Both the position numbers and the translations under genes were made by a program. A stretch of 64,000 nucleotides of DNA from Gracilibacter sp. BRH_c7a (GTDB lineage: Bacteria; Bacillota; Desulfitobacteriia; Desulfitobacteriales; Syntrophobotulaceae): contig LOEZ01000055.1 in the NCBI GenBank assembly GCA_001516055.1, positions 1-64,000 on the forward strand, in the 5' to 3' direction. Below, piece by piece: positions 1 to 64,000 of this stretch (its first letter is position 1; each line of letters starts with the position of its first letter). The notes under the pieces are model-generated. The model saw nothing but the letters and a program-made list of their open reading frames with translations. It was not told the origin of the DNA and did not search any database.

Positions 1-1242
1 ACGGTCGCCGGTTATTTATTGGCTAAAGAAGGCTTGGATGTCATGCTTGTGGAACGGGGCAATTACTCAGGAAGCAAGAATATGACCGGAGGACGTATTT
101 ATAGCCACAGCCTGGAAAGAATCATCCCTAACTTTGCCCTGGAGGCCCCTGTCGAACGTAAAATTACACGTGAAAAGATTAGCTTAATGACTGAAGAGAG
201 CAATGTTACCCTCGACTTTAGTTCAACTCGGTTAGGTGAACAAGGAAGTGATTCTTACTCCGTATTAAGAGGTGTTTTTGACCAGTGGTTAGCGAGTAAG
301 GCTGAGGATGCCGGGGTACAAATGGTCGCCGGAATTCGTGTCGATGACCTGATTGTCAGAGAAGGAAAAGTATGCGGAATTGTCGCCGGAGAAGATGAGA
401 TAGAAGCCGATGTGACCATCCTTGCAGATGGAGTGAATTCTCTCCTGGCTCAAAAGCTTGGATATCGGGGAGAACTGGCACCTCACCAAGTGGCGGTCGG
501 AGTTAAAGAAATCATCGAACTCCCCTCTGAAGTGATTGATGATCGTTTCAACTGCAGGAATGGAGAAGGAACGTCTTGGCTGTTTGCCGGCACACCTTCT
601 GCAGGAAAGGTTGGCGGAGGGTTCCTTTATACCAATAAGACAAGCATTTCTTTAGGTGTGGTCAGTACGTTAAGCGAATTAATTAAAGCTGATAAAACGC
701 TGCCACAGATGTTGGAAGATTTTAAAAACCATCCTTCCATTGGGCCTTTGCTTAAAGACGGAAAAATGATAGAGTATTCCGGCCACCTGGTTCCGGAGGG
801 CGGGCTTCATATGGTGCCAAAAATTATTGGGGATGGGGTACTCATCGTCGGAGACGCGGCTGGATTTTGCATCAATTTAGGATATGCTGTTCGGGGGATG
901 GACTTTGCTGTAGGCTCAGCAGAATGTGCGGCCAAAGCTATCCTCAAAGCCAAAGAAGCGCAAAACTTTAGTGCAGAGTTCCTTCAGTGCTATCAATCTT
1001 TCCTGGATGAAAGTTTTGTGATGAAAGATCTGAAACATTATAGGAATTTCCCGCATTTCTTAGAGGAAACTCCCAGGATTTTCGACGAATATCCGGGCAT
1101 GGCTGCAGATATTATGGTCGATCTGTTTGTTGTGACAGGTAATCCACCCCAACCCATGATGAAGATGATGATGAAACATGTGAAAAAAATAGGATTGCTT
1201 AATATTGCCAAGGATGGCTGGAAAGGGGTGCGTTCACTATGA
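1..1242 (+). CDS. fixC: FixC-type electron-transfer flavoprotein:quinone oxidoreductase (5' partial)
   Basis: FAD-dependent dehydrogenase of the FixC/ETF-QO family, which passes electrons from the electron-transfer flavoprotein FixAB to the membrane quinone pool together with the ferredoxin FixX. The reading frame is open from base 1. The residues TVAGYLLAKEG are the tail of the N-terminal Rossmann FAD motif, so the start codon and the GxGxxG part lie outside the window. The second FAD-binding motif is visible as VLIVGDAAGFCINLGYAVRG near residue 285. The stop codon overlaps the fixX start in an ATGA junction, showing translational coupling. FixAB would be expected just upstream. Family assignment is firm; the physiological donor is inferred from the acyl-CoA synthetase downstream. 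Confidence 0.93.
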   Translation, partial: TVAGYLLAKEGLDVMLVERGNYSGSKNMTGGRIYSHSLERIIPNFALEAPVERKITREKISLMTEESNVTLDFSSTRLGEQGSDSYSVLRGVFDQWLASKAEDAGVQMVAGIRVDDLIVREGKVCGIVAGEDEIEADVTILADGVNSLLAQKLGYRGELAPHQVAVGVKEIIELPSEVIDDRFNCRNGEGTSWLFAGTPSAGKVGGGFLYTNKTSISLGVVSTLSELIKADKTLPQMLEDFKNHPSIGPLLKDGKMIEYSGHLVPEGGLHMVPKIIGDGVLIVGDAAGFCINLGYAVRGMDFAVGSAECAAKAILKAKEAQNFSAEFLQCYQSFLDESFVMKDLKHYRNFPHFLEETPRIFDEYPGMAADIMVDLFVVTGNPPQPMMKMMMKHVKKIGLLNIAKDGWKGVRSL

Positions 1243-1532
1243 GAGTATTTAACACACTGAATGTAGACCAAAAGCTTGGGATAGATAAATTCCATGTGGA
1301 TGAAAATAATGCTCATATTATCTTAAAAGAAGAAATCGATATGGTCGAATATCAAAAATTAGTGATCGCCTGTCCCGCCGGGTTATATAAAGTAGATGAA
1401 AACGGCAATATCCAATTCGACTACGCCGGATGTTTGGAGTGTGGTACCTGCCGCGTATTATGCGGCAAAACAATATTGGAAAAATGGGAGTTTCCTCTGG
1501 GAACCATGGGTATCGAGTTCAGATGGGGATGA
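1239..1532 (+). CDS. fixX: FixX ferredoxin-like protein
   Basis: Small 97-residue ferredoxin-like partner of FixC that supplies an Fe-S cluster for electron transfer to quinone. The C-terminal half shows the cysteine cluster CLECGTCRVLC, preceded by a separate Cys in VIACPAGLY, as in FixX and bacterial ETF-QO C-terminal domains. The length matches FixX (about 95 residues). The ATG overlaps the fixC stop by four bases, so the two are translationally coupled and expected to be made in equal amounts. The protein ends with the typical FixX tail PLGTMGIEFRWG. Nothing looks broken. Confidence 0.93.
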   Translation: MRVFNTLNVDQKLGIDKFHVDENNAHIILKEEIDMVEYQKLVIACPAGLYKVDENGNIQFDYAGCLECGTCRVLCGKTILEKWEFPLGTMGIEFRWG

Positions 1533-1561
1533 TAATTTAGGTTTAAAAGAGAGGGATAAAG

Positions 1562-3097
1562 GTGTATAAAGGAGAAACCTTTCAAGGCCTTCTGGATTAC
1601 TGGGGAGAGAATCAACCAGATAGAGAAGCGGTCTTTGATGGCCTTCGAAGAATATCTTACAGTGAACTAAGAGAAGAGAGCGAAAGTCTGGCAATAACTT
1701 TATCACAAATGCACATCCAAAAGGGAGATAAAGTCCTCGTTTTTCTGCCAAACTGGCATGAATTTATTATTTTGTTTTTTGCGGTTGCAAAGATTGGAGC
1801 AATTCTTATTCCCGCTAATGTTGTTTTAGTGGAAAAAGAAGTGAACTATGGCATTGGAAGAGTCCGGCCGCGAATAATATTTGTTGCATCCAAGAAGCAA
1901 TTTGCTTTCTTAGAACCTTATAAAGAGTCCTGTGCTATTGTAACTGTTCGTTTTGAGGAAGCGGGATATTTATCATTCACAAAACTTGTAGAAAAGGGAA
2001 GAAACGGCCAAGCCGAGGAAATCCAGGTTTATCCGGAGGATGAATTTACAATTGTGTTTACTTCTGGATCGACGGGATATCCAAAAGGGGTAGAACTTAC
2101 GTATCGGAATCTATTCCAGTCAGCAAAAAATGTAGGGTACCGCTTAAATTGTACTAATGAAGAAACTTTTCTTGTCGCATTGCCTTGCTGCCACGTATTT
2201 TGTTTAGTAATTGGAATTTTAACGCCACTCTTCTTTGGCGGGAAAATTGTATTTATGGAGAAATTTAATCCTTTGGACGCCTTAGAACTTATAGAACAAG
2301 AAACAGTAACTGTTAATCTCGGTGTCCCTACAATGTATATCCGAGAACTTCAGGAGTTAAAGAATAATCAAAAGAATATAAGCTCATTAAGAACTGGTAT
2401 TGTTGCAGGTGCTATTTGTCCAGAGAATACCATACAGCAAATCCAGCAGGATCTTCATTGTGATGTTCTTATTGCTTATGGTTCGACGGAAACTGTAGCC
2501 GTATCAATGACTAGTTTTGCTGATGAAATGGTGAAACGCTGTCAGACTGTAGGTCGTCCGTTCGACGGAGTAGAAGTTAAAGTGATCAATAAGGATGGTG
2601 ATTTAGCAAAAATATGGGAAGTCGGTGAATTGTTTTATAAAGGTTATGGATTAATGAAGGGTTACTATGGCATGCCTGATAAATATATAGAATTAGTCGA
2701 TAAAAATGGTTGGTACCACACTGGAGATTTAGCCTCGATGGATGAATCAGGTTATATTAAAATAGTAGGAAGAAAGAACGACATGATTATTAGAGGCGGG
2801 TATAATATTTACCCTTCAGAAGTGGAAGAAGTCTATTTTAAATACCCGGCTGTTTTAGATATCTGTGTTTTGGGAATCCCCCATCAAATATTGGGGGAAC
2901 AAACTTATGCTTTTATACAATTAAGAGATAATGATGAAGAGACAACAGAATCATTAAGAGAGTATGCCAATGGAAGAATCGCAAAATATAAAATTCCTGA
3001 TAAAGTAATTTTAGTCAATAAAATACCTAAATTAGAGAACGGAAAAACAGATAAACAAGTACTAAAGGATATTTTTTTTCGCTTGGAAGAATCTTAA
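1562..3097 (+). CDS. AMP-forming acyl-CoA synthetase (ANL superfamily)
   Basis: A 511-residue adenylate-forming enzyme that activates a carboxylic acid to its acyl-CoA via an acyl-AMP intermediate. The AMP-binding P-loop-like motif reads FTSGSTGYPKGVEL near residue 168. The later signatures WYHTGDL and GRKNDMIIRGGYNIYPSEVEE mark the ATPase and hinge regions, and a lysine in the C-terminal ENGKTDKQVL segment fits the catalytic Lys of the family. It starts at a GTG about 30 bases after fixX. Placement next to fixCX suggests it feeds an acyl-CoA dehydrogenase route (CaiC-like or fatty-acid type). The substrate cannot be told from sequence. Confidence 0.9.
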   Translation: MYKGETFQGLLDYWGENQPDREAVFDGLRRISYSELREESESLAITLSQMHIQKGDKVLVFLPNWHEFIILFFAVAKIGAILIPANVVLVEKEVNYGIGRVRPRIIFVASKKQFAFLEPYKESCAIVTVRFEEAGYLSFTKLVEKGRNGQAEEIQVYPEDEFTIVFTSGSTGYPKGVELTYRNLFQSAKNVGYRLNCTNEETFLVALPCCHVFCLVIGILTPLFFGGKIVFMEKFNPLDALELIEQETVTVNLGVPTMYIRELQELKNNQKNISSLRTGIVAGAICPENTIQQIQQDLHCDVLIAYGSTETVAVSMTSFADEMVKRCQTVGRPFDGVEVKVINKDGDLAKIWEVGELFYKGYGLMKGYYGMPDKYIELVDKNGWYHTGDLASMDESGYIKIVGRKNDMIIRGGYNIYPSEVEEVYFKYPAVLDICVLGIPHQILGEQTYAFIQLRDNDEETTESLREYANGRIAKYKIPDKVILVNKIPKLENGKTDKQVLKDIFFRLEES

Positions 3098-3150
3098 TAG
3101 AAAATGGTTCTTCTGTTAAAGGCAATAACGTACAATATTGAGGTAATATT

Positions 3151-4119
3151 ATGGTTTGTGAAGTCTACCCAGGCATATATTTGAATGAAATTCCGCTTCC
3201 AGGCAACCCCTTGAAGTCATTAAACAGTTATATCTTAACTTCCAAACAAAGAAATCTTATTATCGATACGGGTTTCAATCTTAATGTATGTAAAGAACAA
3301 TTTATTAAGGGGGTTGAAAAGCTTCATATAGATCTTTGTCAAACAGATTTGGTCCTTACCCATATGCATTCGGATCATTCGGGGCTCGCCGATGATTTAA
3401 ACAAACTAGGAGTGAGAACATTTATCGGCAAAAAAGATGGGGAGTTAATGAATTTTGTTAGGATTTCAGGCCAATCAATCTACAAGTTTATGAATAACGC
3501 ACTTACCATTGGTGACGAAGATTTTAGCACTTTTAAACTTGAATTTGGCAAAAGCATCAAAGAGCCACTTCAATATATTCCCCTAACCGAAGGCGATATT
3601 ATCCCGATTGGGTCTTATTTACTGGAAGTAATTAATATTCCAGGGCATACACCAGGACATATCGGTCTATATGAAAGGAACCATAAGTTATTCTTCTGCG
3701 GAGATCAGATTCTAAATGAAATTACACCGAATATCACTTTTTACGGCTATGATCAAGATGTCCTCGGATTTTATCTGGATAGTCTTGATATAATTAGCGA
3801 ACTGAATGTTGATTATGTCTTTCCTGGCCACAGAACCATTATCAGAAACCATAGCCAAAGGATAAAAGAATTGAAGATGCACCATCAGGAGCGTCTTTCT
3901 GAAATAATCAATATTCTAGGAAAGGGCAAAAAAACAGTAAGTGAGACTGCATCCGAAATGCAATGGGGCGTGAGTTATAATAAATGGGAGGACTTTCCGC
4001 AAACCCAGAAATGGTTTGCTTCTGGTGAAGCTATGGCTCATTTGGAACATTTGGCGTTCAGGGGTATTGCTCAAAGAGTAAAGGACAATAATGGGTTAAT
4101 CTACTACAAGATAAAGTAG
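3151..4119 (+). CDS. MBL-fold metallo-hydrolase
   Basis: Metallo-beta-lactamase-fold hydrolase of 322 residues with a complete dinuclear metal site: THMHSDHSG (HxHxDH) near residue 70, the second-shell His in GHTPGHIG, CGDQIL for the bridging Asp, and FPGHRT for the last His. A C-terminal extension of about 80 residues looks like the small helical domain found in MBL hydrolases that act on thioester or ester compounds. A GAGGT ribosome site precedes the ATG. It follows the acyl-CoA synthetase by 53 bases on the same strand, so a role in hydrolysing an acyl-CoA or related ester is plausible but not shown. Confidence 0.85.
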   Translation: MVCEVYPGIYLNEIPLPGNPLKSLNSYILTSKQRNLIIDTGFNLNVCKEQFIKGVEKLHIDLCQTDLVLTHMHSDHSGLADDLNKLGVRTFIGKKDGELMNFVRISGQSIYKFMNNALTIGDEDFSTFKLEFGKSIKEPLQYIPLTEGDIIPIGSYLLEVINIPGHTPGHIGLYERNHKLFFCGDQILNEITPNITFYGYDQDVLGFYLDSLDIISELNVDYVFPGHRTIIRNHSQRIKELKMHHQERLSEIINILGKGKKTVSETASEMQWGVSYNKWEDFPQTQKWFASGEAMAHLEHLAFRGIAQRVKDNNGLIYYKIK

Positions 4120-4177
4120 TATTTATTATATTGAACTTAACCATGTTAGTTAAGTGATTTTCATATAATGTTATATT

Positions 4178-4221
4178 GAGCCATTATGAAACGAACTAGT
4201 AATTTCGTTTCATAATGGCTC
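4178..4221 (+). terminator. Strong hairpin after the MBL gene
   Basis: A perfect 18-bp inverted repeat (4178-4195 pairs with 4204-4221, 8-base loop) lies 59 bases after the MBL stop and is followed by CTATTTTAT. The stem is long and only moderately GC-rich, and the U-tract is weak. It most likely ends the fixCX-acyl-CoA synthetase-MBL transcript, though a stem this long and perfect could also be a mobile-element scar. Confidence 0.6.
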
Positions 4222-4471
4222 CTATTTTATAATAATTGTTTGTTATAAGAGTAAAGCGAATTTTAGATCCATAAAGCCAGTACCTTAAAGTATTTGAAAT
4301 TTTTACAGAAATCGGAAAAAGAGTAATTTAACCTGGGATATCAATACGATGGGGTAGGGGAGATAAGCACTTTAAAGCGAGGAATAAAATTTTGAAATCA
4401 AAAGATTATAAGGATTTTTAGATGAAGAAGAATAATAAGAAGATATTATATGTGAAATATAGTGCATGTAA

Positions 4472-4500
4472 AAGGGGACATATCCAATAAACTAATGTTT
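4472..4500 (+). repeat. GGGGAC-type repeat arm, partner of the hairpin at 40789
   Basis: This segment (AAGGGGACATATCC followed by AATAAACTAATG) is close to the left arm and loop of the long hairpin at 40789-40830 (AAGGGGACGTATCG then AAAACTAAAG). The right arm is missing or decayed here. It looks like a degenerate copy of a dispersed intergenic palindromic repeat. Confidence 0.4.
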
Positions 4501-5043
4501 TTTGAATTTATTTGTGCTTATCTAATAATATCTATTGCTAGACTACTTAGCATTTAAAATAATAGTTTCTTAAACAATACAAAATATAAACTCAACTTCC
4601 AATATTATACTTTAATCGTTTATTCGTCATGTTGAAAACACCAGAGTAGCTAAGCAATTATATAGTTATACAGTTATTAAACAGCATAGTTAATGCAGCA
4701 CAATTTATAGACCAGGTAAAACCATTCATTAAGGAAGAATTATAAACGCCTCACAGGGAAAATATAAGGCTGGTATTAAGATGTAAATTAAAAATATTTA
4801 TGAACCCCGGCTCAGAACAAAAGTGCAATTAACAAAAAAATATTTCTATCTCCGCTATCTACTTTACATAATATTTATTATAGGACGCAATAAATTTATA
4901 ATGCAATCAAAAAGTATTATTTGAGATCGTTCAGGTTAGGTTAACTAAATACGTATTCACATCTAGAAACACAACTCCATCTAAAATTCATTTACATGTT
5001 AGCTACCCTTCCCTGTTCCTCAACATTGACAAGTATATACAAT

Positions 5044-5068
5044 AGCAGCCCTCTTATAGAAGGCTGCT
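5044..5068 (-). terminator. Terminator of the lipoprotein cluster
   Basis: Read on the minus strand, AGCAGCC-TTCT pairs with AGAG-GGCTGCT around a 3-base loop, giving an 11-bp stem with one G-U pair. It is followed by AUUGUAUAUACUU. It lies about 45 bases beyond the stop of the last lipoprotein gene. The U-tract is interrupted, so strength is uncertain. Confidence 0.65.
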
Positions 5069-5113
5069 AAAGATTTTATAGTAGATGTTTTTCATGGGGA
5101 TATCAAAATCTGA

Positions 5114-6772
5114 TTAGAATGGTAATTTAATGGCATATACCTTATTCTCTTCATTCATCTCCGTAAACGGTATCCTATAGGTCTTGCCGGAAAAATCTTG
5201 GAATGTGATCTCATCGACAGAAGAGTCTGCCGGAAAACTGCTTAAGACTTCAATGTACGCATCCTCAATTGTGTCAGCAACTTTATATTCTGTATATGCC
5301 GCGTTCATATCCGATTTGGTTCGGAACTTAACATTATGGATCGTACCCGCTACCGCTATATTGTAAGGAGTATTATTGTTGGAGTAAGCCGGGTTTTCAA
5401 AGCTCATGCCATATCTGAAAGGATATTTACCGGTTTCAGCAGGGTAATTTTGAATAACTACACAATAATAGCGTGGATATTCCACATTATACCCATGAAT
5501 TGATTCTTGCAGCGATTTTTCATCTACTCCATTGGAATCCATCTCAAAGGTGTATAGCTCAACACTTGTTGTCTTGGTTGGTGCCTGGTTGGGAGATGTA
5601 CTTTGCTCTGGAGTTTGCTGGGAAGAACTGCTTTGATTGAGTTTGGCATCAACCTGAGACTGCCAATCGCCTGATTCCTCTAGAACTACTAGCTGCTCTC
5701 CACCAGGGGTAACCACTTGATAAACCATGGTTGGTTTCCCTGCACTATCTAAAGAATTCAGTTCGAGAACAATATGATCAGCGTAAGGACCATGGCTACT
5801 ATTTAAGATTGTAACCAAAGCACCTTCTTCAAAATAAGAATCCTCAAACGTATTCAGATCAACAACACGTGTACGATAGTTATTCGCACCATAGCCACTG
5901 GAGCGGTTAAAGGTGTTATCTGTTGAATAATACACTTTCGTTCCATCATTGGACACTGTGGGATAGTGAATTGCAGCTATTGAATTCGTCCAGTCTTCGT
6001 CACGATCAACTGATTGTACCAATAATCTTTTTTGTCCATTTGTATATACCATAGATAAATAATGGACAGGAACACCTTTTGTTACCTCTTTAGTTTTATC
6101 TTCTTCAATAAGAAGCTCGAATCCGTTTCCTCCAGCATAAGTTCCTAGCTCCATTCGCCCATTATCAGGAGCGATATTTTCAGGTTCGTTTTCAGTTTGG
6201 GCTTGGGTTTCAGTTCCGAGTTCTATTTCATTGCCATCCTTAACCGCAATGAGGGCATACTTTTTTGCAAATTCATCATTAGGTGCTAATTGAATTTTAT
6301 ATCGATTTTGGTTAATCCATAATCCACAATATACATTTGGCTTCCCTCCAGGAGCGTTGGTGAAGGTTAATAACGTGTTGCTTATCTTGTTTGCTATTTC
6401 TTTAGCATCTCCACCACCACCTGTTTGATACTCTCCTGTTACGAACTCCAAGTCTTGGGCTTCACCGAATATCGCTACGGTGTAGGTCGAGCTACCACCG
6501 CCAATATTAATTTCCTTTTTCTCCAGCTTGTCGAGATACTTCCCTGCGTAATCTTTTACTGCAACAAAATCATAGTCATCTAAAACTACTTCTACACCAG
6601 CAAGGGTTTCTACCATTGGTGATACGTCCGGTTGGTCCGTTTGGTTCGTTTGGTTCGTTTGGTTCGCTTGTTCATTAGGGTCTTCGGGTTTAGGTCCGGA
6701 AGCTTCCTGGGAGCAGCCGGCTAAAAATACTACCATAAGAATCATACAGATAATCGTGAATAATTTCTTCAT
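5114..6772 (-). CDS. Lipoprotein A of the tandem cluster
   Basis: A 552-residue predicted lipoprotein with a lipobox ending FLAGC at Cys20, so it should be anchored to the outer face of the cytoplasmic membrane. After the Cys comes a low-complexity linker with an NQT repeat (residues about 36-48) coded by 9-base tandem repeats. The middle part (about 200-370) has beta-rich stretches such as YTNGQKRLLVQSVD and SNDGTKVYYSTD, like the blades of a propeller or PQQ-type fold. The C-terminal 150 residues end in KLPF and resemble in layout the end of lipoprotein D, which also ends in LPF. No enzyme motif is recognised. It is the last gene of the cluster and lacks the KSEEELRAE linker of its neighbours. 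Confidence 0.75.
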   Translation of the reverse strand: MKKLFTIICMILMVVFLAGCSQEASGPKPEDPNEQANQTNQTNQTDQPDVSPMVETLAGVEVVLDDYDFVAVKDYAGKYLDKLEKKEINIGGGSSTYTVAIFGEAQDLEFVTGEYQTGGGGDAKEIANKISNTLLTFTNAPGGKPNVYCGLWINQNRYKIQLAPNDEFAKKYALIAVKDGNEIELGTETQAQTENEPENIAPDNGRMELGTYAGGNGFELLIEEDKTKEVTKGVPVHYLSMVYTNGQKRLLVQSVDRDEDWTNSIAAIHYPTVSNDGTKVYYSTDNTFNRSSGYGANNYRTRVVDLNTFEDSYFEEGALVTILNSSHGPYADHIVLELNSLDSAGKPTMVYQVVTPGGEQLVVLEESGDWQSQVDAKLNQSSSSQQTPEQSTSPNQAPTKTTSVELYTFEMDSNGVDEKSLQESIHGYNVEYPRYYCVVIQNYPAETGKYPFRYGMSFENPAYSNNNTPYNIAVAGTIHNVKFRTKSDMNAAYTEYKVADTIEDAYIEVLSSFPADSSVDEITFQDFSGKTYRIPFTEMNEENKVYAIKLPF

Positions 6773-6828
6773 AAAACTACCTCTCTTTTCTACTTAGATT
6801 TAAATAATGAAAAGGTTGATCCCATTTG

Positions 6829-7971
6829 TCATAACGCTTTCCATTCCACATAGAAGATTTCCATGGTTTGTAAGTCTATATAGTATTTGATCTCACCATC
6901 TCCGCCTTCTTTGGTTATTTCATAAAAATAGATCTTAGCACCGTCTTTTTCCGCTCTTGATACATAAAAACTAGTTTCTGGTCTCTTGAGGAGTGCTTCC
7001 GGATAAGTAACCATATAGAATTCTTCAGCTTTGATCAGTGTCTCTGTTTTCCCGTTATAGCTGATATTGAGACTGTCGTCTTCTGCCTGACAGGTATAGT
7101 TATTGATAAAATCATCGTTGATTGGAAAGCTTACTTTTAATTCCTTTACCCTTTCTTCCCCTTCTACATAATTGATCTTTACAGGTAACACAAGGGTGGT
7201 TTTCCATACGTTCTCATTATCAAAGAGCTTAAGCTGAGCCGGGTCCTCAATATATACCTGCGCATATCCCTTTTCAAGTGCTTCGAAGGAATTAAAAGGT
7301 TTATCCATGGAGGTATAGTGAACGTTAGGTATGATAATAGGATCTAATGAATGGTACTCTGGTGCCTCATTTGGATAAATCATATCCAGGGCTTTTTTGA
7401 GCTTAGCGGCGATATCCGGATGGATAGTGAGTGTAAATTGATCGTGATACACGCCATCTGTTGATGAGGCCCAATATCTCATAGCAAGCGTGAGTAACTC
7501 TGTATTTTCTAATTTCTTCAGAGTTTCTAGTAAGTACTGGTCTCCATTCAAATTGACTGGAATACTGCCGTTCTCAGGTACGTATTCTTCATAAGACAAG
7601 CTCATAATGATAGGTTCATAAACCTGGTACATTTGTTCCCGCATTTTATCAACGGTCTTTTGAGCAAACTCTTTTTTCATATCTTCAGAAAAACCATCAT
7701 AGTTTTCGTCAAAGTACTCTATAACAGGTGTTAGGTGAGTTCCGTCATATACGTCTTCAAATGTCTTCAGGGTCCGAGTCTCATCTTTTGGGTCTTGTTC
7801 GTCTTCCTGCTTAGCTTGTTGTTCCTGATCTTTATTCGCTTCTGCTTCCATTTCGGCTTTGATCTCTGCTCTGAGTTCCTCTTCTGATTTTTGACTTGAG
7901 GCTTGCTCCGAACAGCCTGCTAAGGATACCAGCAGGAAGACGATGCAGATTATGGATAACGCTTTTTTCAT
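6829..7971 (-). CDS. Lipoprotein B of the tandem cluster
   Basis: A 380-residue predicted lipoprotein (lipobox SLAGC, Cys20). Directly after the Cys it carries the cluster's shared module KSEEELRAEIKAEMEAEA followed by a Gln/Glu/Asp-rich linker, a short charged helix that probably lifts the outer domain off the membrane. The remaining 300 residues are a mixed alpha/beta domain I do not recognise. It shows no catalytic motif and no repeats. It lies 83 bases downstream of lipoprotein C and 56 bases upstream of lipoprotein A on the same strand. A sensing, binding or cell-wall role is possible but not supported by any motif. Confidence 0.75.
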   Translation of the reverse strand: MKKALSIICIVFLLVSLAGCSEQASSQKSEEELRAEIKAEMEAEANKDQEQQAKQEDEQDPKDETRTLKTFEDVYDGTHLTPVIEYFDENYDGFSEDMKKEFAQKTVDKMREQMYQVYEPIIMSLSYEEYVPENGSIPVNLNGDQYLLETLKKLENTELLTLAMRYWASSTDGVYHDQFTLTIHPDIAAKLKKALDMIYPNEAPEYHSLDPIIIPNVHYTSMDKPFNSFEALEKGYAQVYIEDPAQLKLFDNENVWKTTLVLPVKINYVEGEERVKELKVSFPINDDFINNYTCQAEDDSLNISYNGKTETLIKAEEFYMVTYPEALLKRPETSFYVSRAEKDGAKIYFYEITKEGGDGEIKYYIDLQTMEIFYVEWKAL

Positions 7972-8054
7972 GTAGCTTCCCCCTCCCTTTCTTTGTCTTT
8001 GTTTAAATTCATATTAGCTTGTTTAGGTGAAGGATTAGCAACCCAGGGAGTGGT

Positions 8055-8729
8055 TTAAATTCTTTTAAATGTGTCCATTATTTCTTCTAATAAAATATAA
8101 CCCTCATCCTCTTCATATAACGATTCTGATGATTCTAAAAATTTATATCCGCTTAACATTAAGACAAATTCTTCATTATATTCATAAATATCATTTAATA
8201 TAACAGCTGCACCTTCTTGACCATCTATAACATTAATAACACGAAGCCCATTATTTATTTTTACGCTTTTACTTGAAACAATATCTGGACTTTTTAAATA
8301 CCCTTGACTATCTTCATTAGTTAATAAAATAAATCCTATTTTTAAGTACTTTGAGTAGTCTTCATTATTATTAATATCTCCACCTATCTGAGGAGTATCT
8401 CCGGGCTCTGACCACACGTCATTTTTCCAATCTTCAGGATATTCGGTTTGGAATTTCAAATTTTCATTTGTATACGAAGTCCATCCGTCTTTTGGTTTTT
8501 GCTCGGGTTCTTGTTTATCGTTTTGTCCTTGATCTTTCTTAGCTTCAGCTTCCATCTCAGCCTTGAGTTCTGCTTTTAACTCTTCTTTAAGTTTCGCTTC
8601 TGCTTCCATCTCTGTTTTAATCTCTGCTCTAAGTTCTTCCTCTGATTTTTGACTCGAGGCTGGCGTGGAACAGCCTGCTAGTGTAATCAGCATTAACGCA
8701 ACACACAAAATTGTTATTATTTTTCTCAC
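8055..8729 (-). CDS. Lipoprotein C, PsbP/Mog1-like outer domain
   Basis: A 224-residue predicted lipoprotein (lipobox TLAGC, Cys20) with the shared KSEEELRAEIKTEMEAEA module, here extended by a second copy-like KEELKAELKAEMEAEAKKD segment, so the charged helix is about twice as long. The outer domain (about residue 80 onward) begins WTSYTNENLKFQTEYPEDW, which fits the start of PsbP/Mog1-like domains common in small Firmicutes lipoproteins. No enzymatic residues are visible. It lies between lipoproteins D and B in the same direction. The domain call is by pattern only. Confidence 0.72.
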   Translation of the reverse strand: MRKIITILCVALMLITLAGCSTPASSQKSEEELRAEIKTEMEAEAKLKEELKAELKAEMEAEAKKDQGQNDKQEPEQKPKDGWTSYTNENLKFQTEYPEDWKNDVWSEPGDTPQIGGDINNNEDYSKYLKIGFILLTNEDSQGYLKSPDIVSSKSVKINNGLRVINVIDGQEGAAVILNDIYEYNEEFVLMLSGYKFLESSESLYEEDEGYILLEEIMDTFKRI

Positions 8730-8874
8730 AACAAACTTCCTCTTCTATTTTTTCATTTTATTTTGACGTAAGAATTTAAGAGTTAGAAAACAATCTATTA
8801 CTTAACGATATCTAACTGCTCTTTGAATAGTTATATATTTCAGATATCAATCGTGTATTTCTATACTGAAAATT

Positions 8875-10620
8875 TTAGAAAGGTAACTCCTTAGGGAAAA
8901 CCTGGGCACTACCCCGATTGAAAGTCACATGTTGAACATGTCCGTTGGGGTATACCACATCGCCTTCAAAGATTATACCTCGGAAAGACTCTATTACCGG
9001 AGAGCTACTGTCATACTTGACCGTGAGACGTGCATTATTAAAAGTACCTAAGTTACTCCCTTTTGAAGTGGGAGCACTCTGTCCACCACTTCTATAGTCG
9101 CCAATTGCAAATTTAACCGTAACATTTTGAACTTCTCCAATGATGTGAAAAGTCTCTTCCGTATTGGCATTTTCATACTTATAGGTCTTCGATGTTAACT
9201 TAGACTTATTTGGTCCATTATAGTCTCCTGGCAGTATTACCACTCTGCTTTGTGAATAATCAATATAGGTTCCGTTATAAGTTTCGTTAACAAACCCATC
9301 TTCGCTTGTATTGGAAGTATTGGTATCCGTATTAGGGTTTGTATTATTGCCCGTATTGGGGTTTGTATTTGTGCTGGTATTCGTACTTGTATTGCCGGAA
9401 AAGCTGTAGGTCTTACCGCCAATCACTGCCTGCGTGTGGGATAAGTTTTGAATATCTGCATTGAATAGATCTGCAGTGTCATTGGCTACCCCTATTTTCG
9501 TTATTCTGTCCGAATCTACTTTAAAGAAATATACTTCATCATTGTTGGGCGGATCGGCTACAAACATGGCAATATGATACTGATTATCTTCACTGCATTT
9601 GACCAGTTTATATTTGTTAAATACGAGTTCCTTGTTTATGACTATGCTGAAAAGTTCATATTCTGTTTTTTCTGGGTCATAGAGGCTGGGGTGATCATAC
9701 CCGTTAAGTACTACTTTCAGCCAATATAAATCATTAATAAGGGTAAAGGTATCCACGATACCATCGCTATCTAAATCATATCTATATTCTTTGTTGAACT
9801 CATAGGATGAAAGCAGGACAGGCTTAGCTGCTGTACTGCCGGTATTGGTATTATTACTGGTATTACTGGTATTACTGGTATTGCTGCCTTGAGCTGGTTG
9901 GCTGGACGCACCTTGATTCGCACTGGCTGTTTGGGTTCCCAATGTTTTGATATCAAATTTCATATTATTTGGATTGTAAGTATACTGTTCTTTCGTTTCA
10001 GTAGTTGTCTTGTCTGTTTTCTTATCATATTTGGTTACAGTGTAGGTAAAATCGGTTAATTTCCCATCAATCTTTCCTATCTCTTCGAATTGGGCGTTAG
10101 GGAACTCAACAACATGATGAAGCAGAAGTCTATCTAAAACCTCAACCATTTTCGAGCCATCATAAGCATATAAGCTTAATTCTTCGAACTGCTCTCCTGT
10201 GCCACCAGTTCCAGAGGTTAACGCTAAGAAGCCATCCATTAATTCAGGGGTATTGCTATGTTTTCCCAGATATATTTCTGAGGGTATCCTCTCGAATTCA
10301 CCATTATCTTTGCTGATAATTTCCACTTTATCGTACCAGTCAGTCCCATAGGAGTCGACAAGAACTGCCTCCTCTGTACCATCACTGGTAATATCAAAGT
10401 AGTAGACTTGCCATTGGTCAAATCGTTCACTCGATATATCTACTATTTCTTCTTTGACATATTGATGAAGCGCACTCTTATTTTTAATATCTGTCTCAGA
10501 TTCCATCCGTGCTTTGAGTTCAGCTTTTCTTTCTTCTTCGCTGTTTTGCGGCGAACTGCAGCCTGTTAGGCCAGTCAGGACTAACCCAATGATAAGTATG
10601 ATTGCAATGATTTTTTTCAC
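8875..10620 (-). CDS. Lipoprotein D with Asn/Thr/Ser-rich linkers
   Basis: A 581-residue predicted lipoprotein (lipobox GLTGC, Cys21) with a shortened shared linker (NSEEERKAELKARMESE). Domains in order: an N-terminal domain with ITSDGTEEAVLVDSYG, like FG-GAP/VCBS-type Asp-rich loops (about 60-200); a Thr/Asn/Ser repeat linker (about 235-265); a domain starting YRYDLDSDGIVDTF with a Ca-binding-like DxDxDG loop (about 275-400) that is clearly homologous to the C-terminal domain of lipoprotein E; a second NTST/NPNT repeat linker; and a beta-rich C-terminal domain ending in ELPF. It lies 16 bases downstream of lipoprotein E, so the two are probably cotranscribed. Function is unknown. Confidence 0.75.
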   Translation of the reverse strand: MKKIIAIILIIGLVLTGLTGCSSPQNSEEERKAELKARMESETDIKNKSALHQYVKEEIVDISSERFDQWQVYYFDITSDGTEEAVLVDSYGTDWYDKVEIISKDNGEFERIPSEIYLGKHSNTPELMDGFLALTSGTGGTGEQFEELSLYAYDGSKMVEVLDRLLLHHVVEFPNAQFEEIGKIDGKLTDFTYTVTKYDKKTDKTTTETKEQYTYNPNNMKFDIKTLGTQTASANQGASSQPAQGSNTSNTSNTSNNTNTGSTAAKPVLLSSYEFNKEYRYDLDSDGIVDTFTLINDLYWLKVVLNGYDHPSLYDPEKTEYELFSIVINKELVFNKYKLVKCSEDNQYHIAMFVADPPNNDEVYFFKVDSDRITKIGVANDTADLFNADIQNLSHTQAVIGGKTYSFSGNTSTNTSTNTNPNTGNNTNPNTDTNTSNTSEDGFVNETYNGTYIDYSQSRVVILPGDYNGPNKSKLTSKTYKYENANTEETFHIIGEVQNVTVKFAIGDYRSGGQSAPTSKGSNLGTFNNARLTVKYDSSSPVIESFRGIIFEGDVVYPNGHVQHVTFNRGSAQVFPKELPF

Positions 10621-10636
10621 TTATTTCTCCTCCTGC

Positions 10637-11791
10637 TTATTGACCAAAAATAAACGCTTCTCCCGCAAAATTTGCCTCGCTCCGGGACAGACCCGCTTCA
10701 CAATTAAAGAAGTCATCAAACTCGTAGTTAAACATCCCTAAATCTACTGTAGCAACACCTAACACTTTCAACTCTTCCGCTTCTTTTTGGCCAGAAGTAT
10801 ACTTATCATATCCTTTGTATTCATACTCTAAGAAATAGACTTCATAGTCATTGGGTGGAGAAGCTACATAGAGAGCAAGCGCATATTTATTGCTGTCGTA
10901 TATGTTTATAAGCTTATATTTAAAGTAAAGCAATTCGGGCGTTATACTTTCGAGGGCGACGCTATAACCCCATTCATTGATGAAAAGATCAATATAGCTT
11001 CCGTCTGATTCCAGAGAAAATGTATCAATTTTTTGATCACCATCGAGATCGTATTGATATTCTTTATTAGCTTCATAAACACCAAGCAGTTGGGATTTTG
11101 GTTGGGGATTATCCTGAGTTGGAGGGGTTGTATTTGAAGAACTAGTACTGCTGCCCGAATTTGAATTTAGACTTACGAATTCGCAGCCGGTTTCATTGTA
11201 GTCGGACTTGGCCCAAGCGCTTAGGTTTTTAACTTTGATCGTTGCGCTTACTCTTTGGAAATTTTCTTTGATCTCTTTGACAGTGCTGGCAGGCAGAGAA
11301 TTATAAAAGCTATCATAATTCTTGAACCATAGAGCTCCTGGCTTATATGATAAGTTCTCATTGATTGAATCAAGCACAATAGCTGGGAGACTAGTATTGT
11401 CCGTAATTTCAAACCATAAACTGCTCGTGAAATCATCGTAGTAAATCTCCCCTGTGAGCGTAGCATTCCCTTGCAAATCAAATTTTGCTTCACTTTGAGA
11501 TGTAGTAATGTTACCAATGGTAAATGAGCCAACCGTATCTCCGTCATTTAAGCCGGATAAGCGGTATGTATTTGCCGTGGTGGAATTATTTGCGTCGCTT
11601 TTCCCTGTGTCATCTGAGCTTTGTTGATCTGTGGCTTGCTCATTTTGCTGCTCGGCTTCTGCTTCCAGTTCTGCTTTGATTTCAGCTCTTAACTCCTCCT
11701 CGGATTTTGGATTAGAGGTTTCCTGTGCGCTACAGCCAACCAAGGATAAAACCATGACAATTACGCAGATCATACTATAAAACTTTTTCAT
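10637..11791 (-). CDS. Lipoprotein E of the tandem cluster
   Basis: A 384-residue predicted lipoprotein (lipobox SLVGC, Cys20) with the shared KSEEELRAEIKAELEAEAEQQ module and a Gln/Ser/Asp/Asn-rich linker. Residues about 75-210 form one domain (LSGLNDGDTVGSFTIGNI onward). A Ser/Thr/Pro linker follows, then a domain beginning YEANKEYQYDLDGDQKIDTF that matches the central domain of lipoprotein D, including the Asp-rich loop and the phrase ASPPNDYEVYFLE. This is the first lipoprotein gene of the cluster, 90 bases after the DUF2442 gene. It has no recognised catalytic residues. Confidence 0.75.
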   Translation of the reverse strand: MKKFYSMICVIVMVLSLVGCSAQETSNPKSEEELRAEIKAELEAEAEQQNEQATDQQSSDDTGKSDANNSTTANTYRLSGLNDGDTVGSFTIGNITTSQSEAKFDLQGNATLTGEIYYDDFTSSLWFEITDNTSLPAIVLDSINENLSYKPGALWFKNYDSFYNSLPASTVKEIKENFQRVSATIKVKNLSAWAKSDYNETGCEFVSLNSNSGSSTSSSNTTPPTQDNPQPKSQLLGVYEANKEYQYDLDGDQKIDTFSLESDGSYIDLFINEWGYSVALESITPELLYFKYKLINIYDSNKYALALYVASPPNDYEVYFLEYEYKGYDKYTSGQKEAEELKVLGVATVDLGMFNYEFDDFFNCEAGLSRSEANFAGEAFIFGQ

Positions 11792-11881
11792 AAAATATCT
11801 CCCCCGTTCCTTTCCTTTTATAACTTTCTTCTTAGTGCTTTGAAATCCCTTATTAACCTGCTCATCTGCCTTGTGACGTTT

Positions 11882-12115
11882 TTATCTTTCTATCAGATTG
11901 ATAATTTCGTCAATCGTTATTTGGCATAAACTATCCCATATAAGATTGTTGCCGTTTTCAATCTTAACTGATTTGAACATGTCTAAATCAGCAAGCTTAC
12001 AGAATCTAACTGACTCTAATCTCGGCTTCATATCCATGATAATTTTGTGAGCGTTATCCAGTTCTATCAGCAAGGTATAATCATCTTTGGGAATGATGTT
12101 AGTTATTTTGGACAT
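11882..12115 (-). CDS. DUF2442 small protein
   Basis: A 77-residue protein matching the DUF2442 pattern: an N-terminal strand with YTLLIELDNAHKIIMDMKP, then FCKLADLDMFKSVKIENGNNLIWD. DUF2442 proteins are often encoded beside toxin-antitoxin or DUF4160 genes, but no such partner is seen here. The start at MSKITN is chosen because AGGAGG lies 6 bases upstream; a longer frame starting further upstream would run back through the terminator and reach the regulator gene. It sits between the MalT-like regulator and the lipoprotein genes. Function is unknown. Confidence 0.75.
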   Translation of the reverse strand: MSKITNIIPKDDYTLLIELDNAHKIIMDMKPRLESVRFCKLADLDMFKSVKIENGNNLIWDSLCQITIDEIINLIER

Positions 12116-12137
12116 TATCTTCCTCCTAAAAAGACAT

Positions 12138-12168
12138 AAAAAACTCTGCCAACGTAATACTAGCAGAG
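12138..12168 (-). terminator. Terminator after the MalT-like regulator
   Basis: On the minus strand GCTCTGC and GCAGAG pair across a 13-base loop (stem arms 12163-12168 and 12144-12149), followed at once by six U residues (12143-12138). This is a good intrinsic terminator between the regulator stop (12214) and the DUF2442 ribosome site. It may also act as an attenuator controlling read-through into DUF2442 and the lipoprotein genes. Confidence 0.8.
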
Positions 12169-12213
12169 CTTCTTCACTCGATAAATTATCGGATGAGATA
12201 CTTTTTTGAATTT

Positions 12214-14709
12214 TCACGAATAATCTGGTATAAGTTTAAAATCAAGTGCCTTCTTTACAGCAGCCGCTCGTCCTGATACATTTAATTTCCGATAAATCGA
12301 GGTTATATTTTTTCTAACGGTAACTTCTGCAATAAAAATATGCGCAGCGATTTCTTGATTGGTTCTTCCCTCAATAATATGTTTGAGAATTTCCTGCTCG
12401 CGTTCAGTCAGTAATGGCGGGGATTTTATATCCGTTAATTCATCCCGCTTGGAATAAATCTTTGTTACAACTAATACAAGCCGATTCATATATGAATCTA
12501 TTGTTGTGCTTTTTTTAGCATCTTTCTGCAGTTCTTTAAGTATTACGAGCACATCTGCATCATATTCCGCAAAGGGCAGCACTATATCATCAGCTTTTCC
12601 AATCTCTAAAGCAAGAAGCATCGCTGTTTTCGCTTCAGTCATGCCGTACAGCCTGTATTTGGCAGCTGCCTCTAATATATAGCAATGCAGAAACCCCAGC
12701 TGATTGTTAAATAAAGAGAAAGCACCCCGCATATCCTCACAAAGGATTTCTAATTGCAGATAACTTTTATTCAGCAATAGGTATTTACCATAGATAAGAT
12801 AGTTGAACCCTATCCCCTGATACAATATCTCACACTGTTGTAAATCACCAATCTTCAGCCAATCGGCAAAATTACGTTCTTTTCCGGTGATACCCCCGAT
12901 ATATCCTGCACACAGGTCGAAAGCACTGCTTAAGATTGGACTGTTGCTTGTCTCTACTTCAGTGTTTAACTGATCTATTATCTCCTGGGATTTATCAAAC
13001 TGACCTCGTGCCGCACATACTCGGGCGAGAACGAGATCGGCACATATTATGACCGCAATCTGTTCCATGGTTTTCGCCTTCAAAATTGCTTTGTGAGCTT
13101 CGATTTCTGCTCTTTTTAAATCCCCGGTTTCCAGATAATATTCTGCTTTCAGGAGGTTATCAAACCCCTTGCCACAGCCGCCTGCTAAATCCATGTAATA
13201 AGGAAACATCTGTTCAACAGTTCTCATCGTCGCCAGCAGCTTTCCTTTTTCCTTGTAATACAAATAGAGAGAATGGGTAGAACCAAACGTTATAATTTTA
13301 TCCTTATTCGCTATCGAAGAGCGGCCATCCAGTAACTCATGTGCCTTAGCCAGTTTATGATGCATCAGTGCAGCATCATTAAATTCTGCATAGGCTCTAA
13401 TCAACTCGATTTCTCCATTAATGCGTTTCTTCATATGCGCAGAGATATTCGTATCGTCTTGATAATAGGTGTCGATTTCTACTAAAAGACGGAACCCCTC
13501 TTCTTTGTCTACATTTGTCACGTAAAAACTCGTATAAGCCAGATATCCGATAGGATGACGATACCTTACTTCACTAGGTATATATTTAAATATTTCCAAG
13601 ATAAACTTGGAATGATTATCTAAAACTAAGTTTATACTACTTTTCTCAAATTCCCCCATAACCAGATCGTATTCATGAGCTATTAAGAAGTGTTTTAAAC
13701 CTAAAACAATATCCTCATTATCGATATACCATATACCGGCTTTCTTATGTAATTCTTTTCGTGCAATTTCTAAGGGCTGTTGTTCAATTAACTTTTTCAA
13801 ATAACTTTTAAAGATATTATGTATTCTATAAACGCCTTCTTTTTCATCATACCGGATGAAAGAGTTGCCGTTGCTTATATCTTGTATGATCCTTTCCGTT
13901 GCTGCGTCGTTGGTTACATATACGGCTTGGTCTGGTGTGAAGCTGTCAAATACAGAAAGCAGCTTTAATATCATTAACTCTTTTTCTGAATACCGTGGTA
14001 TAACTGCAGTTTCAATGAGTTTTTCGATACTGCTTCCCGACTCGACAATGCCAATTTCACTATATCTTTGCATCATGAGATATACGGCTGATATCCAGCC
14101 TTCAGATATCTTATGAACCCGCTGTGCAATATCATCAGAAATACTATGTCCATTCAGCAAAAAGTACTGCTTTACTTCTTCTTGACTTAACTCGAATAGA
14201 TGATGTTTTAACAGATAGCAGTATCCTTTTAGCGTTAATTCATCAACATTGATCTCGGGGATGGTCCTTGAGAGGATAACGATATGCAGCCCTTGAATAC
14301 GAGCTCTCACAATTATTTCCAGCATTTGATTAAGTTCATAAGCCTGATTAAAATGATAGTCGTCAATTACTATTATAGTATTTACTAGGGCGGTATAATC
14401 TTCGATTATCTTGATTACTTTATCTCTTTGTGGTGTATTTATCGGAAATCCTAAAGTATTTAATTGTCTGCCTAGTTTTGGTACGGCTTTAATAAGCTGT
14501 CGTGTAAGGGAGTCCCAGATATATTGGGGAGATGATTCATCACTCCCAACGGTTAGCCATATATAGTTTTTATCCGCTTGATCGAGAAAGTCTCTTACGG
14601 ATGTAGTCTTGCCATAACCCATGGCTGCCACAATGATGGTTAGTGGGTAAGCAAAAATGCTATTGAGCTTTGTACTAATTTGTTTCCGCTTTAAGATAAA
14701 CCGCTGCAC
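12214..14709 (-). CDS. MalT-like LuxR-family transcriptional regulator
   Basis: An 831-residue STAND-type regulator. The N-terminal NTPase domain has a Walker A AAMGYGKTT near residue 30 and Walker B-like TIIVIDDYH near 115. A winged-helix and long TPR-like helical sensor region follows (about 330-740). The C-terminus is a LuxR helix-turn-helix (TEREQEILKHIIEGRTNQEIAAHIFIAEVTVRKNITSIYRKL). Such proteins bind an inducer through the TPR part, oligomerise with ATP and activate promoters. It starts at a GTG with AAGGTGGG upstream. Its position ahead of the lipoprotein array makes it the obvious candidate to control it, an inference from gene order. Confidence 0.85.
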   Translation of the reverse strand: MQRFILKRKQISTKLNSIFAYPLTIIVAAMGYGKTTSVRDFLDQADKNYIWLTVGSDESSPQYIWDSLTRQLIKAVPKLGRQLNTLGFPINTPQRDKVIKIIEDYTALVNTIIVIDDYHFNQAYELNQMLEIIVRARIQGLHIVILSRTIPEINVDELTLKGYCYLLKHHLFELSQEEVKQYFLLNGHSISDDIAQRVHKISEGWISAVYLMMQRYSEIGIVESGSSIEKLIETAVIPRYSEKELMILKLLSVFDSFTPDQAVYVTNDAATERIIQDISNGNSFIRYDEKEGVYRIHNIFKSYLKKLIEQQPLEIARKELHKKAGIWYIDNEDIVLGLKHFLIAHEYDLVMGEFEKSSINLVLDNHSKFILEIFKYIPSEVRYRHPIGYLAYTSFYVTNVDKEEGFRLLVEIDTYYQDDTNISAHMKKRINGEIELIRAYAEFNDAALMHHKLAKAHELLDGRSSIANKDKIITFGSTHSLYLYYKEKGKLLATMRTVEQMFPYYMDLAGGCGKGFDNLLKAEYYLETGDLKRAEIEAHKAILKAKTMEQIAVIICADLVLARVCAARGQFDKSQEIIDQLNTEVETSNSPILSSAFDLCAGYIGGITGKERNFADWLKIGDLQQCEILYQGIGFNYLIYGKYLLLNKSYLQLEILCEDMRGAFSLFNNQLGFLHCYILEAAAKYRLYGMTEAKTAMLLALEIGKADDIVLPFAEYDADVLVILKELQKDAKKSTTIDSYMNRLVLVVTKIYSKRDELTDIKSPPLLTEREQEILKHIIEGRTNQEIAAHIFIAEVTVRKNITSIYRKLNVSGRAAAVKKALDFKLIPDYS

Positions 14710-14903
14710 AAGTATTCTTACCCACCTTAGCTAAAAAAAATTCTATAACGATTGTTGCTGCATTATATCCACTTTAACACTCTAATTTATCTTATAAATA
14801 ACTAAGTTGTTATAACAATTTTACTATAATTTTACATAAATTTAAATATCGGACAAGAGAAATATTTTAATAATTTATATTTATTTTTTCTTGCTTTCTA
14901 ATT

Positions 14904-15710
14904 CTAATGTTTAAACCTATGATACTCCCACACCTTAAGCAGCGGATAGGGATTAAGCCATTCCGTATTGGGTAGCTCTATACCAAAGTGAAGATGGTCA
15001 GGAGTGGTAATCGCATCACCGGTGTTCCCCATCGTTCCGATTAATTCTCCTTTGGTTATTCTCTGGCCGATAGTTAGGTCCGTATTAATTTTATCTAAGT
15101 GGGCATAGTAATAATAATTACCGTCATTACCCCTAACCCCCACTCTCTCGCCTCCAAGTCTGTTCCACCCTAGCTTTTCTACAGTTCCGTCACAAACATT
15201 GAAAATGGGAGTACCTTTTTTATCAAAGAGATCAGTTCCTTGATGAGAACGGGCCCCTCCTTCCCTATCTGCTCCGTAGGTATCTACGAAATAACTAGGC
15301 CCTTGAAGGGGAAACAGATAATTATCGGGCGTATATACAGGGTATTTATCGAGGAGCGTTCTATAGTATTTAGCTGTCTTAATATATTTCGGGTATTTAT
15401 CCGGCCAGATTAGTTCTTCAAATAAAGTCTTATTATCTATCTGTTTGTGCAGATTCATAATAATACTATCATTTTGACCTTCTAATTGGTGCTGAGCTGA
15501 TAATATGGCTATATAATCTTTCCAGGTAGATGGATACTTTTCTTGGTATGCTATTATCAACTCTGGAGAGAACATTGACAGAGTTCTGTAGTCTTGGACG
15601 ATATTCTTATCCTTCATAATAAATTGTGTCCAGATAATTGATGAAATTAATACTGTCAAGATCAAGAGAATTATCAGTTGTAAAGATCTAAAAAATTTAA
15701 TCTTAATCAA
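14904..15710 (-). CDS. Membrane-anchored M23 metallopeptidase
   Basis: A 268-residue protein with an N-terminal transmembrane helix (about 10-32) and a C-terminal LytM/M23 peptidase domain. Zinc and catalytic residues are in place: HQGTD (HxxxD) and DHLHFG (HxH), plus a YYYYAHL strand. It should cut peptide cross-links in the cell wall from the outer membrane face. The TTG at 15710 has GGAGG 9 bases upstream and is preferred; a TTG nine bases earlier is too close to that site. The ribosome site lies in the 3' arm of a perfect hairpin shared with the end of the upstream LysM gene, so translation may depend on that fold. Confidence 0.85.
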   Translation of the reverse strand: MIKIKFFRSLQLIILLILTVLISSIIWTQFIMKDKNIVQDYRTLSMFSPELIIAYQEKYPSTWKDYIAILSAQHQLEGQNDSIIMNLHKQIDNKTLFEELIWPDKYPKYIKTAKYYRTLLDKYPVYTPDNYLFPLQGPSYFVDTYGADREGGARSHQGTDLFDKKGTPIFNVCDGTVEKLGWNRLGGERVGVRGNDGNYYYYAHLDKINTDLTIGQRITKGELIGTMGNTGDAITTPDHLHFGIELPNTEWLNPYPLLKVWEYHRFKH

Positions 15711-15714
15711 TAAA

Positions 15715-15748
15715 CTCAACCTCCATAATAACTAATATGGAGGTTGAG
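15715..15748 (-). terminator. Hairpin between LysM and M23 genes, masking the M23 ribosome site
   Basis: A perfect 12-bp inverted repeat (15715-15726 and 15737-15748, 10-base loop). In the minus-strand transcript the 3' arm is ATGGAGGTTGAG, which contains the GGAGG of the M23 gene and runs into TTTATTG. It can serve as a weak terminator for the LysM gene or as a fold that blocks M23 translation. Confidence 0.65.
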
Positions 15749-15803
15749 TATAAATAATTCTAAATATCTATAAGACAGATAATACTATTGATATATAGCT
15801 TCC

Positions 15804-16127
15804 CTACAACCTGGTTGGCACATAAATTACTTGACCTGGTTGGATATAAGTACTAGCTAAGTTATTATATTGGATGGTCTTATGGACTAATAAATTGATA
15901 TCAGCATTGACATCTGCATTAGCAGCCAATCCCCATAAAGTATCCCCTTTTTGGACTACAACACTTTGAAAAGTATAATTATTCGAACTGATATTCGAGC
16001 TGCTTGCAAATGCTAATTTATAACCAGATACGGTTATTAAAAATACTGTCATAACCATCAAAACTATTGAGATTCTTCTAATCATTGAAGATACTTTACT
16101 TTGACGATATTTAATGGATTCTTTCAT
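15804..16127 (-). CDS. yneA: YneA-like LysM cell-division suppressor
   Basis: A 107-residue protein with one transmembrane/signal helix (about 20-37, IVLMVMTVFLITVSGY) and a C-terminal LysM domain (VVQKGDTLWGLAA to GQVIYVPTRL). Size, layout and divergent placement next to lexA match YneA of Bacillus, the SOS-induced protein that delays septation. The start at MKES is chosen from GGAGG 13 bases upstream; a longer frame would cross the LexA box and the promoter. The promoter is a near-consensus one with a LexA box filling the spacer, so SOS control is directly supported by sequence. The exact function is inferred from the family. Confidence 0.85.
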   Translation of the reverse strand: MKESIKYRQSKVSSMIRRISIVLMVMTVFLITVSGYKLAFASSSNISSNNYTFQSVVVQKGDTLWGLAANADVNADINLLVHKTIQYNNLASTYIQPGQVIYVPTRL

Positions 16128-16141
16128 AACCTTCACTCCTC

Positions 16142-16155
16142 CAAACAAATGTTCT
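16142..16155 (-). promoter_or_regulatory. Possible third LexA box
   Basis: CAAACAAATGTTCT matches the Gram-positive LexA consensus CGAACRNRYGTTYG at 12 of 14 positions and overlaps the ribosome site of the yneA-like gene. It is weaker than the other two boxes. Confidence 0.4.
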
Positions 16156-16161
16156 GACTTA

Positions 16162-16190
16162 ATTCTAATACGAACAACTGTTCGTGTCAA
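16162..16190 (-). promoter_or_regulatory. SOS promoter of the yneA-like gene with LexA box
   Basis: On the minus strand the -35 TTGACA (16190-16185) and -10 TAGAAT (16167-16162) are separated by exactly 17 bases. The spacer contains the perfect LexA box CGAACAACTGTTCG at 16171-16184. LexA bound here would block RNA polymerase fully. Confidence 0.9.
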
Positions 16191-16199
16191 GAATTTTAT

Positions 16200-16238
16200 C
16201 GAACATAGGTTTGCTTTTCGGTAAAAATATGGTATATT
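16200..16238 (+). promoter_or_regulatory. lexA promoter with second LexA box
   Basis: CGAACATAGGTTTG at 16200-16213 matches the LexA consensus at 13 of 14 positions and overlaps the -35 TTGCTT (16211-16216). The -10 TATATT lies at 16233-16238 with a 16-base spacer. This gives lexA autorepression. Confidence 0.8.
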
Positions 16239-16275
16239 TTACATAGATAAATTATTTATCTTGGAGGGTAAAAAT

Positions 16276-16887
16276 ATGACTGTTGATCTTTCACCTCGCC
16301 AGAGAGACATATTGGAAATAATAAAAAAAGAGATAACCCTTAAAGGTTATCCCCCATCAGTTCGTGAGATAGGTGAAGCTGTAGGCCTCACTTCCAGCTC
16401 AACCGTTCATAATCATTTGACAATCCTTGAGCATAAAGGATACATCCGAAGAGATCCAACGAAGCCCAGAGCTATTGAAGTGCTTGATTCTCTAAGCGAA
16501 TTCACCAGGAAGACAGTACATGTTCCGGTGGTGGGACAAGTTACGGCCGGGGAACCCATCCTGGCAGTCGAAAATATTGAAGACTCATTCCCTATCCCTT
16601 ATGATATGGTTAAGTCAGATACGGTATTCATGTTACATGTTAAGGGAGAAAGTATGATTGAAGCGGGTATCCTTGATGGTGACCTGATACTTGTAAGGCA
16701 ACAGAGTACTGCCAATAACGGTGATATCGTTGTGGCCCTGATGGAAGATGAAGCAACTGTGAAACGCTTCTTCAAAGAGAAGAATGCGATTCGCCTCCAG
16801 CCAGAGAATTCTCACATGGCTCCCATCTACACCCAGAATGTTTCCATACTGGGTAAAGTTATCGGCGTTTTCAGGACCGTTGTCTGA
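16276..16887 (+). CDS. lexA: LexA SOS repressor
   Basis: A 203-residue SOS repressor and self-cleaving S24 protease. The N-terminal winged helix ([16 protein letters not shown] to [15 protein letters not shown]) binds LexA boxes. The cleavage site is the Ala-Gly in VTAGEP near residue 93. The catalytic Ser is in GESMIEAG and the Lys in EATVKRFF. The ATG at 16276 is chosen because GGAGGG sits 7 bases upstream; an upstream TTG in frame has no ribosome site. LexA boxes upstream indicate autoregulation and joint control of the divergent yneA-like gene. Confidence 0.97.
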
Positions 16888-16954
16888 GCAGTATCATGGT
16901 TCAGTGTTTAGATGTTGTAATGCTAATAGATTAATTAATCGTATGTCAGGCAAA

Positions 16955-18049
16955 TTACGAAAGCTTTTTGTTAGTATTATCGTTGTAAAATTCTAATCCT
17001 AGATCTATAAGTTGGTCTAGTAATTCTCTATATGAAAGCCCGCTTGCTTCCCATAGTTTAGGATACATGGATATCTGAGTAAAACCAGGCATAGTATTTA
17101 TTTCATTAGCAAAGATACTATCATCCTCAGTTACAAAAAAATCGATTCGGCCAAGTCCTGCAGCTCCTACAGCATGAAATGCCTTGACGGCGTATTCTTG
17201 GAGCTGCTTTTTAACCGGCTCCTTTAACTCTGCCGGTATTATTAGCTTAGAACTGGCATCGAGGTACTTTGCTTCATAATCATAGAATTCTTTACAAGGT
17301 ACTATCTCTCCGGGGATTGAAGCTTTGGCATTATCATTTCCCAGCACACTCAGTTCAATTTCCCTAGCTTTAACTCCCTTCTCTACAACTAGCTTACGAT
17401 CAAACTCAGCAGCATATTCTAGAGCTGTTACTAACTCTTCTTCATTATTGGCCTTAGAGATTCCTACACTTGAACCTAGATTAGCCGGTTTGATAAAACA
17501 AGGATATCCAAGTAGTTGAGAGATGCTTTCAACTACTTTATCTTTTTGTGAGGCTAGCTCACTTCTAAATACCGATACATGAGGAACTATTGGCAGCCCA
17601 GCTTCTTTGAAAACGGCTTTCATTCGGTCTTTATCCATTCCTAGCGATGATCCCAAGACACCTGAACCAACGTATGGGAACCCGCTCATTTCTAATAAAC
17701 CTTGAAGTGTACCATCCTCTCCCTTAGGACCATGCATAACCGGGAAAACTATATCACACTTGCCATCATTATCTAGCTTACTGCCATTTAAAGCGATAAA
17801 TCTTGGTTCCTGAGGATCCAGAGCTAAGGCTACTTGAATATGTTGTGGCATTATCTGTTCTTTGGATTCTTTCCATTCTTGAGGTTTAACTCCCCAGAAC
17901 CAACGCCCGTCTTTAGTAATCCCAACTGTAATTATCTCATATTTCGTGGTATCCAGTGATCTAATCACAGAATCTGCAGAGATGACAGATACTTCATGTT
18001 CTCCTGATTGTCCTCCAAAAATCACTAACACCTTTTTCTTTTCATTCAT
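16955..18049 (-). CDS. ddl: D-alanine--D-alanine ligase
   Basis: A 364-residue ATP-grasp ligase that makes D-Ala-D-Ala for peptidoglycan. The N-terminal signature GGQSGEHEVSVISA, the ATP-binding loop NLGSSVGISKA and the metal-binding end EINTMPGFTQISMYP are all present. The YDYEAKY segment carries the Tyr typical of true D-Ala-D-Ala ligases rather than the VanA/D-lactate type. A ribosome site AAGGAG precedes the ATG. It converges with lexA and follows the signal peptidase gene on the same strand by about 80 bases. Confidence 0.95.
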   Translation of the reverse strand: MNEKKKVLVIFGGQSGEHEVSVISADSVIRSLDTTKYEIITVGITKDGRWFWGVKPQEWKESKEQIMPQHIQVALALDPQEPRFIALNGSKLDNDGKCDIVFPVMHGPKGEDGTLQGLLEMSGFPYVGSGVLGSSLGMDKDRMKAVFKEAGLPIVPHVSVFRSELASQKDKVVESISQLLGYPCFIKPANLGSSVGISKANNEEELVTALEYAAEFDRKLVVEKGVKAREIELSVLGNDNAKASIPGEIVPCKEFYDYEAKYLDASSKLIIPAELKEPVKKQLQEYAVKAFHAVGAAGLGRIDFFVTEDDSIFANEINTMPGFTQISMYPKLWEASGLSYRELLDQLIDLGLEFYNDNTNKKLS

Positions 18050-18131
18050 ACTCTCATTCTCCTTATTAACATATTAAAGATATCTTTTCTTCTATTAGTA
18101 TACTCCCCTATTTATCCCTTTTTTTCTTAAA

Positions 18132-18650
18132 TTATAGACTATTAATCTTTGACAGGGGCCATACACATAAGAGAGCTTTTCCTTCTAGTCGATCTAAAGA
18201 TACATTCCCATCTGAACGAGAATCATCTATTTCTGTTCTATTATCGTTTAGAACAAATAATTCGTTATCAGAGACAACAATTGGCTCAAAAACATAGGAA
18301 ACGGGAATCTGCGCGTAAGGTTCATATAATGGTTGGCCGTTGATATAAGTATACCCATTGCGGATTTCCACAGTATCTCCCGGGATACCGATTACTCTCT
18401 TAATCACTAGCCTCTCTTCTTTAGGAGAAAGGTAAGCTACTATATCTCCTCTTTCCAGTGTATTCAGTTTAACATTAAAATACTTATCTACCATTACAAC
18501 GTTATTCTGGCTAAGAGTAGGCAACATGGTATTATCCCCTACTGACGCAAACTGAATTAGGTAGGTTTTCATAAACCAGGAAAGAGCAAAGACTATAATT
18601 AGAATTTCGATTATTTCTAGAGGCAATCTTGTTTTTTTAACAGTCAACAA
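18132..18650 (-). CDS. sipS: Signal peptidase I with Thr at the nucleophile position
   Basis: A 172-residue type I signal peptidase (S26A). It has one N-terminal transmembrane helix (about 12-32), then box B, the general-base Lys in LVIKRVIGIPGD, the NGYTYING loop and box E NDNRTEIDDSRSDG. Box B, normally GxSMxPT, reads DNTMLPT, so the catalytic Ser is Thr41 (codon ACC on the minus strand, plus-strand bases 18528-18530). All other boxes are intact. It may be a Thr-nucleophile variant, a low-activity form or an inactive paralogue. It starts at a TTG with AAGGTGG upstream. Confidence 0.87.
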   Translation of the reverse strand: MLTVKKTRLPLEIIEILIIVFALSWFMKTYLIQFASVGDNTMLPTLSQNNVVMVDKYFNVKLNTLERGDIVAYLSPKEERLVIKRVIGIPGDTVEIRNGYTYINGQPLYEPYAQIPVSYVFEPIVVSDNELFVLNDNRTEIDDSRSDGNVSLDRLEGKALLCVWPLSKINSL

Positions 18651-18680
18651 TTGAAATCCACCTTTTACACCATGGATCTA

Positions 18681-19940
18681 TCATAGCAAATTATTATCCA
18701 TTAAGTTAAGTGCTGCTAAGATATTGGCATTTTTTACATATATATGAGATATCGCTCCCTGCATATAGACAGCATAAGGTTCTCTTAAGGGACCGTCGGC
18801 TGAGAACTCACTAGTTGCACCTTGGATGAATGTCCCTCCAGCCATTATTACTTCATCTACATAACCTGGCATTTCAGATGGTACAGGTAAGACGTGGGCA
18901 TCAATCGGTGATCCTTTTTGCAAGCCTTGGCAGAAAGAAATCATCCTTGCTTGAGAATTTAATTTAATTGCTTGAATGATATCAGTTCTCTCATCTTCCG
19001 GTTGGGGATGAACTTCGAATCCAAGCTTCTTCCAGAAAGCTGCTGAAAAAACTGCCCCTTTTATTGCTTCACAAACAGTGAGAGGACTGAAAAATAAACC
19101 TTGATATAAAAGTCTGAGATTATCCAAGGTAGCACCGACATCTCGGCCAATGCCTGGAGCGGTAAAACGGTTAGCTGCTTTAGCTACTAAATCCTCTCTA
19201 CCGGCTATGTATCCTCCTGTTGGGGCTAGGGTGCCGCCAAGGTTCTTGATTAGTGAGCCAGCCATTATATCTGCACCTATATCTCCAGGTTCTTTTTCTT
19301 CTACCAGTTCCCCATAACAGTTATCTATAAAGATGTCTATATAAGGATATTTTGCTTTGGCTACCTTTACAAAATCTTCTATCTGTTTAATACTCAGAGA
19401 ATTTCTCCATTCATATCCTTGAGATCGTTGTAATATAAACAGTTTAGTTTCTGGTTTAACCAGGGAATCTAACTGTTTGATTTGAATACTGTTATCCTCA
19501 GCTAAGGGTAAGATATCAAAGTTAATGCCTAGGTCGATTAGAGTTCCTGCTTGATTTCCTTTGATACCAATGACCTGTTGGAGGGTATCGTAAGGTGTCC
19601 CTGAAACCGAGATAAAATGGTCTCCTGGTCTTAATAAGCCGTATAACACAGAAGAGATCGCATGTGTTCCCGAGACAAACTGATGCCTAAGCATTCCGCT
19701 TTCTGTACCCATGATGGATGCTATGATTCTATCAAGATTATCACGCCCAGCATCACCTAAGCCATAACCCGTGGTTCCAGTCAAGTGGTAGGTCGATATA
19801 TTGGCCTCTTGAAAAGCATGAAGTACTTTTGTGTGATTCTTTTCAGATGTTTGTTCAATCTGCACACTCTGCTTTGCTAAAGCCTGATTCGCATAATCCA
19901 CAGCCTCAGCAATGTGCGCCGGCAGCTTTCCGTAAGTCAA
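18681..19940 (-). CDS. PLP-dependent methionine gamma-lyase family / aluminium-resistance protein (YnbB-like)
   Basis: A 419-residue fold-type I PLP enzyme of the PF06838 family (B. subtilis YnbB). The substrate-binding part has HLTGTTGYGLGDAGRD, and the PLP Lys is probably in AGSLIKNLGGTLAPTGGYIAG, with the PLP-binding Asp in FIDNCYGE. Members are labelled methionine gamma-lyase-like or aluminium-resistance proteins, but the true substrate is not settled. A TTG at 19940 with GGGGG seven bases upstream is the best start; ATG codons further upstream lack a ribosome site and would overlap spoVK. The spoVK-ynbB order is conserved in Firmicutes. Confidence 0.85.
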   Translation of the reverse strand: MTYGKLPAHIAEAVDYANQALAKQSVQIEQTSEKNHTKVLHAFQEANISTYHLTGTTGYGLGDAGRDNLDRIIASIMGTESGMLRHQFVSGTHAISSVLYGLLRPGDHFISVSGTPYDTLQQVIGIKGNQAGTLIDLGINFDILPLAEDNSIQIKQLDSLVKPETKLFILQRSQGYEWRNSLSIKQIEDFVKVAKAKYPYIDIFIDNCYGELVEEKEPGDIGADIMAGSLIKNLGGTLAPTGGYIAGREDLVAKAANRFTAPGIGRDVGATLDNLRLLYQGLFFSPLTVCEAIKGAVFSAAFWKKLGFEVHPQPEDERTDIIQAIKLNSQARMISFCQGLQKGSPIDAHVLPVPSEMPGYVDEVIMAGGTFIQGATSEFSADGPLREPYAVYMQGAISHIYVKNANILAALNLMDNNLL

Positions 19941-19953
19941 TTCTAATCCCCCA

Positions 19954-20913
19954 TTATATCTCATCATTACACAAATCAATTTCTTTGATATATATCAGAT
20001 CTTCTCTGGAAAGGTTCTTACTGTTATAAAGCCTGACAGCCTGTTTACGGATAGTCTTTTCAATTATATTTCTTATCATTCTGGCATTACCCGAATAAGG
20101 GTGAAGAAAATTCATATTCTGAATCATTCGTTTAAATGCTAGGCGAGCTTCAGGTAAAAATTCATATTCCCGTTTATTGAGCATTAACTCCCCTATGGCA
20201 ACTAACTCATCTATAGTATAATCCGGAAAATTGATATGAATAGGAAAACGAGATCGCAGGCCAGGGTTAGTCTGAATGAATTTCTCCATCTCCAATCTAT
20301 ACCCGGCCAGAATTAGGATCAGATTATCTCGATGGTCTTCCATGGCTTTTACTAGGGAATCAATGGCTTCCTTACCGAAATCCTTCTCCCCTCCCCTAGC
20401 CAAAGAATATGCTTCATCGATGAACAGAACTCCTCCTAAGGCCTTTTTAACCATGTCACGGGTTTTATTGGCTGTATGTCCTATGTATTCTCCTACTAGG
20501 TCTGCCCTTTCACATTCCATGATATGTCCTTTTTGCAGCACTCCAAGTTCTTTCAATAGCTTTCCTACTATTCTGGCTACAGTAGTTTTACCTGAACCGG
20601 GGTTGCCACTAAAGACCATATGAAGAACTAAAGGTTCAGCTAGCAAGTTTTCTTGTTCACGTTTCTTTTGTATTTCTACAAACGCCTGAAGTTCATGGAC
20701 GAATTTCTTTACCTTATCCAAACCAATCATGTCGTTTAATTCTTTTAGAAGGTCTTCGATTTTATAGTCTTGATTATTATCGTTATTATGTAGAGTTCGA
20801 TTCTTCTTAGGCAGTGGTTGAGAATGTCCTTTAAGGTATGGTTTTTCTACATTAGCGAGTGAACTCTTAATTACTGGAGGAAGTTTATTGCGAAACGTAA
20901 TATTTATAGACAT
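19954..20913 (-). CDS. spoVK: Stage V sporulation protein K, CbbX-like AAA+ ATPase
   Basis: A 319-residue AAA+ ATPase, almost the length of B. subtilis SpoVK (322). Walker A is GNPGSGKTTVAR and Walker B is GGVLFIDEAYSL, followed by sensor and arginine-finger regions (GLRSRFPIHINFPDY). The N-terminal 55 residues are basic and low in structure. SpoVK is needed for late spore maturation; the CbbX branch remodels Rubisco, but no Rubisco genes are here. It lies between hfq and the PLP lyase as in many Firmicutes. This gene is one of the clearer signs that the organism sporulates. Confidence 0.9.
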   Translation of the reverse strand: MSINITFRNKLPPVIKSSLANVEKPYLKGHSQPLPKKNRTLHNNDNNQDYKIEDLLKELNDMIGLDKVKKFVHELQAFVEIQKKREQENLLAEPLVLHMVFSGNPGSGKTTVARIVGKLLKELGVLQKGHIMECERADLVGEYIGHTANKTRDMVKKALGGVLFIDEAYSLARGGEKDFGKEAIDSLVKAMEDHRDNLILILAGYRLEMEKFIQTNPGLRSRFPIHINFPDYTIDELVAIGELMLNKREYEFLPEARLAFKRMIQNMNFLHPYSGNARMIRNIIEKTIRKQAVRLYNSKNLSREDLIYIKEIDLCNDEI

Positions 20914-20991
20914 TAATTAGACACCCCCCTCTCATTCTATACTATACGTAAGTAAAATATAAAACGTTCACAGAGGGGAAGCATGCAAAAA

Positions 20992-21023
20992 CTGGTCATG
21001 GTTTTTTACTAAACCCTGACCAG
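20992..21023 (-). terminator. Terminator after hfq
   Basis: On the minus strand CTGGTCAGGGTTT pairs with AAACCATGACCAG (one mismatch, 6-base loop), followed by UUUUUGC. It lies about 36 bases after the hfq stop and should end the miaA-hfq transcript before spoVK. Confidence 0.8.
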
Positions 21024-21058
21024 CTTAAATCGAAGACAACCGACAATTCGTCGGACTA

Positions 21059-21304
21059 TCAAGCTTCAGTATCTGCAGCCCCTGCATTAAGATTAACCTG
21101 TCTTAAGGGCATTATAGTTGAGATAGCATGCTTATATACCATTTGTTGCTTGCCTTCAAAATCTAAGATAACAGTAAAGTTATCAAATCCCTTAACCAAA
21201 CCTTTAAGTTGGAACCCATTAACTAAGTAGATTGTTACAGGGATGCTTTCTTTGCGAATTAGGTTCAGAAAAACATCTTGTAAATTAATAGGTGATTTAT
21301 TCAT
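21059..21304 (-). CDS. hfq: RNA chaperone Hfq
   Basis: An 81-residue Sm-like RNA chaperone that forms a hexameric ring and binds sRNA and mRNA. The Sm1 motif ([33 protein letters not shown], written here as one region of residues about 11-43) and the Sm2 motif YKHAISTI are intact. The length is typical. It follows miaA by 35 bases on the same strand, the conserved miaA-hfq arrangement, and ends in a terminator. Confidence 0.96.
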
Positions 21305-21339
21305 AATTTACCTCCATCACCATTTTTATCTTTATTTTA

Positions 21340-22284
21340 TTATTCTACACGAGTTTGAAACTCTCTGCAAGTATTGATAATGTCGATTATTATTTGGTTC
21401 AAAGTGAAGATTGTTATATCATACCATTTTATTCTGGGATCTCTTTTGAACCAGGTTAATTGTCTTTTGGCAAAGTGTCTGGTGTCTCTTTGTAATAATC
21501 TGAGCATCTCGGACTGAGTAACCTTCCCTGTCAAATAAAGGACAGCATGGCGGTAACCTATACTTTGCAGGGGCTTAAGTTTTAGAGAATAACCATCTCG
21601 AAGTAAATCCGCTGTCTCTTCGATTAGCCCTGACTCTATCATGGTTTCACAACGTTTATTTATCCTTTCGTATATTATCTCTCGAGGAGCAGTTAGTCCA
21701 ATATATATTATGGAATCCTCCAATTCAGAATATTGCTTTTCATTATATAATCTTTGACTGGATAAAGGCTTTCCAGTTATCTCGAATACTTCTAAAGCGC
21801 GAACTATCCGCGCAGTATCATTGATATGCAGTCTTGAAGCTGAAACAGGGTCTCTCGCCTTTAATTCACTGTATAGTTTTTCCTTACCCTGCTTGAGGGC
21901 GTAATCCAACCATTTTTGTTTGATTGTATCCGAACCTTTTTCCGGAAAAGAAAACCCATCGGTTATAGATCGAATATATAAGCCAGTTCCGCCTACAACT
22001 ATAGGTGTTTTGCCTCTCTGGTTAATAGATTGAATGAGCTGTTCAGTTTGGGATTGAAAAAGTGCAACTGTATATGGTTGGGTGGGGTCCAAAAAATCCA
22101 GGAGATGATGTTGTACACCTTTCTGTTCTTCTTTGGATGGTTTAGCTGAGCCTATATCAAGTTTACGATAGACTTGGACAGAATCTCCCGAGATTATCTC
22201 TCCATCTATAGCCAAGGCCAGCTCCACCCCCAGAGCACTTTTTCCGACTGCTGTCGGTCCAATAATTATAACCAGGGGTTGAAT
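21340..22284 (-). CDS. miaA: tRNA dimethylallyltransferase MiaA (apparent ATT start)
   Basis: Transfers the dimethylallyl group to A37 of tRNAs reading UNN codons. Later MiaB in this window methylthiolates the same base. The N-terminal P-loop GPTAVGKS is coded upstream of any ATG/GTG/TTG-started frame: the first ordinary start (GTG at 22227) would remove it. The frame is open back to the stop of the upstream gene, and a GGGGGAG site (22297-22291) lies six bases before ATT at 22284, giving a 314-residue protein starting IQPLVIIIGPTAVGKS. An ATT start is therefore proposed. The rest (GDSVQVYRKLDIGSAKPS) is a normal MiaA. Confidence 0.9.
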   Translation of the reverse strand: MQPLVIIIGPTAVGKSALGVELALAIDGEIISGDSVQVYRKLDIGSAKPSKEEQKGVQHHLLDFLDPTQPYTVALFQSQTEQLIQSINQRGKTPIVVGGTGLYIRSITDGFSFPEKGSDTIKQKWLDYALKQGKEKLYSELKARDPVSASRLHINDTARIVRALEVFEITGKPLSSQRLYNEKQYSELEDSIIYIGLTAPREIIYERINKRCETMIESGLIEETADLLRDGYSLKLKPLQSIGYRHAVLYLTGKVTQSEMLRLLQRDTRHFAKRQLTWFKRDPRIKWYDITIFTLNQIIIDIINTCREFQTRVE

Positions 22285-22297
22285 AGTGAACTCCCCC

Positions 22298-23122
22298 TTA
22301 TTCAGATATTGTGATTATGCCGAAATCGATCGGACTATATTTGTTTTCTAAGATAGTCTGGAATCCAAGTTCAGAGAATTCCGGGCTATTTTTTCTTTCT
22401 TTAAGCACTACTCTTCTTTTAGCGACTCTCAGTGCCTGATCAATCGTTTCTTTTTTGATAGGATTTGGATCAGACCAAGTTTTAATTGGTTGCATTGCTG
22501 ATGACTTGGTACGTGGAAGCCTAAACATGGGATCAAAGTAGATCACATCTAAAGACGAATCAGGTAAACTCTTCAGATATTCCAGATGGTCGGTATGGAT
22601 AGTTTTAATATAAGTTGCAGCTTGACTGAGTTCGTTCCAAGCTTGTTTCTTGAGAGAATGTGTTGTAAGAGGAAAAACTCGATTCTTCATATTTTCTAAG
22701 CCTTCTGTTACCAAGGTAAATATCAAGGGTGAAGATTCCAGGGCCAGAACCTTTCCTTCAGCTCCCACCGTCCAAGAAGCTATTAAGGTATCTACCCCCA
22801 AGCCCATGGTGGCGTCAAGAAACGAGTCCCCTTTTTTAAGTTGGACAGCTCTCAGGAAGCGATCTCCATCCCCTCGAATAATATTTACAAATCGTAATAT
22901 TGCCATATTCGGATGAAAAAATAATCTTTGACCGTTCTGTTCTAGAAACAGTCCTTTATTCGTAATTCTGAGTAAAGGGATATCATCAGTCCCGTTAAAT
23001 AAATGCTCTGCCGGGATTAAATTTATTTCAGGCAAATGCTCGAACCATTTAAGCTTAGATGCTAAAGATTTATCTGTGAGTTTATATGCTATGGTAAGCG
23101 GTCTATCTTTATTAAATAACAT
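22298..23122 (-). CDS. RsmJ-like class I SAM-dependent methyltransferase
   Basis: A 274-residue methyltransferase. The SAM-binding motif is FLDATMGLGVDTLIAS and the catalytic-type motif is VIYFDPMF, as in the RsmJ/DUF548 family, which methylates G1516 of 16S rRNA in proteobacteria. The N-terminal 75 residues form a small extra domain. The stop lies immediately before the ribosome site of miaA, so the two should be cotranscribed and together form an RNA-modification pair. The RNA target in this organism is inferred only. Confidence 0.78.
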   Translation of the reverse strand: MLFNKDRPLTIAYKLTDKSLASKLKWFEHLPEINLIPAEHLFNGTDDIPLLRITNKGLFLEQNGQRLFFHPNMAILRFVNIIRGDGDRFLRAVQLKKGDSFLDATMGLGVDTLIASWTVGAEGKVLALESSPLIFTLVTEGLENMKNRVFPLTTHSLKKQAWNELSQAATYIKTIHTDHLEYLKSLPDSSLDVIYFDPMFRLPRTKSSAMQPIKTWSDPNPIKKETIDQALRVAKRRVVLKERKNSPEFSELGFQTILENKYSPIDFGIITISE

Positions 23123-23208
23123 GTTTCAAATCCTTTGAATAAGATACTAGTAGTATTGACGAATCAGATACAAGTAAATCATTCTGATTTTTTATTAAGG
23201 AGGTACAT

Positions 23209-24108
23209 ATGAGTTCACTGGTACAAATTAAAGAAGGTTTCGGTCATAAGAAGATGATTGGGAATCTATCTAAACTGAAATCAACTTATCCGGAAATGGA
23301 GATTATAAACATAGGCAAGAGTGTGTTAGGCAGATCAATACCCGCCGTTAGATTAGGAATAGGCCCTCGGCAAATCCATTATAACGGAGCATTTCATGCT
23401 AATGAATGGATTACTACCCTGTTCCTCATGTTCTTCATAGAGAATTATCTGCAAAGCAATAAAGAAAACGGTAAGATAGGCACCTATTATATTCCACAAC
23501 TATTCAGAGAAACCTCTCTTTGGCTGGTACCTATGGTCAATCCTGATGGTGTAGAATTAGTTCAAAATGGTCTTTCTGTTGACAGTAATCCATTTTATAG
23601 AGATGTTCTCCAGGCCAATGGCGGCTCAACTAATTTCCGCAGATGGAAAGCAAATATCCGAGGGGTTGATCTCAATGATCAATTCCCCGCCCACTGGCAG
23701 AAAGAATTCAATAGAAGAGAAACAAAAGGTCCTGCTCCTATGAACTATCCAGGATCCAGACCTTTATCTGAACCTGAAGCACAAGCTATGGCCAATTTCA
23801 CCCGAGAGCATGATTTCCGCCTAGTCATGGCCTTCCACACTCAGGGAGGTGAAATCTATTGGGGTTATGAAAAAATGGAACCGCCAGAATCCGCTGAGAT
23901 TGTGAAAAAACTCCAAAAGGTAAGCGGCTACCGCGCCATACGTTATGTTGAAAGTAATGCTGGTTATAAAGATTGGTTCATTCAGGACTGGCGAAGACCT
24001 GGATTTACGGTGGAATGCGGTTATGGAGTTAATCCCCTGCCCCTTAGCCAATTTGAGTCAATCTGGCCCAAAGTCCGAGATATCATGTTGACTGGGTTAA
24101 CGGTTTAA
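23209..24108 (+). CDS. M14-family gamma-D-glutamyl-diaminopimelate peptidase-like carboxypeptidase
   Basis: A 299-residue zinc carboxypeptidase. The zinc motif HANEW (HxxE) lies near residue 65, the third zinc His is probably in AFHTQGGEI near 206, and the catalytic Glu is in FTVECGYG near 272. The sequence fits the ENP1 type that cuts gamma-D-Glu-diaminopimelate bonds in peptidoglycan during sporulation, but without the N-terminal LysM domains of ENP1. No signal peptide is visible, so it may act in the cytoplasm on recycled muropeptides or in the mother cell. It is the only plus-strand gene among the surrounding minus-strand housekeeping genes. AAGGAGGT precedes the ATG. Confidence 0.85.
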   Translation: MSSLVQIKEGFGHKKMIGNLSKLKSTYPEMEIINIGKSVLGRSIPAVRLGIGPRQIHYNGAFHANEWITTLFLMFFIENYLQSNKENGKIGTYYIPQLFRETSLWLVPMVNPDGVELVQNGLSVDSNPFYRDVLQANGGSTNFRRWKANIRGVDLNDQFPAHWQKEFNRRETKGPAPMNYPGSRPLSEPEAQAMANFTREHDFRLVMAFHTQGGEIYWGYEKMEPPESAEIVKKLQKVSGYRAIRYVESNAGYKDWFIQDWRRPGFTVECGYGVNPLPLSQFESIWPKVRDIMLTGLTV

Positions 24109-24109
24109 T

Positions 24110-25936
24110 CTATCTGTTGAATTTGTTTTCAAGTTCTTTTTTAGAGATTTCAATAATTATAGGCCGTCCATGAGGACAGGAATACGGATTATTTGTCTTG
24201 CCTAACTTCATTAGCAGTTCTTCCATCTCTAAGAGTGAGAGCCTGTCATTCGCTTTGATGGCTGATCGACAAGCGAGGACGAATATCCATTTTTCTATCA
24301 GTCTTTCCGATGACGGTGGTATGGGATTGTTAATAATTTCATCAACAAACAGCTTAAACATCTTTTGCGGAGCTTCCAGATTATTAAGGATTGGTACTCC
24401 TCGAAGAAAGTATGTGCGTTCTCCGAAATGTTCGAGAATAAATCCCAGGTTATAGAGTTCCTCATAGTGCGCTAATATAAGCTGTTCTTCTTGTAATGTC
24501 AGTTCGACGATTTCCGGAATCAGAAGGGTCTGACTGGCTGTTTTAGTGTTCCTATAAACATCGAGGATATTCTCGTATCTGATGCGTTCATGGGCTGCAT
24601 GTTGATCTATGATATATAAACCTTTATCATCCGTAGTCAGAATATACGTACTAAATAATTGCCCGATTGGTCTTAAATCCTGGAAGAATGAATTTTTATC
24701 GTCTTTCTCATTGGGAATCACAGGATTAGCTTCGGGTTGCTGCGGAATAAGGTTATCATTTATCGTAGAGTTGATCCCTGTCTTAGAACTGTAATTAATC
24801 TTAGGATTGTAATTAGTCTTAGAACTGTATTGCATCCGAATCTGTTCCCAGCTATTAGATTTAACATGCCCAGGCAAATCAGACTTCTTAATCTGAGGAT
24901 AAGGCTTCTGTTCATCGGAGACCAAACTAAGTCTGGTCAATGGTCTACTTCCGAGGAGAGTTTTACGGACTGTATCAGTTAAGACTTGGCTTAGATTTCT
25001 TTCAGACTTAAACTTAATCTCCATTTTTGCTGGATGGACATTGACATCATACTCAGCAGGCGGTAAAGAAAGATTAATAACAGCTGTAGGATACATATTT
25101 GAAGGCAATAGAGTATGGTAGCCGTTTTTAAGAGCCGAATTAAGAAGTTTAGATCGTATAACCCTGCCATTGACAATAAAAGTTATACCTTGTCGAGAAG
25201 ATCTGGAGAAGTCCGGAGGACTTATGAACCCTGAGATACTTAAATTTCCCTCATTATACTCAATCGGAATTAACTTCCGAGCGGTATCATTCCCCAGGAC
25301 AGAGGCTATCCCATCCAAGAGATCTCCTAGGCCGGCAGTATTAAAAATAAGGTTATTAGGACGTCTAAGTGAAAAAGAGACATCAGGTCGAGCTAAAGCA
25401 AGCCTACCCACCATATCAGAAATCAATCCGAATTCTGTTGAGTCAGAGCTTAAAAATTTTAAGCGTGCTGGGGTATTGAAGAATAAATCTTCAACAGTTA
25501 CTGTTGTTCCTGCGGGGCTGCCAACTTCTGATGTAGATATAACCTGTCCGCCTTCTATTCTAATTTCGGTTGCCGCAATCTGGTCACGAGTTCTGGATAC
25601 GATACTTAGTTTAGATACCGAAGCAATACTGGCTAAAGCTTCCCCTCTAAAGCCTAATGAATTGAGACTGTCTAAATCTTCAATCTTACCTATCTTGCTA
25701 GTAGCATGCGGTTTAACCGCTAAACATAAATCTTCAGGGTTTATCCCAATACCGTTATCTTTTATTCTGATTAATGAGGTACCTCTGCCTTCTACAGTTA
25801 TTTCAACCTTGTTAGCGAGGGCATCTAAAGAGTTCTCTACCAGTTCCTTGATGACAGACAGCGGTCTTTCAATTACTTCACCTGCAGCTATCTGGTTAAC
25901 GCAATGCTGGTCGAGGATTCTAATCTTAGGATTCAA
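24110..25936 (-). CDS. mutL: DNA mismatch repair protein MutL
   Basis: A 608-residue MutL. The N-terminal GHKL ATPase has ELVENSLDA, KDNGIGI and FRGEALASI. The C-terminal domain carries the endonuclease motif DQHAAHERIRYE near residue 445, ACRSAIK and CPHGRP, so this is the nicking type of MutL used by bacteria without MutH. It starts with TTG inside the end of the deacetylase gene (11-base overlap), showing coupling. The operon order is mutS, hydantoinase-like, deacetylase-like, mutL. Confidence 0.97.
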   Translation of the reverse strand: MNPKIRILDQHCVNQIAAGEVIERPLSVIKELVENSLDALANKVEITVEGRGTSLIRIKDNGIGINPEDLCLAVKPHATSKIGKIEDLDSLNSLGFRGEALASIASVSKLSIVSRTRDQIAATEIRIEGGQVISTSEVGSPAGTTVTVEDLFFNTPARLKFLSSDSTEFGLISDMVGRLALARPDVSFSLRRPNNLIFNTAGLGDLLDGIASVLGNDTARKLIPIEYNEGNLSISGFISPPDFSRSSRQGITFIVNGRVIRSKLLNSALKNGYHTLLPSNMYPTAVINLSLPPAEYDVNVHPAKMEIKFKSERNLSQVLTDTVRKTLLGSRPLTRLSLVSDEQKPYPQIKKSDLPGHVKSNSWEQIRMQYSSKTNYNPKINYSSKTGINSTINDNLIPQQPEANPVIPNEKDDKNSFFQDLRPIGQLFSTYILTTDDKGLYIIDQHAAHERIRYENILDVYRNTKTASQTLLIPEIVELTLQEEQLILAHYEELYNLGFILEHFGERTYFLRGVPILNNLEAPQKMFKLFVDEIINNPIPPSSERLIEKWIFVLACRSAIKANDRLSLLEMEELLMKLGKTNNPYSCPHGRPIIIEISKKELENKFNR

Positions 25937-27257
25937 ATAAACTCACTTCCTCACCTTGGCTCCACAAATGAACCTGATTTCTAAGCTGATTTTGGAGCAA
26001 TAAGGTTTTCTCAGCTTTCTTAAAATGCTCTGCCAGGTCATAGCCAGCCTGTTCACAGGTATCACAGGCTTGGAAAGGTATCCTTACTAATGCGGCTTTC
26101 TCGAATGTCATCAGGTTCTGAGTAATCATCAGCACAGTTCCACCACAGTGATCACATTTCCTTATATATTCTCTGCGGTTTTCTTTAAACCAGTCTGTAT
26201 CATAGAAGACACTCTTTTCGAGATATACCCACTCGCCAGCCGGTAGATAGGGTTCTTGACGCAGAGTCCAATTCGGTCTTAGATTATCATGCTGCTGTTT
26301 TAAACCTGCCAGAAATGTTCTAAATGTTTCTCCCCCAATCTCACTACGTGTAGGTTTATGGGGCTCGATTACTCCAGAGTAGTCTTCACCGGCTAACGCC
26401 AGGAAGATTGCCATGTTTATGTAGGGTAAAGCTCCTTGGATGGAATACCCGCCCTCTAATACTGCCAGATTAGGCTTAATCATGTCCGTGATTTTCCCAT
26501 ACCCTCGAGCGGTGCAATTCATGGAGGCCAATGGATCGGTAAAATGATTATCTTGACCTGCAGAATTAATAATAATATCCGGTTTAAACTCACTAACTCG
26601 AGGGAGTATCCAGTTTTCTAAGGCGTATAAGAAACCTTCATCCCCTACTCCAGGTAAGAGAGGAATATTGACTGTAGATTTCCAAGCATTAGGCCCTCCT
26701 TGTTCATCCGTAAAGCCCGTTCCCGGAAATAATGTACGACCATCTTGGTGGATGGAAATACAAAGCACATTTGGGTCATGATAAAAAACATCTTGGGTAC
26801 CATCACCATGATGAACATCGGTATCGATTATGGCGACTTTCTTTATCCCATATTGGGACCGAAGGTTGTTGACTAGGATAGCTTCATTGTTCAAGGTGCA
26901 AAAACCTCTATTACCCCATACCGTTGCCCCGGAATGGTGTCCAGGCGGACGAACCATGGCAAATCCGTTAGAGATTTCTTTATTCATGAGAGCTTTACTT
27001 AGAATCATAGAACTGCCAACGGCAATAAGGTGCGCATCGAGTTTGTGTCTATGAGGAGTGGGGAAAACAGCCTGAGTCAGCATTACATCGAAAAGGTTAG
27101 CTACACCGGGAGAATATTGCTTAACTTGAGGAAGATCTATAATCCCTTCTTCAAATATTTGTTCCTGAGTATAGAGGAGACGTTCCTCTCTTTCCGGGTG
27201 TGATTCACCTAAGGACCAATCAAAGGCAGGAAAAAAGACTATGCCTGTTTTCTTCAT
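25926..27257 (-). CDS. Histone-deacetylase-like amidohydrolase with C-terminal zinc ribbon
   Basis: A 443-residue arginase/deacetylase-fold protein of the AcuC/HDAC family. Catalytic His-His is in VRPPGHHSG, the zinc ligands are in DTDVHHGDG, and the later metal Asp is in NSAGQDNHFTDPL. Residues about 360-410 form an added C-terminal part with two CxxC pairs (KCDHCGG and ACDTCEQ), which looks like a zinc ribbon. It overlaps the upstream gene by four bases (ATGA) and mutL by eleven, so all are translationally coupled. Likely substrates are acetyl-lysine proteins or acetylated small amines. Confidence 0.88.
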   Translation of the reverse strand: MKKTGIVFFPAFDWSLGESHPEREERLLYTQEQIFEEGIIDLPQVKQYSPGVANLFDVMLTQAVFPTPHRHKLDAHLIAVGSSMILSKALMNKEISNGFAMVRPPGHHSGATVWGNRGFCTLNNEAILVNNLRSQYGIKKVAIIDTDVHHGDGTQDVFYHDPNVLCISIHQDGRTLFPGTGFTDEQGGPNAWKSTVNIPLLPGVGDEGFLYALENWILPRVSEFKPDIIINSAGQDNHFTDPLASMNCTARGYGKITDMIKPNLAVLEGGYSIQGALPYINMAIFLALAGEDYSGVIEPHKPTRSEIGGETFRTFLAGLKQQHDNLRPNWTLRQEPYLPAGEWVYLEKSVFYDTDWFKENRREYIRKCDHCGGTVLMITQNLMTFEKAALVRIPFQACDTCEQAGYDLAEHFKKAEKTLLLQNQLRNQVHLWSQGEEVSLFES

Positions 27258-28918
27258 TTTACTATCCTCCCTGAAACTCCAGGAGGTACATGCATACCAC
27301 CCCTGATAATTTGACCTACAGTATTATAACTCTCTACAAGAGGGAAATAGTCGAATTGATCTTTTTGAAGAGAGCTGCCTTCTATACCCATAGTTTCTGC
27401 TTGACGATAGGCTAAATCTTTAAGAAATTGTTCTACTTCTCTGTGAGGCTTTTTAGAACCCTCCCATTTCCCCTGCTCCCCAGTCTCTTCGATCCTGTAT
27501 CTCCCAAGGTAAGTATCTAGGTTCAAGGTCCAAGAGAATGTGGGTTTGGCCATTGCGGCTCCGATTGCATTGGAAACCTCGGAGAAGTCTGTCAGCACAG
27601 TTCTGGCATTCATCCGATCTGCTAAGGCATTAGCAATACCGGAGGCTCCCCCACCGCTCAGTTGGATATAGAATTCTAAGTCTTCATGGTGGTGTAGGAC
27701 CTCCCAAACTTTATAGGCCGGTTCATCTTGCCATTCTTGCTGAAGCTCTTCGATGGCTTGACCGATTCTATCAACCATTATTCTTACAACTTCTTCAGCC
27801 AGTTCTCTGATATCCTGAGGCTGTCGTTTGCTTTCAGGTAGGAGGCTTGCTAGAGATTCTTCAGCTCTAGCGTGGCTGCCATAATCTGTTAAGTTAAGAT
27901 AGCGAAGAGCATCGGTCGGAGTCGGATTATACCCTCCAATGCAAAACGCCGGACCAAGTCTATAATTTGCCAATTTCAACTTATTATTTTCCATCAATAC
28001 GACTGAATCCCCTCCTACAGGTACCGATCGTACTGCTAAAGAACGAACATTAGTTAAGAAAGAACCTATTTTTGCTCCCTGGGCACTGATTAAAGGGGAT
28101 CCTGATAATACAAGACCTATATCTGTAGTCGTTCCTCCGATATCGACCACTACATAAGAGTCTTCTGAACTGCTTTGGGCAAGAGCTCCCAATACACTGG
28201 CTGCCGGTCCGGAATATATGGATTCGACAGGTCTAATCTTGCTTAAAGGGAGCACTCCTCCGTCGGCTTTTAAGACTCTAATCGGTGCTGTACATTTGCG
28301 GGTATCTATAGCTGATTTTAACTGAGAAGCAAATTCCAGGAATTGTACTTGGCTGGCTAGATTGAGATATGTAGTCAGGCTTCTTCTGTAGAAGTTTGTC
28401 TGCCCTAATTGACTTCCCAAAGCAATATCTGCTTTAGGTAATTCCTTCTGAAGATACGAAGCCAGCTGTTCTTCGTAGATATTATTTCTATGAGAGAATT
28501 TACCACTGATTGCAATTTGAGGGTTTAAAGAAGATTTGAGTCGTTCCACAAGCTGCTTCCATTCTTGCTGATTAGGGGGGTTCACTTCTCTTCCTCTGAA
28601 ATCTAATTCGCCTTCTAGCACTTCGTAGTTTACAGGCCATGGAAGAGAAGAAAGTTTCATTCCTGACCCGGGAAACAGTAGGAGGTTAACTTCTGGAAGA
28701 CGGTTTTGGAGAATGGCATTCGTGACTAAGGTTGTACTTATTGTAATCTGTTCGATTTTCTGTTTTGAGATATCTAGCAGATCCATGGCATTAACTATAG
28801 TCTCTAATAAATTATCTTTATCAGTTGGTATCTTACCTTTGTTATGTACTACGTTATTATTAATCAAGACAGCATCGGTAAATGTGCCACCAACATCTAT
28901 ACCTAATTTATAACTCAT
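27254..28918 (-). CDS. Hydantoinase/oxoprolinase-family (HyuA-like) protein
   Basis: A 554-residue protein of the hydantoinase A / oxoprolinase family with an actin-like ATPase fold. The two phosphate loops are GIDVGGTFTDAVLI near the N-terminus and VVDIGGTTTDIGLV near residue 245. It is shorter than full HyuA (about 680-720), lacking much of the C-terminal acetone-carboxylase-like region. No HyuB partner is next to it. It lies between mutS and the deacetylase gene, with a four-base overlap with the latter. The substrate is unknown. Confidence 0.85.
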   Translation of the reverse strand: MSYKLGIDVGGTFTDAVLINNNVVHNKGKIPTDKDNLLETIVNAMDLLDISKQKIEQITISTTLVTNAILQNRLPEVNLLLFPGSGMKLSSLPWPVNYEVLEGELDFRGREVNPPNQQEWKQLVERLKSSLNPQIAISGKFSHRNNIYEEQLASYLQKELPKADIALGSQLGQTNFYRRSLTTYLNLASQVQFLEFASQLKSAIDTRKCTAPIRVLKADGGVLPLSKIRPVESIYSGPAASVLGALAQSSSEDSYVVVDIGGTTTDIGLVLSGSPLISAQGAKIGSFLTNVRSLAVRSVPVGGDSVVLMENNKLKLANYRLGPAFCIGGYNPTPTDALRYLNLTDYGSHARAEESLASLLPESKRQPQDIRELAEEVVRIMVDRIGQAIEELQQEWQDEPAYKVWEVLHHHEDLEFYIQLSGGGASGIANALADRMNARTVLTDFSEVSNAIGAAMAKPTFSWTLNLDTYLGRYRIEETGEQGKWEGSKKPHREVEQFLKDLAYRQAETMGIEGSSLQKDQFDYFPLVESYNTVGQIIRGGMHVPPGVSGRIVK

Positions 28919-28990
28919 AGATTTTCCCCCTAGCGGTTTATCATAGTTTACATTTGTATCATATTTTGAGCTATTTGTGCAGATTTATAT

Positions 28991-31549
28991 TTATATCACC
29001 TGAGATGAATGCACCCTATAAGTCAAATCGTATAAATATTCTAAGGCTTGGCGGGGTGTCAAGCTGTCGACATCTAGTTTGGAAATTTCTTCTAAGAGTG
29101 GATGATTCTTAGGGACAGGAAAAAGTGAAGGCTGAAGCAATTCGCTATTAATCTCTTGAAGGTTTCTTTGGGTAGATGAATTCTCCAGTTCAGCAAGAAT
29201 AATAGCAGCGCGTTTTAGGATTGGCAACGGAAGCCCGGCTATCTTTGCTACATAGAGGCCGTAACTCTTATCGACTTTACCTGGGAGAATCTTATGCAGG
29301 AAAACTATATTCTCTTCTTGTTCTCTGACCGCAACATGGAGATTAAATACTTCCGGATACATCTCTTCCAACTCAGTCAGTTCATGATAGTGGGTCGCAA
29401 ATAAAGTCTTGGCTTTCAGAGATGGGTTCTCTACTAAGAACTCTGTGATGGCCCAGGCTAAGCTCAGACCGTCAAATGTTGCTGTTCCTCTTCCCACTTC
29501 ATCCAGAATTATCAAACTATTGTCTGTAGCATTATTTAGGATATGAGCTACTTCAGTCATTTCAACCATAAAGGTACTTTGCCCTGAAGCTAAATTATCC
29601 GAAGCTCCTACCCTGGTAAAAATTCGATCCACCAGTGAAATAGAAGCTTTCTGGGCTGGCACAAAACTGCCAATCTGTGCCATAAGTACGATAAGAGCCA
29701 CCTGACGAAGATAAGTAGATTTACCTGCCATGTTCGGACCTGTGATTAGAGCCAGATGTCTTTTACTAGTCAGAAGCGTATCGTTAGGAACGAAGGACTG
29801 GTTATTGCTCAGTTTCTCCACCACTGGATGTCTTCCTTCGCTAATATCGAGGGTCCCGTTTGTTTTTATTTCTGGTTTAACGTAGTTGTTTTGGACAGCC
29901 ACTTCTGCTAAAGAAACAAAAACATCAATCTCCGCCAAAGCTTGAGAAGCTTCCATTATTCTGGGGGAGAGAGATAATAAGTCATCTCTTAAGTTAGAGA
30001 AGATTTCATATTCCAAGGTATTAAGCTTGTCTTGAGCAGTTAATATTTTTTGTTCATATTCTTTCAGCTCAGGTGTAATAAACCGTTCTGCATTGACAAG
30101 GGTCTGTTTGCGCTGATAATCTTCGGGCACTAAATGGGCGTTGGCATTAGTGATTTCTATATAGTAACCAAAAACTTTGTTATAACTAATTTTTAGAGAG
30201 CGAATCTTGGTTCTTTCTCTCTCCTGGTTCTCTAATCTGGCTATCCATTCTCTTCCGCCTGAAGATATCTCCCGCAAGTCATCAATTTCTTGGCAATATC
30301 CGCTTTGAATTATATTCCCATCTTTAAGGCTGAGAGGTGAGTCAGGATTAATAGCTGCAGTCAGTTCCTGGGCTAGCGTATCTAAGCCTGAAAGTAGATC
30401 AAGATATTTTTCCAGCCTGTGCGAACTATTGTCTGTAATTATTCGTCTGATACTCTCTAGACAGGATAAAGTTTGGGCCATGGCCAGGATATCTCTGGCG
30501 TTAGCTTTACCATAAGATAATTTTCCTAAGAGACGTTCCAGATCATATACCTTAGTTAAGGCTTTTTGAAGGTCTTGGCGCAAGAAAGTATTCTGCGTTA
30601 ATTCCTCTACGTTGGCTAAGCGTTCCCCTATAGAAGCCTCGCGGATAAGCGGCTGTTGAATCCAATTCCTGAGAAGACGCCCACCAAAAGCTGTTTTGGT
30701 TAGATTAAGGACTGAGAATAATGTACCCTTATCATTGTTATCCCGCAGAGAGTCGACTAGTTCCAGATTTCTCCTTGTCCAGTTATCCAAAGTCATTAGG
30801 CTCTGTTCCTGACAAGTGGAAATATTAATAATATGATTCTGCTCAGAATTAGGTATATTTGTATTAATATAAAGCCAAAGAGCTGTAGCCGCCTTACAGG
30901 CTGTCGGATACTCTTCCAGCAGATGTGTTTGGTCTTGGAACTTAGCTAATAATTCACTCTTACTCCTGAACCATGTTTTATCGATAGTTGTCAGATAGAA
31001 CTGGGAGAATAGTTTAGATACTGCCGCCATCATCTCTTGAGATAGCAAGAGTTCGGCAGGTTCGATGCGGTTTAATTCAGCTAAGAGATTCTGTAATGAA
31101 GGGGTCTGGGAGATTCTGAAATCCCCCGTTGTTATATCGATATAGGCCAATCCCCATTCCTTATCCTTCGTTACACAGGCTAAATAGTTGTTCTTGGTTT
31201 CCGTATTAATAGTATCTATGGTCCCTGGGGTTACGATACGAACGATATCTCTTTTGACAATTCCTTTACTGGCCTGAGCATCTTCGATCTGTTCACAGAT
31301 TCCAACTTTATACCCTGCTGAGACCAGTTTGGCCAGATAGCCATCCGCTGCATGGTAAGGAACCCCACACATTGGAATTTTAGTACCTTTACCCGCATCC
31401 CGAGCGGTAAGTACTATCTCTAAGACCGGGGCAGCTACCTCGGCATCTTCCCCGAACATCTCGTAGAAATCACCTAAGCGGAAGAAAAGGATAGCATCCG
31501 GAACTCTCTTCTTTATTTCATTGTATTGCTGGAGCATTGGTGTAGACAT
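28991..31549 (-). CDS. mutS: DNA mismatch repair protein MutS
   Basis: An 852-residue MutS1. The mismatch-reading motif is in FFRLGDFYEMF near residue 25. The core and lever domains follow, and the C-terminal ABC-type ATPase has Walker A TGPNMAGKSTYLRQ, Walker B LIILDEVGRGTATFDG and an HYHEL switch. The full length and all motifs indicate a working protein. It heads a four-gene run with the hydantoinase-like, deacetylase-like and mutL genes. A terminator separates it from ylbF upstream. Confidence 0.97.
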   Translation of the reverse strand: MSTPMLQQYNEIKKRVPDAILFFRLGDFYEMFGEDAEVAAPVLEIVLTARDAGKGTKIPMCGVPYHAADGYLAKLVSAGYKVGICEQIEDAQASKGIVKRDIVRIVTPGTIDTINTETKNNYLACVTKDKEWGLAYIDITTGDFRISQTPSLQNLLAELNRIEPAELLLSQEMMAAVSKLFSQFYLTTIDKTWFRSKSELLAKFQDQTHLLEEYPTACKAATALWLYINTNIPNSEQNHIINISTCQEQSLMTLDNWTRRNLELVDSLRDNNDKGTLFSVLNLTKTAFGGRLLRNWIQQPLIREASIGERLANVEELTQNTFLRQDLQKALTKVYDLERLLGKLSYGKANARDILAMAQTLSCLESIRRIITDNSSHRLEKYLDLLSGLDTLAQELTAAINPDSPLSLKDGNIIQSGYCQEIDDLREISSGGREWIARLENQERERTKIRSLKISYNKVFGYYIEITNANAHLVPEDYQRKQTLVNAERFITPELKEYEQKILTAQDKLNTLEYEIFSNLRDDLLSLSPRIMEASQALAEIDVFVSLAEVAVQNNYVKPEIKTNGTLDISEGRHPVVEKLSNNQSFVPNDTLLTSKRHLALITGPNMAGKSTYLRQVALIVLMAQIGSFVPAQKASISLVDRIFTRVGASDNLASGQSTFMVEMTEVAHILNNATDNSLIILDEVGRGTATFDGLSLAWAITEFLVENPSLKAKTLFATHYHELTELEEMYPEVFNLHVAVREQEENIVFLHKILPGKVDKSYGLYVAKIAGLPLPILKRAAIILAELENSSTQRNLQEINSELLQPSLFPVPKNHPLLEEISKLDVDSLTPRQALEYLYDLTYRVHSSQVI

Positions 31550-31585
31550 ACTCTTAACTCCTACTAACCAGTTTCTTAAAAAATA

Positions 31586-31602
31586 AAGAGCTTATTGCTC
31601 TT
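31586..31602 (-). terminator. Terminator between ylbF-like gene and mutS
   Basis: On the minus strand AAGAGC and GCTCTT form a 6-bp stem with a 5-base loop, followed by UAUUUUUU. It lies between the ylbF-like stop and the mutS start, so mutS probably has its own promoter or depends on partial read-through. Confidence 0.65.
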
Positions 31603-31645
31603 AGATAATATATATAAGTAATATGTATTTAAAGAATCAATTTTC

Positions 31646-32062
31646 TTAACTACAGCTATTAGGATTAGGATCAGAGCCACATTGAGCTTTAGAAGGACAA
31701 GTGACACACGCATCTGTCTGTTCTTCCGTATCAAATGTCAGGGCACCGGATAGGATTCCGTTGACTCCTTCCAGCATTTCTGCAAATTTTCCATGGGCTT
31801 CTATAAATTCGAGAATCAAGGGATGATTCTCAACTTTTGCTTCAATAAACTCTATAGCTTTCTCATCTTGTTCAGTTAATTCTTGCCCGCTGCTTTGTAC
31901 TTCAGAAACTCTTTCATAGACTTTTTTCCATCTTTCAGTTAGGTTATTGGCAACTTTATCTTTTCGGATCTCTTGCTCCGTCTTACGTATAAGTTCCGCC
32001 TCAGGGCTTTGAGCAATTGCTTTAGCAAGTTCACTAGCTTTGATATAGACTTCAGAATTCAT
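31646..32062 (-). CDS. YlbF/RicA-family protein with Cys-rich tail
   Basis: A 138-residue all-helical protein of the YlbF/YmcA family, whose members form the Y-complex with RicT (YaaT) and tune RNase Y and sporulation or competence in Bacillus. It follows miaB directly, the position of ymcA/ricA. The last 25 residues contain four Cys (CVTCPSKAQC and a near-terminal SCS), which fits the Fe-S-binding cysteines described for this complex. AAGGAGG precedes the ATG. Confidence 0.85.
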   Translation of the reverse strand: MNSEVYIKASELAKAIAQSPEAELIRKTEQEIRKDKVANNLTERWKKVYERVSEVQSSGQELTEQDEKAIEFIEAKVENHPLILEFIEAHGKFAEMLEGVNGILSGALTFDTEEQTDACVTCPSKAQCGSDPNPNSCS

Positions 32063-32108
32063 GTAAATATCCTCCTTAAGATCCTGATAAAAAATAATTC
32101 AACGTGAT

Positions 32109-33443
32109 TTATGATATTCCTTCAAATTCTCCATAAAGAGTCCAAGAATTAGCCGAGATAATCTTTATCTTAACCAGTTTTCCTACTAAATCTTCGTTCC
32201 CTTCAAAAACTGCAACTTCATTCCCTCTTGTTCTTCCAGTTAATAGTTTCTGATCTGTCTTACTTGTCCCTTCAACCAGAATCTCATAGCTGTTCCCGAT
32301 CATCTTTTGTCTCCAAGACAGGCTCCTGGAATTTTGCAGTTCAATCAATCTTTGTAAGCGATGCTTTTTGACTTCCAAAGGAATTTGTTCTGGCAGGTCA
32401 GCTGCTGCTGTTCCTGATCTCTTGGAAAACATAAAGGTAAAGGCCTGAGCAAAGTGGACTTTACTCACTAAATCGAGAGTTTGTTCAAAGTCTTCCTCGG
32501 TTTCTCCTGGGAAGCCAACGATGATATCCGTACTAAGTCTGGCATGTGGGATTTCTCGCAGAATATTATCTACTCTTTCCATGTAGTATTCTCTGGTATA
32601 TTTTCTATTCATAGCTTCCAATACTCTATTACTTCCGGCCTGGAAAGGAAGATGGAATTGCTCACAGATATTTTGGCTTTGAGCAACGGTTGTGATCAGT
32701 TTATTACTAAGATCCTTAGGATGAGAAGTCATGAACCTTATTCTTCGAAGTCCTTGTACTTTATCTATCTCAGCCAACAAATCCGCAAAATCATAGCTGA
32801 AACCATCCTGCTTACCATAAGAGTTTACATTCTGGCCAAGAAGGGTCACTTCTTTACTCCCGCTAGCAACCAGTTCCTTAATCTCATTAACTATATCGTT
32901 TAACGGTCTACTTCGTTCTCTTCCACGCACATAAGGGACAATACAGTAAGCACAATAATTATCACAGCCATACATAATGTTTTGGCTTACTCTTAGTTTC
33001 CCTTTTTCAGCCAAAGGTACTACTTCGGATGTCTTTGCAGCTTTCTCTGATATCAGGATAGCTTTCTCTCCTTGAAGAGCTGAATCCAGTAGGTTCTCAA
33101 AATTCTCGAGATCAAAAGTACCGGTCCAGATATCAACGTGCGAAGCCCTTTTCTTTAACCTTTCCATGATACCTGGTTGTTGGACCATACATCCGGACAC
33201 AGCAATCTTGAGTGATGGTTTTTTTTCTTTAATCTTCTTAAGCTGACCTATTTTGCCTATTATCTTGTTCTCCGCGCTTTCTCGTACACAACAAGTATTA
33301 ACAATTATTAAGTCTGCATCTTCTAAATCTTTGGTGACAGTATAACCTTTATGAGTGGAGATAGCAGTTAATGTCTCAGCATCTCTTTCAGACATCTGGC
33401 AACCGTAAAAAATGGTGGCAACTTTCTTATTATTTTCAGTCAC
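32109..33443 (-). CDS. miaB: tRNA-2-methylthio-N6-dimethylallyladenosine synthase MiaB
   Basis: A 444-residue radical SAM methylthiotransferase that acts on the base first modified by MiaA. The N-terminal cluster Cys residues are in YGCQMSERD, NTCCVRESAENK and VSGCMVQQPG. The radical SAM triad is in MYGCDNYCAYCIVPYVRGRE, and a TRAM domain closes the protein. It starts at a GTG with AAGGA upstream. It is cotranscribed with the ylbF-like gene. Confidence 0.96.
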   Translation of the reverse strand: MTENNKKVATIFYGCQMSERDAETLTAISTHKGYTVTKDLEDADLIIVNTCCVRESAENKIIGKIGQLKKIKEKKPSLKIAVSGCMVQQPGIMERLKKRASHVDIWTGTFDLENFENLLDSALQGEKAILISEKAAKTSEVVPLAEKGKLRVSQNIMYGCDNYCAYCIVPYVRGRERSRPLNDIVNEIKELVASGSKEVTLLGQNVNSYGKQDGFSYDFADLLAEIDKVQGLRRIRFMTSHPKDLSNKLITTVAQSQNICEQFHLPFQAGSNRVLEAMNRKYTREYYMERVDNILREIPHARLSTDIIVGFPGETEEDFEQTLDLVSKVHFAQAFTFMFSKRSGTAAADLPEQIPLEVKKHRLQRLIELQNSRSLSWRQKMIGNSYEILVEGTSKTDQKLLTGRTRGNEVAVFEGNEDLVGKLVKIKIISANSWTLYGEFEGIS

Positions 33444-33475
33444 ATGCTTCAGTCCTTAACTATTCTTTGTATTTA

Positions 33476-34300
33476 TTAGGAAAACATTAATGGTACCCGT
33501 TGACGCCAGATACTAACAAGACCCTGATTCCGCAAGGGAGAATTAATATCAGCCGGTTGTCTTCTTCTATCGGTAACTTCATTCCAACTAATTAAAATCT
33601 CGTCCAAAGCCTGATGAGCAATTAGACGCAAAGAATTAATATCGGAATCCTTAAAGATTGTTTTCCCTGGAGGCAATTCAATAACGCTGTTCTGAATTAA
33701 TGAAGCCAGCATTATTTGATCAAGATATGGAAGAATTAAGTGAGTCTTATTAAACAAGTTAGCACTGGCAAACTTACCTTGGGTAAGGTACAAGAAAAGA
33801 TAAGTTCTTTCTGAATAATTATCATGAAGAGATTTAAAGGCAGGAAATTCATTGTCCATCCTCTCCAGAATATTCGTAACATCCCATTGACAGCTTTCCA
33901 GAAAAACTTTAACTTCTCCTGAGTATTGTTGCTTTAATATCCTTATCGTTTCCATCCAGTCAGTATATCTTTGGGGCAAAAATGTCAATCCATTAAAAAT
34001 ATGCTCAAAAGTCTTGTATTCTAGTCTATGGTCATACAAAGTAGACCAATTGGCTTTCAAAGTTCTCCAATAGGCAATACTACCTTCAGCATTCTGGTTA
34101 AAGTAACATCCCAAGGTCCCATCATCCAGAATGCCATAGAATCTATAATGAATGACACTTCCTAGAAAAAAGTATTGAATACTGCTAGCAAAAGCATCAG
34201 AACTGGATAACGGAGTATCCATAACCGTCCAGGGAAGATGCTTATTTTTCCATTCATTAACTATTTTTTCAATAGCGTAATGATTTATTTCAAGCTTCAT
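33476..34300 (-). CDS. Uncharacterised protein, possibly queuosine-salvage-like
   Basis: A 274-residue soluble protein I do not recognise with certainty. The pattern of an early FFLGSVIHYRFYG segment, a GSIAYWRTLKANW segment, then LPQRYTDWMETIRIL, a FPAFKSLHDNYSERTYLFLYLTQGK segment, and LPYLDQIMLASLIQNSVIE recalls the order of motifs in the queuosine salvage (DUF2419) glycosylase family. It lies 32 bases upstream of miaB in the same direction, so a tRNA-base link would fit. The family call is a weak pattern match only. Confidence 0.7.
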   Translation of the reverse strand: MKLEINHYAIEKIVNEWKNKHLPWTVMDTPLSSSDAFASSIQYFFLGSVIHYRFYGILDDGTLGCYFNQNAEGSIAYWRTLKANWSTLYDHRLEYKTFEHIFNGLTFLPQRYTDWMETIRILKQQYSGEVKVFLESCQWDVTNILERMDNEFPAFKSLHDNYSERTYLFLYLTQGKFASANLFNKTHLILPYLDQIMLASLIQNSVIELPPGKTIFKDSDINSLRLIAHQALDEILISWNEVTDRRRQPADINSPLRNQGLVSIWRQRVPLMFS

Positions 34301-34322
34301 AAGGAAGTCATAGCTCCTATCA

Positions 34323-35195
34323 TTAGTTTACATGATCACGATTTTTTGAATTAGATTGATAAAAGAGAGTTATTGTTCCCGGACCAACATGACTACCGAC
34401 AACACAGCCTATATCACTAATAATAATATCCCTTGTATCCATTATTTTTCGTATTTCTCCTGCTAAATAATCTGCGTCTTCAGGACAAGCGGCATGAGAA
34501 ATACCAATAATCTGGTTACTAGGTTTATCGTTATCTTGCTCGATTATACTTATCAGTTTACGAATAGAAGCTTTTCTTGACCTAACCTTATGAAAGATAT
34601 CGATCTTACCTTCTGAATTTATATGCAGAATAGGTTTGACATCTAGAAGACTCCCCACAAAACCCGCTGTTCTACTTACTCTTCCACCTTTAACCAGATA
34701 CTCCAGAGTATCAAGCGTAAAGGTATAGCGCATGTTATCTCTGATCGTAATGATAGCTTTTTCAAGGTCTTCCCAGTTATTATATTGATTGAGTACTTCA
34801 TTAATTAGAATTGCTTGTAAGCCAAATCCTAAAGACGCACCCAGGCTGTCGAAAACATGGACCTTATCAGGTTTACTGCACATATCCCTGACCATTATAG
34901 CACTTTGATAGGTAGAGCTTAAACCCGAAGAAAGGTGGATTGCTATTACTTCATCGCCTTCAGCAAGGATCTTTTCATAGGTTGCTAAGACATCATTAGG
35001 ATTTGGCTGAGACGTTTTGGGTAATTCCGAGTAATTATTAAACTCTCTATAAAAATCCTGAGGGAAAATTTCAACACCTTCCAGAAATGTTTTCCCATCG
35101 ATGAATACAGGCATTGGAATAATAACGATTCCGAGTTTGGCTGCTAACTCTGAAGGTAAATCAGCTGAACTGTCAACAACAATTCTATATGCCAT
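34323..35195 (-). CDS. DegV family fatty-acid-binding protein
   Basis: A 290-residue DegV protein, a two-domain cytoplasmic fold that binds a long-chain fatty acid; some act as FakB and present the fatty acid to the kinase FakA. Characteristic parts are VDSSADLPSELAAKLGI at the N-terminus, KTSQPNP in the fatty-acid pocket and HLSSGLSSTYQSA. The G(H/S)VGPGT-like motif SHVGPGTITLFY is near the C-terminus. No fakA is seen in the window. It lies just upstream of the uncharacterised gene and miaB. Confidence 0.9.
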   Translation of the reverse strand: MAYRIVVDSSADLPSELAAKLGIVIIPMPVFIDGKTFLEGVEIFPQDFYREFNNYSELPKTSQPNPNDVLATYEKILAEGDEVIAIHLSSGLSSTYQSAIMVRDMCSKPDKVHVFDSLGASLGFGLQAILINEVLNQYNNWEDLEKAIITIRDNMRYTFTLDTLEYLVKGGRVSRTAGFVGSLLDVKPILHINSEGKIDIFHKVRSRKASIRKLISIIEQDNDKPSNQIIGISHAACPEDADYLAGEIRKIMDTRDIIISDIGCVVGSHVGPGTITLFYQSNSKNRDHVN

Positions 35196-35275
35196 AAACC
35201 CAAGTCCTCCCCTACCTAATTATTTGGTATTTTAGTAATTCTTTACTAATCACTACTTTTTGTCAAGCAAAAAAA

Positions 35276-35297
35276 AATAGCGCCGTTAAGCGCTATT
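35276..35297 (-). terminator. Terminator after the LysM-G5-M23 gene
   Basis: On the minus strand AATAGCGC and GCGCTATT form an 8-bp stem with a 6-base loop, followed by a run of U residues (UUUUUUU). It is a textbook intrinsic terminator about 15 bases after the peptidase stop. Confidence 0.9.
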
Positions 35298-35311
35298 CAT
35301 GTATGTCATTT

Positions 35312-36775
35312 CTAAAGATAGTTCAAAGGATTGACATGACTGCCATTTATCAAAACTTCAAAATGAAGATGCGCTCCTGTAGACCTTCCTGTAGATCCTA
35401 CCAAGGAAATTGTTTGCCCTTTTTCCACATTATCCCCAGCTTTAACCAGTAATTTGGATGCATGTGCGTAGCGGGTAGCAACTCCGTTACCATGGTCTAT
35501 AAGTACAGAATACCCATAATTTCCAGCCCATCCTGCAGAAGCTACTATACCTGCCTGAGCAGCTACCTCTGGTTGACCTGTCACACCATTGATATCAATA
35601 CCTGTATGGAAACTACCCCAACGGTACCCGTAATATGAAGTAATTTGTCCACTAAGGGGCCAAGTTAAACCGGAAACATTTCCCGATCCACGAGAAGTTC
35701 CAACTGTAACTGCTGCAGGTGGATTAGGTCCTCTAGCAACAAGCTGTCTTACAGGCTCGGTTATGATATCTTCCTTGACCACTTCTTTTTCAACGGTTTT
35801 CCCGTTCTGTTCAACATAATTATAGGTTACTATTTTTTCACCATCTTTACCATCTTGTCTAACTACTCTCTGGCCATAAGCAAGGCTGGAATCCACTTGG
35901 GTAGCAACATTAAATGGAATAACTTCCTTCACGACCTTGGTACCTTTACTAAGAACAGTTAAGTATGGTTCTGATCTGACGATTTTAAGTACTTCATCGG
36001 GTTTAATAATCGAATCCTCAGTGAGTCCAGGATTACCAGCTAAGACATCCTCAATCAACATATTATGGTTACGCGCAATCAGCCACCAGGAATCATTGGG
36101 TTGAACGATGTACTCGGTCTCTGTGATATCACCATTTAGTAACATCTCAAGCGCTTCATCCACAGATGTAACTTGAGTAGGATGAACTTCAGTAGGTACT
36201 GCAGCGATTTCCTCAATAATTTCTACAGACTCCACGGAATTATCCTCGGATGGTTTGGTATAGTGATCTTTATATTTTGCTAAGAGTTTATTAACTTCAT
36301 CCTCGTTAGCCAATACCGCAACCATCTTATCATTAATTTTTAAGCCGTACCCCTCTATATAAGGAGTAATATTTCCTAGTAAATCGTCTTTAGAAATAAA
36401 AGCTAAATTTTCTTTCTTTTTAATTCTTACTTTATTATATTCGATGGTATCACTTGTCAAGGCTGTGGTTCCGGCTATCTCTCCCTGTTCTTCCAATATC
36501 TCGTTAACTAAATCTGTAGCCTGATTCATATCCGAAGCGTACCCTATTTCTTGGCCGTTTACTATTATACTGACAGCTGAAGTAGTGGTACTGAAATAGA
36601 ATACTCCACTAGTAACAACTATCGTCATTAAAACTAGTAAACCGACTGTCTTTGGCGATTTCCAAGAAATACCTTGAGCTCCAGAGGAAATCTTTGTTTT
36701 TAAGGAATTTGTTATTTTTTTCATTTGTGTCTGAAAGAGAGATAGATAGTCTTTTAATTTTTCGCGGTAAATCAT
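35312..36775 (-). CDS. Membrane-anchored LysM-G5-M23 peptidoglycan peptidase
   Basis: A 487-residue cell-wall enzyme. An N-terminal transmembrane helix (about 43-65, GLLVLMTIVVTSGVFYF) is followed by a region with SIIVNGQEIGYASD, a LysM domain (about 215-262, YIVQPNDSWWLIARNH to VLKIV), a G5 domain (about 265-345) and a C-terminal M23 peptidase with HTGID and HLHFEV metal motifs. It probably binds glycan and cuts stem-peptide bridges outside the membrane, as the DipM/SpoIIQ-like architecture suggests. It stands between minD-type and degV genes and ends in a strong terminator. Confidence 0.92.
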   Translation of the reverse strand: MIYREKLKDYLSLFQTQMKKITNSLKTKISSGAQGISWKSPKTVGLLVLMTIVVTSGVFYFSTTTSAVSIIVNGQEIGYASDMNQATDLVNEILEEQGEIAGTTALTSDTIEYNKVRIKKKENLAFISKDDLLGNITPYIEGYGLKINDKMVAVLANEDEVNKLLAKYKDHYTKPSEDNSVESVEIIEEIAAVPTEVHPTQVTSVDEALEMLLNGDITETEYIVQPNDSWWLIARNHNMLIEDVLAGNPGLTEDSIIKPDEVLKIVRSEPYLTVLSKGTKVVKEVIPFNVATQVDSSLAYGQRVVRQDGKDGEKIVTYNYVEQNGKTVEKEVVKEDIITEPVRQLVARGPNPPAAVTVGTSRGSGNVSGLTWPLSGQITSYYGYRWGSFHTGIDINGVTGQPEVAAQAGIVASAGWAGNYGYSVLIDHGNGVATRYAHASKLLVKAGDNVEKGQTISLVGSTGRSTGAHLHFEVLINGSHVNPLNYL

Positions 36776-36856
36776 TCTCCCCCCTTTACTTCAACGCGAT
36801 ACATTGAGATTATAGCACTTTTTGTCCCTAAAAGATATAAAAAATTCAAATTTTTG

Positions 36857-37942
36857 TCATCCAAAATTTCGTTTTAATTTGTTAATAAAAGAAACAATAC
36901 CTGAAGGCTGTTCATAGCTTTTATTTTTCCCTAATAGGACGTTAGCGATATTATTAATTTGATAAGAGTAATCTATACCAGGATGAGATATATAAAGAGG
37001 TTTTTGCTCTTTTAAGGATTTACTTACCCTTTTATCGTCGTAAATCCAGCCAATTAGCTCAGGTTGAAGTCTGAGAAATTTCGCTGCAGCTTTTTTAAAT
37101 GTTTCACTGCATTTATAAGCTTCCGCTTCTGTCTCACAGCGGTTGATAACTAATAAAGGTTTGAGGTCAGGATTCCTATATGCTAAAGCTTTGGTGAGTC
37201 CATACGTATCCATCAAGGCATGAGGTTCAGTGTTGGTTATAAGCAACAAGTCATCTGCAGCTTCCAAAAATTTAAGTACCAGCTCAGAGATTCCGGCTCC
37301 GGTATCGATGATAAAGATATCACATTCATCTTCGATGTCCGCAAAACCGGATATTATCCGATTGAACTGAACTGGGGTCAGATTTGTCATGGAAGAAACC
37401 CCACTAGAACCGGGTAAGATTTTTATCCCCTCAGGTCCTAATGTCAAAATATCGCGTAGGATGCATTCACCTTTTAGGACATTAGACAAGTTAAGCTTGG
37501 CATTAATCTTAAGAAGCAGCTCGACGTTAGCCATTCCGATATCAGCATCAAGAATGATTACTCTTTTACCTAGTTTGCTTAAAGCAAGACTTAGATTTAT
37601 GGCAAAAGTAGTCTTACCTACTCCACCCTTACCACTACCGATAGCTATTACTCTTGATTTTTTTTCCTTTTTTTCCAGATTAGGGATTGTTACGCTCCAG
37701 GTGTGTTGGGCTGGTTGTCGGGAAATAACCTCTGAAACGAATACAGATGACTGGTCAGGTAATAACCAGCGAACGTTGGTGCCGATAGGAATCAAGAGTA
37801 AATACCCTTTATGAAGAGAGATGGACAACTCCAAGCGATCAGGAAATATCCCTGTTATCTCAGTTTCGTAGATATCCGTATGAAGATCTGAATCAGTTGC
37901 AAAGCTAAGTTTCTGTCCGATAAAGAACTGTCCGTGATTCAT
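36857..37942 (-). CDS. PilZN (YcgR N-domain)-MinD/FlhG-type ATPase fusion
   Basis: A 361-residue protein. Residues 1 to about 95 resemble the YcgR N-terminal domain: GQKLSF, YETEITGIFPDRLELSISL, YLLLIPIGTNVRWLL and FVSEVISR. From about 97 follows a deviant-Walker ATPase of the MinD/FlhG class with GSGKGGVGKTTFAINLS, LDADIGMANVELLL and DIFIIDTGAG. FlhG controls flagellar number and MinD division placement. The added domain suggests a link to flagella or c-di-GMP signalling, although no PilZ RxxxR motif is seen and no flagellar genes are here. The ATG with AGGAGG six bases upstream is preferred over a TTG one codon earlier. Confidence 0.83.
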   Translation of the reverse strand: MNHGQFFIGQKLSFATDSDLHTDIYETEITGIFPDRLELSISLHKGYLLLIPIGTNVRWLLPDQSSVFVSEVISRQPAQHTWSVTIPNLEKKEKKSRVIAIGSGKGGVGKTTFAINLSLALSKLGKRVIILDADIGMANVELLLKINAKLNLSNVLKGECILRDILTLGPEGIKILPGSSGVSSMTNLTPVQFNRIISGFADIEDECDIFIIDTGAGISELVLKFLEAADDLLLITNTEPHALMDTYGLTKALAYRNPDLKPLLVINRCETEAEAYKCSETFKKAAAKFLRLQPELIGWIYDDKRVSKSLKEQKPLYISHPGIDYSYQINNIANVLLGKNKSYEQPSGIVSFINKLKRNFG

Positions 37943-37945
37943 CAA

Positions 37946-38333
37946 AGTCCTCCTGCATAAACGAATGATATATAAATTTCTACAAATATTGCCGGTTCCC
38001 TTCTAGATTTCGTTAACTCTCAAAATTTGTCTTCTTAACTTGTCGATCGAGAGGTTGGAGGATGGGAATCGATGGATTCCAGCAGCAGATTAATAATGCC
38101 ATTATATAAAAACATTCCGAAAACTTGCCTTGTATGAAAATAAACATTTTTAATTTAAAGTTTATAATTAATTTCTATTATTAAACGCTAATATTCCTGA
38201 TATTATTATCTTGATATTATTATAATAGCTCGAAATTCCATTAATGGTTATTATTTTTAGTATCTAATACAATTAAAATCAAATATAATTAAAAAAAGAA
38301 TAATAAGTTTAAATTTAAGCTGGAGGGAATAAG
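37946..38333. other. Intergenic region between divergent genes
   Basis: About 390 AT-rich bases between the PilZN-ATPase gene (minus) and the CWB2 gene (plus). A small GGAATC-GATG-GATTCC hairpin lies at 38065-38080. I see no ORF and no riboswitch core; promoters for both genes must lie here, but AT runs make single -35/-10 choices unreliable. The CWB2 gene has a clear GGAGGG site. Confidence 0.5.
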
Positions 38334-40508
38334 ATGAATATTTCAAAAAAACAGCTTCTTTTTTATTTTGCGATCACATTTTTATTTTTTGGACTCATAT
38401 ATCCTAGTTATTCATTAGCTTCAACAGGTGAAACTGCTGAGATCCAACGGTTCTCCGGACAGAATCGTTATCAGACTGCAGTACACATCGCTCAAGAACT
38501 AAATAATGGCCCAATTCAAAGCGTCATCATATCATCAGGACTTAATTTTCCTGATGCCCTCTCCGGCAGTGTATTAGGAGTAAAAAACAATGCACCGATC
38601 CTCTTAGCTGGAAAGTCACTTTCCGCTTCTCAAGATACGATGGATTATGTCAAAAAGAATCTTGATAAAAACGGAACAATATATCTTCTTGGTGGAACAG
38701 GAGTTATTTCAACAGAGTTTGAAACAAAATTCGCTGAGCTTGGTTTTCATAATGTTGTTAGACTCGGTGGCAACGACAGATATGAAAGCTCAGCCCTCAT
38801 CGCTGAGCAACTCAATGTGCCAACAGGCACTCCTGTTTCAATCGTTTTTGGAGGTAATTTCCCTGATGCTCTGGGCATATCTAGTTTTTCTGCTAATAAA
38901 GGATGGCCTATTCTGCTCTCTAAAACAAATGAATTACCTGATGAAATCAAACAATTTATTGCTGAAAAATCACCAAGTCGTATTTTTATTGCAGGTGGTA
39001 CAGGTGTAATCTCAGAGAAAGTTAGACAAGAGATACAGGCTGCGGTTCCTAATGCTACGGTCGAAAGATTTGCAGGAAAAGACAGATTTGAAACATCATC
39101 TTTAATAAATGATTATTTTGCACCAAATCCTTCTCAGGTCTACCTCACTTCCGGCCTGAACTATCCGGATGCTCTAACAGGAAGCATCCTTGCCGGTAAA
39201 AACGCTGATCCTATCGTATTGATTGATCCAAAAAACCAGTATATTCCTTTATCAGTCGAGAAGTACCTGAAAGCCAATTTAAATATTAACTCCTTCAACA
39301 TTACTGCATTAGGTGGTACTCAAGTTGTTCCCGACCATTTAGTCAGCCAATCCCTGCTTGGGGTAGAAAGAAAACCAGTATTCTTACCATCAAGCATGAG
39401 CAGCAGTAAAGGCTTCTCTATCGCCAGTGTTCCAACCTCTACCGGAACTCTTGAATTTACAGCTTCAGTCTCGACAAATACGAAAACCGTCCTTTTGGTG
39501 ATTAAGAAAGACGGTAAAGAAGAGATAATCCAAGCTAATGTCCTTAACGGAAAAGTGACAAAAAATATATATCCGCGCTTGGGTCCTGGATATTATACAA
39601 TATCTGTTTATGAAAGTTCTGATCCGAACCAATCCAATACCGATAATGCCTCAAAACAGGAGACTTTCACAATCTACTATTCGGGGACTGAAGGTTTCTA
39701 CGATCAAGAAACTATTAATAGCCTGGTAAATTTAGATATCCCGACCTACGAAGAGATCCAAACGGCATGGCTCCATATCACCAAAACAGATGGAGACACC
39801 AGAGGAGCTATCGATGACTATTATCTTCCGGTAGACGGAAAAATTTCTCATCAGATCTTCCTGCGATATGGTCCCGGAACCTATCAGATTAGTGTCTATG
39901 AAAGCTCTAACCAGGAAGGTTACCGCCCTGGCCCTAGCTTTACCGTGATAAATAAAGATACTCGTGATCTGACCTATTCCGGTCGGAGCTACTGGGTTCA
40001 GTCCGATGATCCTGCAGCTATCCAACTCGCACAGCAAATTACTGAGGGAATATCCGATGATCTCGCTAAGTCCAAAGCAATCCACGACTGGGTGTCCACC
40101 AATATCACTTACACCGACCAGGTCTCTGCCAATACTTCTTTCAAAGCCATGGAATACGCGGAAGCTAACTCTGGCGGCTACGCAGCCCTCACAGCAGCTT
40201 TACACCGGGCTGTTGGAATCCAAGCCAAGGTGATAGTAGGTTATACGATAGGATTTGGGGCAGATCCCGGAACGTGGGAAGAATTCGATGAGCAAACCTC
40301 CAATTATCCAATAAAGTATTGGAATGAGATTCTGATAAACGGACAATGGATGAACGTCGATACTTTATGGGATTCAGGAACCTTGGATTCTGAAATGGTT
40401 TTCACACCACTAGTTAGTGATAAGTACTTTAACCTTAGTGATGAGGAATTCTTTAAAGACCATAGAAAACTTGTACTCTCTGAAGGCTCAAAATCTATAC
40501 CATGGTAA
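38334..40508 (+). CDS. Secreted CWB2-repeat protein with degenerate transglutaminase domain
   Basis: A 724-residue secreted protein. A signal peptide (about 1-30, ending LASTG) precedes three cell-wall-binding type 2 repeats (about 38-345; QRFSGQNRYQTAVHIA, VRLGGNDRYESSALIA, ERFAGKDRFETSSLIN), which bind secondary wall polymers. Two related beta modules follow, each with a YGPG-type signature (LGPGYYTISVYESSD and YGPGTYQISVYESSN). The last 160 residues are transglutaminase-like (AIHDWVSTNITYTD), but the catalytic Cys position reads Ser613 in ANSGGYA and the His position reads Lys in KYWNE; only the Asp (VDTLWD) remains. It is probably a structural or ligand-binding S-layer-associated protein rather than an enzyme. 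Confidence 0.9.
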   Translation: MNISKKQLLFYFAITFLFFGLIYPSYSLASTGETAEIQRFSGQNRYQTAVHIAQELNNGPIQSVIISSGLNFPDALSGSVLGVKNNAPILLAGKSLSASQDTMDYVKKNLDKNGTIYLLGGTGVISTEFETKFAELGFHNVVRLGGNDRYESSALIAEQLNVPTGTPVSIVFGGNFPDALGISSFSANKGWPILLSKTNELPDEIKQFIAEKSPSRIFIAGGTGVISEKVRQEIQAAVPNATVERFAGKDRFETSSLINDYFAPNPSQVYLTSGLNYPDALTGSILAGKNADPIVLIDPKNQYIPLSVEKYLKANLNINSFNITALGGTQVVPDHLVSQSLLGVERKPVFLPSSMSSSKGFSIASVPTSTGTLEFTASVSTNTKTVLLVIKKDGKEEIIQANVLNGKVTKNIYPRLGPGYYTISVYESSDPNQSNTDNASKQETFTIYYSGTEGFYDQETINSLVNLDIPTYEEIQTAWLHITKTDGDTRGAIDDYYLPVDGKISHQIFLRYGPGTYQISVYESSNQEGYRPGPSFTVINKDTRDLTYSGRSYWVQSDDPAAIQLAQQITEGISDDLAKSKAIHDWVSTNITYTDQVSANTSFKAMEYAEANSGGYAALTAALHRAVGIQAKVIVGYTIGFGADPGTWEEFDEQTSNYPIKYWNEILINGQWMNVDTLWDSGTLDSEMVFTPLVSDKYFNLSDEEFFKDHRKLVLSEGSKSIPW

Positions 40509-40573
40509 GAATCTTAGAAAATGGGGCTGTCGCCAAACTACTAAAGAGATCTCCGTAATGTATAGCCGCTCTC

Positions 40574-40605
40574 GGCAGATTGCGCCCTCCATGGCGCAAT
40601 CTGCC
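40574..40605 (+). terminator. Strong GC-rich hairpin after the CWB2 gene
   Basis: A perfect 13-bp stem (GGCAGATTGCGCC at 40574-40586 and its complement at 40593-40605) with a 6-base loop lies about 65 bases after the stop. It is followed by CGGTTTATTTG. It can end the CWB2 transcript, though the U-tract is poor. Confidence 0.6.
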
Positions 40606-40646
40606 CGGTTTATTTGCCTCCTGCCAGGCTGTTTCCTTCGATAACC

Positions 40647-40674
40647 GAAGAGTTGCAAACGTTTGCAACTCTTC
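40647..40674. repeat. 28-bp perfect palindrome
   Basis: A loop-free perfect palindrome centred between 40660 and 40661 (half site GAAGAGTTGCAAAC). Without a loop it is a better dimer-protein binding site than a terminator. No promoter is obvious beside it. Confidence 0.6.
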
Positions 40675-40788
40675 TAATTCAGAAATTTTGTCTCAGGGAA
40701 GATTCGCTTTTAAAGGCTTGTCAACATATCATGCTGTTATAGAGGAGACCAGAGGTAATTAATATATATCTATAAAACCTCTGATTGT

Positions 40789-40830
40789 AAGGGGACGTAT
40801 CGAAAACTAAAGTTTTCGTTACGTCCCCTT
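40789..40830. repeat. Long GGGGAC hairpin, possible dispersed palindromic element
   Basis: A 19-bp stem with one mismatch and a 4-base TAAA loop (left arm from AAGGGGACGTA, right arm ending TACGTCCCCTT), followed by CCTTTTG. It is partly matched by a decayed copy at 4472. GGGGAC-type palindromes of this kind are dispersed in Clostridia genomes and resemble REP elements. Confidence 0.6.
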
Positions 40831-41004
40831 CCTTTTGTTCATAAGTTTTATTTTTGATTAGCCTTAACTATAAATCCTTCTTATACCACTAACAAAAGTA
40901 TTAAAACTAGATGATAAGTTAGAATCTAAATTCAATGTCTGGCAATAATTTCATTATTGCCTTAGTGAATATTCGGTAGAGGAACCTTATTATGGATACC
41001 TGCT

Positions 41005-41763
41005 TTAAGTTGCGACTATAACCTTCACACCATATTCTTCAACTTTTTTCAAAAGATTGGAATCTGCTCCTGAGTCGGTTATAAAAGTATTTATCTTATC
41101 CCATTTTTCAAAAGTATGATAAAAGATTCTAGTCAGCTTTTCACTGTGAGCCACAAGAATAACCTCTTTGGAGGCATTAATCATAGCCTGTTTGACCTCA
41201 GATTCACCCATACTTGTCGTAGAAAGACCTTTAACAGCACTGACGCCTGTAGCCGCTAAGAATAATTTATCGGCATTGAACCCGGAGAATGATTCTCTGG
41301 TCATTGGACCCATCAGAGAAAGTGTGTTTCTTTGGACTTCTCCGCCTGTTAACACAGTTGTAATTTCTTGACGCATTCCTAAGACGTCTGCTACAGGTAA
41401 GGAGTTAGTAACAACGATACATTTTTGGTTAAGTGCTAAAGCAATAGCTAAGGTTGTTGTTCCTGAATCTAAGATGATAGACTCTCCTTCTTGGACAAGT
41501 CCTGCCGCAGCCCTTCCGATCGCAAGTTTTTCTTTATGAGCTTCTCCTAAGCGGGAAATAAAGATACCGTCCCGGGATTGAGGAACTTGTGGGTATACGG
41601 CTTTACCATGTTCTCGTTGAACCAAGCCCATTGACGCCAGTTGTTTAAGATCTCTGCGGATGGTCATTTCAGATACATCAAATCTTTGAGCCAAATCGGA
41701 TACTGTTAAGTTTCCGTGCTTCTGAAGAAGAAAGCGTATTTTTTCCTGCCTGCCTGCAGTCAC
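41005..41763 (-). CDS. DeoR-family transcriptional regulator
   Basis: A 252-residue sugar-phosphate-responsive repressor. The N-terminal winged helix (KIRFLLQKHGNLTVSDLAQRFDVSEMTIRRDLKQL) is classic DeoR, and the C-terminal sensor (about 75-240) has ILDSGTTTLAIA and the phosphosugar-binding TNSLPVADVL. It lies 22 bases after pyk, so it is the third gene of a gapA-pyk-deoR operon. The GTG at 41763 has GGGG eight bases upstream and is preferred over a GTG three codons earlier. It is the natural candidate to bind the two palindromes at the gapA promoter, acting like CggR in Bacillus though of another family. Confidence 0.9.
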   Translation of the reverse strand: MTAGRQEKIRFLLQKHGNLTVSDLAQRFDVSEMTIRRDLKQLASMGLVQREHGKAVYPQVPQSRDGIFISRLGEAHKEKLAIGRAAAGLVQEGESIILDSGTTTLAIALALNQKCIVVTNSLPVADVLGMRQEITTVLTGGEVQRNTLSLMGPMTRESFSGFNADKLFLAATGVSAVKGLSTTSMGESEVKQAMINASKEVILVAHSEKLTRIFYHTFEKWDKINTFITDSGADSNLLKKVEEYGVKVIVAT

Positions 41764-41785
41764 CTTGCACACCCCTTTGATGCCA

Positions 41786-43513
41786 TTAAATCATGCTAAC
41801 AGTGCCCTCATACACCACACCGGCTGAAGCGTCAACTGTTATAACTGTACCTTCTTTGATCTGATTTATTGCATCTTTTGCTCCAATTACGGCTGGTATG
41901 CCGAATTCCAGGGCAATAATAGCGGCGTGGGAAGTCAGCCCGCCCCGTTCAATTACCAGAGCTCCGGCTTTGGCTATGACAGGAAGCATGTCTGCATCAG
42001 TAATGGGGGCAATAAGAATATTGCCTTGTTCAAATTCATGCGGATTCGTTATTTTGGTTGCAATTCCTGAATATGATTTTCTGCCTATACCGGTGCCTCT
42101 GGATAGCACATTACCAACTACCTGAACTTTAATCATGTTCGTGGTTCCTACTTGACCAACAGGGACTCCTGCAGTAAGAACTACGATATCACCGGTTTTA
42201 ATATAGTTATTATCTAAGGCTTTCGTAACAGCAACTGAGAGCAGTTCATCTGTTCCCTTACTCTCAGCGACCAGGATACAGTGTACTCCCCAATTCAGGG
42301 CTAGGCTTCTAGCAATTTTCACATGCGGGGTTGCCGCTACTATTAAAGATTTAGGCCGGTGACGTGATATCATTCGAGCGGTTACACCTGATTGAGTAGG
42401 AGTAATTATGGCTGCGGCATTCAAGTCATTGGCAATGGTGTTACTAGCATGCCCAATGGCTTCAGCTATATTGCCGCCTCTTTTTGATAGGCCTTTGATT
42501 TTTAAAAGGATAGCTTCGGTCCGTCTGGCAATTTTATCCATGGTTTGGACTGCTTCTATAGGGAAGAGTCCTGCTGCTGTTTCTCCCGAAAGCATGATGG
42601 CATCTGTTCCATCCAAGATAGCATTGGCTACATCACTAGCCTCAGCTCTGGTTGGCCGTGGCTGACGAATCATAGAGTCTAACATCTGAGTAGCTACGAT
42701 TACAACTTTACCTAAGTTATTACATTTAGTGATCATATCTTTTTGGTGAATAGGAACTTCCTCGACCGGAATCTCAACTCCAAGATCTCCGCGGGCGACC
42801 ATTATACCGTCAACGACTTCCAAAATACCATCAATATTGGAGAGCCCTTCCCTATTTTCAATCTTGGCTATGATTTCTACTGAAGCTCCTGCATTTTCGA
42901 CAACTCGTCTGACTTCAAGGATATCAGCTGCTTTACGAGTGAAGGAGGCAGCAATGAAATCAATATCATTTTTTAATCCGAATTCTATATCCTCAATGTC
43001 TTTTTGAGTAAGCGCAGGAAGTTGGATAGAAACATCGGGTACATTAACACCTTTTTTAGACTTCAGTAATCCTCCATTACGTACGATGGTTGAAATCTTC
43101 CCATCACTTACAGATATTACTTCCAAATCCATCAGTCCATCATCTAAGAGGATATGTGTACCGACCGCGACTTCACGCCAGAGGTTGTCATAAGTAACAT
43201 ATACTCTTTGGGAAGAACCAATGGTTTCATTATTATCTAATACGAACTCCTTGCCATTTTCCAGAGTTACTCCTTCATCCGGTACTGTGCCGGTACGGAT
43301 CTCCGGTCCTTTGGTATCGAGGAGGATTCCCAGATTATAATCATATTTTTCAGCTACTGCTTTAAGTGTCTTAATTCTAGCTCCATGTTCTTCATAGCTC
43401 CCATGGGAGAAATTCAATCGGGCCACATTCATACCGGACTCCAAAAGTTTTTTGATCATCTCTGGTGACTCTGTGGCAGGACCGATAGTACAGATAATCT
43501 TGGTTCTTCTCAT
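41786..43513 (-). CDS. pyk: Pyruvate kinase with C-terminal PEP-utiliser domain
   Basis: A 575-residue pyruvate kinase that makes pyruvate and ATP from phosphoenolpyruvate and ADP. The N-terminal catalytic part has TIGPATESPEMI, NFSHGSYEEH, IAKIENREG and the signature MVARGDLGVEIP. The last 95 residues are the extra domain typical of Bacillus-type enzymes, with phosphohistidine-like GGLTSHAAIIA. It lies between gapA and deoR, 24 bases from gapA, and forms a glycolytic operon with them. Confidence 0.96.
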   Translation of the reverse strand: MRRTKIICTIGPATESPEMIKKLLESGMNVARLNFSHGSYEEHGARIKTLKAVAEKYDYNLGILLDTKGPEIRTGTVPDEGVTLENGKEFVLDNNETIGSSQRVYVTYDNLWREVAVGTHILLDDGLMDLEVISVSDGKISTIVRNGGLLKSKKGVNVPDVSIQLPALTQKDIEDIEFGLKNDIDFIAASFTRKAADILEVRRVVENAGASVEIIAKIENREGLSNIDGILEVVDGIMVARGDLGVEIPVEEVPIHQKDMITKCNNLGKVVIVATQMLDSMIRQPRPTRAEASDVANAILDGTDAIMLSGETAAGLFPIEAVQTMDKIARRTEAILLKIKGLSKRGGNIAEAIGHASNTIANDLNAAAIITPTQSGVTARMISRHRPKSLIVAATPHVKIARSLALNWGVHCILVAESKGTDELLSVAVTKALDNNYIKTGDIVVLTAGVPVGQVGTTNMIKVQVVGNVLSRGTGIGRKSYSGIATKITNPHEFEQGNILIAPITDADMLPVIAKAGALVIERGGLTSHAAIIALEFGIPAVIGAKDAINQIKEGTVITVDASAGVVYEGTVSMI

Positions 43514-43537
43514 ATCTTTCGACCTCTCGTGTTAAGT

Positions 43538-44554
43538 TTATAGTCCACGGGAAGATAAATATTTGATCAAATCGATCACTCTGTTAGAATAACCCCACTC
43601 ATTGTCATACCAAGCAAGTATCTTAACCATGCGCTTGTCTATCACCATGGTGGAAAGGGCATCTACGATAGAACTATGAGGATTTCCATTAAAATCTTTG
43701 GAGACTAATGGAAGTTCTGTATATTCAAGAACACCTTTCATTTTACCTTCCGCAGCTGCTTTGAGCTTAGCATTGACTTCTTCTTCGGTGGTATCTTTAC
43801 TAACATTCACTACAAAGTCAACCAAAGATACATTTGGAGTAGGAACTCTGAGAGCCATCCCATTTAGCTTGCCTTTCAGTTCAGGAAGAACTAGGGCGAC
43901 AGCTTTGGCTGCCCCTGTAGTGGTGGGGATGATGGACATAAAGGCTGCTCTAGCACGACGCCAATCACTATGTTCAAAATCAAGGATTCTTTGATCATTA
44001 GTTACAGAATGCGCGGTTGTCATCAGTCCTTGTTCGATACCGAATTCGTCCATAATAACTTTTGCTACAGGAGCCAAACAGTTTGAGGTACATGAAGCAT
44101 TAGAAATAACATGGTGTGTTTTGGGATCATATTTATCTTCATTAACTCCCATGACGATCGTGATGTCTTCATTCTTTCCTGGTGCCGAGATAACAACTTT
44201 TTTGGCTCCCGCCTGGAGGTGTTTACTTGCACCTTCTTTGGAAACGAATCTTCCTGTTGATTCGATTACAACATCAACATTCAGTTCTTTCCATGGTAAA
44301 CTCTCAGGATTTTTTTCGGATAATAATTTAATAGAACTTCCTTTGATTTTTAATACGTCCCCAGCTAGTTCTACATCATACGGCAAAATACCATGAATAG
44401 AGTCATATTTAAACAGATGAGCTAGTAAATCCGGACTCCCTAAGTCATTCACTGCCACTATTTCCATTTGACCAGATGAAGGTGATTCAAGAAATGCCCT
44501 TAAGCATAGTCTGCCGATTCGTCCAAAACCATTGATTGCAACTTTTACAGTCAT
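43538..44554 (-). CDS. gapA: Glyceraldehyde-3-phosphate dehydrogenase (type I)
   Basis: A 338-residue GAPDH. The NAD-binding start is [15 protein letters not shown], and the catalytic Cys lies in [13 protein letters not shown] near residue 152. The substrate-binding parts [14 protein letters not shown] and [12 protein letters not shown] are present. The cofactor loop NDLGSPD has no basic residue pair, which fits NAD rather than NADP. It is the first gene of the gapA-pyk-deoR operon and carries two palindromic operators in its promoter. Confidence 0.96.
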
Positions 44555-44576
44555 AAGATTCAGCCTCCCATTTTGA

Positions 44577-44652
44577 AAATTAATGTTTATATAAACATAT
44601 ATATTCTGTGCAAATAAACATTTTCCTGCTAAATTAATGTTTATATAAACAT
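44577..44652 (-). promoter_or_regulatory. gapA promoter with two palindromic operators
   Basis: Two copies of the perfect palindrome ATGTTTATATAAACAT lie at 44583-44598 and 44637-44652, inside identical 22-base direct repeats (44577-44598, 44631-44652) spaced 54 bases apart. A half site AATAAACAT lies between them. On the minus strand a promoter -35 TTGCAC (44613-44608) and -10 TATAAA (44591-44586) with a 16-base spacer places the first palindrome over the -10. The DeoR-family protein at the end of this operon is the likely binder. Confidence 0.8.
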
Positions 44653-44663
44653 TTTTTTTATTT

Positions 44664-44689
44664 ATCAGAATATGTTATCAGAATATGTT
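44664..44689. repeat. 13-bp tandem duplication
   Basis: Two exact adjacent copies of ATCAGAATATGTT lie upstream of the second gapA operator. They may be a recent slippage duplication or a second protein-binding element. Confidence 0.6.
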
Positions 44690-44789
44690 TTTATAATCCC
44701 CATAAAAGTAGTAAAACTTGCAGTAAATATCCTAAAATATATTACTAACAGCGAGCGCAATTAGTAAATAAATATCGGAAATAAATAAA

Positions 44790-44817
44790 GGTGCTTTCAC
44801 AATATTAGTAAAGCACC
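44790..44817 (-). terminator. Terminator of the M42 peptidase operon
   Basis: On the minus strand GGTGCTTT and AAAGCACC form an 8-bp perfect stem, extended by a bulged AAA/TTT, with a 12-base loop. It is followed by UUUAUUUAUUU. It lies about 28 bases after the third peptidase stop. Confidence 0.75.
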
Positions 44818-44844
44818 CTTTAGCCTTTGTTGAATTTCTTGATC

Positions 44845-45855
44845 TTATGATTCAAAGTATAAATGAGTTGTGATTAAAGCTGTTAGTAAGTCGATGCCAG
44901 CTGTTATATCCTTTTTACCCACTATTTCATTACCACTATGCAGATATCTGACAGGAATAGCCAACCCTCCTGTCGGGATCCCTCCCTTGGTAAGATGGAT
45001 AGGCCCGGAGTCAGTACCCCCAGCTGTAATTATTTCCCATTGATGAGGAATGTCACTAGCCGCTGCTATTTTGGCCATCCAGTTTTTAATGGCTGGCGAC
45101 ACGACGATGGATTTATCCATGACTTTGATAGCTACGCCGTTATTTAAGGAGACACGGTTATTTTGTACTTTTGGTGTATCATAGCTAAAAGTGGTATCGA
45201 TTATTATAGCTAGATCAGCTTCAATAGCATAAGCTGCAGTTTTGGCACCCCTGGCCCCTACCTCTTCTTGGGCGGAAAAAACAAAGTAGAGGTCATAAGG
45301 GCTAGTTACAGTTCTGATAACTTCCAAGGCGATAAAACAGCCTATTCTATCGTCTAGCGCTTTGGAAATAATTACACTATCGTTTTCCAAGAAGTCTCCT
45401 GAGATAACTGCCATATCTCCGACTCTAACTAATTCTTTAGCTTCCTGCTCGTTAGCTGCTCCTATATCTATATATAGTTTTTCAGGTTTCTTATCAATTG
45501 TCTCATCTTTTTCTTTGTGGATTATTCCGACAGTTCCATTACTGAAGATAACTCGTTTGGAGATCATATCTGTATTTTTCAGTCCACCCACGGTCGCATA
45601 ATAGAGAAAGCCATTCTTGTTAATATGAGTGACTATTATGCCGACTTCATCCATATGACATACAATCATTATCTTCTGTTCATTACCTTTTTTTCTGACT
45701 ATTAAATTACCCATGGTATCAGTGACTATGGATTCAACATAATCTTTTACATTATCAGTGATGATTTCAGCTACTTGTTGTTCATTTCCGGAAGGACCAA
45801 AGGCTTGAGTTAGCTTAGCTAACAAACTATAATCAAAATCTCTATTCATGCTCAT
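44845..45855 (-). CDS. M42-family aminopeptidase (third of three)
   Basis: A 336-residue dinuclear metallo-aminopeptidase of the M42 (TET/PepA-glutamyl) family. Metal and catalytic residues: CHMDEVGIIV, ALDDRIGCF, the SAQEEVGARG glutamate pair, VIIDTTF and RYLHSGNE. M42 enzymes form dodecameric shells that trim short peptides in the cytoplasm. The ATG at 45855 overlaps the stop of the preceding gene by four bases (ATGA) and has GGGAGG seven bases upstream; a longer frame starting earlier has no ribosome site. It is the last of three coupled paralogues. Confidence 0.92.
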   Translation of the reverse strand: MSMNRDFDYSLLAKLTQAFGPSGNEQQVAEIITDNVKDYVESIVTDTMGNLIVRKKGNEQKIMIVCHMDEVGIIVTHINKNGFLYYATVGGLKNTDMISKRVIFSNGTVGIIHKEKDETIDKKPEKLYIDIGAANEQEAKELVRVGDMAVISGDFLENDSVIISKALDDRIGCFIALEVIRTVTSPYDLYFVFSAQEEVGARGAKTAAYAIEADLAIIIDTTFSYDTPKVQNNRVSLNNGVAIKVMDKSIVVSPAIKNWMAKIAAASDIPHQWEIITAGGTDSGPIHLTKGGIPTGGLAIPVRYLHSGNEIVGKKDITAGIDLLTALITTHLYFES

Positions 45856-46901
45856 TTCATAACCTCCCAACCTCGATGAGGTAAGTTGATGTATTCTTGA
45901 CAATTGTTCAGGATGAGATTTATCAATTCTATACAATTTGTGTAATCTGATTGAGAAATAACGGAACTCATGGAATGAATATATCGGCAAGGTATGCTAA
46001 TTGTGATGGTAGGAATACCGGCTCCTGCTAAGTGGATATTACCTGCATCGTTAGCTGCGGCAGTTCCTTCTCTAAGCTGTAACGGTATCCCGTAGCTTTC
46101 AGCTATTTGAATTGTTTTTTTAATCAGTTCAGGTCTGTAGATTGTTGCTTGATCCATCAGGGAACAGGCAGGTCCTTGCCCAAGCTCTACTACCCAATTC
46201 TCTCTGTCTTGTTCCTGATTGTCCATGGCTGAAGTAGTTTCTACGACGATGGCCAAATCGGCATTCAGATAATTACTGATTATTTTAGAACCACGAAGAC
46301 CTAGCTCTTCTTGAACAGTAAAAACTGTGGTCAGGTCACAATTATATTGTTGTTTTAATAATTCCATTATTACCGCACAACCTGCTCTATTATCCAAAGC
46401 TTTACCTTTATAGAATCCGGAACCGAAACTTGTAAAGGCTGTGGTGAACCCAGCATAGTCTCCAAGTTTGACATTCTTTTCCGCTTCTTCTTTCGAGTTG
46501 GCTCCAATATCTATGTATAATTGGTCGATTAGGAAACTTTGTTTGCGTTCTTCAGGTTTCTGAAGATGAATTGCCTTGGAACCTATAACTCCATAAACAC
46601 TGTTATTAATAATTACCGGCTTGGAAACCAGGATATTGACATCCATGTAGCCGATAGTTTGAAACTTAAGATACCCTTCGGAAGTAATCTCAGTAATAAA
46701 TAACCCGACTTCATCCATATGGGCAGTGAGCACTACCTTTATTGCTGGATTACTTTTGCCCTTCTTAGTAGCCAAGAGATTGCCTATCTTGTCAACTCTA
46801 TAAGAGTCTACGTTATTATCTATGTTCTCAATGATATAGTCTCGAACATCTTTTTCATTTCCGGAGACTCCATGCAATTCACTCAAGTATTTTAAGAACA
46901 T
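45852..46901 (-). CDS. M42-family aminopeptidase (second of three)
   Basis: A 349-residue paralogue of its neighbours with all M42 residues: AHMDEVGLF, ALDNRAGC, TVQEELGLRG, VVETTSA and CRYIHSMSSV. In the metal-bridging position it has Glu (VVETT) where the other two have Asp (IIDTT, AIDVT), which may change metal choice or specificity. GGAGG lies seven bases before the ATG. It overlaps the upstream gene by ten bases and the downstream gene by four, so the three proteins are probably made together. Confidence 0.92.
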   Translation of the reverse strand: MFLKYLSELHGVSGNEKDVRDYIIENIDNNVDSYRVDKIGNLLATKKGKSNPAIKVVLTAHMDEVGLFITEITSEGYLKFQTIGYMDVNILVSKPVIINNSVYGVIGSKAIHLQKPEERKQSFLIDQLYIDIGANSKEEAEKNVKLGDYAGFTTAFTSFGSGFYKGKALDNRAGCAVIMELLKQQYNCDLTTVFTVQEELGLRGSKIISNYLNADLAIVVETTSAMDNQEQDRENWVVELGQGPACSLMDQATIYRPELIKKTIQIAESYGIPLQLREGTAAANDAGNIHLAGAGIPTITISIPCRYIHSMSSVISQSDYTNCIELINLILNNCQEYINLPHRGWEVMK

Positions 46902-47953
46902 GATATATCCTCCAAATCATCAGGCAGAGCGGCAATAAATCTAGCCAAAAGTTTGCCACAACTGACTACATCTTTCAATGAAACAGTTTCTACTGAAGTA
47001 TGCATATATCGTAGAGGGATGGATAAAAGTCCTGTAGGAATCCCAAATGAACTTAATTGAATTATACGCGCATCTGTTCCTGTAGGTCCGGCAACAGCCT
47101 GAACCTGGTAGGGCAGATTATTATCTTGAGCACAGGCGGTTAGGAGAGCGTGCATGGTTGGATGGATGTTCGGGCCAATGGTTATTGCTGGACCTTTCCC
47201 TAAATGGATTGAAACTTGATTCTTAGCATCGATTGTTTGAGCATGGGTAACATCAATAGCTACTGCAATAGTCGGGTTCAGCTTTTCTGTACTAGTCTGA
47301 GCACCTCTTAACCCCACTTCTTCTTGGACAGTAGTGACTGCAATTACGTTATGTTTGTGTTTAATGCTGTTAAGTTCACTCAGACAAACCGCCATCACTG
47401 TAATCCCTGCTCTATTATCAAGTGATTTTCCAGCTATAGTCTGATCAAGCAGATCTAGAGTAGCTCTGTTGATACTTACAATATCTCCAGGCTTCACAAG
47501 GCTCTGAGCTTCTTCTGATGAGTGACCGATATCAATAGCCATCTGATGAAGCTTAACACTTTTTTTCTTATCACTTTTGGTTTGGTCGGGTTGAAAGGAG
47601 ATTATCCCCGGTAAATCTCTGCTGCCGTGGACCGTAACTTCTTGATATAACAAGGTTCTATCATCAATGCCACCTATAGGTGAAAAGTGAATGAACCCTT
47701 TCGAATCAATATGCGTTACCATTAAACCTATTTCATCTGAATGAGCAGCTAACATAACAGTTTGATTATTACTTGCGTATCCATTTTTAACCGCATAACA
47801 ATTATGCATATTATCGGTATATATATCGTCAACCAAGGGTTTGAAGGTTTGTTCCAGGCTTGGAAATAATTTATATTCATAACCTGAAACGCCAGGTTTT
47901 CCAGCTAATAAATGAATCGTCTCTTGGGCTAGCTGCAGATGTGGTTTCGTCAA
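46892..47953 (-). CDS. M42-family aminopeptidase (first of three)
   Basis: A 353-residue M42 peptidase that starts with TTG after AAAGGAAG. Its motifs are AHSDEIGLM, SLDNRAGI, TVQEEVGLRG, AIDVTHAQ and LRYMHTSVE. In the first metal motif it has Ser where the paralogues have Met (HSDE versus HMDE). It lies 24 bases after the spoVD-like PBP stop, so the peptidase run may be read from that gene's promoter. Together with the next two genes it could form a mixed peptidase shell. Confidence 0.92.
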   Translation of the reverse strand: MTKPHLQLAQETIHLLAGKPGVSGYEYKLFPSLEQTFKPLVDDIYTDNMHNCYAVKNGYASNNQTVMLAAHSDEIGLMVTHIDSKGFIHFSPIGGIDDRTLLYQEVTVHGSRDLPGIISFQPDQTKSDKKKSVKLHQMAIDIGHSSEEAQSLVKPGDIVSINRATLDLLDQTIAGKSLDNRAGITVMAVCLSELNSIKHKHNVIAVTTVQEEVGLRGAQTSTEKLNPTIAVAIDVTHAQTIDAKNQVSIHLGKGPAITIGPNIHPTMHALLTACAQDNNLPYQVQAVAGPTGTDARIIQLSSFGIPTGLLSIPLRYMHTSVETVSLKDVVSCGKLLARFIAALPDDLEDISCS

Positions 47954-47977
47954 ATCGATCTTCCTTTCGTTGTGGTG

Positions 47978-49963
47978 TTACTCTCCACTAAAAACAACTT
48001 CGATATAGTCACCTTTATTAACTATTTGCCCGGCTTCTGGGAACTGTTGGCTGGCAAGTCCACTCCCTGTGAATTTGTAACGCAGTTCCAGTTCACCTAA
48101 TTGTTCTCCAGCTTGTCTGATAGTAAGTCCTGTTAAATCCGGGACACTTACTTCCCCTTTACCGGGTTGTTTATTGGGTAATATGGGCTCAGAATTTTCA
48201 TCAACTGGATCTTGGGGAGTTAGTTCTTCGAGATTACTGGGAGTACCGGTATTAACAGGTATTCCATAGTATTGTAACGTTCCTTCGATAATCTGCTTAG
48301 CCGAAGGCCCTGCCAGTGTGCCCCCCTGAATAATTTCAGCTTGGGGAGTATCAATTACAACTAGCACTGCAATTTTAGGATTGTCTGCCGGAGCATAAGC
48401 AACGAATGAAACAATGAGGTCTGTTTCTGAATACATGCTTGTTGTCGGATCAATTTTTTGGGCTGTCCCTGTTTTGCCTGCCACTTTGATCCCTGGGATT
48501 TTTGCTCTACTTCCGGTTCCCTTATCTACAACATCTACGAGAATGTCACTTAATGTTTTACTGGTAGACTTAGATAAAACTTCCCGAATAGCTCGTGGTT
48601 CATTCTTATAGAGAACTGTTCCATCCTTATTAGAAATACTATCAAGAATGTAAGGTTGATATAAGGTTCCGCCGTTAGCCACAGCACTGATAGCTGTGAG
48701 TAACTGAATGGGTGTTACCAGGTTTGCCTGTCCGAATGACATAGTAGCTAATTCAAGTTCTTTAACTCGACTATTATCAATAAGGAGTCCCTGTTCTTCT
48801 CCTGCTATATCAACTCTGGTTCTAGATCCAAACCCAAAAGATTTTAAATATGTGTAAAAGATATCTTTCCCCAAAATCTCTCCTACTTGAGCCAAGACAA
48901 CATTAGAAGAAATCCTCATCCCTTCAGCAAAAGAGATTTTGCCACGTACTGTGCGATCTGAATCCCAGTTCGTGATAGTTCTTGGTCCTACTTTTAGGTA
49001 TCCTGGATCATCAAATAATTTTTCGGGGGTAACAAGATTCTCTTCCAAAGCAGCGGCTGCTGTGATTATTTTGAAGGTGGAGCCTGGCTCGTAAATCATA
49101 CTGATGTTGAGATTCTTGCGCTGTTCGGCATTTGTATTAAGATAATTATTGGAATCAAAAGTAGGTCTCGATCCCATGGCTAGAATCTTGCCACTCATTG
49201 GATCCATGGCGAGAATACTTGCTCTTTTAGGTTGCGTGTTTTCTACTATCTTATCCAGTTCCTGCTCGACAAGGTGTTGGATGGTAGAGTCCAATGAAAG
49301 TGTTAAGTTGTAACCAGTTCTGGAATCAAACTGTTGATTCTCACTGGAATCATTAAGTTGTAATTGATAACTCTTTTGCCCCATTAGTTCATTGTTATAA
49401 TAATATTCTATTCCTTCTACTCCATCACCAGCCATATTTACAATTCCTAGTATCGGTGAAGTAAGTTGACCTGTGGGATAAACTCTTTTAAAAGTATTGG
49501 TGAAACCTATGCCTTCTATATCCAAGTCAGCAATTTGATTAGCTTTATCAAGATCTACTTGGCGTTCTATGCTCACCCAAGATAAGTCTTTTTCTAATAA
49601 ATCCAAAATTTCTTGACTGTCACTTTCTAAGATCCCAGCTATACTATCTGCAATTTGCTGTTTCGTTAAGCTTTCATTTTTCTCTAAGAATTTCGTGACG
49701 GTCTTCGGGTCGGCATAAATATCTTTAGCAGCAACACTTTTCGCGAGAATATTCTCCTGATTATCTAAAATCATACCTCTCTCATAAGGGAGATTATGAC
49801 TTACTCCTCTAAAAGTTGTTGCTCTAGCTTTTAATTCAGAAGCATTTAATATTTGCAAATAAAATAGTTTCCCGAAAATAAGAATACATACTACTATTAA
49901 GCCTATATAAATAAACCACTCTCTTGCAAAATACTTGTCTTTGTTTTTATCCTTGTTCTTCAT
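47978..49963 (-). CDS. SpoVD-like penicillin-binding protein with PASTA domain
   Basis: A 661-residue class B PBP (DD-transpeptidase). It has an N-terminal membrane anchor (about 16-36), a dimerisation domain (GMILDNQENILAKS), and a transpeptidase domain with the active-site EPGSTFKI (SxxK), SSNV (SxN) and AGKTGTAQ (KTG) motifs. A C-terminal PASTA domain (about 600-661, VSVPDLTGLTIRQAGEQL) matches the layout of sporulation SpoVD rather than the plain division PBP. It is not in a dcw cluster here. The spoVD role is likely but not proven. Confidence 0.9.
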   Translation of the reverse strand: MKNKDKNKDKYFAREWFIYIGLIVVCILIFGKLFYLQILNASELKARATTFRGVSHNLPYERGMILDNQENILAKSVAAKDIYADPKTVTKFLEKNESLTKQQIADSIAGILESDSQEILDLLEKDLSWVSIERQVDLDKANQIADLDIEGIGFTNTFKRVYPTGQLTSPILGIVNMAGDGVEGIEYYYNNELMGQKSYQLQLNDSSENQQFDSRTGYNLTLSLDSTIQHLVEQELDKIVENTQPKRASILAMDPMSGKILAMGSRPTFDSNNYLNTNAEQRKNLNISMIYEPGSTFKIITAAAALEENLVTPEKLFDDPGYLKVGPRTITNWDSDRTVRGKISFAEGMRISSNVVLAQVGEILGKDIFYTYLKSFGFGSRTRVDIAGEEQGLLIDNSRVKELELATMSFGQANLVTPIQLLTAISAVANGGTLYQPYILDSISNKDGTVLYKNEPRAIREVLSKSTSKTLSDILVDVVDKGTGSRAKIPGIKVAGKTGTAQKIDPTTSMYSETDLIVSFVAYAPADNPKIAVLVVIDTPQAEIIQGGTLAGPSAKQIIEGTLQYYGIPVNTGTPSNLEELTPQDPVDENSEPILPNKQPGKGEVSVPDLTGLTIRQAGEQLGELELRYKFTGSGLASQQFPEAGQIVNKGDYIEVVFSGE

Positions 49964-50053
49964 TCCTACCTCACATGCAAAAATATATACACAATAAATC
50001 CGATAGAAGTTTCACTATACATTTTAGCATATGATGGCAGTATTTTAGTATGG

Positions 50054-50123
50054 AAGCTCACAAAAACTTAACTATCGATGGCAGAAAATAATTAAAGCCA
50101 CCTTGCTAAGAATCTGTGAGCTT
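50054..50123. repeat. Long-loop inverted repeat between rhomboid and spoVD-like genes
   Basis: AAGCTCACA at 50054-50062 pairs with TGTGAGCTT at 50115-50123 across about 52 bases. It lies in the spacer after the rhomboid gene and upstream of the spoVD-like gene. It may be a loose terminator or a regulatory element. Confidence 0.35.
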
Positions 50124-50174
50124 AATAATAACATTCCCTAATATTCATGAAAGGATTCAATGAAAAAAATGTAA

Positions 50175-50768
50175 TTATAACTTGAATAAACGTAAAACTG
50201 CTCCTAAAGAAGAACCACCTATCAGCCCTCCTAAGTGAGCATAATTATCTAAACCCGGTAGTATCATCCCCAACATAAGGTTTATTCCCAAAATAACCAT
50301 TAGATTCGTGATAAGACCGCTACTGCGCAAAAATTGATTATTCCACCCATAGATGACAATTGCCCCAAGAAGTCCAAATATCGCTCCAGAAGCTCCAGCC
50401 GATAAATGCGGGCTCATCAAATAGCTTAGAACTGAGCCTGAGAGACCGCTAACCAAGAATAGCATCACTAGTTTACCATGTCCAAATATTTTCTCCGAAT
50501 ATTTTCCTAAGATATATAAAGCATATGTATTAAATAAAAGATGAGTAAATCCAATATGGATAAAGATACTCGTCAATAATCGCCAATATTGACCTGCTTC
50601 TATCAAAGGGTTTACCTTAGCTCCAAATAAAATCAGAACATGAGTTTTTGTTGTACCACCCGCTAATGTCATTAGAAGAAATACAACTAGAATAATTAGG
50701 ATAAATATATATGTAATATAGAAATTTCGAAAATCGTTCTTGTAGTAATTCTTATAGTAGTTATCCAT
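50175..50768 (-). CDS. Rhomboid-family intramembrane serine protease
   Basis: A 197-residue polytopic membrane protein. Family signatures are HIGFTHLLFNTYALYILG (HxxxN), the catalytic Ser in GASGAIFGLLG and the catalytic His in NYAHLGGLIGG. About six transmembrane helices are seen, with a short basic and Asn/Tyr-rich N-terminus. It should cut single-pass membrane proteins within the bilayer. The ATG at 50768 with AGGTG seven bases upstream is preferred to a GTG three codons earlier that would lie within that site. Confidence 0.92.
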   Translation of the reverse strand: MDNYYKNYYKNDFRNFYITYIFILIILVVFLLMTLAGGTTKTHVLILFGAKVNPLIEAGQYWRLLTSIFIHIGFTHLLFNTYALYILGKYSEKIFGHGKLVMLFLVSGLSGSVLSYLMSPHLSAGASGAIFGLLGAIVIYGWNNQFLRSSGLITNLMVILGINLMLGMILPGLDNYAHLGGLIGGSSLGAVLRLFKL

Positions 50769-50794
50769 TTTAATCACCTATCAATAACAGGATA

Positions 50795-50844
50795 AACTTG
50801 AAATGCATAGTGTCTTATCAAAGCCGACACTTGCATTTCAAGTT
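50795..50844 (-). terminator. Long hairpin after the LysM coat-like gene
   Basis: A 19-bp stem with one bulged base (50795-50814 with 50826-50844, 11-base loop) lies between the LysM coat-like gene and the rhomboid gene. On the minus strand it is followed by UUUAUCC. It should end the coat-like transcript. Confidence 0.65.
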
Positions 50845-50902
50845 CCATTATTTTGCTAAATTTTTAAACTCATCTTAACATATCTCATGGATTGAAGCAA
50901 TT

Positions 50903-51397
50903 TTAGTAGCGAGGGGGAATAAATAGTCTTTCACCAGGGTAGATAAGATCGGGTTGCCCTAAATGATTATAGCCTGCTAATTCCCGCCAATCGAGACCGT
51001 ACTTCTTAGCTATTTTGTAAACGGTATCTCCTTTTTGAACCACGTAAACCTCAGGCATTTTCTCAACTAATGCCGTGTGTTCACAATATGGTGCACAATA
51101 CCCACAAGCGTCACATGTATAACCCATATGAGTATGAGTACTTGCCATACCATAAGGACCACCAGAATAGTCATAACCTTCATAAGGCATTCCAGGTGTT
51201 GCCATTCCAGGCATTGCCCCGTATTGATTTGGATCAAAGCCCATTCCATACTCTGGCATTCCAGTCATGGCACCTTGCTGATTTGGATCGAATCCCATTC
51301 CCTCAGGCATTGCACCATATTGGGTTTGATAAGGGGTCGGAACACCAGCCATTGGCGGTTGACTCATGAAGTCAGTTTGTTTCTTCCCAAAGAACAT
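50903..51397 (-). CDS. Gly/Met/Tyr/Pro-rich LysM protein, coat-like
   Basis: A 164-residue protein. The first 85 residues are low-complexity and rich in Gly, Met, Tyr, Pro and Gln, with two copies of GMGFDPNQ followed by GAM. A Cys cluster CDACGYCAPYCEH follows, then a C-terminal LysM domain (VVQKGDTVYKIAKKYGLDW to ERLFIPPRY). There is no signal peptide. This layout fits a spore coat or exosporium morphogenetic protein of the SafA/CotF-associated kind that binds cortex glycan and cross-links through Cys or Tyr. The second ATG, with AAAGGAGG seven bases upstream, is taken as the start. Confidence 0.8.
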   Translation of the reverse strand: MFFGKKQTDFMSQPPMAGVPTPYQTQYGAMPEGMGFDPNQQGAMTGMPEYGMGFDPNQYGAMPGMATPGMPYEGYDYSGGPYGMASTHTHMGYTCDACGYCAPYCEHTALVEKMPEVYVVQKGDTVYKIAKKYGLDWRELAGYNHLGQPDLIYPGERLFIPPRY

Positions 51398-51473
51398 TTC
51401 CATACCTCCTTTTTGCTATTATGGTATGGAATAAAATCAATAAAGTGTCTGTACATGGTAATAAATGTATTTA

Positions 51474-52397
51474 TTATTTTATTCTTTCGTACGCCGCAAG
51501 ATATTTCTCAATTTGTACTCCAGCAATAGCTCCATCTCCTACTGCTGTAGCTACTTGTCTTAAGGGCGTAGTACGGATGTCACCAACAGCATATACTCCT
51601 TCAATACTGGTTCGCAAGAATTCATCGGTAATTATATATCCTTTTTCATCGGTATTAAAATAATCTGCAACAAATTTTGTATTTGGTTCTGTTCCGATAT
51701 AGATAAAAACTCCGTCAACTTTTAAATCTTCTATCTCTTTAGACTCTTTATTTTTCAATACTACCTTCTCGACTTTATCTTTACCTGAGATTTCTTCTAC
51801 AGTGTAATTAAGCATGAAGCTTATTTTGGGGTTACTCTGGGCATGTTCAATGGCAATTTGTGATGCTCTAAAACCCTGACGTCTGTGAATAATAAACACT
51901 TCTGTAGCAAATTTAGTTAGATATACAGCTTCTTCAAGAGCAGCATTACCCCCTCCGATAACGGCTAGTCTTTTTCCTTTATAAAAAGCTCCGTCACAAG
52001 TTGCACAGTAAGATACCCCGCGGCCATGAAAAGTCTTTTCCCCTTCAATTCCAAGAAAGCGAGGTTTAGAACCTGCCGCAATAATTACAGATCTTGCTTC
52101 TATAGACTGTTTGTCAGTAACGATTGTCTTTACCTTATCAGTAAGTTTAAGTTCGCTAACATTCTCAAAAATGAACTCTGCTCCCTGATTTAAAGCCTGC
52201 TTATAGAAATTATTGGCAAGTTCGAACCCGGAAATCCCATCAGGAAAGCCAGGATAATTCTCTATACTTTCCGTTAATGCCGCTTGTCCTCCTGGAACCA
52301 TAGACTCAATCACTGCCGTTTTAAGACCACCCCTAGCTGCGTAGATAGCAGCCGTCAGTCCGCCTGGTCCACCACCAACTATTATTACATCGTACAT
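51474..52397 (-). CDS. trxB: Thioredoxin reductase
   Basis: A 307-residue NADPH:thioredoxin reductase. FAD site GGGPGGLTAAIYAARGG at the N-terminus, redox-active CATCDGAF near residue 134, NADPH site VIGGGNAALEEA, and the FAD end motif GVYAVGDIRTTPLRQVATAVGDGA. It keeps thioredoxin reduced in the cytoplasm. All motifs and the length are normal. No thioredoxin gene is next to it. Confidence 0.96.
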   Translation of the reverse strand: MYDVIIVGGGPGGLTAAIYAARGGLKTAVIESMVPGGQAALTESIENYPGFPDGISGFELANNFYKQALNQGAEFIFENVSELKLTDKVKTIVTDKQSIEARSVIIAAGSKPRFLGIEGEKTFHGRGVSYCATCDGAFYKGKRLAVIGGGNAALEEAVYLTKFATEVFIIHRRQGFRASQIAIEHAQSNPKISFMLNYTVEEISGKDKVEKVVLKNKESKEIEDLKVDGVFIYIGTEPNTKFVADYFNTDEKGYIITDEFLRTSIEGVYAVGDIRTTPLRQVATAVGDGAIAGVQIEKYLAAYERIK

Positions 52398-52474
52398 ATC
52401 TTACACCAACCTTTTTTCCAGATTATTCCCAAGTATATATCAAATCGCCTTATAAAGAAAGCGATCCAGAATTA

Positions 52475-53527
52475 TTAATTACCCTGAATAGTTCGCCAAT
52501 AATAATGAAATCCTATTTCACCTGGTACAACCTGCATATATATATTACCCGTGGGTGAAAAAACAATGGATCCCTCGGGCAGCTGAGTTTGCATCGTTGT
52601 TCCTTCTGTAAGGAAAACAGTTAGCTGTCGATTATGCTTGATTAATAGCTTCTTATCATTACTTATAAAAGATTCAATATTCTCATAGGTCATCTCACCT
52701 TGCCATAGATTTATAGGATTACCGCCTTCTTTATGATAATCATAAATAGATAGTCCTTTTAGATAACCATCTTCTACTCGCCCGATATAGATAGTATTAT
52801 CTTTACTTCCCAGTAATATATCATTTGGGTGGATGGAAATAATCTTTCTTTCTTGTCCTTCATGCGAGAATATCCGCTTGGAATTATCATAGGTGCTTTC
52901 CACAAATAAATTACCCAGTTTATTGGAGACTGCTATATTATCGATAAATTCTTGTGGTAAATCAAGCCAGTTTATCCCCTTCATGATATCCATTTTTATG
53001 AGCCTTGATTTCTGTTTGGAGTCATTAAATAATACATACAGATTATTAGTGTACGTAGAAATCTCAATCTTGAGAACACGGGCTATAGGAAAGCTAAACT
53101 CTCGATCTAGTTTTGGCAGGTATTCATTATTCGTACTATTATTTAAATCCAGACTATAAAGGTATCCTCTTAAATGTCCTGGTTGTGTGGTGAAAAAAAG
53201 CAAACTGTTTCTATCAGGCAGCCATTTGTAATTAAGCATTTCGGATGAAGAATCGAGAAATACTGAGCTATCAAATACTGATTTATTCTGAAATAGATCT
53301 ATCACTTCTAGTTTATTATCGTTAATAAAACTTAGATATTTATTATTGTATGATAATTGTAGGTTTTCAGCCTCGGTAATATCTGTTTCAACCAGATGTG
53401 CTTGATCAATAGTTATAGACGAATGTAAAAGCTCACCGGTTTTCCAATCTAAGAAAGCAAAGATTAGATATTGAGTGAATAAAGATAATCCTATAATAAT
53501 TGCAATTACATTAGCTTTCTTCTTCAA
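52475..53527 (-). CDS. Membrane-anchored propeller-like protein of unknown function
   Basis: A 350-residue protein I do not recognise. It has an N-terminal transmembrane helix (about 7-27) and an extracytoplasmic region of repeated beta hairpins such as NNKYLSFINDNKLEVIDLF, LPDRNSLLFFTTQPG and SPTGNIYMQVVPG, the look of a WD40/TolB-like propeller. No catalytic residues stand out. It starts with TTG after GAGAGGAA, and lies 17 bases downstream of the phosphodiester glycosidase gene, so it is probably the last gene of an ANTAR-glycosidase-propeller operon. Confidence 0.72.
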   Translation of the reverse strand: MKKKANVIAIIIGLSLFTQYLIFAFLDWKTGELLHSSITIDQAHLVETDITEAENLQLSYNNKYLSFINDNKLEVIDLFQNKSVFDSSVFLDSSSEMLNYKWLPDRNSLLFFTTQPGHLRGYLYSLDLNNSTNNEYLPKLDREFSFPIARVLKIEISTYTNNLYVLFNDSKQKSRLIKMDIMKGINWLDLPQEFIDNIAVSNKLGNLFVESTYDNSKRIFSHEGQERKIISIHPNDILLGSKDNTIYIGRVEDGYLKGLSIYDYHKEGGNPINLWQGEMTYENIESFISNDKKLLIKHNRQLTVFLTEGTTMQTQLPEGSIVFSPTGNIYMQVVPGEIGFHYYWRTIQGN

Positions 53528-53544
53528 TTAAATTTCCTCTCAAG

Positions 53545-54504
53545 CTAGTTACTCGGCAGCACTACAAAGGCAGTAGGAATATAGCGTTCACCATATATAT
53601 TCCATAAGCTGTTAATTATCTGATCATTATAAATCATTTCCGTCGATGAACCACCGTCGAGGTTGGCTGCATTGACAGCACCATATTCGATAAAGACATT
53701 CATTAGATCCCTCAAGGTCGCTCCCATGCTCCAACTAGGCTGTCGGCCATCTATAACAACAAAGATAACCGTTCCGTCTGACTTTTGGCCTATCCCTGTA
53801 CGAGGGGCTATTCCCCATCCACCATCACCTTGAATAAGAGGTTCATTGTCTAGAATCAAGTTGGGGTTAAAAGTGACTGCATTTTGAATCTTATTGGCAT
53901 ACACTTGGATAATGTTCATGTTTTTAAGGATTAATCTATCCTGGTTGTCAAAACCAATTATATTCACTTCAACATCATCTGTATTATTGTGAACAACTAT
54001 TCCATCTTGGACTGTTATCCCATCAGGGAAAGCTCCATTGCCCTGAGCATTAGGATCATAAAATCCTCCCCCGTTTATACCTGCAATAGCTTGATTATCC
54101 AAAACCATTTCCGAAAGTCTCTGACCGGCAGTTCCAATCTCTTTCGTGACAGCAATTTTAACCTGACTGGGGTCTTTAACCAACATGACTTTACCTTTAA
54201 AATACTTACCTTCAATATTTTCTATTCTTATGTGATTTTTATTATCAACTATAATATTCTCTTTTGTATGAATTACCGGTTCAACTATGATTGGATTCTG
54301 CTTGTTACGCTTGGCGATCTCATTAATCTTTTCTTGAGACAAGAAAAAATCTACCACCTGCGGGTGTCGAGATGTAAGGATAGTATTGACAGTGAAGCCT
54401 TTTAAGGATTGGAAAGGTCCATAGAAGATAATAAAAGGTGAAGAAATAAGAAAGAAAAAGAGATTGAACAACAGAAAATAAAACCCAACTCGTTTTTTGC
54501 TCAT
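53545..54504 (-). CDS. Phosphodiester glycosidase (NAGPA-domain) membrane protein
   Basis: A 319-residue protein with an N-terminal transmembrane helix (about 10-30) and a C-terminal phosphodiester glycosidase domain, the family of the uncovering enzyme NAGPA and of bacterial exopolysaccharide/YoaW-like proteins. Signatures are GINGGGFYDPN, PRTGIGQKSDGTVIFVVIDGR and ANLDGGSSTEMIYN. It should act on wall or exopolysaccharide sugar-phosphate links outside the membrane. The ATG at 54504 overlaps the stop of the ANTAR gene by one base (TAATG); a GTG four codons earlier is an alternative. Confidence 0.88.
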   Translation of the reverse strand: MSKKRVGFYFLLFNLFFFLISSPFIIFYGPFQSLKGFTVNTILTSRHPQVVDFFLSQEKINEIAKRNKQNPIIVEPVIHTKENIIVDNKNHIRIENIEGKYFKGKVMLVKDPSQVKIAVTKEIGTAGQRLSEMVLDNQAIAGINGGGFYDPNAQGNGAFPDGITVQDGIVVHNNTDDVEVNIIGFDNQDRLILKNMNIIQVYANKIQNAVTFNPNLILDNEPLIQGDGGWGIAPRTGIGQKSDGTVIFVVIDGRQPSWSMGATLRDLMNVFIEYGAVNAANLDGGSSTEMIYNDQIINSLWNIYGERYIPTAFVVLPSN

Positions 54505-55070
54505 TAAGGTTTCCACAACCCTTTGATAACTTCAGTCGCTACTGCTTTAATCGTTTTTCTCGATGTCATGGCTTGAGATCTTAGTGAATTATAAGCTGTT
54601 TCTTCATCGAGACCGTCAGCTACTAAGATCAAGACCGCTTGAAAGATAATCTTTCTTGTTTTGATCTCATCATTAAGGCGTCTTATTTCATCCATATTTT
54701 TTCTTTCTATCTCAAACTTATGTTCTGCTTGAACGATAGCTGTCACCACATCTGCAGCTCGCAACGGAGCTGCAACTATCTGATGCAAATTGGTTTTAAC
54801 TGCTAAATGCAGGTTGGGATATTCCTTTTCTTCCAAAATTAGTATTACGGGACAAATGTGGGAATGAACTAGATTTTGCAAAAGATCCAGTGGATTTAAA
54901 CCGTCTATATCCCAACCACAAATTATAAGGTCAGGGTCAACTCTTTGAGCCATTCTTAGTGCTTCTATTCCATTGTCAGTTTTAGCGATTGCTTGGTAGT
55001 TAGCAACGGGTAAAACTGGGCTAAGGTCATTGAGGATTTTTTCTTTTGCTATTAAAATTGCTCTTTTCAT
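54504..55070 (-). CDS. ANTAR-domain antiterminator with degenerate receiver
   Basis: A 188-residue protein with an N-terminal receiver-like domain, a short coiled coil (about 120-140) and a C-terminal ANTAR RNA-binding domain (KTRKIIFQAVLILVADGLDEETAYNSLRSQAM). ANTAR proteins bind paired hairpins in nascent RNA and prevent termination. In the receiver the phospho-acceptor Asp is replaced by Gly52 (DLIICGWDIDG) and the conserved Lys region reads AAPLRA, so classical phosphorylation is unlikely. It is coupled to the phosphodiester glycosidase gene. Confidence 0.87.
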   Translation of the reverse strand: MKRAILIAKEKILNDLSPVLPVANYQAIAKTDNGIEALRMAQRVDPDLIICGWDIDGLNPLDLLQNLVHSHICPVILILEEKEYPNLHLAVKTNLHQIVAAPLRAADVVTAIVQAEHKFEIERKNMDEIRRLNDEIKTRKIIFQAVLILVADGLDEETAYNSLRSQAMTSRKTIKAVATEVIKGLWKP

Positions 55071-55234
55071 AATTACTCCGTTTTTTTTACTTTGATATAA
55101 TTATACTATCAGATCGTTCAAAACGAAATAAGTGCTATTGATAAGCACTTATTTATAAATCTCTCTTTATATAATATTTCAAATCTAATAGAACTTCAAA
55201 TATAAAGCCAAAATCCCTCTGATAAATGTTTACT

Positions 55235-55789
55235 TTATTTTACTGAGGTATCTACATTGAAAATTACTCTAGCTTCAGTATTTTGTAATATTCCTCCCTC
55301 TGAATTAGCTTTAATAGCTAAAATCATTTCATGTTGTCCTGCAGTAGCACTTTTTCCTTGAGCATCACCAAGGGCTTCGATATTTTCAAAGACAATTCGA
55401 GCTGTTTCCCCTGGTTCCAGGGTAGGTATTTTCCCTTCTTTACTCATAGATTTGGACTTATCTTCGATTGCAGAAATAGTAAGCTTAACAGGTATGTCAG
55501 TAATCATTTTTTCAGTCATGTTTTGAACGATTGCGGAAATCTTGAAACTATCTTCATTCAATGTCTGCATTCCTTTAAAAACTTGACCTTCATAAGATAT
55601 GTCCCGAATTTCAATCTGTGGTTCGAATTCGATAGAAAGAATTTTTAATTCTGGTTCTACTTCTGTAGGAGTAGAACTAGCCTGTAAACTTCGAAACACA
55701 TTTACTCCAAAAACAGATACTAAAGCTATTAGAACAAACAGCCCACCATATAAGAAATACTTTCTTTTGAGAGTAACGAATCTTGCCAA
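55235..55789 (-). CDS. Membrane-anchored beta-rich protein of unknown function
   Basis: A 184-residue protein with a basic N-terminus, one transmembrane helix (about 15-33, GGLFVLIALVSVFGVNVF) and an extracytoplasmic domain with the strand pattern of a CARDB/FxLYD-type immunoglobulin fold (ISYEGQVFKGMQTLNEDSFKISAIVQNMTEKMITDIPVKL-region; LEPGETARIVFE). The TTG start at 55789 is chosen from AGGAGGTG seven bases upstream; a longer frame would begin inside the hairpin that ends the upstream gene. It lies downstream of dnaI. Function is unknown. Confidence 0.75.
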   Translation of the reverse strand: MARFVTLKRKYFLYGGLFVLIALVSVFGVNVFRSLQASSTPTEVEPELKILSIEFEPQIEIRDISYEGQVFKGMQTLNEDSFKISAIVQNMTEKMITDIPVKLTISAIEDKSKSMSKEGKIPTLEPGETARIVFENIEALGDAQGKSATAGQHEMILAIKANSEGGILQNTEARVIFNVDTSVK

Positions 55790-55826
55790 TATATTACACC
55801 TCCTTAAATAACAATTCCTAATAAAA

Positions 55827-55861
55827 AACCTATGCATTATTCTCTTGGACATGCATAGGTT
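55827..55861 (-). terminator. Terminator of the dnaD-dnaI operon
   Basis: An 11-bp perfect stem (AACCTATGCAT at 55827-55837 with 55851-55861), 13-base loop, followed on the minus strand by UUUUUUAUU. It lies about 45 bases after the dnaI-like stop. Confidence 0.88.
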
Positions 55862-55905
55862 CGTACGTTTTATTATTATGTTATTTTTGAGGATTCGATT
55901 ATTTA

Positions 55906-56721
55906 TTAACTTAACTTCTCTCTTTTATCATATTTCTGCCTCCGAATGTCCTTTTCTGTAGAGAGGCGAAAAATCCTGCACATCTGTAACAAGCGAGAAC
56001 AAGTTCTTTCACCTAAGTATGTTTCTATCTCGTCAAAACTTAAATTGGTTGTGATAATAGTCGGCAGTTGTTCGTTGGTCCGGTAATTTAAAATTGTGTA
56101 AAGTCTATTCCTCGTCCAATCGGTGTAATTATGTGCACCCAGGTCATCAAGGATGAGCACAGGGATAGTCCTGGCTATATCTAATAAATCGTATTCTGAT
56201 GTTTCGCTTTTAGAATCATAAGTAGCTCTTAATTCATCCAGTAAATCAGGTACCACAAGGAAGAGAAGCTTTGTTTGTTGTTCGATTAACACATTGGCGA
56301 TGGCGGCTGCAAGAAAGGTCTTGCCACTGCCGACTGAACCAGAAAAAAGTAAACCTATTTCGTGTGGATTGTTCAATACATTACGACAAAAATCCTGTGC
56401 TGCTTTTAAAGCTTTTTGAGCTTTAAGAGAATGTTCTTGATCTAAAGATCCACTATTATAATAATCAAGATCGAAAGAATCAAAGCGACATCCTATTAAT
56501 TCACGAGATAAGCGAGCATATTTAAATGAATTAAATAATTTCCTTTGTTCCATACATGAACAAGGAATAGCCGTATCGCCTTGTAGGATAATTCCGCGAT
56601 CACCACAAATTGAACAAACAGCGTTTTCGTTTGCTAAAACACTCTCTGCTGCTGAAAGGTTTTGGTTATTGACTTTTGGCTTCTTCATTATCTTTTTCAA
56701 GATTTTATCCGAGCTTTCCAA
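55906..56721 (-). CDS. dnaI: DnaI/DnaC-type helicase-loader ATPase
   Basis: A 271-residue AAA+ ATPase. A zinc-binding motif lies at the N-terminus (CSICGDRGI to CSCMEQRK, about 37-60), then Walker A LLFSGSVGSGKTFLAA near 135 and Walker B VLILDDLGAH near 195, with ITTNLSFDE and RLLQMCRIFRL sensor regions. It loads the replicative helicase DnaC/DnaB at forks. The TTG at 56721 with AGGAGG 11 bases upstream is preferred over a GTG that overlaps that site. It follows the DnaD-domain gene by about 20 bases, as in the Bacillus dnaB-dnaI pair. Confidence 0.87.
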   Translation of the reverse strand: MESSDKILKKIMKKPKVNNQNLSAAESVLANENAVCSICGDRGIILQGDTAIPCSCMEQRKLFNSFKYARLSRELIGCRFDSFDLDYYNSGSLDQEHSLKAQKALKAAQDFCRNVLNNPHEIGLLFSGSVGSGKTFLAAAIANVLIEQQTKLLFLVVPDLLDELRATYDSKSETSEYDLLDIARTIPVLILDDLGAHNYTDWTRNRLYTILNYRTNEQLPTIITTNLSFDEIETYLGERTCSRLLQMCRIFRLSTEKDIRRQKYDKREKLS

Positions 56722-56745
56722 GGTATAATACACCTCCTATCTAAG

Positions 56746-57486
56746 TTATAGGTATATATCATCATATTTATTTTTGGGAGTGTTACTTTTCTTTTGTTTT
56801 TCACTTTTCTTTTGTTGCCTTGACTGAAAATGTTGGTCTTCCGCTTCAACTTCCATACGAGTTTGAATGCCCTTTTTTTCCCATTCTCTCAAGATAGTAT
56901 CCAGGTACCTAAAGCTTCTGATACCTGCGCTAACTCCCCTTCTCAAGGCTTCAATTATTAGCTCCTCTGAATAAGAAGCCATAAGCCATTTCCCAATATG
57001 TTCACATTCTAAGCCAGTCAAAGGTCTGCCTAGTTCACTCTCAAATAAGGTTGTAAGTTTCTGCAGGGAATTATCTGTATTTATATGAGATGATTTTTTG
57101 TTATTGTCATTATCATCTGACGCTTCCATTTGTTTGAATTGATATATGCCCCACAGTTCAAATAATTGATCAATTAAACCACTTAAATCAAATTTGTTAG
57201 TTGCAGTTTTATTTTTATAATCGTTAATGGTTAACAAGTTTTTCTTTTTTAAGCTCTGAATAACTACGGTGAATTCTTGTTGGGAAATACCCATTCTTTC
57301 AATAATATTGGGGAAGATATCTTCGCTCTGATTGTTAGGTTCTGCAAGAAGATGAATAATAAATAGCATTTCTCTTTCATTAATGCCTATTTCAACATAA
57401 TGATCTAATAAGAAACGGGGAATAGATACTGTCCCTGAAAAGAAAAGAGCTTGCGAAAAGCCCCCATAGACGTTTTTCTTATGCAA
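56746..57486 (-). CDS. DnaD-domain replication initiation protein
   Basis: A 246-residue DnaD/DnaB-type protein that helps to open DNA and recruit the helicase loader. The N-terminal winged-helix-like part (FSQALFFSGTVSIPRFLLDHYVEIGINEREMLFII region) is followed by the DnaB_2/DnaD domain (LTTLFESELGRPLTGLECEHIGKWLMASYSEELIIEALRRGVS) with the usual end motif of the form YLDTILREWEKKGI. A basic Lys/Gln tail closes it. The TTG at 57486 has GAGGTGG six bases upstream; a GTG about 14 codons earlier lacks a ribosome site. Confidence 0.88.
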   Translation of the reverse strand: MHKKNVYGGFSQALFFSGTVSIPRFLLDHYVEIGINEREMLFIIHLLAEPNNQSEDIFPNIIERMGISQQEFTVVIQSLKKKNLLTINDYKNKTATNKFDLSGLIDQLFELWGIYQFKQMEASDDNDNNKKSSHINTDNSLQKLTTLFESELGRPLTGLECEHIGKWLMASYSEELIIEALRRGVSAGIRSFRYLDTILREWEKKGIQTRMEVEAEDQHFQSRQQKKSEKQKKSNTPKNKYDDIYL

Positions 57487-57680
57487 ACGAAACCACCTCG
57501 TGTCTTTCCTGAAAAAATACTTTCTCACAATTAATATTATATTATAGATTGCTGAATAAAAAGAGGAAAAGAATGAACTTTAATGGGTAATAATAAAAGA
57601 ATTTAGCAGAATATTTTACATAATATGGAAGGATTTTTCCCCTCATTCATGTAATTAGTAGTGGAAAAGGTGGTGTGAAT

Positions 57681-58271
57681 ATGGATATAACAAAAGAGCT
57701 TTATAATATCCTTAATAAAGCTGGTGCTCATCCAGCTCTTGGCTGGAAGCATTGTCAAAGAGTTTATCACTTGGCTAAAGAGCTCTCTCAACATCTAAGT
57801 CTAGATGATGAGATTCTCTATATTTCAGCGATGTTACATGACACCGGTAAGTACCCGCTATATTGTTTGCCCAATGTTGATCATGCTCTGCGTTCCAAGG
57901 GTGTTGCGATGAACCTGCTCAAAAATTATGAATTGGAAAAGGATAGACTCTCTAAAATACTGGATGCCATCGAATCACACATGTATTATTCTGAACCTGG
58001 CAGCAGTGATGAAGCTGTCTATATTAGAGATGCCAATATTCTGGACAGCCTGGGCAATGTTGGATTAATGAAGCTGTTCAGTCTGGTAGGTCATGATGAA
58101 CTTATTAATACTCCAGAGGATGCTTTATTGAGAGCCCAGGTTTTCGCTGAAGCTCTACCCAAAAAAATATATTCAAAAACGGGTAGACGAATAGCTGTCA
58201 AAAGGCGTGAAGAAATAATGCGTTTTTTATCGGGCATTAAACGCCAAACTTCAGAATACGCCTGGATTTAA
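57681..58271 (+). CDS. HD-domain phosphohydrolase
   Basis: A 196-residue HD-family metal hydrolase. Metal ligands are His in GWKHCQRVYHLA, the HD pair in AMLHDTGKYP, and a later Asp in RDANILDSLGNVG. The fold matches small HD hydrolases that act on nucleotides or other phosphate esters; the substrate is unknown. The ATG has GGTGG seven bases upstream. It converges with the beta-CASP nuclease gene, with only 19 bases between the stops. Confidence 0.87.
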   Translation: MDITKELYNILNKAGAHPALGWKHCQRVYHLAKELSQHLSLDDEILYISAMLHDTGKYPLYCLPNVDHALRSKGVAMNLLKNYELEKDRLSKILDAIESHMYYSEPGSSDEAVYIRDANILDSLGNVGLMKLFSLVGHDELINTPEDALLRAQVFAEALPKKIYSKTGRRIAVKRREEIMRFLSGIKRQTSEYAWI

Positions 58272-58290
58272 ACCTAATAAGCTTATTCAA

Positions 58291-59985
58291 TTATGATTTC
58301 TTGCGCGTTTCTTGTAAGAGAGCCGAGATTTTTTCGAAAGTATCCAATAATAACGTGTAATCTCTTTCTTTCCTTGCTTTCTCTACTAGAAGTTTAAGAT
58401 CTTTGCGCACTTTTGTATAGGAATGATTAACTTCAGAAAGGAGAATTCTTTTTTCTCGACCGGCCTTCTTAATGGGGAAACCTTTCTGAGTTTCTTTTCT
58501 ATCTGGCTGTTTTGGAAGTGGACATACTTGTTGTTGTTCTTCTATAGCTTCCAACCACGGTTTTTCCGGAGCAGTACGAATAATATCGTTTCCTCTGAAT
58601 TCAATAGATTCGCCTAATTCTGGAATCAGAGTTTCTTTTCTTAATTGTTCCTCTATCAGATCGGCGAAAGTATTAAGTGAGTCCTTTTCTCCATGTACAA
58701 GAACAATTTTAGCTGATTCTTTACTAGTGGTCTCAACCCAATTTAAGAGCTCTTTTTGGTCGCTATGGGATGAAAATCCTGGGAACATTTCAATGCTTGC
58801 TTGCACAGCAATTTTCTCACCATGGATGGTAACTTCCTTACACCCTTCTATGAGACGACGTCCAAGTGTTCCTTCCGCTTGATAACCCACAAAAATCACA
58901 GTAGCATTTGATCTCCAAAGGTTATGTTTTAAATGATGTTTGATTCTCCCGGCATCAGCCATTCCGCTAGCTGAAATAATAATAGCCCCCTGGGTTATGT
59001 CATTAAGTTTCATTGAGTCTTCTGTAGTTTGACTGAATCTAAGGTTCTCCATGGTGAGCGGATTATTTCCTTCTTTAATAAGTTCTACAGTTTCATCGTC
59101 AAAATTTTCCGGGTTTTCTCTGAAAATCTTGGTGGCGGCGATAGCTAAAGGACTGTCAATATAGATGGGAAGGGTTGGGATTTTATTATCCTTTTGTAAT
59201 TCTTGCAAATAGTATAAAAGATCTTGGGTCCTTTCAACAGCGAAAGCAGGTATAATAATATTTCCGCCTTTGGCTTGTGCAGAATTTATTACATCTGCTA
59301 AGATATCCAATCTGTTGGATTTATCTGCGTGAACTCTGTTGCCATAAGTGGATTCCATGATGACAATATCAGCATCTTTAACTCCTTTGGGATCTTTCAC
59401 GTATGGTTGATTCATGCTCCCTAAGTCTCCGGAAAAGACAACTTTCTTAGTAGTATCTCCTTCTTTAATACTTAGAACAATTTGAGCTGATCCCAGGATA
59501 TGTCCGGCATTGACTAATTGGAAAGAAATAGTTTCCGATAGTTCAATGCTGGTTCCATATTTTGTAGGTTTAAAGTGTTTAATTGCATTAAGAGCGTCAT
59601 CAGAATTGTATATGGGTTCTATGAGTTCCATATCTGCTCTGCGAAGTTTACGGTTCTTTCTTTCTACTTCCATCTCTTGTATGTGTCCACTATCAGGAAG
59701 CATTATAGAACATAATTTAACAGTTACCGGACTCGCATAGATAGGTCCACTATAGCCTTTCTTAATCAATTTTGGGATAAGTCCAGAATGATCGATATGG
59801 GCATGCGTCAAGATAACAGCATCAATGGAACTTGGATCATAGGGAAAATCTTTGTAATTAAGCTCTTTGACGGTTTTAGATCCTTGGAACATGCCGCAAT
59901 CGATTAATAAACGATAATCTGTCGTTTCTACGAGATATGATGAACCGGTAACTAAGCCGGAGGCACCATAATATGTAATCTTCAT
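58291..59985 (-). CDS. Beta-CASP metallo-beta-lactamase RNA nuclease
   Basis: A 564-residue CPSF-like nuclease. The MBL part has HAHIDHSGLIPKL, GHILGSAQI and FSGDLGSMN. The beta-CASP insert spans about 190-390 (PAFAVERTQDLLYYL, ASGMAD). The final metal His are in FSSHSDQKELLNW and VHGEKDS. Such enzymes process RNA ends. The last 100 residues form an extra Lys/Glu-rich helical tail not seen in the shortest family members. It sits between the HD gene and degU. Confidence 0.9.
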   Translation of the reverse strand: MKITYYGASGLVTGSSYLVETTDYRLLIDCGMFQGSKTVKELNYKDFPYDPSSIDAVILTHAHIDHSGLIPKLIKKGYSGPIYASPVTVKLCSIMLPDSGHIQEMEVERKNRKLRRADMELIEPIYNSDDALNAIKHFKPTKYGTSIELSETISFQLVNAGHILGSAQIVLSIKEGDTTKKVVFSGDLGSMNQPYVKDPKGVKDADIVIMESTYGNRVHADKSNRLDILADVINSAQAKGGNIIIPAFAVERTQDLLYYLQELQKDNKIPTLPIYIDSPLAIAATKIFRENPENFDDETVELIKEGNNPLTMENLRFSQTTEDSMKLNDITQGAIIISASGMADAGRIKHHLKHNLWRSNATVIFVGYQAEGTLGRRLIEGCKEVTIHGEKIAVQASIEMFPGFSSHSDQKELLNWVETTSKESAKIVLVHGEKDSLNTFADLIEEQLRKETLIPELGESIEFRGNDIIRTAPEKPWLEAIEEQQQVCPLPKQPDRKETQKGFPIKKAGREKRILLSEVNHSYTKVRKDLKLLVEKARKERDYTLLLDTFEKISALLQETRKKS

Positions 59986-60006
59986 TGCAATCCCTCTCTT
60001 TATTGA

Positions 60007-60648
60007 TTATTCCAGGTTAATTAATTTTAGTTTTACCGATTTTAGTGCTGCTTGCGTTCGATCCTCAACTTCTAATTTTCTAAATATATTAGACAAATGA
60101 TTCTTAACTGTCTTTTCACTAATAAATAAGGAAATACCAATATCTCTATTAGATGCCCCTTTAACCACATAAGTGAGTATTTCCATTTCTCGATTGCTTA
60201 AACCAAAATTATTCTTAGATGCTGAAGACGTATTTGTTAATTGATCAAGCAATTTGCCTGTCACACTCGGTGATAAGATAGGTTCTCCTGCATAAACCTT
60301 TCTAATGGAATCCACTAAAGCCTTGGGAATTACATCTTTTAAGAGATATCCTGCAACACCTAACTGAAGTACTTGGAAGACCTTTTCATCCGAATCATCA
60401 ACGGTTAAAACCAAAATTCCTATTTCAGGCTTCTCTCGGCGAATAACCCGACAAGCCTCTAAACCATTGACTCCTGGCATGTTAATATCCATTAGCAGTA
60501 TATCGAAAGGAGTGCTTCTGGCTATGTTAATGGCTCCTTGACCATCTCCTACTTCTGCAATTACATGGATACCATCTTCAAATTCAAGAATTCTTCTTAA
60601 TCCTTCTCTTAAAAGTGGATGATCATCGGCGATTACCACCCTTATCAT
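60007..60648 (-). CDS. degU: DegU/NarL-type response regulator
   Basis: A 213-residue response regulator. Receiver: ADDHPLLREGL, phospho-Asp in LLMDINMPGVNG near 54, Lys in YLLKDVIPK near 104. Output: LuxR helix-turn-helix (LSNREMEILTYVVKGASNRDIGISLFISEKTVKNHLSNIFRKL). It lies 14 bases downstream of degS, as in Bacillus degS-degU. AGGAGG precedes the ATG. Confidence 0.93.
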   Translation of the reverse strand: MIRVVIADDHPLLREGLRRILEFEDGIHVIAEVGDGQGAINIARSTPFDILLMDINMPGVNGLEACRVIRREKPEIGILVLTVDDSDEKVFQVLQLGVAGYLLKDVIPKALVDSIRKVYAGEPILSPSVTGKLLDQLTNTSSASKNNFGLSNREMEILTYVVKGASNRDIGISLFISEKTVKNHLSNIFRKLEVEDRTQAALKSVKLKLINLE

Positions 60649-60662
60649 TTATTGTTCCTCCT

Positions 60663-61907
60663 TTATTCTGAGTAAGGTATCCCAAATTCGAATACTGTTC
60701 CTTTTCCATATTGAGACGTTATGGAAAACTTGCCTGAATACATTTCTACTCTTTCTTTTACTCCTATAAGTCCGTAATGTTCTCCAGGGTAATCTAAAAC
60801 TGCTTGAGTATCAAAACCTTTACCATAATCGATTATCTTACCCATTATCCAATCATCCTGAAATTGAAGGAAAATTTCACATCTTGGAGATTCAGCATGT
60901 TTAGCTACATTGGTCACCCCTTCTTGTACTAGTCTAAATAAAGCTAATTCAATAGAGGGATTGAGATTAATCTCTGTACCTTCTATCATAAGTGAGCATC
61001 GAATACCATAATTCTTTTCATAATTATGGATATAATTCTTGATGGTTTCTATTATACCTTTATTGTCAATACGAACTGGTCTCAAATCAAAAATGATACG
61101 CCTGATATCCTGGAGGTTTTCTCTTACTAAACTCTTCAGGTCATTTAACTCGTCTTTTACCTTCTTATAGTCTATCTCCAGTAATTTTTCAGCTATTTCC
61201 AATCTTAAAACTATATTAGCCAGACTTTGTGCCGGTCCATCATGTACCTCTCTGGCAATCCTGCGCCTCTCTTCTTCTTGAGCTTTGATAATTTTAAAAG
61301 CTGTATCTTTCATTTTATCACTGCTATGTATAGCCGAAATTTCGGTTATACCTTCTTTAAGAAGACGAATAGCAAGACCAACCTGATTCATAAGATTATC
61401 TGCCCTTTGAACTGTGCCCTCAAGATTCTTTAAAGATCTTTCTATCTCGTCTCTTCGGCTTCGAAGTTGAAGCTCTTTAGCTTGGAGGAGTTGGAGCTCG
61501 ACTTGAGCATCCTTCGCCTCTGTGTAGATATCTAACATTGCCCGTTCAGTATATCTTTCGAAATTTTTGTTTACTTCCATGAGTTTCTGGCGCATTCTTT
61601 TTTCTAGTTTATACTGATTATCAACCTTCTTGATAGTCTCTTTTATTTCCGACGAAAGAAATGTTAACTCTTGTTGTAATCTTTGCACTTCAGTACGTGT
61701 GGTTTCGTATATATTAAATATTTCTTCTTTACCATCTTCCACTGCTTTTAAAGTAGATTCGAAAACATCGTTTAGGCGATCCATACTACTTCTCCTCTGC
61801 TCCTTGCTAAGTTGATTTAAAACATCTGATTTAACTTGATTCGACATTTTATCAATTTTTCCTACTTCCAATTGAAAAAACATCCTTTCACATGCTTCGT
61901 TACTCAA
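60663..61907 (-). CDS. degS: DegS-type sensor histidine kinase
   Basis: A 414-residue soluble two-component kinase. A long N-terminal coiled coil (about 40-200; RMRQKLMEVNKNFERYTERAMLDIYTEAK) matches the DegS sensor region. The HisKA_3 domain has the phospho-His in REVHDGPAQSLANIVLRLE near 245, and the HATPase part has EGVTNVAKHAESP and YGKGF. No transmembrane helix is seen. The TTG start at 61907 overlaps the oxidoreductase stop by eight bases and has AAAGG upstream; an ATG at MSNQ about 20 codons later is an alternative start. Confidence 0.92.
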   Translation of the reverse strand: MSNEACERMFFQLEVGKIDKMSNQVKSDVLNQLSKEQRRSSMDRLNDVFESTLKAVEDGKEEIFNIYETTRTEVQRLQQELTFLSSEIKETIKKVDNQYKLEKRMRQKLMEVNKNFERYTERAMLDIYTEAKDAQVELQLLQAKELQLRSRRDEIERSLKNLEGTVQRADNLMNQVGLAIRLLKEGITEISAIHSSDKMKDTAFKIIKAQEEERRRIAREVHDGPAQSLANIVLRLEIAEKLLEIDYKKVKDELNDLKSLVRENLQDIRRIIFDLRPVRIDNKGIIETIKNYIHNYEKNYGIRCSLMIEGTEINLNPSIELALFRLVQEGVTNVAKHAESPRCEIFLQFQDDWIMGKIIDYGKGFDTQAVLDYPGEHYGLIGVKERVEMYSGKFSITSQYGKGTVFEFGIPYSE

Positions 61908-62970
61908 CCTGAACCTTTATTTGGCTGACAGCGTTATATCCATAACCTTTTCTGTTCCAGTACGGTTCTAGTGGTTGAATTCTGCCACTAGAGTCTTTGG
62001 CTCTGGACAAGATTGTATATTCACCTTTGTGAGGAGGACTCCAGGAATGCCACCAATAAATCCAAGCAAATGGTTGATAGGGATACCTGCTGAGGGCAGC
62101 CTTATGCCATTCAATACCGTTATCCATACTAATTTCAACTTCGGTAATAATTCCTTTTCCAGTCCAGGCAATTCCTTCAATCCGATGAGTTACTTTGTCA
62201 ATAGCAGCTAAATGATGAGGATAAAGTATAGTAGAATTTACATTCTTAAAATTAACAGGATGTTTTCCCCTATCTGAATTCTTATCTGGATAATAAATAT
62301 AATCAATTGTCTGAAATGGCCCTGAGAACTTTCTAGTTATAACCGTAATCCTTTTTAACCATTTAACCCAGGCCATTCCATACCAGCTTGGAACAATCAA
62401 ACGTAGAGGAAAGCCATGTTTATAAGGTATTGGTTTACCGTTTAACTCATAAGCGATTATCGTATCCGGGTGCAAGGCAATGCTCATGGGTAGGCTTCTG
62501 GCAAATAAGAATTCTCCTGGAATATCTTTTCTCGTTCCATGATCATGTCCTTCAAATACCACTTCTTTGGCACTATCTTTTATTCCTGTATGTTCAAGCA
62601 GAATTTTGAATGGTACCCCCTTCCAAAGCCCCTGACTCATAGCACCTTCTTCCCACTGTATTCCATAAACTTTCGGATCAAAGAAAGCTCTTTTATTGCC
62701 TGAACATTCCAAAGAAATAACAAATTCTCTTGTGGGCATTACCTTAAGTTGGTCCACCAGGAATCTCGAAGGGTTGTATACCGCCCCGTCTATACCCACT
62801 GAATAATTTCTTTCATCTACTTCAGGATAAGAAAAATGATTTCTTATAAAGAAATATTCTTCAGGAGTAATCCATTGTCTTAAAAACCTAAGTGGTGTTT
62901 CCTGGTTCTCAGGATTTAACTTATGAGTTTTATAAAAAGGTACACTTAAGTTATCATTTTTAATTGTCAC
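61900..62970 (-). CDS. Sulfite-oxidase-family molybdopterin oxidoreductase (cytoplasmic)
   Basis: A 356-residue SUOX-family protein. The molybdenum-ligand Cys lies in SLECSGNKR near residue 99, the pterin-binding region includes VFEGHDHG, and HGFPLRLIVPSWYGMAWVKWL is the family signature. The C-terminal Mo-co dimerisation domain follows (about 235-356). No Tat or Sec signal and no heme or transmembrane part is seen, so it should act in the cytoplasm. The GTG at 62970 has GGAGGG eight bases upstream; an earlier ATG would place that site inside the coding part. It overlaps degS. Confidence 0.88.
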   Translation of the reverse strand: MTIKNDNLSVPFYKTHKLNPENQETPLRFLRQWITPEEYFFIRNHFSYPEVDERNYSVGIDGAVYNPSRFLVDQLKVMPTREFVISLECSGNKRAFFDPKVYGIQWEEGAMSQGLWKGVPFKILLEHTGIKDSAKEVVFEGHDHGTRKDIPGEFLFARSLPMSIALHPDTIIAYELNGKPIPYKHGFPLRLIVPSWYGMAWVKWLKRITVITRKFSGPFQTIDYIYYPDKNSDRGKHPVNFKNVNSTILYPHHLAAIDKVTHRIEGIAWTGKGIITEVEISMDNGIEWHKAALSRYPYQPFAWIYWWHSWSPPHKGEYTILSRAKDSSGRIQPLEPYWNRKGYGYNAVSQIKVQVE

Positions 62971-63047
62971 TTTCTGAACCCTCCATTTCATGATATATTT
63001 TAGATAGTTTTGTTTGGATATAATATTCTACATACTTGATTATGGTC

Positions 63048-63077
63048 TTGACACCCAAGTATCGTTTTTGTTATGAT
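63048..63077 (+). promoter_or_regulatory. Promoter of tRNA-Pro
   Basis: A perfect -35 TTGACA at 63048-63053 and a -10 TATGAT at 63072-63077, with an 18-base spacer. The mature tRNA starts 16 bases further on. No other gene lies between. Confidence 0.8.
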
Positions 63078-63092
63078 TTCTCTGTTCTTTAT

Positions 63093-63169
63093 CGGGGCGT
63101 AGCGCAGTTTGGTAGCGTGCTTGGTTCGGGACCAAGAGGTCGCAGGTTCAAATCCTGTCGCCCCGACCA
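63093..63169 (+). tRNA. tRNA-Pro (anticodon CGG)
   Basis: A complete cloverleaf of 77 bases: acceptor CGGGGCG with CGCCCCG, anticodon stem CTTGG/CCAAG with loop TTCGGGA giving anticodon CGG (63127-63129), a GGTTCAAATCC T-arm, discriminator A and an encoded CCA end. Confidence 0.97.
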
Positions 63170-63270
63170 TCCTAATATCTCTTTTAAGCTCAATTATGGG
63201 CTTATTTTTGTATAAACTTTAAATTAATAGTTAAACTACTAAAATACATAAAGATATAGAGGTAATTATC

Positions 63271-63786
63271 ATGGTTCAAATTGGCAACATACACATAGGC
63301 ACAGCTGATACAGCTACACAATCTAAAATAGATATTGGTGAAGCTTTTATACTGTCACAGCATTTGTATTTTAGATATTTCTGCACTGAACAAACAATCC
63401 AATATTACAATGCGGCACATGATTCCGATTTTAAGCAAGTAATTAAAATCGGATTAACTTATTTGGAGAAAGAAGTTAAAGCTATCGAAAAGCAGATGGA
63501 AAAATATAAAGTACCTCAACCTTCAAGGTCACCCAAAAGTGTAAAAGTATCTCCCCCTGTTAGTACACTAATCAATGACCACTACATTTTCGAACAAATT
63601 CGTTGTGGCTGTACCGCGGCGGCTGAAAAAAATCTGCGCAATGCGATTATGATCCTGAATAATGACTCTTTAAGAGAAATGTTTATAGACTTTCTGAAAG
63701 ATGAGATTGACATGATTAATAATCTCCTTAAATATGGCAAATTAAAAGGGTGGCTGCCCACATATCCTGTTTATAAAGCAGATTAA
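63271..63786 (+). CDS. CotF/DUF3231-like protein
   Basis: A 171-residue helical protein of the DUF3231/coat-protein-F kind. The N-terminal half is a helical bundle segment (FILSQHLYFRYFCTEQTIQYYN to VIKIGLTYLEKEVKAIEKQM), a Pro/Ser linker of about 20 residues follows, and the C-terminal half (DHYIFEQIRCGCTAAAEKNLRNAIMILNNDSLREMFIDFLKDEI) ends with GWLPTYPVY. Related proteins are spore coat or forespore proteins. A GAGGT site precedes the ATG. It is followed by a hairpin. The family call is by pattern. Confidence 0.78.
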   Translation: MVQIGNIHIGTADTATQSKIDIGEAFILSQHLYFRYFCTEQTIQYYNAAHDSDFKQVIKIGLTYLEKEVKAIEKQMEKYKVPQPSRSPKSVKVSPPVSTLINDHYIFEQIRCGCTAAAEKNLRNAIMILNNDSLREMFIDFLKDEIDMINNLLKYGKLKGWLPTYPVYKAD

Positions 63787-63814
63787 TTAGTAGGATATAT
63801 AATATAAAAACAGA

Positions 63815-63845
63815 AGAAGATGTCTCGGAATAAATAGTATCTTCT
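63815..63845 (+). terminator. Likely terminator after the CotF-like gene
   Basis: AGAAGAT and ATCTTCT form a 7-bp stem (with possible extension by bulging), 17-base loop, followed by GCTTTTATATTTG, about 30 bases after the stop. Confidence 0.65.
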
Positions 63846-64000
63846 GCTTTTATATTTGTTTTTTGAGTATTAGGAATATAGTTTTATTATTTTGCTTTAA
63901 TTGACGTATCTGGTGTTTAAATATAGAATACTATTGAGTGTTTAGTGGCTAATATTGACAGTTGTATTTCTGTCATAAGGAGTAGGGAAAGTTTTGCAAG

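Follow-up and report, generated by a model that had tools for sequence, protein, structure and literature searches.

The window that we analyzed comprises the first 64,000 nucleotides of contig LOEZ01000055.1 from Gracilibacter sp. BRH_c7a and carries a tandem block of five intact lipoprotein genes, A to E, whose open reading frames we confirmed on the minus strand, where all of the features described here lie. Upstream of the block is a MalT-like (LAL) LuxR-type regulator (12214..14709; GerE, 54.5 bits), with a DUF2442 protein (11882..12217; 25.3 bits against a cutoff of 23.9) between this regulator and E. Lipoprotein E (10637..11791; 384 aa), the first lipoprotein gene of the block, is followed by D (8875..10620; 581 aa, with a GTG start), C (8055..8729; 224 aa), B (6829..7971; 380 aa), and A (5114..6772; 552 aa). 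A terminator-like hairpin with a 12-bp stem and a T-rich tail follows A (5043..5069; z=-3.7 over positions 5030-5113) and is probably the end of the transcription unit. All five proteins begin with a hydrophobic segment that ends in an L-[AVT]-G-C-S lipobox, the L-x-G-C type by which bacterial lipoproteins are recognized, and lipidation is predicted on this sequence evidence.

Four of the five genes were initially annotated as sharing a signal peptide, a lipobox, and a charged helix, and DNA and protein comparisons together confirm this for B to E. The shared module consists of a signal peptide, the lipobox Cys, a linker of ~8 residues, and then a Glu/Lys/Arg/Ala-rich helix of ~19-41 residues. 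Profile searches place it at 7837..7971 in B (94.9 bits) and at 11654..11791 in E (95 bits), while D carries a diverged copy (NSEEERKAELKARMESE; 10492..10620) that is clear in the protein profile at 77.5 bits. In C, the module (8541..8729, by profile and repeat analysis) has a helix of double length, as had been noticed, and its source is an in-frame direct repeat of 54 nt (18 codons) with copies at 8542 and 8596. Nucleotide comparison bears out shared ancestry at the DNA level for B/C (84.5% over 97 nt, E=4e-27), B/E (70.6% over 163 nt, E=3e-16, with the match opening ~20 nt before the start codon), and C/E (78% over 64 nt, E=2e-11). Lipoprotein A lacks the helix, its module being reduced to the signal peptide and lipobox (6683..6772; 39.5 bits, model positions 1-30); comparison with relatives in Soudan_1 and UBA8487 shows that their helix position is occupied in A by an (NQT)n linker and a first V domain (6362..6616). 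Elsewhere in the same genome, the module profile found no further helix-bearing protein, the next match (28.6 bits) covering the lipobox region only.

The outer parts of these proteins differ in domain content. By domain comparison, A continues from its first V domain into a P domain (5630..6172), whose propeller-like blades come from a low-confidence model, and a second V domain (5177..5527) that ends in LPF; D reads D1 (9946..10482; 59% identical over 188 aa to Soudan_17), DE2 (9415..9813), and V (8965..9303, near its LPF end); and E reads E1 (11207..11560) and DE2 (10709..11086). The outer domain that D and E had been said to share is the DE2 domain, which sequence comparison supports at 30% identity over 157 aa (E=5e-20), and the similar LPF endings of A and D are equally real because the V domain, ~110 aa long and present in two copies in A, is common to both. 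Lipoprotein B has a single outer domain, also termed B (6832..7785), which is found again in Natronincola as outer sequence of a histidine kinase (26.6% over 203 aa, E=4e-15), and C has a C domain (8058..8501) seen only here.

None of these outer domains matched a Pfam model above its curated cutoff when the five proteins and 10 relatives were scanned, nor an NCBIfam model above its cutoff in a scan of 10 proteins. Two early domain calls fall on these data: the PsbP-like assignment of C reaches 16.8 bits against PsbP_2 (PF18933; Pfam cutoff, 27), and the Ca-loop domain is supported by no Pfam model. Lipoprotein A scores 14 bits against the TolB/PD40 propeller (cutoff, 20.9), and its structural model (pLDDT 65) aligns with TolB at Z 9.1 over 118 residues (rmsd 3.1), with many propellers tied. 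The D1 model is good (pLDDT ~90 over residues 1-187), but the propellers that Foldseek and VIA returned matched it at middling strength (Z no higher than 8.6), and we therefore claim no fold for it. Among solved structures, D1, E1, and C have no sequence relatives, and the matches of S, V, and F, three domains of the wider family, are weak, short, and in part to designed proteins, save for a weak SH3-like tail in F (E=0.013). We identified no ligand-binding site and no catalytic residue.

The module reaches well beyond this genome, to other Clostridia. Its profile recovered 41 module proteins, frequently in tandem, from 12 genomes, among them members of Desulfosporosinus, Natronincola, Maledivibacter, Marinisporobacter, and other genera. 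Frequencies are low: 4 of 74 genomes in the order to which the present genome belongs, 7 of 297 in the order of Natronincola, and 3 of 398 in a sample of the phylum that includes the present genome. The suggestion that the system is family specific is wrong, as the distribution, though patchy, covers several families and orders. Outer parts throughout are drawn from ~11 recurring "deck" domains (D1, DE2, V, P, E1, B, S, K, F, X, and C) in varying combinations, with 1 to 3 joined per cassette and nearly all members carrying them; the domain profiles matched none of 304 control open reading frames and none of 304 reversed proteins. Some members stand alone, outside clusters. The helix motif is absent from the text of the open-access papers that we searched, in which we also found no account of the modular lipoprotein family to which genes A to E belong as one local set.

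Charged helices are low in complexity, and such helices, together with the existence of lone members, might be explained by an ordinary Glu/Lys/Ala-rich spacer that arose by convergence, repeatedly, in unrelated lipoproteins. We hold this to be very improbable: the DNA identity runs from upstream sequence into the helix, contradicting convergence for B, C, and E, and both the rarity of the module (3/398 genomes of the phylum) and the deck domains on nearly all members argue against it.

The initial annotation read the locus as a duplicated surface module with domain exchange, and the shuffled outer domains found in other genomes extend that reading. Cassettes in the same cluster that carry unrelated outer domains share 57.9% amino acid identity in the module, while the same comparison gives 47.2% elsewhere in the same genome (p=0.0014 versus within clusters) and 47.2% against other genomes (p=3e-5). 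The nearest cassette lay in the same cluster for 11 of 41 members against 1.3 expected (p=2e-4); over these 41 cassettes, sharing of outer domains was not a significant predictor of the nearest cassette (p=0.09). Modules thus resemble those of their cluster neighbors despite unrelated outer domains, which is evidence, at the level of sequence, for the cassette as an exchangeable unit inside clusters, whether by duplication with domain replacement or by gene conversion.

In Mycoplasma bovis and M. agalactiae, the Vsp and Vpma lipoproteins (PMC2268961) likewise have clustered genes in which a highly conserved 5' and N-terminal stretch precedes outer sequences unrelated to one another, and the cluster in the window could on this likeness be an antigenic, phase-variable system in which interchangeable outer parts are switched by recombination behind a conserved leader. 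Systems of that type are recognized by an adjacent site-specific recombinase and inversion sites, whereas we recognized no recombinase in the flanks (translations of the flanking genes read, nine open reading frames scanned with Pfam), and the modules showed no inverted repeat. Each of the five genes is intact and has a start site and an outer domain of its own, and the outer parts are domains common to several orders rather than lineage-specific variants. We rejected the phase-variable coat because neither a recombinase in those flanks nor an inverted repeat was seen, consider it highly unlikely, and set aside with it the earlier suggestion of a variable surface system.

PARCEL repeats are likewise a short protein module shuffled among the surface lipoproteins of patchily distributed taxa, and consist of 25-residue palindromic amphipathic repeats (PMC2996958). 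The unit here is instead an anchor with a charged helix, its only direct repeat is the 54-nt unit in C, and we detected no palindrome or dyad symmetry in the module DNA. Proteins of the Lpp/OprI alanine-zipper family are not known to carry an outer globular domain, unlike the family described here. They resemble it in having a short lipoprotein N terminus followed by a helix, and C scores 20.7 bits against their model (NF040598), well under the curated cutoff of 43.

Gene context associates several members with signal transduction. In Natronincola, a degenerate cassette (33.2 bits) is fused through D1 and B domains and one transmembrane segment (478-504) to HisKA and HATPase domains, with a gene for an OmpR-type regulator nearby. 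In a search of 14 member genomes, all four copies of a protein that joins an SBP domain to pseudo-GGDEF and EAL domains (in Desulfosporosinus, Maledivibacter, and, twice, G501) adjoin a member, and genes for a kinase and response regulator lie with them; the kinases are 52-62% identical at three of these loci and ~28-33% at the fourth. Neither an intact GGDEF nor an intact EAL motif is present in any of the four, and active c-di-GMP signaling by this neighbor is rejected. For one SBP-GGDEF-EAL relative at a greater distance (G605, 28%), no member lies close by. A second kinase/regulator pair flanks members of the K-E1 and K-S types in three genomes, with CSMAG_113 ~41% identical to the other two in the kinase and ~74% in the regulator. 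General proximity to kinases is rejected as proof of function: a kinase and response regulator lie within 4 kb of 8 of 24 family loci, several of the eight being orthologous to one another, and of 3 of 20 random windows (p=0.15, not significant).

We found no two-component genes near the cluster in the window, where the neighbor is the MalT-like regulator. Gene order here agrees with the proposal that the block stands under that regulator, but clusters elsewhere mostly have two-component genes or no regulator beside them; in one genome of the Desulfosporosinus order (G046), a MalT-like gene, 31% identical, lies ~4 kb from the single member. PADLOC gave no match for the five lipoproteins, and a defense system is rejected; its weak CARF/Cas3 matches to the MalT-like protein (E 7e-7 to 4e-4) are taken as shared HTH and ATPase parts.

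The multicopy tandem layout, the middling propeller-like blades of P and D1, the SH3-like tail of F, and the differing kinds of regulators nearby would all suit structural or adhesive wall lipoproteins, in which the stalk and the domains beyond it would attach to peptidoglycan, to wall polymers, or to minerals, and the regulators would do no more than control expression. We regard this as possible though on the unlikely side, given that one histidine kinase has D1 and B as its outer part and that the pseudo-GGDEF-EAL protein and its kinase subfamily adjoin members in distant taxa; either observation is still compatible with a wall ligand serving as the signal. Of the coat, sensor set, and variable surface system first suggested, the sensor set best fits the kinase fusion and the two recurrent two-component linkages, its function being read from these associations.

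Lipoproteins that set kinase activity are known in QseG of QseE/QseF from Escherichia coli (PMC6075780) and SaeP of SaeRS from Staphylococcus aureus (PMC5083920). Compared by description rather than sequence, these are lipid anchored outside the membrane, as is predicted here, and are encoded with a kinase/regulator pair, whereas the cluster in the window has no neighboring kinase; they are also single proteins, while up to five tandem members here share an anchor-stalk cassette with exchangeable domains. For contact with the outer part of a kinase, the Natronincola fusion, in which D1 and B themselves form that part, offers just an indirect hint.

We give even credence to the reading that these proteins belong to a modular, hitherto undescribed lipoprotein family whose members act as surface sensors or accessory sensors, a function inferred from gene context and one fusion. 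The lipid would tether each protein to the membrane's outer face, the charged helix, serving as a stalk, would raise the attached domains into the wall or through it, and these domains would bind wall, polymer, or solute signals, such that the bound or unbound state of the lipoprotein alters a membrane signaling partner. That partner may be a two-component kinase with the pseudo-GGDEF-EAL protein in several relatives and the fused kinase in Natronincola; in the window, a similar surface set would be made together with the MalT-like regulator. Tandem duplication and outer-domain swapping could fit the set to the habitat. Rather speculatively, the family might be a combinatorial extracellular sensory kit, in which recombination at the stalk DNA swaps outer domains on a common lipid-anchored stalk, several members run beside a shared core (either a MalT-like regulator or a kinase plus a GGDEF-EAL protein without catalytic activity), and a member is occasionally welded to a kinase.

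Such a family would define a group of lipoproteins that neither Pfam nor NCBIfam covers, bring in ~11 outer domains not described before, and show that Gram-positive-type bacteria can shuffle domains on a fixed anchor without the help of a dedicated recombinase. It also supplies concrete pairs of lipoprotein and kinase with which the passage of signals from surface lipoproteins to two-component systems can be tested, a process already worked out for QseG and SaeP.

The five lipoprotein genes, A (5114-6772), B (6829-7971), C (8055-8729), D (8875-10620), and E (10637-11791), sit on the minus strand, E coming first and then D, C, B, and A, with ~16 to 145 nt between neighbors. They lie downstream of genes for a MalT-like regulator (12214-14709, minus strand) and a DUF2442 protein (11882-12217, minus strand), and a terminator-like hairpin follows A (5069-5043, minus strand). 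Between A and a perfect 18-bp inverted repeat with a T-rich tail (4178-4221), itself located after a metallo-beta-lactamase-fold gene, are ~0.9 kb of AT-rich DNA devoid of long ORFs. Elsewhere, three consecutive tandem ORFs (44845-47953) appear to encode M42-type aminopeptidases, the first two listed overlapping by ~140 nt through a start probably called too early, and one protein (38334-40508) seems to join cell wall-binding-2-like repeats to a transglutaminase-like end.

A modular anatomy with shuffled outer domains is well supported for these lipoproteins. B, C, and E share a signal peptide, lipobox, short linker, and charged helix (e.g., KSEEELRAEIKAEMEAEA), of which D carries a more diverged copy; the long helix of C stems from a 54-nt direct repeat. 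The likeness is visible at the DNA level, where homology between B and E starts ~20 nt before the start codon. Searching the 4.1-Mb genome with a module profile returned full-length matches only to B, C, D, and E; the match to A was confined to the signal peptide and lipobox, and the next-best match after A to E was a lipobox region (28.6 bits).

In the window's own order, 4 of 74 genomes had the module; the corresponding figures were 7 of 297 for the order of Natronincola and 3 of 398 for a phylum-wide sample that includes the window's genome. A scan of 84,980 species yielded ten loci, a lower bound because it used one short peptide pattern. Besides single members, we found tandems of four (Natronincola peptidivorans), three (Maledivibacter halophilus, Soudan_17, the genome G571, and Desulfosporosinus Soudan_1, the last with signaling genes interspersed), and two (Marinisporobacter, CSMAG_113, and G508).

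Iterated profiles built from the window and its relatives defined outer domains D1, DE2, V, P, E1, B, S, K, F, X, and C; the database searched consisted of the loci retrieved with the module, and domain frequencies apply to that set. With few exceptions, the 41 members each have between one and three of these domains, variously combined: E1-DE2 in E, D1-DE2-V in D, D1-DE2 in Natronincola, D1-E1 in Soudan_17, D1-P-V in Maledivibacter, G501, and G571, and K-S, K-E1, E1-V, and E1-F in further members. At E<0.001, the profiles had no match among 304 random-window ORFs or 304 reversed proteins. Plain BLAST with the module removed linked D to Soudan_17 (59% over 188 aa, 2e-54), Natronincola (39% over 364 aa, 8e-61), and E (30% over 162 aa, 2e-17), B to a Natronincola kinase (26.6% over 203 aa, 4e-15), and E to a Natronincola E1 protein (30% over 158 aa, 3e-14); for V in D and A, the links draw in part on profiles. 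All outer domains fell short of the Pfam and NCBIfam cutoffs. The structure model of D1 was confident and mostly beta, that of P-V was poor, and the predicted folds tentatively matched propellers, with middling Z scores. Because neighbors lacking the module (L071:9012-10025 and L125:5727-7391) bear V or P, the domains are not restricted to the lipoproteins.

Where two members had no outer domain in common, their modules were 57.9% identical if they came from one cluster; the value was 47.2% both for different loci within a genome (p=0.0014) and between genomes (p=3e-5). Close relationship among some genomes (Marinisporobacter and G571; Maledivibacter and G501) makes these pairs partly dependent. 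For 11 of 41 modules the nearest neighbor in DNA lay in the same cluster (1.3 expected, p=2e-4), and the members of B/C, Natronincola 1/2, and Soudan_1 1/2, whose outer domains are unrelated, were each other's nearest modules. This in-cluster likeness could stem either from gene duplication and later substitution of the outer part or from gene conversion acting on the cassette. The initial annotation's suggestion of a variable surface system is not supported; the resemblance to Vsp/Vpma (PMC2268961) is limited to a conserved leader.

In Desulfosporosinus Soudan_1 and UBA8487, A has relatives in which a full or partial helix precedes a P domain. A aligns with the Soudan_1 relative over residues 1 to 31 and resumes at residue 186, so residues 32 to 185, an NQT-rich linker plus V domain, occupy the helix position; there a 9-nt unit repeated four times in tandem (6626-6670) encodes the (NQT)n linker. 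A helix-less paralogue of A elsewhere in the genome and its orthologue within the genus are each flanked by amino-acid permease-like and glyoxalase-like genes. The UBA8487 homologue (L042:3121-4409) is broken into two frames, the cause being a frameshift mutation or else an error in the sequence.

Two observations count against a sensor function: a kinase plus regulator of any kind within 4 kb is not significantly more frequent at member loci (8 of 24) than in random G571 windows (3 of 20; p=0.15), and in the window itself the MalT-like gene is the only regulator near the lipoproteins. MalT-like regulators are common; one, 31% identical, lies ~4 kb from the single member of G046. Two genomes have putative sigma factor genes (L066:465-1801, L130:6322-7095), a further kind of regulator, near module lipoproteins; L066 may also contain an anti-sigma gene.

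Specific neighbors recur, however, by subfamily. A protein with SBP_bac_3, GGDEF, and EAL domains adjoins members in Desulfosporosinus Soudan_1, Maledivibacter, and, twice, G501, with a response regulator and then a kinase after it. The 14 genomes searched contain four copies (L066:4010-6811, L073:9231-12008, L128:9065-11914, L129:4750-7344), each of which lies beside a member; a distant relative in G605 does not. Because neither the GGDEF nor the EAL motif survives in any of the four, the protein is probably no c-di-GMP enzyme, and it looks like a dead one serving as a sensor. In G571, Marinisporobacter, and CSMAG_113, genes of a second kinase/regulator family stand next to K-E1 and K-S members. 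In Natronincola, near an OmpR-type regulator, a 739-aa protein fuses a degenerate module, D1, B, and one membrane crossing to a terminal HisKA-HATPase. This one fusion and the recurrent subfamily-specific neighbors suggest that the module lipoproteins may act as sensors, a role with precedent in the kinase-controlling lipoproteins QseG (PMC6075780) and SaeP (PMC5083920).
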